Below, piece after piece: positions 1 through 25,865 of a stretch of 25,865 nt of DNA (within the stretch, counting starts at the first letter, position 1; every line of letters starts with the position of its first letter). Origin of the DNA: a virus. Below the pieces are notes generated by a model. That model was not told the origin of the DNA. It searched no databases and saw only the letters and a program-made list of their open reading frames with translations. The stretch is from positions 1-25,865 of IMG/VR virus record IMGVR_UViG_3300017989_000410; one strand, given 5' to 3'. A program made the position numbers and the translations under genes.

Positions 1-5
1 ATACA

Positions 6-275
6 ATGCTCGACAAGACGACACGGTGCGCGATGAACATCGTCGATTCGATGCTGTCAGGTAAGAAGCGGATTCTTTTGGTTTCCGCAAATCAGAGCGA
101 CGCCGATGCTGTGACACGGCGAATCTCTGAACTGCTCGAACCTCTTGATTTGCCGGGTTTGGTTAAATCTGACGAACCAAACTTGGCAACAATTGGCATT
201 CATCCCGATCGATCGCTATATTCTTACGGGGGTCAGGGGGGCGGGCTACCGGCTCACCCTGACGACGACGGCTAG
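6..275 (+). CDS. Unidentified protein, probable C-terminal part, apparently frameshifted
   Basis: Not recognised. The frame is already open at the left edge, so the ATG at 6 may be internal and the gene may begin outside the window. The first 70 residues look like a real protein, with a strand-helix pattern (ILLVSANQSDADAVTRRI). The last 17 residues are Gly/Pro/Asp-rich and look out of frame. In the +1 frame an open stretch runs to a stop at 313-315 and ends in a plausible segment (GYRLTLTTTASKRDAMTLV) with the codon choice of neighbouring genes. That stop would lie only 13 bases before the next gene. The related segment at 22458-22523 lacks one base exactly where the frames would switch (between 204 and 221). 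I therefore infer a one-base insertion, a sequencing error or a +1 shift near 210-218. Function unknown. Confidence 0.4.
   Translation: MLDKTTRCAMNIVDSMLSGKKRILLVSANQSDADAVTRRISELLEPLDLPGLVKSDEPNLATIGIHPDRSLYSYGGQGGGLPAHPDDDG
159..225 (+). repeat. Repeat copy A: segment encoding K-S-D-E-P-N-L-A-T-I
   Basis: This stretch matches 22458-22523. A perfect 17-base block, GACGAACCAAACTTGGC, lies at 171-187 and 22470-22486, with further matches on both sides. In the 30-base core encoding KSDEPNLATI the four differences (TCT/TCG, GCA/GCG, ACA/ACG, ATT/ATC) are all third-position and synonymous. That argues both copies descend from translated sequence. Confidence 0.75.
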
Positions 276-328
276 CAAGCGAGACGCAATGACGTTGGTC
301 GATCGACTCGAATGAGGATTGGTTCAAG

Positions 329-736
329 ATGATCTCGGAAGCAGCGGACGAAGGGAAACTTACCCGTAGCGATCTGAAGATGATCGAGACGGCGGTTCGC
401 CGAAACTGGGAACTCCCTGACGAACTGTTCAGAAAACTTCCAGCCGAAGCGGCGAAGATGTTTCTTGACAAGGAGAAGCCGGATCGTACACGCTTAGCCG
501 CGTTGCGGGCGATCCTGACAATGAATAAACAGAACATCGGGCTCGATTCAGATCAGTCGACCGACGTCACGGTGAACGTCGACGTTCAGATCGCACAGGC
601 CAACGAAATCCGTCGCGAAATGATCCATGACCCTGAATATCTCGACTACCTCAGAACTCGCGCGCGTAACGGCGACCCCGGCGCTAATGGCAACGGGCAT
701 AAGCCGAAATCGCTGGAAGATGGGTCCGCAGCATGA
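329..736 (+). CDS. Putative terminase small subunit
   Basis: A 135-residue, mostly helical, charged protein placed directly before the large terminase. Small terminases bind the packaging initiation site on phage DNA and hand it to the ATPase/nuclease subunit. The N-terminal part (residues 13-70, with AVRRNWELPDELFRKLP and then RTRLAALRAILTMNKQNI) resembles compact helical DNA-binding small subunits. The C-terminus is a polar tail (RNGDPGANGNGHKPKS). No classical helix-turn-helix is obvious, so the call rests mainly on gene order and size. The ATG at 329 follows a weak GAGG-type ribosome site. The 3' end overlaps the start region of the large terminase, as expected for translational coupling. 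Confidence 0.6.
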   Translation: MISEAADEGKLTRSDLKMIETAVRRNWELPDELFRKLPAEAAKMFLDKEKPDRTRLAALRAILTMNKQNIGLDSDQSTDVTVNVDVQIAQANEIRREMIHDPEYLDYLRTRARNGDPGANGNGHKPKSLEDGSAA

Positions 737-2084
737 GGTTCTTGATCGCGAGCTAATGGCGATCGAGCGGGGCGAGAACGATCGCTTGATCGTCGAAATG
801 CCGCCGCGTCATGGTAAGAGCGAGCTTGTCAGCAAGTATTACCCTTCTTGGCATATGGGGCATTTGCCGCATCACGATATCATTCTTACGTCTGCGACGG
901 GCGATCTCGCGAACGGCTTCTCTGCTTCGGCTCGCGACATTCTCACCGAACACGGAAACGCTCTGTTCGGAACCACGGTCAAGAACGACAAGCGTTCCGC
1001 CGATCACTGGGGAACGACGCACGGCGGTTCGTGTCGAGCGGCGGGCGTCGGCGGTAACATCATCGGACACGGAGCCCGAATTGCGATCGTCGACGATTAC
1101 TTCAAGAACGTTCAGGAAGCGTTGTCGCCGACGATGCGTGACCACGTTCACCGCTGGTTTCATTCAACGCTCAAGTCGCGTCTCATGCGTGGTGGTGCGA
1201 TCATCATTGTTTGCACGCGATGGCATCCAAAAGACCTGACGGGCAGGCTGCTAGCCGAACAGGATTACGGCGGCGACAAGTGGCGGCGAATCACGTTGCC
1301 CGCGTTGGCTCTCGACGGCGATCCGCTGGGACGAAAGCCCGGCGAGTGTCTTTGGCCGGAATTCGAGATCGACGGCGACAAGTTTGGTTTCGGGCGTGAA
1401 TGGCTGGAACGACGACGCGAGTCTTATGCCGCTTCGGGGTATCCGTGGATGTTCGAAGCGTTGTATCAGCAGAATCCGCCCGAAGTTCTCGACGCTGAAT
1501 GGCCGAGCGAATACTTCGACGGCATTCGCTTCACGGAATGGCCGGACCCTGAAGACGTCATTATGAAGGTTACGGTTCTCGATCCGTCGTTGGGCAAGTC
1601 AGAGAAAAGCGATTACTCGGCTTTCGTGTCACTGGCGAAGCATCGCAACGGGACATACTTCGTCGACGCTGATCTCGCTCGACGACCGTCGAGCATCATG
1701 CTCGACGACGGTATGCGGATAATGGGCGACTTCGTTCCGTTCGCTTTCGGTTGCGAGACGAACGCATTTCAAGAGCTTCTCTTCGACGGCTATCGATCGC
1801 GAATGGCGGCGAGTCATTTGAACGTTCACCCCTACGGCATTCACAACAGCGTCGCCAAGATGACGCGAGTTCGAGCGCTGACGCACTTGTTCGCGGAAGG
1901 TCGGATCAGGATTAAGAAGAGTAGCGGCTCGGAGCTTCTTCTTGAGCAGCTTCGGGGATTCCCGTCGCACCAATTCGACGACGGCCCCGACGCATTGGAA
2001 ATGGCGATTCGCCTTTGTAACGAGCTTCTGACGGGCGAAGTCGAAGAAGAAGAAGACTCATACGGAGCCCCGGCGACAGCGTGA
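687..2084 (+). CDS. terL: Phage terminase large subunit (ATPase and nuclease)
   Basis: The motor that pumps DNA into the prohead and cuts it. From the ATG at 687 the product is 465 residues. The N-terminal ATPase has the adenine-side motif and Walker A in ERGENDRLIVEMPPRHGKSE (Walker A MPPRHGKS, about residues 38-45). Walker B is IAIVDDYF, and a coupling segment IIIVCTRWHPKDLTGRLL follows. The C-terminal RNase H-like nuclease shows acidic positions in VLDPSLGKSEKSDYSAF, in GCETNAFQ and in FDDGPDALEMA. This is the pattern of the TIGR01630/Terminase_6C group. The start is uncertain: the frame is open from an ATG at 627, and 687 and 720 are alternatives without a clear Shine-Dalgarno. I chose 687 because family members carry residues upstream of the P-Q-H motif. 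The gene overlaps the small subunit gene. Confidence 0.93.
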   Translation: MATGISRNRWKMGPQHEVLDRELMAIERGENDRLIVEMPPRHGKSELVSKYYPSWHMGHLPHHDIILTSATGDLANGFSASARDILTEHGNALFGTTVKNDKRSADHWGTTHGGSCRAAGVGGNIIGHGARIAIVDDYFKNVQEALSPTMRDHVHRWFHSTLKSRLMRGGAIIIVCTRWHPKDLTGRLLAEQDYGGDKWRRITLPALALDGDPLGRKPGECLWPEFEIDGDKFGFGREWLERRRESYAASGYPWMFEALYQQNPPEVLDAEWPSEYFDGIRFTEWPDPEDVIMKVTVLDPSLGKSEKSDYSAFVSLAKHRNGTYFVDADLARRPSSIMLDDGMRIMGDFVPFAFGCETNAFQELLFDGYRSRMAASHLNVHPYGIHNSVAKMTRVRALTHLFAEGRIRIKKSSGSELLLEQLRGFPSHQFDDGPDALEMAIRLCNELLTGEVEEEEDSYGAPATA

Positions 2085-2101
2085 TTATAGCTCTCGATTG
2101 C
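2074..2101. repeat. 28-base element, copy 1 (with 22251-22278)
   Basis: Bases 2074-2101 match 22251-22278 at 24 of 28 positions with no gap. The shared core is GTGATTATAG. The complement of the core contains TATAAT. This copy spans the large terminase stop codon and lies before the zinc-ribbon gene. The other lies about 40 bases upstream of the helix-turn-helix gene. It could be an operator or promoter element. Confidence 0.5.
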
Positions 2102-2127
2102 ACAGTTGCCCGCGATTGTGCTACGTT
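2098..2127 (+). promoter_or_regulatory. Weak promoter candidate before the zinc-ribbon and portal genes
   Basis: TTGCAC at 2098-2103 is followed after 18 bases by TACGTT at 2122-2127, with TG just upstream of the latter. The -10 is a poor match to consensus. Transcription would start almost at the ATG at 2135. The proposal is tentative and based on pattern alone. Confidence 0.2.
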
Positions 2128-2134
2128 CTTCGGC

Positions 2135-2455
2135 ATGTTCAAGACTAAGCACAAGCCCGCGCCGAAAGATTCCTACTGTCCAAGCTGGGATGGTTCGTGT
2201 CCGTATTGCGGTCGCTTCTTGCCTGCTGAACTCGAAGCAGCGTATCGCGATCGCTGTGACAAGTTCGGCGACCCTGTCGGCGTTCACTACGTTGAGAATA
2301 CCGCCGCGTTTCACGCTCTTTGCCCCGGCTGCGAAAACGAGATCGGCGTAGCTGTCGATGCGTCGTTGACGGAATCGCATTACATACTTTTCGGGCCGAT
2401 GCGGATTAAGGCGGATCAGCGAAAGATTCTCTCGAAAGCAAAGGTGAAGAAATGA
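2135..2455 (+). CDS. Small zinc-ribbon protein between terminase and portal
   Basis: A 106-residue protein from the ATG at 2135. A pair of cysteine knuckles, CPYC and CPGC about 40 residues apart, forms a likely zinc ribbon. Extra cysteines precede the first knuckle (SYCPSWDGSC) and lie between the two. The frame also opens at a GTG at 2081 that overlaps the terminase stop as GTGA. That start would add 18 residues, but their codons (ATA, ACA, TGT) are unlike the neighbours and the stretch contains a repeat element, so I prefer 2135. The stop overlaps the portal ATG as ATGA, so translation is probably coupled. Small proteins in this slot are sometimes head-tail joining proteins, but this one resembles a nucleic-acid-binding or structural zinc protein. 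Role unknown. Confidence 0.7.
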   Translation: MFKTKHKPAPKDSYCPSWDGSCPYCGRFLPAELEAAYRDRCDKFGDPVGVHYVENTAAFHALCPGCENEIGVAVDASLTESHYILFGPMRIKADQRKILSKAKVKK

Positions 2456-4158
2456 GTCAGAGTCAACTTGATACCGTTCTTGAGAGTCAGGCAGTCGCCG
2501 AAGCGAAGCTCGCAACGGCGATCGCCGAGAACGAGCTTCACGCCGTCAAAGGCACGATGACGCATCTTCTCGAAGACGAATGGTCGCGGTCTGCGCCTGT
2601 CCTGACGCATCAAGACAGCACGCCGAGAACGGTCTTCGCATCGGCAACGACTCGCGTCGACGACCGAATGAATGGCCGCGATCGCGTTATCTTCGAGAAC
2701 GAAGTCGACCTGAATAAGATTCGACAAGCGGTTAGGATCGTTGCGAATTCGTCGGTCAATGCGATCGGCGCTCGAATGAACCTGACAAACTACGTTATCG
2801 GTACGGGGTTCCAGTACGAAGCCGTTGCTCGCGACGGCGTTCCTGAGAACCTTCGCGAAGACGCCGAGCGGGCGGCGGGTATCTGTCAAATGGCGATCGA
2901 CGCATTCGATGAACTCAACGTCTGGCAAGGCGACCTCGAACGCGAAGTCTACGATCGCACGAAGGTCGATGGCGAGCAACTGACGACTCTGTTCCCGCAA
3001 GCTGACGGAACCGTTGTCGCACGGCAAGCCGAGCCGGAACAGCTCTGCGAGCCGCCCGCCGAAGCACAGCGACACCTAGAAGACTGGCTCGGTCGCGGCG
3101 TCGATCGAGGGGCCCCGCCTCAATCTTGGTCGTTCGGAGTTCATAAGGATACCGACGACGTTCAGACGGTACACGGATATCATCTGCTTCGCGACGCGAA
3201 CGCGGCGAATTGGGAATACTACCCGTCGTCGGTTCAGGATTTGCGAACGCCGATGCTTCATCACATCAAGCAGAACGTCAACCGAAACACGAGTCGCGGA
3301 ATCAGCGACTTCTATTCGGTCATCGACGAAATCGTTCGCACCGACAAGACGCGACGCAATATCGGCGAGTCAGCGTCGGTCGCTGCTGCGATCGCTTGGA
3401 TTGAGCAGCACGCGCAGGGACAGACGGCTTCGACTGTCTCGAAGATGACGACGGCGAACCGGACGTCGCATTACAACGAGCGAACTCAGTACGGCGATCG
3501 GCAGCGCAGCGTTCAGCAGTACAATCCGGCGACGGTTCTGCGAATGGGCGGGAAAGAGTTCAAAGATGGGCCGATGGTCAACGGAGCGAACAACTTCATT
3601 CTCGTAATGCAGGCCGCGTTGCGGATGATCGGGGCTCGCTGGAACATGCCTGAGTTTATGATTTCGGGCGATGCGTCGAACGGCAACTATGCGTCGATCA
3701 AAGAAGCCGGAACGCCGTTCGTGAAGTTCGCTCAGCAAGAGCAACAGTTCTTCGCTCGGAACTTCCGTGAAATCATGTGGTCGGTCGTTGAATACGCTCG
3801 GCTCGCTGGTTGGTTCTCAAGTGTGAGTTCCGCCGTTCCATTGCGTCGGCTCGTGACGATCAACGTCACGCCGCCCGAAGTTGAGCAACGCGATCCGTTG
3901 TCGCAAGTTCAGATCGCTCAGGCTAAGCTCGCAATGGGCTACAGTAAGCACACGGTATTCGGCGGGCTCGGCGATGACTTCGAAGCCGAGCAAGCCCTGA
4001 AGACTGACGAACCCGTTTCGATCGGCCCCGGCCAAGCTGGCTCACTGGCTGGCGCAATGGAATCCTGCGACTCGGTCGAAGAGGCGGTCGAACTGACGAA
4101 CCGTCTCTTCGGTGATTCCGTCGAAGGCATGACGCAAGGAACGCTATGGCAGCTTTGA
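2452..4158 (+). CDS. Phage portal protein (lambda gpB-like)
   Basis: A 568-residue portal, the dodecameric ring at the capsid vertex through which DNA passes and to which the tail connectors bind. Supporting features are the N-terminal arm and the region NKIRQAVRIVANSSVNAIGA, the central GTGFQYE segment, and HHIKQNVNRNTSRGISDFY, which matches the conserved core in which portals of the lambda family carry R-G-x-S/P. The wing and stem helices that follow include NGNYASIKEAGTPFVKFAQQ, equivalent to the conserved N-Y-S-S-x-R segment. The ATG at 2452 has a good ribosome site (AAGGTGAAG) and overlaps the previous stop. The 3' end overlaps the minor head gene by 13 bases. Length is normal for the family. 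Confidence 0.9.
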   Translation: MSQSQLDTVLESQAVAEAKLATAIAENELHAVKGTMTHLLEDEWSRSAPVLTHQDSTPRTVFASATTRVDDRMNGRDRVIFENEVDLNKIRQAVRIVANSSVNAIGARMNLTNYVIGTGFQYEAVARDGVPENLREDAERAAGICQMAIDAFDELNVWQGDLEREVYDRTKVDGEQLTTLFPQADGTVVARQAEPEQLCEPPAEAQRHLEDWLGRGVDRGAPPQSWSFGVHKDTDDVQTVHGYHLLRDANAANWEYYPSSVQDLRTPMLHHIKQNVNRNTSRGISDFYSVIDEIVRTDKTRRNIGESASVAAAIAWIEQHAQGQTASTVSKMTTANRTSHYNERTQYGDRQRSVQQYNPATVLRMGGKEFKDGPMVNGANNFILVMQAALRMIGARWNMPEFMISGDASNGNYASIKEAGTPFVKFAQQEQQFFARNFREIMWSVVEYARLAGWFSSVSSAVPLRRLVTINVTPPEVEQRDPLSQVQIAQAKLAMGYSKHTVFGGLGDDFEAEQALKTDEPVSIGPGQAGSLAGAMESCDSVEEAVELTNRLFGDSVEGMTQGTLWQL

Positions 4159-5126
4159 TCGACAGAGGTCGAGTCGAAGCAACGTTCGCGAACAAGCTGT
4201 CGCGTCTGAATTCGCGGCATCGCAAAGAACTCGAATCGTTGCTCGGTAATCCGCCGAATATCGACAGCGTTCCAGAAGCGTTCTGGCAACGTGTCGAAGA
4301 TGAAACGAGCGAGCTAGTCGCGTCGATGCTGATCTTGATCTTCATCGCGTCGTCGACGCAGCACGGCGGCAACGCTTCGGATTCTCAGCGACAAGCTCAG
4401 ACCTACGGGACTCAGAGAGCGGCGCAGATCGCCCGCATTCACCGCCGCGAGTCTGCTCGCAAGTTGCGGGCGTTCGCCGAACGCACTTCGAAGAAGATCG
4501 CGAACAAGCGTCGGCAGAATCAGCGTCGCGTCGAGCGGGCTCAATCTCGGATCGCTCGAACTCAGGAAAAGCTACGGGCGACGCTGGCCGATCAGAAGTC
4601 AGCCGACGACGGCGTGAAGGCGGAACGTCTTCGTCGTGAGATCAACGACGCGAAAGCGACTCTCGAAAAGGCGGCTCGTGAGAAGACGCCGAAGGTTCTG
4701 AAGAAGGAGATTCGAAGTGCGACGATCGATGCTTTCGGCCCTGATCGAGCTAATCGAGTGGCAACGACGGGAACAACGCAAGCGGCTTCAGCAGGGAGCG
4801 AGTTCGCGATTCAGCAGACCGTCGGATTCTCTGAAGCCGATATGTGGTTCACCGAAAACGACGAACGGGTTTGCCCGGTCTGCGCGCCGCTTCACGGAAC
4901 CTTTCGGCGAGTCTGGTCGCAACAGTTTCCCAACGGACCGCCAGCGCATTCGCCGGGCTCTTACCCGATCGACGCACCGTGTCGCTGCTGGATAAGCTAC
5001 GAGAATGAGAAGTTGAGTCGAGACGACAAGGTGCGATTCAAGAAGCTACTCAAGCAGGCACAGCAACGTGGCGACACGACGAAGCCGTTCCCCGCGAGGC
5101 CGGGCGATCCGGTCGGAAAACTATAA
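4146..5126 (+). CDS. Minor head / head morphogenesis protein (Mu gpF-like)
   Basis: A 326-residue protein placed right after the portal, as usual for the phage Mu gpF-like family of minor capsid proteins, which take part in prohead assembly. The diagnostic C-terminal module at about residues 230-280 reads MWFTENDERVCPVCAPLHG, then a GPPAHSPG segment and PIDAPCRCWI. The paired Cys/His residues probably bind a metal. The middle (residues 90-190) is a very basic, long coiled coil rich in Arg, Lys and Gln, unusually extended for the family, and could contact DNA or scaffold. AAGGA sits five bases before the ATG at 4146, inside the portal gene. The stop is followed by a short palindrome. Confidence 0.85.
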   Translation: MAALIDRGRVEATFANKLSRLNSRHRKELESLLGNPPNIDSVPEAFWQRVEDETSELVASMLILIFIASSTQHGGNASDSQRQAQTYGTQRAAQIARIHRRESARKLRAFAERTSKKIANKRRQNQRRVERAQSRIARTQEKLRATLADQKSADDGVKAERLRREINDAKATLEKAAREKTPKVLKKEIRSATIDAFGPDRANRVATTGTTQAASAGSEFAIQQTVGFSEADMWFTENDERVCPVCAPLHGTFRRVWSQQFPNGPPAHSPGSYPIDAPCRCWISYENEKLSRDDKVRFKKLLKQAQQRGDTTKPFPARPGDPVGKL

Positions 5127-5136
5127 CGACGTTATA
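5122..5136. promoter_or_regulatory. Perfect 15-base palindrome, TATAACG-A-CGTTATA
   Basis: Two 7-base arms flank a single central A. The palindrome overlaps the stop codon of the minor head gene and lies 42 bases before the protease-scaffold ATG. The arms are AT-rich and no T-run follows, so it is a poor terminator. An operator or protein-binding site is more likely, if it is functional at all. Confidence 0.35.
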
Positions 5137-5177
5137 AGGGTTGCAGACTTCTTGGCTTTCTGGCAAATTCCACCACC

Positions 5178-6368
5178 ATGAGTCAAACGCAAACGATCAA
5201 TCTGCTTGAACGTTCCAACGCTGTCGGCGCGACTATCGATCGCGACGCGGGCATAATTCGCCGCGTCAAGATTCTCGGCGCTGAGAGCAAGAACAATCGC
5301 ACTTATACGCAAAAGGCATTGCGTGAAGCCGCGAATCTGTACGACGGGGCGAAGGTTCGCATCAATCACCCAAGCGAACACAATCCGAACGAAGAACGAG
5401 CGGTTCAAGATACTTGGGGCGAAATCAGAAACCCCGTTCTCGAAAGCGAAGGCGTCTTCGGCGATATCCATTACGTGAAGGAGCATCGCGACACGCCGCA
5501 CCTTCTTGAACTCGCCGAACGGTTCCCGAATCAGTTCGGGCTATCTCAGAACGCCGACGGAAAAGTTCGCTACGAATCCGGTAGCGGCATCGTCGAGTCA
5601 GTCGGCATTGTTCGCGGCGTCGACGTTGTCGATAAACCAGCAACCACCGAAGGCTTATTCGAAAGCCATAACACGGAGAACGAAACGATGAAGACCACCG
5701 TTCGAGCGATCTTTGAATCTTGCTTCCCTGGCAACAAGGGGAAGAACGTCGTCGCCTTGATTGAAAGCGAAATGGGCGTCGCAGCCGCCGAAGCCCCGGT
5801 CGAGGTTCCCGAAGAATCTTCGAACGAAGACAAGGTCAAGGCAGCGTTCCGCGAAATGGTCATCGCCGCATTCGACGACGATGCTCTCGACGCGAAAGCG
5901 ACGCTCGCCAAGATCAAGGAAATTCTCAAGTCTCAAGAGAAGCTGCTCGGCAGCGGCGACGTTCCCGAAGACATCGCGGGCGGCGGTGAAGGCGGCGACG
6001 ACACGGAGCCGACGAACGTTCCTGAGTCGAATCGAACTCCGAAGAAAGACGCGAGCTTCGAAGAACTGCGAGAAGCAGTTTCGTCGATGGCCGCTCGCGA
6101 GCAGCGTCGCGATATGACCGAGCTTCTTGAGTCGGTCGGTCTCGAAGCGAATGACTTCCGTCTGAAGCATTTGTCTCGCTGCGAAAGCAACGACGAACGC
6201 AAGACCCTGATTGAATCTTGGCTCGGCGGCAGCCGGGGCAAGGGCGGGCATACTCGCGGAACCCGGCCCCTGTCGACGGGCGCGGCTCGCTTGATGGAGT
6301 CTCACGGATTTTCGAGCGAAGACGATTACGACTCGCTCTCGAAGGGCTTCTTCAAGAAAACATCGTAG
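5178..6368 (+). CDS. Prohead protease fused to scaffold domain
   Basis: A 396-residue protein combining a capsid maturation protease (about residues 1-165) and a scaffold domain (about 171-396). The protease part resembles the T4 gp21-type prohead protease in its SKNNRTYTQKALREA segment, followed by a VRINHP motif. His64 of NHP and Ser123 of FGLSQNA are the likely catalytic pair, with an Asp in VDVVDKPA as a possible third residue. The scaffold half is acidic and coiled-coil rich, with a Gly-rich linker (AGGGEGGDD) near residues 265-275. Such proteins shape the prohead, cleave themselves and leave before DNA packaging. The gene lies between the minor head and capsid genes, as expected. The ATG at 5178 lacks a strong Shine-Dalgarno. 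Confidence 0.8.
   Translation: MSQTQTINLLERSNAVGATIDRDAGIIRRVKILGAESKNNRTYTQKALREAANLYDGAKVRINHPSEHNPNEERAVQDTWGEIRNPVLESEGVFGDIHYVKEHRDTPHLLELAERFPNQFGLSQNADGKVRYESGSGIVESVGIVRGVDVVDKPATTEGLFESHNTENETMKTTVRAIFESCFPGNKGKNVVALIESEMGVAAAEAPVEVPEESSNEDKVKAAFREMVIAAFDDDALDAKATLAKIKEILKSQEKLLGSGDVPEDIAGGGEGGDDTEPTNVPESNRTPKKDASFEELREAVSSMAAREQRRDMTELLESVGLEANDFRLKHLSRCESNDERKTLIESWLGGSRGKGGHTRGTRPLSTGAARLMESHGFSSEDDYDSLSKGFFKKTS
5675..5690 (+). promoter_or_regulatory. Internal ribosome binding site for nested scaffold
   Basis: GGAG at 5675-5678 lies nine bases before an in-frame ATG at 5688. The block CGGAGAACGAAAC is identical to the ribosome site of the gene at 6438, with the same spacing. Such a match inside an open reading frame is unlikely to be an accident. 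Confidence 0.75.
5688..6368 (+). CDS. Nested scaffold protein, internal in-frame start
   Basis: A 226-residue product starting at Met171 of the protease-scaffold gene and sharing its stop. The start lies exactly at the boundary between the protease part, which ends with VDKPATTEGLFE and a polar linker, and the coiled-coil scaffold part. The strong ribosome site at 5675-5678 would give more free scaffold than protease fusion. This is the arrangement known from lambda C/Nu3, where the scaffold is made from an internal start in the protease gene. The product is acidic, with helical segments (KVKAAFREMVIAAFDDDAL, SFEELREAVSSMAAREQRR) and a basic Gly/Arg patch (GSRGKGGHTRGTRP) near the C-terminus. 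A basic C-terminal patch is typical of scaffolds that bind the capsid protein. Expression is inferred, not seen. Confidence 0.7.
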   Translation: MKTTVRAIFESCFPGNKGKNVVALIESEMGVAAAEAPVEVPEESSNEDKVKAAFREMVIAAFDDDALDAKATLAKIKEILKSQEKLLGSGDVPEDIAGGGEGGDDTEPTNVPESNRTPKKDASFEELREAVSSMAAREQRRDMTELLESVGLEANDFRLKHLSRCESNDERKTLIESWLGGSRGKGGHTRGTRPLSTGAARLMESHGFSSEDDYDSLSKGFFKKTS

Positions 6369-6437
6369 CTTAACCGCCGAACCAACGAAAGAAACGAGCA
6401 GCGAAAACGCTGACGCTCAAAAACGGAGAACGAAACC

Positions 6438-7172
6438 ATGACCGTCATTCACGAAACCGCCGATCTCGGATACGTCAGCCGAGAATTCGAAATCTTTGAC
6501 GACTTCACTTCGCAGGTCGACGCGGACCTTTGGACCGCGATTGCCGACGGAACTGGAACGGTAGCCGTCGGCAATGGCGAGAACGGTATTTTGACTTGCA
6601 CGACGCAAGCCGCCGACGATATGGCGGCGGGCATCGTAACGACTCACGAGCTGTTCAAGCTCGCGGTCAATCGCTCGATGCACGCCAAGGGGCGCATTTG
6701 CTTCGAGGAAATCGACAATCCGAACGCCGATGCGAATCTCTGGTTCGGTTGGGGCGACGCTCTCGCTTCCGACGTTCCGATCAACGACGCGAACGCTTTG
6801 GCGATCAACGCTGACGGCGTTGGTCTTTACAAGCTCGCTGGCTCGGACAAGTGGTCGCTCGTGACGCAGATCAACAGCGGAACGGCGACGACAACCGAAT
6901 CCGATCTCGAAGTCGATCTTGACGCTGCGACCTATCAAGAGGTCGAGCTGATCGTTCAGCACAAGACGAACACTTCGTCGACCGCTGGCGACCTTTCTGT
7001 GACGGCGAAAGTCGACGGCGCTCAACTTGTCGATGCCAACGGCAAGAAGATCGAACACACGATCACGATCGGCACGGCAACCGAAATGGACTTCGGGGCG
7101 CTGGTCAAGACTTCGACCGCGAACGCTGAGGTTCTCAAGATCGATTACCTGCGAGCGGGCCAGACTCGCTAA
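6438..7172 (+). CDS. Probable capsid decoration or structural protein, jelly-roll-like
   Basis: A 244-residue, beta-strand-rich acidic protein placed between scaffold and major capsid genes, where decoration proteins often lie. The opening (EIFDDFTSQVDADLWTA), a short GTGTVAVGNGENGILTCTT strand pair and the later RICFEEIDNPNADANLWFGW pattern resemble LamG/concanavalin-type beta-sandwich domains found in phage surface proteins. No catalytic motif is visible. The size is larger than lambda gpD-type decorations. The ATG at 6438 follows GGAG at nine bases, the same block used for the nested scaffold, so both proteins are probably made at high level. A role in stabilising the capsid or binding surface sugars is inference. 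Confidence 0.5.
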   Translation: MTVIHETADLGYVSREFEIFDDFTSQVDADLWTAIADGTGTVAVGNGENGILTCTTQAADDMAAGIVTTHELFKLAVNRSMHAKGRICFEEIDNPNADANLWFGWGDALASDVPINDANALAINADGVGLYKLAGSDKWSLVTQINSGTATTTESDLEVDLDAATYQEVELIVQHKTNTSSTAGDLSVTAKVDGAQLVDANGKKIEHTITIGTATEMDFGALVKTSTANAEVLKIDYLRAGQTR

Positions 7173-7241
7173 CCAGCGGACAAACTTTTACAGGACGAAC
7201 TAGCCGCCACGATTCGGCGACACTCAAAACGGAGATCAGCC

Positions 7242-8456
7242 ATGTTCCATAACGTTCGAGAAATGAGTCGGCTTCTCGAAGCCGCGAAACGAGATCAGGC
7301 TCGGTCTTCTGATCCGTATGCCCCGAATCGTTTTTACGTCGACTTGTACGAAGCGATTCAAGACCCAAGTCAGCGACCCGACTTGAAGGAGATCGGTCGA
7401 GCATCGATTCGCCGAATCTTCGAAGCCGTCGTTCCCGACGGTCGAGCGATTCTCGAATCGTGGCGACCGGGAACGCCTGAGTCGGCTCAAGCCCTGCTCG
7501 AAGGTCCGAACTCGATTCAGACGACCGACTTCAGCAACATTACCGGGCAACTGGTTTTCGCTGCTGTTCTCGAAGCTTGGGAGCAACCGCAGTTCATTGG
7601 TAGCGAACTCGTTACTGAGAAAACGACGGATATGCTCGATCAGGAGTTAATTCCCGGCATCAGCGGTCTCGGCGACATGGCCGAGACGTTCGGCGTCGTC
7701 GACGAAGGTGAATCATATCCGCTGGCTGGCGTGTCGGAAGAATACATCACGGTTCCGAAGAAGCGGAAGCGTGGTTTCATCGTCCCGATCACCAAAGAGG
7801 CAATTATCGGCGACAAGACTGGTCTCGTGATTCAGCGAGCTTCGGCCGTTTCGGAGTCGCTTGCTCTGAACAAAGAGAAGCGCATTCTTCACACGATCCT
7901 CGGTCTCGATACGATTTACAGCCGCAACGGTTCCGTCGCAACCGCGACGTATGCTGACAGCGGCTCGGCCCCGCACGATTTCGACAACCTCAACGACAAT
8001 GCGTTGAACGACGAAACCGATATCGAGGTCGCCGATCAAATCTTGAACGCGATCGTCGATCCGAATACGGGCGAACCGATCGTCGTGTCGCGACCTCAGT
8101 TGCTCGTTCCGCAAGCGTTGCGTCGCGAGGCGTTCCGTATGCTGAACGCGACGGAAGTTCGCGAGACGAGCGGAACGACCGTGACTCTCGCCGGCAAATC
8201 GCTTGAGCAAAACATTCAAATGCTCACTTCGCCTTACGTTAAGGTAAAGACGTCGAGTGATACCGGGTGGTATTACGGCGACTTCAAGAAGGCGTTCGCT
8301 TACTACACTGTTTGGCCGATCACGACCGAACAGGCACCGGCGAACAGCGAAGCCGAGTTCCGAAACGATATCGTCTCGCGGTTCAAGGTTTCCGAAATGG
8401 GAACGACCGCAGTCGAAGAACCACGGTACGTCTACAAGAGTACCGGAACATCCTAA
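7242..8456 (+). CDS. Major capsid protein (HK97-fold)
   Basis: A 404-residue protein in the major capsid position. It has an N-terminal helical arm (residues 1-70), then a core with an extended-loop-like strand region (EGESYPLAGVSEEYITVPKK) and the spine-helix region (ESLALNKEKRILHTILGL). An A-domain-like part (VSRPQLLVPQALRREAFRML) follows, with a C-terminal strand pattern ending SRFKVSEMGTTAVEEPRYVY. This layout is that of HK97-fold capsid proteins. No separate delta domain is evident, consistent with a separate scaffold. The ribosome site ACGGAGATCAGCC precedes the ATG. A long hairpin follows the stop. Identification rests on position, length and fold pattern, since sequence identity in this family is low. 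Confidence 0.85.
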   Translation: MFHNVREMSRLLEAAKRDQARSSDPYAPNRFYVDLYEAIQDPSQRPDLKEIGRASIRRIFEAVVPDGRAILESWRPGTPESAQALLEGPNSIQTTDFSNITGQLVFAAVLEAWEQPQFIGSELVTEKTTDMLDQELIPGISGLGDMAETFGVVDEGESYPLAGVSEEYITVPKKRKRGFIVPITKEAIIGDKTGLVIQRASAVSESLALNKEKRILHTILGLDTIYSRNGSVATATYADSGSAPHDFDNLNDNALNDETDIEVADQILNAIVDPNTGEPIVVSRPQLLVPQALRREAFRMLNATEVRETSGTTVTLAGKSLEQNIQMLTSPYVKVKTSSDTGWYYGDFKKAFAYYTVWPITTEQAPANSEAEFRNDIVSRFKVSEMGTTAVEEPRYVYKSTGTS

Positions 8457-8463
8457 CCCCGAA

Positions 8464-8523
8464 GTCTCGCTTGGTCGCTAGCCGTTGGCGGCTTTCGAGC
8501 CGTCAGCGGCGACCTAGTGAGAC
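8464..8523 (+). terminator. Long imperfect hairpin after the capsid gene
   Basis: GTCTC at 8464 and GAGAC ending at 8523 close a stem of nearly 30 bases per arm, with GGTCGC/GCGACC pairing and a GGCT-TTCG-AGCC tip. Several mismatches occur in the middle. No T-run follows, so it is not a standard intrinsic terminator. It could stabilise the 3' end of capsid mRNA, mark a processing site or reduce read-through. Confidence 0.55.
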
Positions 8524-8578
8524 TCAAGCGACTAACGAGAACCCTGCGACCAGCGTCATTCATTAGGAGAATTCGAAA

Positions 8579-8989
8579 ATGGCAAAGACGACGAAAACGA
8601 CAACGCCGATCAGCGACAGCAAGCCCGCCGCCGACGGCAAGTTGATCGACGACGACAAGTTGATCGACGACGACGAAGCCGCTGTCGATCAGTTCGAAGA
8701 CGACGTTCCTGAACAGGAGCGGCCCCCGGTTGAACCGGCTGAAGGCGAAGCCGAAGCGAAGACGAAGCAAGAGGCGGCAGCGTCGAACGCAGGCGTCGGC
8801 AAGAAGCTCGAAAACTGCAAGACGTTCTACGTTCACGTAAGCAACGCCAAGGCTCCGAACGGTCTTCGTCGCAAGCTCCGAATCATCGATTGTCCCGACA
8901 GCGCCGAAGCGATTCGCCGGTTCATTTTGGCGAAGCGAATCCCGCAGTATCAATCCGCGAATTTTCATTACGTCGTGACCGAAGACTAA
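8579..8989 (+). CDS. Hypothetical protein with acidic disordered N-terminus
   Basis: 136 residues. The first 80 are highly acidic and low in complexity, with a tandem KLIDDD repeat encoded by an 18-base direct repeat at 8639-8674, and look disordered. The C-terminal 55 residues (NCKTFYVHVSNAKAPNGLR, then DSAEAIRRFILAKRIPQYQ) look folded and end in a small alpha-beta unit. The gene follows the capsid gene, where head-tail connectors or head fibre proteins are usual, but I do not recognise the domain. The ribosome site AGGAG is followed by the ATG eight to ten bases later. A role at the head surface or connector is only a guess. Confidence 0.7.
   Translation: MAKTTKTTTPISDSKPAADGKLIDDDKLIDDDEAAVDQFEDDVPEQERPPVEPAEGEAEAKTKQEAAASNAGVGKKLENCKTFYVHVSNAKAPNGLRRKLRIIDCPDSAEAIRRFILAKRIPQYQSANFHYVVTED
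8639..8674 (+). repeat. Tandem 18-base repeat (KLIDDD twice)
   Basis: Two adjacent copies of AAGTTGATCGACGACGAC inside the acidic N-terminus of the gene at 8579. This is likely a slippage duplication in a disordered region. Confidence 0.85.
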
Positions 8990-9022
8990 TCTCCGATCGG
9001 AAATCGAAGGCGATAGCGATCA

Positions 9023-9235
9023 ATGACGACTTACGATCACGACGAATATATCGACAACCTGAAGTCGAGGCTTGCCGACATTGGTCGCGAGATCAAGAGA
9101 ATAAAGGGCTCGGCGACCTGGGAAACGAAGAAAACCCTTTACGACGAAGCGGCTGCAATACGGAAAGAATTAAACGAGATCGAAGTCGACGACGGCGATA
9201 CGACTTTCGAGATTGCGATTGAAGGATCGACCTAG
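9023..9235 (+). CDS. Small coiled-coil protein
   Basis: 70 residues, almost wholly helical (LKSRLADIGREIKRIKGSA, then TLYDEAAAIRKELNEIEVD). Not recognised. It lies between the capsid and tail completion genes, in the slot usually held by head completion or connector proteins, but the sequence itself only says short coiled coil. GAAGGCG lies about ten bases before the ATG. The stop TAG is one base before the GTG start of the next gene, and the next gene's ribosome site is inside this one, so the two are probably coupled. Codon use matches the neighbours, which supports it being a real gene. Confidence 0.65.
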   Translation: MTTYDHDEYIDNLKSRLADIGREIKRIKGSATWETKKTLYDEAAAIRKELNEIEVDDGDTTFEIAIEGST

Positions 9236-9236
9236 T

Positions 9237-9737
9237 GTGTCAGACGTTACCTTTTACGATTGCCTTGAAGCAACGAAGCGGGAGATCGTTAATCTCAACC
9301 TTCCGCTAATAGCTCCGTCGTCGGTGATTGTTCATAAGGCTCTCACTGACCACGAGGAGACTATCTTTCCCGCAATGCCCGGCGTCATTGTTGCCCCGAT
9401 CGGTCCTGAGATCATGGATGTTCCCGGCAGCACAAATCAAACGAACGCGATCGCGTACCCTGTCGGCGTCGCGTTCTTTGCGAATGACGGCGAGTCACGG
9501 AACGAAGGCAGGCACGGACTAAATGACCAGACGCACGAGTTCCGCGAGCGAATGCGTTGGCGGGGAAATGTTATCAAGCGGTTTCACATGCAACGCCTTC
9601 CCGGCGTCGACAACGTTCAGACCTGTCTCGCGCGACCGAACACGGTTCTCGACGTTGCCCAATGGCGGAAGCGTGGTATTTGGATTAGTGCGATCACGTT
9701 AGAGTTTCACGCAAGGGAAAATCGAATCACGAACTAA
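9237..9737 (+). CDS. Putative tail terminator / connector protein
   Basis: 166 residues from a GTG at 9237. AAGGA at 9222-9226, ten bases upstream, decides this start over the TTG at 9213. The protein has an N-terminal helix (YDCLEATKREIVNLNLPLI), alternating strands (AIAYPVGVAFFAND) and the pattern HEFRERMRWRGNVIKRFHM followed by LPGV, ending in ISAITLEFHAREN. Arg-rich helix plus final strand is common among tail terminator proteins (lambda gpU-like), which cap the tail tube and join it to the head. Position just before the Mu gpG-like and tail tube genes agrees. There is no diagnostic motif, so the call is moderate. The stop overlaps the next ATG by one base. Confidence 0.5.
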   Translation: MSDVTFYDCLEATKREIVNLNLPLIAPSSVIVHKALTDHEETIFPAMPGVIVAPIGPEIMDVPGSTNQTNAIAYPVGVAFFANDGESRNEGRHGLNDQTHEFRERMRWRGNVIKRFHMQRLPGVDNVQTCLARPNTVLDVAQWRKRGIWISAITLEFHARENRITN

Positions 9738-10255
9738 TGGCCGAAGCTCGACCTCGAACGATCGACTTTCAAGAAGGCAAAGACGCTGGCTCTCAGGTCG
9801 TCGACGCCTTAATGGGTGAGGTCGATAGCGTGGTCGATCAGTGGCTTGCCCGCGACGGAATGATTGACCTTCGACCGACGTTCGAAGACTATCTCGCGAG
9901 CTTGCTGAAGCTTCACGAATCATTTTTTGAATCACAGTCAGACCCGAACGGTAAGAGTTGGCAGCCGCTATCGCCGATCACGATCAAGAAGAAAGGTCAC
10001 GGAATCATTCTGGTCGAACACGGCGATCTAGCGGCGTCGCTTACGAGCGCGTCGCACACGGACAACATTAGTGACATCATTCAAGAGGGGCAGAATCAAG
10101 GATTCACGTTCGGAACGTCTGACGAGAAAGCCCATTGGCATCAAGAAGGCAAGGGACACAACCCGCAACGTCAGCACGTTGGAACAACTCAAGAAAGCGT
10201 TGCCCAACTGACAAACGCAATAGCCGATCAGATCGTCGATCAGCTAACTAAATAG
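9737..10255 (+). CDS. Virion morphogenesis / tail completion protein (Mu gpG-like)
   Basis: 172 residues. The central motif (DPNGKSWQPLSPITIKKKG, then LVEHGDLAASL) and the C-terminal HWHQEGKGHNPQRQHVGTT are characteristic of the phage virion morphogenesis / tail completion family that includes Mu gpG and P2 gpS. In that family the D-P-x-G-x-x-W-x-P-L-S segment is followed by a polar basic stretch, a G-x-L turn, and a late H-Q-x-G with P-R. These proteins finish the tail or joint and are needed for stable head-tail attachment. The ATG overlaps the previous stop. The gene ends 11 bases before the tail tube gene, whose ribosome site overlaps the end of this one. Confidence 0.75.
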   Translation: MAEARPRTIDFQEGKDAGSQVVDALMGEVDSVVDQWLARDGMIDLRPTFEDYLASLLKLHESFFESQSDPNGKSWQPLSPITIKKKGHGIILVEHGDLAASLTSASHTDNISDIIQEGQNQGFTFGTSDEKAHWHQEGKGHNPQRQHVGTTQESVAQLTNAIADQIVDQLTK

Positions 10256-10266
10256 GAGCGTCGAAA

Positions 10267-11217
10267 ATGACTGCAACGACTCAATCTTCGCAACTGAAAC
10301 CGTTCTTGCTCGACCGTATTTCCGAAGGCGGCGCTCGCACTTGGGACGATACGTCAGACGGAATCTTCGCCTATGAGTCGGAGTCTATGAAGAAGACTCG
10401 ATCGGTCGTCTCGAAGGCGACCAGTCGGGGCACGCGATCGCACTTCGTCGACTCGACGCGGGAAGGGATTAACGTCGTCGGCGGTTCGATCACGTTCTAT
10501 CCGACGAAAGACGATCTCGATATCTGGCTGCCGCTGATCCTTGGCGAAGAAGAGTCGACCGACACGTTCGCTCTCGGCGAAACGCTGCCCTGGTTTGCCT
10601 TGCTGGTCGACAAGCTCGGCGGCGTTGCCAATGAGTACTTCGAATATACCGACTGCAAGGTGAACAAAGCGACGTTCCAATGCACCGCGAACGAACCTTT
10701 GAAGCTGACGGTCGATATCCTGGCAAAGACTGAGAATCTTGGTCAGGCATACCCGACATTGTCGGCTCTGGCTCTCGCCGATACGGCGGCAGCCTATCAA
10801 CCGTGGATGTTCCACGATCTCGCTTTGACGCTCGGCGGCGGAAGTCAGAAGGCTTACGATTGTTCGATCGTCATCGACAACGCTCTCGAAGTGAAGCACG
10901 CGAGCGGCGACCAAGATGCGACCTCGATCCAAGAGACTGATCGGATCGTAACTGTAGCCGTGACGACACCGTTCACGAACACGGAGAACACGAACTTTTT
11001 GCAAGACGACGTCGAAGGGACTTCGGGCTCTGCCGTCTTCACTCGTGGCACTTCTCCCGCCGATGCGCTGACGTTTACTTTTGGAGCGTTGCAAATGGAT
11101 GCCTTGGACACGCCGGGCGGCGGCGGTCGGGGCGAAGTAACGCTTCCTATCACGTTCACGGCACGGAAGCCCGACGCGGCGACTGCCGAACTCGTGGTTA
11201 CAAACGCAGACGGTTAA
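10267..11217 (+). CDS. Major tail tube protein
   Basis: 316 residues, beta-rich, in the major tail protein position between tail completion and tail chaperone genes. The segment VVSKATSRGTRSHFVDSTR followed by INVVGGSITFYPTKDDLDIW is the typical start of siphovirus tube proteins: a strand pair, a polar loop and a helix with a W-L-P-L-I-L-G turn. The second half (EVKHASGDQDATSIQETDR, then LPITFTARKP) completes a tube-type beta-sandwich. Hundreds of copies would stack as hexameric rings around the tape measure. The ribosome site TAGGAG lies before the ATG. No extra Ig domain is evident at the C-terminus. Confidence 0.75.
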   Translation: MTATTQSSQLKPFLLDRISEGGARTWDDTSDGIFAYESESMKKTRSVVSKATSRGTRSHFVDSTREGINVVGGSITFYPTKDDLDIWLPLILGEEESTDTFALGETLPWFALLVDKLGGVANEYFEYTDCKVNKATFQCTANEPLKLTVDILAKTENLGQAYPTLSALALADTAAAYQPWMFHDLALTLGGGSQKAYDCSIVIDNALEVKHASGDQDATSIQETDRIVTVAVTTPFTNTENTNFLQDDVEGTSGSAVFTRGTSPADALTFTFGALQMDALDTPGGGGRGEVTLPITFTARKPDAATAELVVTNADG

Positions 11218-11220
11218 ACA

Positions 11221-11682
11221 ATGACCAAGGTTCTAAATTACATCGATGACGGCTACACGCTGACGGCTTATATCGCGGCCGTCCCCGGCGTTCACGACGA
11301 ATGCGAAATCAAGTATCGACCGGCGTTGCCAAGGCAGCGGGCGGGCATCTTCGAGGCGATCGGCAAGAAGAAAGCCGCCGAAGCCGAAGATATTGCAGCA
11401 CGGTCGATCGCTGAGTACGTGAAAGACTGGGACAACATTCGCGATTCAGCCGGAAACGAGATCACCGTTTCGACGCACGCGGCGTCGCACTTGCCGCCGA
11501 AGCTGTCTCATAGGATGTTCCAGATCGTAATGGGTAATGAAGGAGGTGACGAACGGCCAGACGACTCGCCGAGCGAAACCCCGTCGGCGATCGACGACGA
11601 AGTTGAACGAATTCTTTCGGGTGAAGATGACCCGATCGAAGAAGTGACACCGGAAAAAAACTCAGAACCGGCGTCGGCCTAG
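11221..11682 (+). CDS. Tail assembly chaperone, short form (G-like)
   Basis: 153 residues made by normal termination. It begins with a beta-rich unit (VLNYIDDGYTLTAYIAAVPGV), followed by helical parts and an acidic disordered tail (residues 110-153). The position between tail tube and tape measure is that of lambda gpG, whose product coats the tape measure during tail assembly. The gene starts three bases after the tube protein stop. Near its end a perfectly phased slippery heptamer (11655-11661) allows a fraction of ribosomes to shift to -1 and make the long form. Sequence similarity is too low to name a family, so the call comes from position plus the frameshift signal. Confidence 0.75.
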   Translation: MTKVLNYIDDGYTLTAYIAAVPGVHDECEIKYRPALPRQRAGIFEAIGKKKAAEAEDIAARSIAEYVKDWDNIRDSAGNEITVSTHAASHLPPKLSHRMFQIVMGNEGGDERPDDSPSETPSAIDDEVERILSGEDDPIEEVTPEKNSEPASA

Positions 11683-12047
11683 TCCTCAACGCTCCGAACG
11701 TTGCGTTCAGGTCGTGCGTCGATTGCCAAAGAGACTGGTACGATCACGAGAAAGGGACTGTTTACAAGGCTCCGAACGGCGAACCGCTACCACGACCGCC
11801 CGGCGCGATTGTGCCTTGCCGGATTTCGCCTGACCGTTGCCAGAAAGTGTCGCCGAATGCTGGAATCGAACTGACTGAACAAAACTGGTTAGCCTTTGTG
11901 CATTACCTTGAATGTAAAGCGGTCAACGACTTCCCTCGCGACGCGATTGTAAGAAGGAACGCCGCGATAATTCGTCGCGTCGAGGATTCGTCTAGCGAAT
12001 CGAAAATGACAGCGGCTATATTGCGGGCGGTCCGACTAGCAAAATGA
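11221..12047 (+). CDS. Tail assembly chaperone, -1 frameshift product (GT-like)
   Basis: A 275-residue product: residues 1-147 in the first frame, then a -1 slip after AAC at 11659-11661 and reading from 11661 to the stop at 12045-12047 (128 more residues). The extension has no ATG in its first 50 codons and needs the shift to be reached well. It carries four cysteines in two pairs (SCVDCQRDWYDHEKG and PCRISPDRC), suggesting a small metal-binding fold, then a helix-rich part (ENWLAF-like, as EQNWLAFVHYLECKAV). This parallels lambda gpGT, in which the T domain recruits tail tube protein. An independent start at the GTG at 11811 cannot be excluded but has no ribosome site. Confidence 0.75.
11655..11661 (+). 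promoter_or_regulatory. -1 ribosomal frameshift slippery site, A AAA AAC
   Basis: The heptamer is read as GAA AAA AAC, so it fits X XXY YYZ in exactly the right phase for a -1 slip. The -1 frame is open from here to 12047. A short stem (AACGC at 11689-11693 with GCGTT at 11702-11706) lies downstream and may or may not stimulate shifting. Confidence 0.85.
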
Positions 12048-12328
12048 GAACTCGCGAACAACAAATTGAATCCGTCAAGAATTCAGAACGTCGGGTTCGG
12101 TCGATTCATCCCGAAGTATCGAGCCCGGCGTTGTTCGCAAAACTACAGAAGAACTATTCAGACCTAGCGAAGATAACGGCCGACCTGCTTGAAGTGGTTG
12201 ACCATTACAAAGAACTCGCAGAATCTTATAAGGCGATGATCGCGGACAATGAGCGAAACGATTCGACAAATCGTCATCAAGAGCAAGATCGAGTTCGAAG
12301 CTCCGGTTCTGCCGCAAATCTCGGCTGA
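12044..12328 (+). CDS. Small helical protein before the tape measure
   Basis: 94 residues. The ATG overlaps the stop of the frameshift product as ATGA, so translation is probably coupled. Residues 25-68 (SSPALFAKLQKNYSDLAKI, then LLEVVDHYKELAESYKAMI) form a helical or coiled-coil unit. The last 26 residues lie in an 80-base overlap with the tape measure gene in another frame and look like read-through of that sequence, so the functional part is probably the first 70 residues. Not recognised. It could be another chaperone-like or tail-assembly helper. The long overlap makes either this stop or the tape measure start worth testing. Confidence 0.6.
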   Translation: MRTREQQIESVKNSERRVRSIHPEVSSPALFAKLQKNYSDLAKITADLLEVVDHYKELAESYKAMIADNERNDSTNRHQEQDRVRSSGSAANLG

Positions 12329-14027
12329 CGAATTCAGCGCGTCGGCGAAGGCGATCGCCGAAGAGGCGAAGGCAAACTTCGAAGACGTAATCTCTGAGAG
12401 TGTTTCCGAAAGCGTGAAACGAGCGGGCGACGCTCTTGACGAAGCGGGTGCGTCGATCAAGGAGGTTGCCAGCGATACCGAAGAACTTCAGAAGTCTTCC
12501 GAAGAAGCCGCCGACTCGGTCGAGCAGCTTGCCAAGGCGACAGCAGAGCTAGAAGAAGCCGAGATCGACCTCAACGATGCGAAAACGGAGTTGATCGACA
12601 ACAATATCAAGTCGGCCGAAGCGTTCAAGAAAGTCGGTGACGGAGCGTTCACGACTGCGCGGGGCATGGTCTTGCTGTTCGCTTCAAGCGAAGAATCGGC
12701 GCAAGAAATGCTTCAGGCAGTCGCAGCCGTTCAAGGTGCGTTCGATCTGTTCAAGGGCTCGACTGACGTCGTCGTTGGTCTCGTTGAGGGAATGCGAGCC
12801 CTTCGCGGTGCTACTGCCGCGAGCAGCGCCGTCGCTACGGCAGCGAACACGGTTCAGGCTGCTTCGACTCAGAAGCTCGCGATCGCCGAAGGCCAAGCCG
12901 CTGTCGCGGGCGGGGCGCAGGCGACGGCGAATGTCGGTATCGCCACAACGGCGGGCGTCGCGTCGACAGCAATGACCGCTCTTAATATCGCAATGGGTCC
13001 GATCGGAATCGCTATTGCGGCGATCGGTGCTGTCGTCGTCGGAATCATTGCACTATTCAGTGCATGGTCGGACGAAGAAGAGGAACTCAGCGAAGAGACG
13101 AAGGCGGCAACGCGGGCGATCGTCGATCAGCGTAAAGCCGTTATCGATCTCGAACGAGCCGTGAACGATGCGAACGAGAATGCGTTCGAGCGTCGAATCG
13201 AACTAATGAAACGAATGGGCGCTTCGGAAGGCGAGATCAACAAGGCTCGCAACGATCGCAATAAGGAGAACATCGAAGAGTTTAACAAGCAGGCCCGAAT
13301 GTGGCAGGACTTCAAGAAGCGAGTCGAAGCTCAATCGGCCGAAGGCAACGTCGGAACCCGTCGTCGAAACAACATTCTTCTCGCTCAGCGTGAAGCCGAA
13401 GTTCATCGCTTGCAAGGCGAGCTAATCGACGAAAACCTTGCCCGCGTAAACGAGCAAGTCGACACGAACAAACGGCTCTATGAAGAGAAGCGGAAGGAGT
13501 TGGAGCTTGAGAAGGAAACGCTTCAAACGCTGAAAGACCAAGTCGCCGAAGAGAAGAACCGACTTCAGTCGATCGACGATCGAATCGGTATGCTCGGCGA
13601 AGAAGAACTCGCCGAGCTTGACAAGATAAACGAGAAGATCAAAGAAGGCGTCAAGCTCAATAAAGAAGAGATCGAGTTCGCCGAATCGAAGCTCGGTCGC
13701 GAGAACGTCGACGAAGCGACGCGGGCTTCGCGTGACGCGATCAACGCGAGAGCAGGCGGGCGAGCCCGGTTCGCGGCTCTCGGCGGCGACGACTTCAATC
13801 AAGGCGAAGAAGCGAATCAGGCTCAAGAGGCGATCAAGGCTGCCGAAGAAAAGGTTCGCGAGCTTGGCTCGATCGACGACCGGCTGAAGGAGATCGGAGA
13901 AAAAGAAGACGAGCTTCTCGGCAGGATGAACAAATCTGTCGGAGCGATGATCGACTTTCTTGAGAAGAACGCGAAGGATATCAAGCGAGCCGAGCAACGG
14001 CTCGAACAACTTCAGGCGAATCAGTAA
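12249..14027 (+). CDS. Tape measure protein
   Basis: 592 residues, largely alpha-helical and charged. It has N-terminal coiled coils (residues 30-125), a Gly/Ala-rich part and a single hydrophobic segment near residues 240-270 (IAMGPIGIAIAAIGAVVVG, then IIALFSAW), and then a long Lys/Glu coiled coil to the C-terminus. This architecture and the slot after the chaperone pair identify the tape measure, which sets tail length and is ejected with DNA; the hydrophobic segment may insert into the host membrane. At about 0.15 nm per residue it predicts a tail near 90 nm. No peptidase or lysozyme domain is visible. The ATG at 12249 has no clear ribosome site, so coupling to the upstream gene is likely. 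Confidence 0.85.
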   Translation: MSETIRQIVIKSKIEFEAPVLPQISADEFSASAKAIAEEAKANFEDVISESVSESVKRAGDALDEAGASIKEVASDTEELQKSSEEAADSVEQLAKATAELEEAEIDLNDAKTELIDNNIKSAEAFKKVGDGAFTTARGMVLLFASSEESAQEMLQAVAAVQGAFDLFKGSTDVVVGLVEGMRALRGATAASSAVATAANTVQAASTQKLAIAEGQAAVAGGAQATANVGIATTAGVASTAMTALNIAMGPIGIAIAAIGAVVVGIIALFSAWSDEEEELSEETKAATRAIVDQRKAVIDLERAVNDANENAFERRIELMKRMGASEGEINKARNDRNKENIEEFNKQARMWQDFKKRVEAQSAEGNVGTRRRNNILLAQREAEVHRLQGELIDENLARVNEQVDTNKRLYEEKRKELELEKETLQTLKDQVAEEKNRLQSIDDRIGMLGEEELAELDKINEKIKEGVKLNKEEIEFAESKLGRENVDEATRASRDAINARAGGRARFAALGGDDFNQGEEANQAQEAIKAAEEKVRELGSIDDRLKEIGEKEDELLGRMNKSVGAMIDFLEKNAKDIKRAEQRLEQLQANQ

Positions 14028-14740
14028 TGTTCTACCGACACGGCTCATACCGGCACGACGATAATACGGTTCTGCTGTCTACTCACAGTTGGAACTATGA
14101 ATATATCCGTGGCAATCGAGCCGTTCGCGTCGAGACTATTGCTATGAATGGGTTCGTCAAGGGAAGTTCTCAGTCGTCGCTGAACAACAAGATCAAGCAG
14201 GTTCAGAACGCCTATAGGTTGCCAGCGCAGAGCAGCGGGCTCTATCACGACAACGGATCGGCGACGCCGCACTTGCTGACCGCCGACGGAACCTTCAGGG
14301 GGATCGAGACTTCGTTTCAATGGACAAACTCGAATAACGCGGAATACGCGACCGGGCGATCGTTCGCGGCGACCATGACCGTTCGAAAGGTTCTTCAAGG
14401 CGTCGACGATATCGTTCAATTTTCGGAGACGGTAACGGTTCGGGGAACGGGCGGGCCCCGTCGTCATACCGGCGTTCTTCAGCAGGGGAACCCGCGACGT
14501 CAGATCATCGCACAGAAGACACCGATCTTCATTACGCAGGCAGGCAACGCGATCGGTAGGTTTTCGGCACCGGCACCGCCCGCGCCTTTGTATCCGTCAG
14601 ACGAAGACTATGAACAACGAACCAACTCGGCGACTTCGCCGAATCGAGATTCGGGAATCTTCCAAGACTACGGGGTGAACTGGTCATATTCGTTTACTTT
14701 GCTCGGCGGCGATCCGAAACCGCAGCCCAATCAACGCTAG
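14027..14740 (+). CDS. Putative distal tail protein
   Basis: 237 residues, strand-rich. The ATG overlaps the tape measure stop by one base. The N-terminal 140 residues (LLSTHSWNYEYIRGNRAVR, then GRSFAATMTVRKVLQGVDD) look like an all-beta tail protein, with a Pro-rich linker (FSAPAPPAPLYPSDEDY) near residues 180-195 and a final strand segment (VNWSYSFTLLGG). In siphoviruses the gene after the tape measure is usually the distal tail protein that forms the hexameric hub between tube and tip. That is the reason for the call; no family motif is recognised. The next gene's ribosome site begins at this gene's stop. Confidence 0.45.
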   Translation: MFYRHGSYRHDDNTVLLSTHSWNYEYIRGNRAVRVETIAMNGFVKGSSQSSLNNKIKQVQNAYRLPAQSSGLYHDNGSATPHLLTADGTFRGIETSFQWTNSNNAEYATGRSFAATMTVRKVLQGVDDIVQFSETVTVRGTGGPRRHTGVLQQGNPRRQIIAQKTPIFITQAGNAIGRFSAPAPPAPLYPSDEDYEQRTNSATSPNRDSGIFQDYGVNWSYSFTLLGGDPKPQPNQR

Positions 14741-14751
14741 GAGATTTTGCT

Positions 14752-16074
14752 ATGGGTACTGTTCGATGGGAAGGAAAGGCGATCCCGGTTAAGCAAGAAT
14801 CGACGATCACGATCGCGGGAACGTGGGTTGCTGCCGATACGGTAACGGTCACAATGAACGGCAAGGCGTTGACTCTCACAGTCGGAACCGACGTCGCTGT
14901 AACTGCTGTTGCTCTTGGCATCAAAGAAATGTGGAACGGCACCGCGCAGTCGCAGACAGGCTACTCGGCAAGCGAAACCGGCGACAACGTTCCTGAGTTC
15001 GCCGAAGTGACCGCCGATTCGTCTGCTGGCGTCGTTACCCTCGTGGCTGATTCGACCGTCGGAAAGCCGTTCACTGTTGCGACGACGAAGGTCTCGACGG
15101 CTGGAACGGTCGCCGATGCGACTACCGTGAACGCTGACGGTCCGCATCAACTCGACTCCGATAACAACTGGGACACCGGCTCGGCTCCGACCGGCGCTGA
15201 CGACGTTGTCTGGGACGACGGCTTCGTCGATGTTCTCTATGGGCTCGACGCATTCGCGGCGATTCAGTTCAATTCGATTACGATCGAGAAGGGATACACC
15301 GGAAAGATCGGTCTTCCGCTCGTGAATGTCGACGGGACTCCGTACCCCGAATATCGCGAGCGATATTGCAAGATGCATACGACGGGATCGACCTGCAACG
15401 TCAATGTCGGAGGCGGTGACGGAACGGGTTCGAGTCGCCTGTTCTTCGACTTCGGTTCCGGCCAAGTCGCGGTCAACGTCACGGACACCGCGACGCCGGA
15501 AGCAACCGACACGCCGACATTTACGTTCATCGGAACGAATTCGTCGAACACGCTAACGATCACGAAGGGTTCGGTCGGTTGCGCTGTCATTGCTGGCGAG
15601 ATTTGCGACGTTGCAAACATCAGCACTTCGTTCGACTCGAATCAGGCGAGCGACGTTGATCTTGTTCTTGGTCCCGGCGTCGATATGAACTCGACGGTAA
15701 TCACGCAGAACGGCGGAACGATCGTCAATGAGTGTAGTGACACGCTGCCGGAACTCGATCTTCTCGCTGGCATCTTTACGCATCGCGGCGGGCCGCTTAC
15801 CCTGGCAAACTGTGAAGGCGGAACGCTGTCGTATGAGACCGATCAGACGCTTGCCGAACTGATCGTCGGTTCGAACGCGACTGCCGACTTCTCGAAAGAC
15901 TTGCGATCGAAGACGGTTAGCAAGGCAGACGTTTTCGAGAACGGCACGATCAAAGACCCGGCGAAGGTCGTTACGTGGTCCGCTGGAATCGATGTTAATC
16001 ATACGACGCTCGACGGCGTGACGTTGGATATCGGAACCGACGTCAAGTTGACGATCGGAGCGACGACTACCTAA
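14752..16074 (+). CDS. Beta-rich fibre-like tail protein
   Basis: 440 residues, dominated by Thr, Val, Asp and Gly with few basic residues, typical of extracellular beta-structure. Residues 1-130 contain two repeated small beta units (ITIAGTWVAADTVTVTMNG, then AEVTADSSAGVVTLVADST). The middle carries a DNNWDTGSAPTGADDVVW segment of the kind that opens parallel beta-helix or surface-repeat domains. The last 200 residues have short repeated strands and turns (TFTFIGTNSSNTLTITKGS) consistent with a beta-helix. It may form a tail fibre or tip decoration and could bind or cut host polysaccharide, but no catalytic motif is visible. AGGAG lies at a normal distance before the ATG. Confidence 0.5.
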   Translation: MGTVRWEGKAIPVKQESTITIAGTWVAADTVTVTMNGKALTLTVGTDVAVTAVALGIKEMWNGTAQSQTGYSASETGDNVPEFAEVTADSSAGVVTLVADSTVGKPFTVATTKVSTAGTVADATTVNADGPHQLDSDNNWDTGSAPTGADDVVWDDGFVDVLYGLDAFAAIQFNSITIEKGYTGKIGLPLVNVDGTPYPEYRERYCKMHTTGSTCNVNVGGGDGTGSSRLFFDFGSGQVAVNVTDTATPEATDTPTFTFIGTNSSNTLTITKGSVGCAVIAGEICDVANISTSFDSNQASDVDLVLGPGVDMNSTVITQNGGTIVNECSDTLPELDLLAGIFTHRGGPLTLANCEGGTLSYETDQTLAELIVGSNATADFSKDLRSKTVSKADVFENGTIKDPAKVVTWSAGIDVNHTTLDGVTLDIGTDVKLTIGATTT

Positions 16075-16083
16075 TGAGAAGCT

Positions 16084-17847
16084 ATGTCAGACCCTCAAGG
16101 CTTAATTTCGTTTCCTGGGATTCAGTACATTCTCGGCGGCTCGTTCGCGCTTACGCACGGAACAGAGCCGTCGGTTGCTGTAATTCGGTCTGACCCTCAA
16201 GACCAGCCCTACACGAAGTTGGGTCAGTTGCGGCTGACATACGGCGGAAACGAGATCGTCAATCTGAAAGATTGCATCGTTACCGCTCAACGCGCTACGG
16301 TATCGCCAACGGGCCGAACTGTCATTTCGACGACGATCCATGATCGCCGCTGGAAGTGGCAGTTCGGTTCGGTCTCTGGAATCTATAACAAGCGGAACAT
16401 CGACGGCGAAGTTGACGACACCGAAGACAATAAGAAGACGGTCAAGGAACTGATCGAACTCTTGCTCGACTCGCTCAACGAAACCGGGTATGAAGTCGCC
16501 GACGGTCCGGCCGAATCTTATCCCGAAGCTTTTTGGGACTATGCGTCGCCCGCCGACGAACTCTCGGCTATTCTGAAGAAGAATAATCTCATTCTTCATT
16601 TAGGGCTCGACGACAAGGTTCGCGTTTTCGCTCGCGGCTCTGGCGACCCGCTGCCGAACACTGGTCTCGAACAGAACGACGGACGCGGCGTGTCGCCTAC
16701 GATCCGGCCAAGTAAGATTCAGGTCGTCGCAGGTCATACGCGATTTCAATCAATCTTCAAGCTGACGCCGGTCGGCCTCGACTCCGACGGAAAGATCAAG
16801 CTTCTCAAAGACCTAAGTTATCGACCTGGAACGCTGCCGCCGCCGCTGCCCGGCCAGCCTGAAAGCACCGGGTTCGAGCGTCAGGGGCCGAATTATATGT
16901 TCGGCGTGACAGGTACGTTCACAGAAGACGGAAAGACGATCAAGAAACGCGACCTTGCGTTGCGGTCGGTCTGGCGATGGTTCAAGATCGAAGAACTCGC
17001 GGAAGGCGGATTTCAGCCGATGGGCGAAGAGTTGAACGATCTCGATATCGAAGTCACGGAGATCGGTCAGTTCGAGTTCGAAGGCGGCGTTCTTGATACG
17101 GTCGAGATTGAGAACGAAGCAGGCGAGAAGGTAAAGCGACAGAAGCCGCCGCAAATTTCGGGCAAGTGGCATACGCAATCGAACCCGCCTGTCAACGTGA
17201 AGTTCGGAGCGATCTATTCGGGCGACTTTGATATCGATCAAGAACTTCGTCTCGTGAAGTTCAAAGACCCGGTCTATCAAACGCTCGTAACTCACTCGGC
17301 AAGCTCGGCGTCGCAGACGATCAAGCCGCCCGAACTGTTCTTGAAAGTCGCCTATAAGCTGAAGAACAAGGGCGGGCAGTATGTTCGAGCGACGTTCGAA
17401 CGCGACGTCACGAATCCCGACTCGGAAACGAAACCGCTGATCGTTCGTCACGACGAAATTCACGAGACCTATAAACAGAAATACAAGGGGGCCCAAGAGT
17501 ACGAAGCCGACGGCGTCGATCGCAATCACGACGACGTAAAAGAAGACGCCGAGAAGTTCATTGACGTCGCCGAAGAGGGCTTGAATCAAGATTGGTCGCA
17601 AGACGTTACCTATTACGGGCTTGTTCCTGTTCTTCCCAGTGGCTCTATTCTTCAAGTAGAATGGGCTTGCGGCGATGAGTCGCCAGCGACTACGCGAGCG
17701 GGCCGAAATATCGAGGTCTCGCCGACATACCCGAACGAGCGTGTTCGCAATGAGCGAAGCGAAGCTCGGCGGCAGTCGGCTAAAGGTGCTGCCGCTGCCG
17801 CTGAACAACTGTTTCAGAACGCAGTCAAAGCGAGAACGCGACCATGA
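16084..17847 (+). CDS. Putative tail hub / tail-associated protein
   Basis: 587 residues. The N-terminal part has strand-rich segments with a DRRWKWQFG motif, then a helix (VKELIELLLDSLNETGY) and a second mixed domain (FWDYASPADELSAILKKNN, then VRVFARG). This alternation resembles the early domains of siphovirus tail hub proteins (gp27/Tal-like), which sit at the tip of the tube. A Pro-rich segment (GTLPPPLPGQPE) separates the next domain. The C-terminus ends in a basic helix (EARRQSAKGAAAAAEQLFQ). No lysozyme or peptidase signature is seen. Its place before the tip proteins agrees. The stop overlaps the next ATG by four bases. Confidence 0.5.
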   Translation: MSDPQGLISFPGIQYILGGSFALTHGTEPSVAVIRSDPQDQPYTKLGQLRLTYGGNEIVNLKDCIVTAQRATVSPTGRTVISTTIHDRRWKWQFGSVSGIYNKRNIDGEVDDTEDNKKTVKELIELLLDSLNETGYEVADGPAESYPEAFWDYASPADELSAILKKNNLILHLGLDDKVRVFARGSGDPLPNTGLEQNDGRGVSPTIRPSKIQVVAGHTRFQSIFKLTPVGLDSDGKIKLLKDLSYRPGTLPPPLPGQPESTGFERQGPNYMFGVTGTFTEDGKTIKKRDLALRSVWRWFKIEELAEGGFQPMGEELNDLDIEVTEIGQFEFEGGVLDTVEIENEAGEKVKRQKPPQISGKWHTQSNPPVNVKFGAIYSGDFDIDQELRLVKFKDPVYQTLVTHSASSASQTIKPPELFLKVAYKLKNKGGQYVRATFERDVTNPDSETKPLIVRHDEIHETYKQKYKGAQEYEADGVDRNHDDVKEDAEKFIDVAEEGLNQDWSQDVTYYGLVPVLPSGSILQVEWACGDESPATTRAGRNIEVSPTYPNERVRNERSEARRQSAKGAAAAAEQLFQNAVKARTRP

Positions 17848-18650
17848 CCGACTTCGGAGCGGGAAGCGGCGTCGATAGTTATGCTGGCGCTTTCGATGAC
17901 ACGATCTTCGAATCTTGGGCGAACGTCGGACCTGTCGACGTTCCGGCCTATGCTCCGATTCGCTTGGTCGCTCACAAGGTCGACGTCTACTCGTTGCCGT
18001 CAAAGAACGAGCGCCCGCACTGGCGACCGTTCTTTGCGACACAGGTCGACGACGTATTCTCGCCGTGGTACGCGATCAATGGCCCCCTTGCGGTTCCGAA
18101 ATCGCCGATCGGCGGCGGCGGGCCCGGCGACCCCGTCGACCCCGTCGACCTCGACGCAATGTCTGGCTTGTTCAGCATGGAACTCTATACGCCGATCCTA
18201 TTGAATACGAACGGTCAGTCATTCAGCCCCGGTCAGTCGTTCGGCGTTGTCCCTGGCTCGTTCGATATGTCTTCCGATCGACACGGCTTCATTTATCTCG
18301 GCGACCCTGAAATCGAAGACCTCGAAGACGTTCGTCTTTGCATTCAGGTCGCTCAGAACTACACGCTCGGAAAAATGGTCGAATACGACACGGGAGCCGA
18401 CGACGATCGCAAGGTCGAGGCTTACGGTCTTAACGAAGCGTCGCTCGGTCAGTTTGGCCGACATAAGTATCAAGTACCTTGGGTTCACTACAAAGGGACG
18501 GCGCAAATGTCCGCGAGCGACTTCGGAAGCGAGGGGTTCTATCTCTGGCACGGCAGCTATCATCCCGATTACGAAGCAACAGGCGGCTCGGATCTCTTTC
18601 GAGTGAATGCTCGCCAGCAATGTCACCATATAGGAGGCAGTTGTAACTGA
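17844..18650 (+). CDS. Tail tip protein, paralogue 1 of 3
   Basis: 268 residues; first of three adjacent related proteins. The shared domain occupies about residues 25-160 and includes a VPAYAPIRLVAHKVDVY strand pair, a WRPFFAT segment, YAINGP, then YTPILLN, FGVVPGSF and GFIYLGDPE. A Gly/Pro/Asp linker (GGGGPGDPVDPVDLDA) interrupts it, encoded in part by a GTCGACCCC tandem. Phage tip and fibre proteins are often duplicated and diversified for host range, so a receptor-binding role is plausible but inferred. The ATG overlaps the hub stop as ATGA. The stop overlaps the next start by one base. Not assigned to a named family. Confidence 0.6.
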   Translation: MTDFGAGSGVDSYAGAFDDTIFESWANVGPVDVPAYAPIRLVAHKVDVYSLPSKNERPHWRPFFATQVDDVFSPWYAINGPLAVPKSPIGGGGPGDPVDPVDLDAMSGLFSMELYTPILLNTNGQSFSPGQSFGVVPGSFDMSSDRHGFIYLGDPEIEDLEDVRLCIQVAQNYTLGKMVEYDTGADDDRKVEAYGLNEASLGQFGRHKYQVPWVHYKGTAQMSASDFGSEGFYLWHGSYHPDYEATGGSDLFRVNARQQCHHIGGSCN

Positions 18651-19492
18651 TGGGACAGCAAGCGAACGGCAATCATCGTTACATGCGGAACAAGATAATG
18701 ATCCGCTACTATCTCGAAGGCTCCAATCAGGCATTTGCTTTTAGCAAGCTAGAAGTTGTCGGCGAGCGAGTCGATGAAGAGTGGGGCTCGCCGTATACCG
18801 TTCCAGTCTGTAGGGCTCTATCGGATGGCAATATCGGCCCATCCATGCGGAACGGGCTTAGTCACGTTGAATCGGGCAAGTACGGCGAAGCATTCCTTGA
18901 TATTGGCAGGCCGATTCCGATATCGCAATTCGTCGATACCGAACCAGCGCCGCCGTTCACCACTTCGGTATCGACGATGCTACCAGCTTGCGCGTATGCG
19001 GCAGCAACGGCGAACCTTCACGGCGTCGACACCGTTCTTATCGGAGTTCTGAAGACGACCGACGGATATGACCCTGAAATGGACGCGGCGGGCAGCGTGA
19101 CGCCGACGCCGCCGACACAACCGTTTCAACAGAATCGGCAAGAGTTGTTCACGATCGGTCTCGAAATGTGTCCGATCTTGTTCAAGGGGCATATCTATCA
19201 CAGCGAAGCGAGCGGTCTTCATTCGACGCAAGCGATAATGCATTCAGGCGACAGTTCGAACGATACTGAGAATATGGATTGGTGGGACGAGACTCACGGA
19301 CCGTTTCACGCGGCGGGCGGCGCTCATTGGGCTGTTCTGTCTGGCGGCATGGCGGGCGGTCCGACTGCTTGGATGAGTCAAGACCGGCCATACCCTGAAG
19401 GGCGAATGTGGTCGTATTGTCACGGCGATCGGTCGGGCGGTCCTCCGTCTTATGCTCTTTATGCGGGCGGGAATTGCGGAAGGCTTGAATGA
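18650..19492 (+). CDS. Tail tip protein, paralogue 2 of 3
   Basis: 280 residues; the most divergent of the three. A related segment spans about residues 42-110, with YTVPVCRALSDGNIG, then GEAFLDIGRPIPIS, matching the LDIGKPILLN and YTPILLN positions of its neighbours. After a Pro/Thr linker (VTPTPPTQPFQQNRQ, residues 152-166) the C-terminal half is rich in His, Trp, Gly and Ser (GGAHWAVLSGGMAGGPTAW). This is typical of a surface-exposed sugar- or metal-binding tip, and may be the part that varies with host. AGGAGG lies at 18631-18636, about 13 bases before the ATG. Function in host contact is inferred from paralogy and position. Confidence 0.6.
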   Translation: MGQQANGNHRYMRNKIMIRYYLEGSNQAFAFSKLEVVGERVDEEWGSPYTVPVCRALSDGNIGPSMRNGLSHVESGKYGEAFLDIGRPIPISQFVDTEPAPPFTTSVSTMLPACAYAAATANLHGVDTVLIGVLKTTDGYDPEMDAAGSVTPTPPTQPFQQNRQELFTIGLEMCPILFKGHIYHSEASGLHSTQAIMHSGDSSNDTENMDWWDETHGPFHAAGGAHWAVLSGGMAGGPTAWMSQDRPYPEGRMWSYCHGDRSGGPPSYALYAGGNCGRLE

Positions 19493-20106
19493 TGGGATCA
19501 CTTCTCGGAAGCATCGCCGCCGGTCATCGCTGGCTGCCGGTTCGCAATGATACGGGCGAAGAGTTGCTCGCTTGGTCGCCAGTAATGGCGAACGGGTTCT
19601 TCACGCACGAAGGTCGAATCGGCGTGAAAGCCGTCAAGGCGAACGACAGTTGGCGTCCGTTCTATCCGATCATCGGACCCGAAGACATCGAAGTTAACGG
19701 CGTCGGAATGTGTACTCTCGATATCGGCAAGCCGATTCTCCTGAATCATATCCCGGCCGGTTCCGCCTGCAACGAAGGTAATCGAGTCTTCGGCATGACA
19801 GCGAACTCGTTTGCGTGTCAGCCTGACGGGCTCGGCTTCAAGAGTCTTGGAACGCGAACGCCTGAAGGCTTCTTGCTGGCGTTTCAGTACCCTTATCACC
19901 TGATACCTGTTCGCGGAACGGGCGAGGTCTACTCGACACGGAATCAACCGACGGGGCTCTACTTGAACGCTCCGTCGTTCAACTGGGGAAGCGACGGGCG
20001 ATCGGCGGGCTCGATCGATGACGATCACTTTGTCGTCTGCTATGATTCCGGCTTAGGAGATACCAGCAGGCTTGACGGCAAATGGTTCGGAGGCGAGCGA
20101 ACATGA
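19489..20106 (+). CDS. Tail tip protein, paralogue 3 of 3
   Basis: 205 residues; essentially only the shared domain. It has the pattern WLPVRNDTGEELLAWSPVM, then a WRPFYPIIGPEDI segment, GMCTLDIGKPILLN and a late DGLGFKSLG. Compared with paralogue 1 it lacks the Gly/Pro insertion, and compared with paralogue 2 it lacks the His/Trp-rich half. It may therefore be the minimal or ancestral form. The start overlaps the previous gene by four bases and the stop overlaps the next ATG. A ribosome site (GGAGG at 20089-20093) for the next gene is inside its end. Role at the tail tip is inferred. Confidence 0.6.
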   Translation: MMGSLLGSIAAGHRWLPVRNDTGEELLAWSPVMANGFFTHEGRIGVKAVKANDSWRPFYPIIGPEDIEVNGVGMCTLDIGKPILLNHIPAGSACNEGNRVFGMTANSFACQPDGLGFKSLGTRTPEGFLLAFQYPYHLIPVRGTGEVYSTRNQPTGLYLNAPSFNWGSDGRSAGSIDDDHFVVCYDSGLGDTSRLDGKWFGGERT

Positions 20107-20804
20107 TGTTCGAAGTTCTTTCTTGTATCGTTCTCGGTCTCGGCATTTGGGGAATGCGAACGTTCGGCGCTGGGATTTGCATCGGACACGACGTCGACAA
20201 GGATTATCTCGACGACAACTATCATTCTGCGCCGTGCTTCGTCTCTGATCCTGTTCGCGTAACGATCAGCGGCGTTATCGCTTGGGTTGAAGAATACAAC
20301 GGTGGGAGCTTCGATCCGAACGGCGTCTGCAACTCGGCTTGCAGCTTCACGGAAGGGCAAGACCCGGCGACGCATGGTTGCGTCTTGCAATACTACGGCG
20401 TTCACATTCTTAATCGATCGACCTCGAACGATCTCTGCCGCGACGGCGATGAATCCGACCCGATCGAATACGAAAAGACGTTGACGCCGGTTTGCAGCAC
20501 CGAACAGCAAGTCACAAAAATCGTCTTGAAGTCGATCGCGAAGTCGACGTCGAGCGGAAAGCCGAGAATCGTCGTTCACTTCGACAAGTCAAGCGTTCCT
20601 TACGGCATTCAGAAATACAAAGACCTCGATCGGCGAATTCCGTGCGGCTCGGAAGAAGGCGAAGATATTCAGATTACTTCGACGGGCCCCGCGCAGAATA
20701 GTGCTTGCTGTGCATTCGAACCCGATGACGGCGGCTATCCCGGTCTGCCGTTGGGTGCGAACATCATTGTCACAGCGGATTTCTCAGGCGACACGGTTCC
20801 ATGA
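20103..20804 (+). CDS. Cysteine-rich hypothetical protein with hydrophobic N-terminus
   Basis: 233 residues from the ATG at 20103, chosen because GGAGG lies nine bases upstream and the ATG overlaps the previous stop as ATGA. The first 28 residues are hydrophobic (VLSCIVLGLGIWGMRTFG) but lack the positive N-region of a normal signal peptide, so membrane insertion or export is uncertain. Eleven cysteines are spread through the sequence, including a CNSAC pair and a CC pair near residues 202-203. They suggest disulphides or metal binding. The rest is strand-rich. It follows the tip proteins and may be another surface component, but I recognise no family and propose no function. Confidence 0.6.
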   Translation: MMFEVLSCIVLGLGIWGMRTFGAGICIGHDVDKDYLDDNYHSAPCFVSDPVRVTISGVIAWVEEYNGGSFDPNGVCNSACSFTEGQDPATHGCVLQYYGVHILNRSTSNDLCRDGDESDPIEYEKTLTPVCSTEQQVTKIVLKSIAKSTSSGKPRIVVHFDKSSVPYGIQKYKDLDRRIPCGSEEGEDIQITSTGPAQNSACCAFEPDDGGYPGLPLGANIIVTADFSGDTVP

Positions 20805-21223
20805 TAACGAGACTCAACTTAGTTCGATATTCGAAGCGAGTCGGCCGCTTTCATCGTATGATGATTCGGGCGAAGCTCCGTCACTCCGAAGCGTTCCCGC
20901 AATGCCGGTTCGCACGCACGGTCGACCCCCTCGTTTTCATGTGTCCACAATGCAAGATCGGCGTTCGCCTGAAGCCCCGCGAAGCCGAAGCGGCTCTATA
21001 TGGTTCGACGATTCTGATCCATCGCGATTGCAAGCGGCCGGGCGTCGGCGATCGGTGTGCAAGATTATTTCATTCGCTGGGATTCAGGAAATCGGTAGAC
21101 TGTGATTGTGAAGCCCGCCAAGAGTGGTTGAACTCTTTCGGCTTCGTGCTAGGTTTACCCGTTCGCTGGCTCTATCCGCTCGGCATTCGCTTCGGTCACT
21201 ATCTGAAGGAGAAAAGAAAATGA
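20801..21223 (+). CDS. Small cysteine-cluster protein with C-x-C ... R-x-x-W-L-N motif
   Basis: 140 residues. The N-terminal 40 residues are strongly basic. Cysteines then form CPQC (48-51), HRDC (77), one at 86 and CDC (101-103), probably one or two zinc sites. The CDCEARQEWLN segment resembles a C-x-C-x-x-R-x-x-W-L-N motif I have seen in small uncharacterised phage proteins. The C-terminus is hydrophobic then basic (GLPVRWLYPLGIRFGHYLK). The start overlaps the previous stop as ATGA, and the ribosome site of the next gene lies at its end. Function unknown; a nucleic-acid-binding or regulatory role is possible but unsupported. Confidence 0.6.
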   Translation: MITRLNLVRYSKRVGRFHRMMIRAKLRHSEAFPQCRFARTVDPLVFMCPQCKIGVRLKPREAEAALYGSTILIHRDCKRPGVGDRCARLFHSLGFRKSVDCDCEARQEWLNSFGFVLGLPVRWLYPLGIRFGHYLKEKRK

Positions 21224-21474
21224 AGTACGCTTTCGCAGTCGTCGCGTTGCTCGTGTCGTTCGCTCTGTTCACTGGCGACACGCAAGCCCAAGTCGCGGCT
21301 CATGGTCAATCGGGCTACGGTCCGGTTTGGGTTCCGCAATATCACGGAATGGCATACACGCCGCGAGTTCGTTACGCTCCTTGGCGTCGAGCGACGATCA
21401 TTCGTCATCGCTACACGCCGGTTTGGTCGATGCGACCTTACAAGCTCGTTCCGATGAACGGTCGTTGTTACTAA
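21220..21474 (+). CDS. Small secreted Tyr/Arg/Pro-rich protein
   Basis: 84 residues with a textbook Sec signal peptide: a Lys at position 2, a hydrophobic core at residues 4-17 (AFAVVALLVSFALF) and a likely cleavage site after TQA at about residue 23. The mature part is about 60 residues, rich in Tyr, Arg, Pro and Trp (YGPVWVPQYHGMAYTPRVR). AAGGAG lies nine bases before the ATG. Such peptides are more usual in bacterial than phage genes. Phages encode exported proteins for lysis, superinfection exclusion or lysogenic conversion, but nothing here decides among these. It overlaps both neighbours by a few bases, so it belongs to the operon. Confidence 0.75.
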   Translation: MKYAFAVVALLVSFALFTGDTQAQVAAHGQSGYGPVWVPQYHGMAYTPRVRYAPWRRATIIRHRYTPVWSMRPYKLVPMNGRCY

Positions 21475-21998
21475 TGTCATTCACGACGCGAACCGCAGGT
21501 CGAATCTATCGCCTCCCCGGCGGTCTGCTTCCAGTAGGCGACGCTGGGGACGGCGACGGTTCGCTTGCGCCTGAAGACCCGTTCGAACTGATCGAGGTTT
21601 CGAGCGAATTCAACGTCGCGGAGTTTCTTGCTGCGACGAAAGAAATGATCGAGAAGCTCGATGAATGGTATAACTATCTTCACGCTGACTGGTCATATCG
21701 AACCGTTTCGATCATGGTCATTGCGTCACGCGGTTCGACGCGACGTCATACTTACGGGTTGATCCTTCTCGACACTTGGCACCGCGACGGGCGCAGCGGT
21801 TGGGGCTTCGTCGACTTCCGTGGTGGTGCGTTGTGCCAAGACCCGAAGCCGCTGCCTGAGTCGCGAGTTCTTGCGAAGGTCAAGGCGCAACTTCGCAGCG
21901 ACTTCGAAGCAATGAAGGCTGGCGAAGTCGAGAACATTCTTATGACGGTAACGACGGAGAACGATCAGATCGAAGCGTTCGATCTGTCGCCGACGTAG
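21474..21998 (+). CDS. Hypothetical protein, last gene of the late operon
   Basis: 174 residues from the ATG at 21474, which overlaps the previous stop by one base. It has a short N-terminal strand region (TRTAGRIYRLPGGLLP), a helix (NVAEFLAATKEMIEKLDEW) and a mixed domain (VSIMVIASRGSTRRHTYGL, then LILLDTW and WGFVDFRGG). The C-terminus ends in a helix and a strand. The fold looks alpha-beta and cytoplasmic, with no signal peptide. Not recognised. It ends one base from the stop of the convergent helix-turn-helix gene, and no intrinsic terminator is visible between them, so the two transcripts may run into each other. Confidence 0.6.
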   Translation: MSFTTRTAGRIYRLPGGLLPVGDAGDGDGSLAPEDPFELIEVSSEFNVAEFLAATKEMIEKLDEWYNYLHADWSYRTVSIMVIASRGSTRRHTYGLILLDTWHRDGRSGWGFVDFRGGALCQDPKPLPESRVLAKVKAQLRSDFEAMKAGEVENILMTVTTENDQIEAFDLSPT

Positions 21999-21999
21999 C

Positions 22000-22212
22000 T
22001 CAATCGTCTTCGCATTCGATCGTCGGCGTCTTGTATGGCACGAGCGACGACTTCTTGATTCGCAAGGGGTATCCTCTTTGCTTGACGACGTCGAGCTTCT
22101 GTTCGCGAATCATTTGATAGATTCGAACTCTCGACTTCCCGATGAACGCAGCCGCTTCGAATGTGTCGAGTAGCTGCTCGTTTTCTCCGATCGCTTCGCT
22201 TGCGATATCCAT
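22000..22212 (-). CDS. Excisionase/AlpA-like helix-turn-helix DNA-binding protein
   Basis: 70 residues, a single small winged-helix of the HTH_17/MerR-like type. The pattern LLDTFEAAAFIGKSRVRIYQ, then MIREQKLDVVKQRGYPLRI and SSLVPY, gives the two recognition helices and the beta wing. Such proteins act as excisionases, AlpA-type activators or small repressors. This is the only minus-strand gene in the window. GGAG lies seven bases before its ATG, and a TATAAT lies about 50 bases upstream on the minus strand (22261-22266). It faces away from the GTGCGC cluster and reads into the late operon. A switch or recombination-directionality role is plausible. Confidence 0.8.
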   Translation of the reverse strand: MDIASEAIGENEQLLDTFEAAAFIGKSRVRIYQMIREQKLDVVKQRGYPLRIKKSSLVPYKTPTIECEDD

Positions 22213-22250
22213 ATCGCGACTCCAATCCGTTTAAGGTAAGCTCGAACAAA

Positions 22251-22278
22251 CGACAACGTGATTATAGGTTTCGATCGC
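22251..22278. repeat. 28-base element, copy 2 (with 2074-2101)
   Basis: It shares 24 of 28 positions with 2074-2101, core GTGATTATAG. On the minus strand the core gives a perfect TATAAT that could serve the helix-turn-helix gene starting at 22212. ATTATAGGT occurs again at 22669-22677. Confidence 0.5.
22261..22266 (-). promoter_or_regulatory. Possible -10 of the helix-turn-helix gene
   Basis: A perfect TATAAT on the minus strand. Transcription would start roughly 40 bases before the gene's ATG. The -35 position 17 bases upstream reads TGGATT, a poor match, so activation or autoregulation may be needed. Confidence 0.35.
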
Positions 22279-22307
22279 CGTCGAATCCATAGTCTCGGAT
22301 TGGTGAC

Positions 22308-22458
22308 ACACGCGCACGGCGCACACTAATAGGGAACATTTTAGGTTCGCGCCGAGCGAGAAACGGCTGTGCGCGTGCGCGACCTCGATTAAGTCGTTAG
22401 CTAGCAACGGAGAAACCAGCGCACGGCCGTTCTCGAACCGCTGTGCGCGGTGTGCGCT
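22308..22458. repeat. Cluster of seven GTGCGC/GCGCAC hexamers
   Basis: GCGCAC occurs at 22312, 22319 and 22419; GTGCGC at 22369, 22375, 22443 and 22452. They are mostly paired with 0-3 bases between and alternate in orientation (two inverted, two direct, one inverted, two direct). Iteron-like clusters of this kind serve replication initiators, partition proteins or repressors. The adjacent helix-turn-helix gene is one candidate partner. Confidence 0.6.
22357..22435. repeat. Inverted repeat, arms 22357-22374 and 22419-22435
   Basis: The left arm CGAGAAACGGCTGTGCGC and right arm GCGCACGGCCGTTCTCG are complementary except for one extra A and one T/C difference, which is a G-U pair in RNA. The 44-base spacer holds one GTGCGC and an AT-richer stretch. 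It overlaps the hexamer cluster. Confidence 0.7.
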
Positions 22459-22523
22459 TGCTCAAATCGGACGAACCAAACTTGGCGACGATCAGGTTCG
22501 AGCCCGATCTTCTCTATTTACTA
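22458..22523 (+). repeat. Repeat copy B: segment encoding K-S-D-E-P-N-L-A-T-I
   Basis: The second copy of the segment at 159-225, in the same orientation. The open frame continues through PDLLYLLTRGLRRRRRSRS. It has one base fewer than copy A between CCCGATC and the TAT that follows. Confidence 0.75.
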
Positions 22524-22538
22524 ACGCGAGGCTTGCGG

Positions 22539-22590
22539 CGTCGCAGGCGATCGAGGTCGCTCGCGTGTGATATGTCGTCGCAGGCGATCG
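22539..22590 (+). repeat. 15-base direct repeat, CGTCGCAGGCGATCG
   Basis: Perfect copies at 22539-22553 and 22576-22590, 37 bases apart start to start. The repeat is a possible binding site pair just upstream of the promoter at 22636. Confidence 0.65.
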
Positions 22591-22635
22591 GCCGCGAGAA
22601 CGGCTCTGAGGGGCTCGAAGAAATTTTTGGTTTTT

Positions 22636-22665
22636 TTGACGTCTAGTAGTTTTTGGGGTTTTAAT
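22636..22665 (+). promoter_or_regulatory. Sigma70-type promoter for the downstream genes
   Basis: TTGACG at 22636-22641 and TTTAAT at 22660-22665, each five of six to consensus, are spaced by 18 bases. Transcription would start near 22672 and give a leader of about 145 bases before the gene at 22817. The leader shows no obvious riboswitch. Confidence 0.5.
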
Positions 22666-22816
22666 CTCATTATAGGTCTGATAGATTTGGGCTTAGTTGA
22701 GTGAGGCTTCATTCAACGATCTGAACAGTCACAGAAAGGCAAGATCGAACGACTGACCCTCTTCAAGTTCCTGACGCCGAGCGGCGTCGCAGATTTTCAG
22801 TGAAGGAGATTTTTCG

Positions 22817-23233
22817 ATGGGTGACAGAGCAAACGTTGTAATCAAGACCGGGCCGTTCATGCACGACGCATTTGTTGTCTATTCGCATTGGGCGGGAACC
22901 GAACTTCCGCAACTCGTTCAAGATGCGTTGAACAGCGAACACGCAAAGTCGCGAGACGGCGACCCCGCGTATCAAGCCCGAATCTTAGTGTCGAAGATTA
23001 TCCCCGCCGAAGCTCACGGCGAAGAGGGCGGTTGGGGCTTGTCTCACAGGATCGAAGACAACGAAGCAGGTCGACCCGTTCTCGTTGTCGATCTTGACGA
23101 CAAAGAAGTTTGGATCGCGAACGAAGATGCGATCAACGTTTCTAAAAATCGTTGGAGCTTCGACGACTTTCGCGAGATCAAACGGCCGGAAGGTCGCCCG
23201 CTGACCTGGGAGCATCTTGCGGTCAACGGATAA
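22817..23233 (+). CDS. MGDRANV-type hypothetical phage protein
   Basis: 138 residues with the opening MGDRANVVIKTG followed by VVYSHWAGTELPQLVQDAL and DPAYQARILVSKII. I recognise this pattern from small proteins found in phages and some bacteria: an MGDRANV start, a Y-x-H-W-x-G-x-x-L-P motif, and DPAY-x-x-R-I. Their function is not known to me. AAGGAG lies nine to ten bases before the ATG. The gene is the first after the promoter at 22636 and is closed by a strong intrinsic terminator, so it forms its own transcription unit. The abundance of such genes beside DNA-metabolism modules suggests an early or auxiliary role, an inference only. Confidence 0.75.
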   Translation: MGDRANVVIKTGPFMHDAFVVYSHWAGTELPQLVQDALNSEHAKSRDGDPAYQARILVSKIIPAEAHGEEGGWGLSHRIEDNEAGRPVLVVDLDDKEVWIANEDAINVSKNRWSFDDFREIKRPEGRPLTWEHLAVNG

Positions 23234-23240
23234 CCAAACA

Positions 23241-23276
23241 GCCCCGTCAGTGGCACCGCTGGCGGGGCGTGTTTTT
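23241..23276 (+). terminator. Intrinsic terminator
   Basis: GCCCCGTCAGTGG and CCGCTGGCGGGGC form an up to 13-base GC-rich stem with two G-U pairs and a very small loop. A T-rich tract (GTTTTTCTTC) follows three bases later. It lies seven bases after the stop of the gene at 22817 and is the clearest terminator in the window. Confidence 0.9.
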
Positions 23277-23323
23277 CTTCACTCAGTTTTCAGTTTTTCA
23301 AGTTCAAGAAAGAGAGATTAAAA

Positions 23324-24526
23324 ATGTCGAACGATCAACAAGTTCACGGCGAATTCAGCATTAGCCCTTGGTCCGGTCGCGGAACGCTCGAACAAATGGT
23401 CGGCGAGCTTCAGCGTCAGCTCGATACGAAAGTCGACTTCGTGTGTGATACTCGCGGCTTGAAAGCCGTCGTCGAGACGACCGAAGATGATCGTCGCTAT
23501 ATGCGGCTTCAGCCCGTCGATCGACAAGTTGGCGAGTTCATCGCAAGCGACGGTCTTCGTCTCACTCCCGAAGCGATGGTTCAGGTCGCGACGCGGCAGA
23601 CGCCGAAGATTCCGACTCGGTTCTTCCGCGAGCTTTTCGAGCAGCAGCCGGTCGCAGCCGTTCGCCTTGTCAATGAGCTAATGGCGAAGGCTCCGTCGCG
23701 ACGTCTGCTTCGCTGTCTCGACGGTAACGTTCGGGCGTTTCTCAGCGATCGCTATCGCGTCATGGATAATTACGATCTCGCTGTTGCGGCTCTCGGCGTT
23801 GCTCGTGAGCATGGCGGCGAAGTCGTCGAGGCGTCTCTGAGCGACACGAAGATGAGAATCAAGATCACTTCGCGTTCGGTCTTCGATGCGATCGACGAAG
23901 AACGAAAGGCGGGCGATCGCGGCTCGTGGTACGTGGGCGGAATGGGCGATCAAAAGTACCTTCGCCGCGTCGGTGCGAATTCGGGCGGGCAACTGCCGGG
24001 CGGTCCCGGCACGGTTCACCCTGTCGTCACGATCTCGAACAGCGAGACCGGGCAAGGCGGCTTGAACGTTCGCGTCGGCATCTTGCGGGCGATCTGCTTC
24101 AATATCGCAACCGTCGAAGACGTCGCTTGCAATATCCACCTGGGCGAACGTCTCGAAGAAGGCATCTTCACCGCAGAGACGATCTCGGCTGAATCGAAGT
24201 CGATCATGCTGAAGGCTCGCGACGGCATCAAGGCGGCGTTCAAGCCGGAAGTCTTCAAGCGTCTTGTCGCTCGCTGCCGCGACGCGGAAAGCGACAGGAT
24301 CGAAGCCCCGTCGGCTGCTGTCGACGCTCTCGTGAGCAACACGGAACTCAAAGACGAGCATCGCGACGAAATCTTGTCGCATTTCATTCGAGACTACTCG
24401 CCGACACGCTACGGATTGGCGCAAGCCGTCGCTCGGTTTTCTCAGGAGGTCGAAGACGTCGAAGCGTCGTCGTCGATGGAAGACTACGCGGGTAGCTTGA
24501 TTGGCTCTGGCGAACTGCTGAAATAG
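23324..24526 (+). CDS. DUF932-family phage/plasmid-like protein
   Basis: 400 residues. The diagnostic core is RAFLSDRYRVMDNYDLAVA near residues 137-157, followed by strands, a Gly-rich loop and HPVVTISNSETGQGGLNVR near residues 231-250, then RAICFNIA. This is the DUF932 (TIGR03299, phage/plasmid-like protein) pattern. The biochemical role of the family is not established; members occur in phages and plasmids, often near replication or recombination genes. The C-terminal 130 residues are helical. The ATG follows AGAGAG in an A-rich leader. The gene begins about 50 bases after a strong terminator, so it needs read-through or its own promoter, which I cannot see. Confidence 0.85.
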   Translation: MSNDQQVHGEFSISPWSGRGTLEQMVGELQRQLDTKVDFVCDTRGLKAVVETTEDDRRYMRLQPVDRQVGEFIASDGLRLTPEAMVQVATRQTPKIPTRFFRELFEQQPVAAVRLVNELMAKAPSRRLLRCLDGNVRAFLSDRYRVMDNYDLAVAALGVAREHGGEVVEASLSDTKMRIKITSRSVFDAIDEERKAGDRGSWYVGGMGDQKYLRRVGANSGGQLPGGPGTVHPVVTISNSETGQGGLNVRVGILRAICFNIATVEDVACNIHLGERLEEGIFTAETISAESKSIMLKARDGIKAAFKPEVFKRLVARCRDAESDRIEAPSAAVDALVSNTELKDEHRDEILSHFIRDYSPTRYGLAQAVARFSQEVEDVEASSSMEDYAGSLIGSGELLK

Positions 24527-24547
24527 CGGGGCACAGGGCCCAAGTGA

Positions 24548-24569
24548 GCGGCGTAAGGGATTACGCCGC
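24548..24569 (+). other. Perfect hairpin GCGGCGTAA-GGGA-TTACGCCGC
   Basis: A nine-base perfect stem with a GGGA tetraloop lies 21 bases after the DUF932 stop. No T-run follows, so terminator activity is doubtful. It may be an mRNA 3' stabiliser or a protein-binding hairpin. Confidence 0.6.
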
Positions 24570-24610
24570 AATCTTGGCTTCTCTGTTCGCGACAAAGGAA
24601 AGGGCTTGTC

Positions 24611-24940
24611 ATGGCCGACGAATACGAATGCGACGAATGCGGGGCTTGCTGCCGAAACTCGATCGTCGAGGTTTACGAACTCGACTGTCAGCGAGAACCG
24701 AAGGTCGCGGCGGCGGCGACGCCGTTCAAAGAGTTGGGCGAGGGCGGCGAGTTCGCCTTGCTCTACGATCACGTTCGCAATTGTTGTCCGCTGCTCGGCG
24801 AAGATAACCGATGCACAACTTACCCGACTCGACCGACCTGCTGCGTTGGAATGCAGGCGGGCGGCGAACAGTGTCAGGCATTCCGCGAACAGTCCGGCTT
24901 AGAGCCTCTCAAGCCTCTCAAGCCGGTTGAGTCCTGTTGA
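24611..24940 (+). CDS. YkgJ-type cysteine-cluster protein
   Basis: 109 residues. The N-terminus CDECGACC (Cys 7, 10, 13, 14), the middle NCCPLLGEDNRCTTYPTRP (Cys 58, 59, 68) and the later TCCVG and EQCQAFR match the YkgJ family, annotated as zinc- or iron-chelating (CxxCxxCC ... C ... RPxxC). The family's usual order, CxxCGxCC then CPxL and C-x-x-Y-x-x-R-P, is intact. The ligand and role of phage members are unknown. AAAGGAAAGG precedes the ATG. A small tandem (CCTCTCAAG twice, giving PLKPLKP) occurs at the C-terminus. The gene lies between the DUF932 and MGCDIH genes in what looks like an auxiliary operon. Confidence 0.8.
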   Translation: MADEYECDECGACCRNSIVEVYELDCQREPKVAAAATPFKELGEGGEFALLYDHVRNCCPLLGEDNRCTTYPTRPTCCVGMQAGGEQCQAFREQSGLEPLKPLKPVESC

Positions 24941-24976
24941 ACGTTTCTGTTTCTCACTTCACGAAAGGCGAGGATT

Positions 24977-25726
24977 ATGGGTTGCGACATTCACTGTTAC
25001 GCAGAGCGAAGAATCGATCAGTCGGGCGATTGGTCGCCGATGATCGAGCCCGTCGTTGGCGACGATGGTCAGCGGCGATGGCCGGCGGTTTACCACGATC
25101 GGAATTACGACATTTTCGCGATTCTCGCGAACGTCCGCAACGGTCGCGGCTTCGCGGGCATCCAGACGGGCGAAGAGTTCAACTTCATTTCAGAGCCGAA
25201 GGGCTTGCCCGATGACCTCTGTTCGGAATATCGGCATTCGCACGGATGCGAAACCAACGAAGACGGCGAGCCCGCCGACGGTTCTCCGTATCTCTGTTTC
25301 GGCGATCATTCGTTCTCGTTCCTGACGCTTCGCGAACTGCTCAGCTTCGACTACGATCAGATTCACGTTTCATACGGCGTCGTTGATCGCGAAGAGTTCG
25401 ACACGTTCGACGACCGTCGGAAGTTCGCCGAGAAGTATCACGGCGACTCGGTCAACGTTCAGCCGCAATCGTGGTGCGGTTCTGTCTCTGGTCCGACCGT
25501 CGCCGTTCTCGAAGAGACGGAGTATCGAGCCGTCAAGGAGAACGATCAGTTCGGAGAGGGCATCAATTATCAAGTAAGAACAGCGTGGCAGTTGACCTAC
25601 GCTCACGTTATGCGTCGGTTCTTTGAGGTCGTCGTTTGCCCGATGCTTTCCGATGCCGTTCGTCGCGGCATTCCGATCGAGAAGGCTCTCGATCAGTATC
25701 GAATCGTCTTCGGTTTCGACTCTTAG
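24977..25726 (+). CDS. MGCDIH-type hypothetical phage protein
   Basis: 249 residues. The opening MGCDIHCYAERR, then RNYDIFAILANVRNGRGF, KGLPDDLCSEY and DHSFSFLTLRELLSF are features I recognise from a common uncharacterised phage family with an MGCDIH start. The conserved Cys/His residues (Cys3, His6, the His of HSFS) could bind metal, but no enzyme activity is known to me. The second half is helical and ends before a basic R-R-x-I-x-I-E-K-A-L-D segment. A purine-rich leader (AAAGGCGAGG) supports the ATG. It belongs to the same strand and spacing as its neighbours and is likely co-transcribed with the YkgJ-type gene. Confidence 0.8.
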   Translation: MGCDIHCYAERRIDQSGDWSPMIEPVVGDDGQRRWPAVYHDRNYDIFAILANVRNGRGFAGIQTGEEFNFISEPKGLPDDLCSEYRHSHGCETNEDGEPADGSPYLCFGDHSFSFLTLRELLSFDYDQIHVSYGVVDREEFDTFDDRRKFAEKYHGDSVNVQPQSWCGSVSGPTVAVLEETEYRAVKENDQFGEGINYQVRTAWQLTYAHVMRRFFEVVVCPMLSDAVRRGIPIEKALDQYRIVFGFDS

Positions 25727-25755
25727 AAAGGCAAGGTAAAACGACAGGTCTTCCT

Positions 25756-25865
25756 ATGCAAGAACTATCAGCTACCGAATCACCCGTCGATGAAAGCACA
25801 CCGGCAGCTTCGCCCCCTGTTAATCCTTTTTACACGCCAGCAACCACGCAGCAGGACGAACCAAA
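25756..25865 (+). CDS. N-terminal fragment of an unidentified protein, runs off the window
   Basis: The frame from the ATG at 25756 is open to the end of the window (36 complete codons). The visible part is Ser/Thr/Pro/Glu-rich and looks disordered (STPAASPPVNPFYTPATT), typical of an N-terminal tail before a folded domain. It ends in QQDEP, so the function cannot be told. An AGAAAGGCAAGG leader lies about 17 bases upstream. The last 11 bases, GACGAACCAAA, repeat the start of the 17-base block at 171 and 22470, and in the same reading phase. Confidence 0.6.
   Translation, partial: MQELSATESPVDESTPAASPPVNPFYTPATTQQDEP

What the first reader, a model, noticed from the sequence alone, without database searches (positions are those of the whole stretch)
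22308..22458. Iteron-like cluster of seven GTGCGC/GCGCAC hexamers with an inverted repeat
Seven copies in about 150 bases, mostly paired and alternating in orientation, plus an 18-base arm inverted repeat, form the densest symmetric structure in the window. It could be a replication origin, a partition site, or the operator of a genetic switch.
Basis: seen in the sequence. Interest (0 to 1): 0.65.

Follow-up and report, generated by a model that had tools for sequence, protein, structure and literature searches.

The report
Paired-hexamer control region in a phage
An uncultured tailed-phage fragment has an unusual knot of seven short repeated DNA words in the gap between a small DNA-binding-protein gene and a rightward gene block; it is most likely a landing site for a regulator that controls both, with a replication origin as the main alternative.

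Summary
Seven of the window's eight GTGCGC/GCGCAC hexamers lie at 22312-22457, in the order --, ++, -, ++. No hexamer clusters nearly as strongly in 60 simulated sequences of the same composition. Beneath them are four 13-nt units. Three share the consensus AACSGCYGTGCGC, and two of these form a 30-bp near-palindrome (22419-22448). A and D pair, and B and C pair, as nested inverted repeats. The array is non-coding and sits in a 604-nt gap between a leftward 70-aa HTH_17 (excisionase-like) gene and a rightward block of phage genes (presumed early). It lies just upstream of that gene's likely promoter, which has a perfect TATAAT. GCGC is the most avoided palindromic tetramer in the window, yet is 25 times denser here. 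Best reading: a multi-site operator between divergent promoters (about 0.5). A replication origin is the main rival (about 0.2). An attP/Xis array fits less well, because spacing and orientation fail the Xis/Cox/Apl rule. No relative with the array was found: the closest relatives by the second rightward gene (56% and 41% identity) lack it. Conservation, binding and function are therefore untested. The record is an incomplete virus fragment.

The parts
22312..22324 (-). Unit A: GTGCGCCGTGCGC, two hexamers 7 nt apart
22362..22380 (+). Unit B: AACGGCTGTGCGC (22362-22374) plus a second, directly adjoining hexamer GTGCGC (22375-22380)
22419..22431 (-). Unit C: AACGGCCGTGCGC, one hexamer
22436..22457 (+). 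Unit D: AACCGCTGTGCGC (22436-22448) plus second hexamer at 22452-22457
22419..22448 (.). 30-bp near-palindrome formed by C and D (13-nt arms, 11 of 13 complementary, 4 nt between); candidate dimer operator
   Evidence: (I8)
22309..22460 (.). Outer inverted repeat A/D (18-nt arms, 78% complementary) enclosing inner inverted repeat B/C
22000..22212 (-). P0001, 70-aa helix-turn-helix protein (Pfam HTH_17 just above its cut-off; weak excisionase matches), candidate regulator; GGAG ribosome-binding site upstream of ATG
22261..22289 (-). Likely promoter of P0001: TGGATT-17-TATAAT; -10 is a perfect hexamer, -35 weak
22636..22665 (+). Candidate promoter of the rightward block: TTGACG-18-TTTAAT (10 of 12), in an AT-rich stretch
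22817..23233 (+). P0002, first gene of rightward block (phrog_31860, function unknown)
23324..24526 (+). P0003, second gene of rightward block (phrog_1362, function unknown)

Best explanation
The cluster is a multi-site operator in the control region between a leftward HTH gene and a rightward block of phage genes. A dimeric or cooperatively binding regulator, possibly the neighbouring 70-aa HTH_17 protein or a protein encoded in the missing part of the genome, recognises AACSGCYGTGCGC half-sites. It would bind the C/D palindrome first, then add B (74 bp, about 7 helical turns, from D) and A, closing a loop or nucleoprotein complex that sets the balance between the leftward promoter, whose -35 ends about 22 bp from unit A, and the rightward promoter, about 180 bp from unit D. 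Shown: the sites, their arrangement, the non-coding setting, the flanking genes and the clustering far beyond chance. Inferred: that a regulator binds there, its identity, looping, the promoters and the direction of control.
For: Clustering far outside simulations. Non-coding by codon score. Located between a leftward HTH gene and a rightward gene block. Perfect TATAAT, present only four times in the window, about 45 bp from unit A on the HTH gene's strand. Three 13-nt half-sites agreeing at 11-12 of 13 positions and a 30-bp near-palindrome; the three best matches to that motif in the window are the sites it was built from, and the fourth scores well below. GCGC is the most avoided palindromic tetramer (observed/expected 0.36) yet is 53 per kb here against 2.1 per kb elsewhere, which argues for retention by function.
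Against: No binding data and no relative with the array: searches found none, and the second-gene relatives L016 (56%) and L017 (41%) lack it. The spacing of units (38, 69, 5 nt) is irregular. The array is about 180 bp from the rightward promoter candidate, far for simple repression. The HTH match is short and weak. Promoter calls are consensus matches only, and the tool's stricter scan found none.
Confidence: 0.5

Rival explanations
1. Replication origin of the phage: an initiator binds the repeated units and opens the AT-rich stretch 22613-22712.
For: Repeated sites next to a 100-nt stretch of 34-38% GC in a 56% GC genome, at the start of a gene block, a common place for phage origins (general knowledge).
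Against: No sign change in GC skew, no DnaA-box excess and none near the cluster, no initiator gene recognised in the window, sites not evenly spaced direct repeats. The AT-rich stretch also holds the rightward promoter candidate, which explains it equally well.
Confidence: 0.2
2. Part of a phage attachment site or excision complex: the HTH_17 protein is an excisionase (Xis) and the units are Xis or integrase arm sites.
For: P0001 matches excisionase models weakly (phrog_4691 E 0.004; TIGR01764 below cut-off). A 52-nt partly repeated segment abuts the cluster.
Against: Xis, Cox and Apl sites are direct repeats one helical turn apart (PMC7498355); these are inverted or 6-9 nt apart. No integrase recognised in the window, no IHF consensus, no tRNA. 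The 52-nt repeat differs mainly at third codon positions, not like an att core.
Confidence: 0.12
3. The strand is transcribed and the nested inverted repeats fold into a structured leader or small RNA.
For: Plus-strand RNA fold of 22295-22470 at -75.3 kcal/mol, z -3.0; a second ACCTATAAT on the minus strand at 22669 could drive leftward transcription through it.
Against: Inverted protein-binding sites give such a fold automatically; minus-strand z is only -1.9; no Rfam match; no relatives to test covariation.
Confidence: 0.07
4. Partition (centromere-like) site of a phage-plasmid.
For: Paired, inverted sites resemble some centromere arrays in general layout (general knowledge).
Against: No ParA- or ParB-like gene among the ORFs searched; nothing else points to plasmid life.
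Confidence: 0.03
5. A remnant of inserted foreign DNA rather than a functional site.
For: Local composition (GCGC density) differs strongly from the rest.
Against: Ordered, alternating, near-identical units are not expected of decayed random DNA; no match in phage or plasmid records.
Confidence: 0.08

Closest known systems
Phage 186 pR-pL region with seven Apl operators (and P2 Cox boxes)
   Same: Seven 6-bp sites in a phage control region, bound by a small excisionase-type protein; sites between promoters (PMC7498355).
   Different: Apl sites are direct repeats every 10-11 bp between face-to-face promoters; here sites are in close pairs of alternating orientation between divergent genes, and the regulator is unknown.
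Lambda-type divergent operators (OR/OL)
   Same: Several near-identical, dyad-related sites in the gap between divergent promoters; looping between separated sites (general knowledge).
   Different: Lambda operators are separate 17-bp palindromes overlapping promoters; here only C/D form a palindrome and no unit clearly overlaps the best promoter candidates.
Iteron origins (lambda ori, P4 ori/crr, plasmid iterons)
   Same: Repeated short sites beside an AT-rich stretch.
   Different: No initiator gene seen, no regular spacing, no skew switch.

Membership tests
Xis/Cox/Apl-type recombination directionality factor sites | Direct repeats about one helical turn (10-11 bp) apart | tested here: not met
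   Hexamer starts are 7, 50, 6, 44, 24, 9 apart with alternating strands; rule from PMC7498355
Xis/Cox/Apl-type recombination directionality factor sites | Small wHTH excisionase gene nearby | tested here: inconclusive
   HTH_17 27.4 bits against cut-off 27; excisionase models sub-threshold; structure model too poor to use
Xis/Cox/Apl-type recombination directionality factor sites | Integrase gene and attP | tested here: inconclusive
   None found among searched ORFs, but the record is a fragment
Iteron replication origin | Regularly spaced direct repeats bound by an initiator | tested here: not met
   Irregular, alternating units; no initiator gene recognised in the window
Iteron replication origin | Adjacent AT-rich unwinding region | tested here: met
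   22613-22712 at 34-38% GC, but also a promoter candidate
Iteron replication origin | GC-skew switch or DnaA boxes | tested here: not met
   many phage origins lack both
Divergent-promoter operator array (lambda-like, in the broad sense) | Repeated dyad sites in the gap between divergent genes | tested here: met
Divergent-promoter operator array (lambda-like, in the broad sense) | A regulator that binds them and controls both promoters | not testable with these tools
   needs binding and reporter assays
Partition site (parS) | Linked parA/parB genes | tested here: inconclusive
   None among the ORFs searched; genome incomplete

The most novel reading that the evidence does not exclude
The array is a methylation- or restriction-sensitive switch: in a genome that avoids GCGC, GCGC sites are kept in one dense control array whose occupancy is set by a GCGC-specific host or phage methylase.
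Probability: 0.04. Interest if true: 0.65.

Novelty: new member of a known kind. Interest (0 to 1): 0.3.

Why it matters
It marks the likely control centre of an otherwise uncharacterised phage group and gives a testable 13-bp motif (AACSGCYGTGCGC). If the HTH_17 protein binds it, it would show an excisionase-type protein working on inverted close pairs rather than the usual helical-turn direct repeats.

Tried and rejected
A viral-contig pattern hit (L004) with similar spacing proved to be a chance match inside a tail gene of a GC-rich phage. Reading the cluster as coding (stop-to-stop frame 22307-22570, ORF 22443-22646) was rejected by codon scores and lack of family matches. The idea that the right flank is a decayed copy of the gene at the contig start held only for a 52-nt core; a recalled resemblance of that gene's end to OmpR-type winged helices gained no support. 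Searches with the HTH protein and P0002 found no relative contigs (P0002 has only distant homologues in actinophages). A single-sequence structure model of P0001 was too poor to search (pLDDT 57). Clusters of similar strength in 0.9 Mb of related phage loci, where inspected, were mostly tandem or coding repeats.

Full report
What the window is. It is a 25,865-base linear virus record, with terminase large subunit at 627-2084, portal at 2452-4158, capsid at 7242-8456 and a minor tail protein at 10267-11217, so a tailed-phage fragment with its structural genes on the + strand. No tRNA is present. At 22000-22212 a 70-aa HTH_17 protein is encoded leftward, and from 22817 a new rightward block begins with P0002 (phrog_31860) and P0003 (phrog_1362), both of unknown function. 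P0003 homologues sit near integrase, repressor or recombination genes in Faecalibacterium phage Roos, Mycobacterium phage Bipper and Pseudanabaena phage Pam4, which fits an early or control region. That the block is 'early' is an inference.

The observation. GTGCGC occurs eight times, seven of them at 22312-22457. With a scan statistic over hexamers, the cluster scores 10^-15, against 10^-5.6 for the best of 60 order-3 Markov simulations. The underlying units are A GTGCGCCGTGCGC (-), B AACGGCTGTGCGC (+), C AACGGCCGTGCGC (-) and D AACCGCTGTGCGC (+). C and D form a 30-bp near-palindrome; B and D lie 74 nt apart; A pairs with D and B with C, which is why the strand folds well (plus-strand RNA z -3.0). 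The palindrome alone would not be remarkable in 26 kb by a rough count; its repetition in B and the clustering are.

Setting. Codon scores give no clear coding signal across the gap 22213-22816. On the minus strand a perfect TATAAT lies at 22261-22266, suitable for the HTH gene, with a weak -35; the same 9-mer ACCTATAAT recurs at 22669. On the plus strand TTGACG-18-TTTAAT at 22636-22665 is the best promoter candidate for the rightward block. The tool's own stricter scan found none, so promoters are leads only. GCGC is the most avoided palindromic tetramer in the window (observed/expected 0.36), but 8 of 62 copies are in the cluster, 53 per kb against 2.1 per kb elsewhere.

Comparison. No phage or plasmid record resembles the region. 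Patterns for the paired hexamers, the C/D palindrome and the abutting 52-nt repeat found no true relative among viral contigs. Searching with a profile of P0003 gave 80 loci; the two closest, L016 (56%) and L017 (41%), have no GTGCGC cluster. Conservation therefore could not be tested in a near relative, and absence in moderately distant ones is weak evidence either way, because operators change fast (general knowledge).

Interpretation. The best reading is a multi-site operator for a regulator acting on the flanking promoters. The closest experimental parallel in number and size of sites is phage 186, where seven 6-bp Apl operators lie between pR and pL (PMC7498355); but those are direct repeats 10-11 bp apart, a defining feature not met here, so this is not filed as an Apl/Cox/Xis array. 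RdfS, another excisionase-type wHTH, binds its own promoter and attP without a clear consensus motif (PMC11963761), so excisionase-like proteins do act at promoters. An origin is the main rival: the AT-rich flank is present, but a skew switch, DnaA boxes and a recognised initiator are not. The window does not contain the rest of the genome, so absence of integrase, initiator or partition genes is not proof.

Noticed in passing
159-210, 22458-22509, 25855-25865: A 52-nt segment is repeated (77% identity) beginning one base after the last hexamer; the 12 differences fall 4/0/8 on codon positions 1/2/3 of the frame L.KSDEPNLATI, as in a shared coding segment, yet homology stops at its ends. Eleven bases of it (GACGAACCAAA) are also the very end of the contig, in the same frame (DEPN).
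   Followed up: partly
1-25865: GCGC (observed/expected 0.36) and GGCC (0.47) are depleted, and CTCGAG, TGATCA, CCGCGG, ACGCGT, GAGCTC, ACCGGT and AGATCT are absent although about 5-15 sites of each are expected: strong palindrome avoidance suggesting restriction pressure in the host.
   Followed up: partly
22261-22269 and 22669-22677 (- strand): The 9-mer ACCTATAAT occurs twice in the window, both in this gap and both leftward; the second could start a transcript running through the cluster into the HTH gene.
   Followed up: partly
1-312: The open frame at the contig start seems to shift frame near 198 (GATCGATC), the downstream frame continuing as ...DRYILTGVRGAGYRL...; sequencing error or a broken gene. 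No family match for either piece.
   Followed up: partly
24611-24940: A CxxCxxCC (zinc/iron-chelating) domain protein is encoded in the rightward block (Pfam PF03692, above cut-off).
   Followed up: no
L012: The only P0003 relative found in the genome collection (29% identity) lies on a 25,902-base contig binned as Candidatus Methanoperedens; a binning artefact or a provirus.
   Followed up: no
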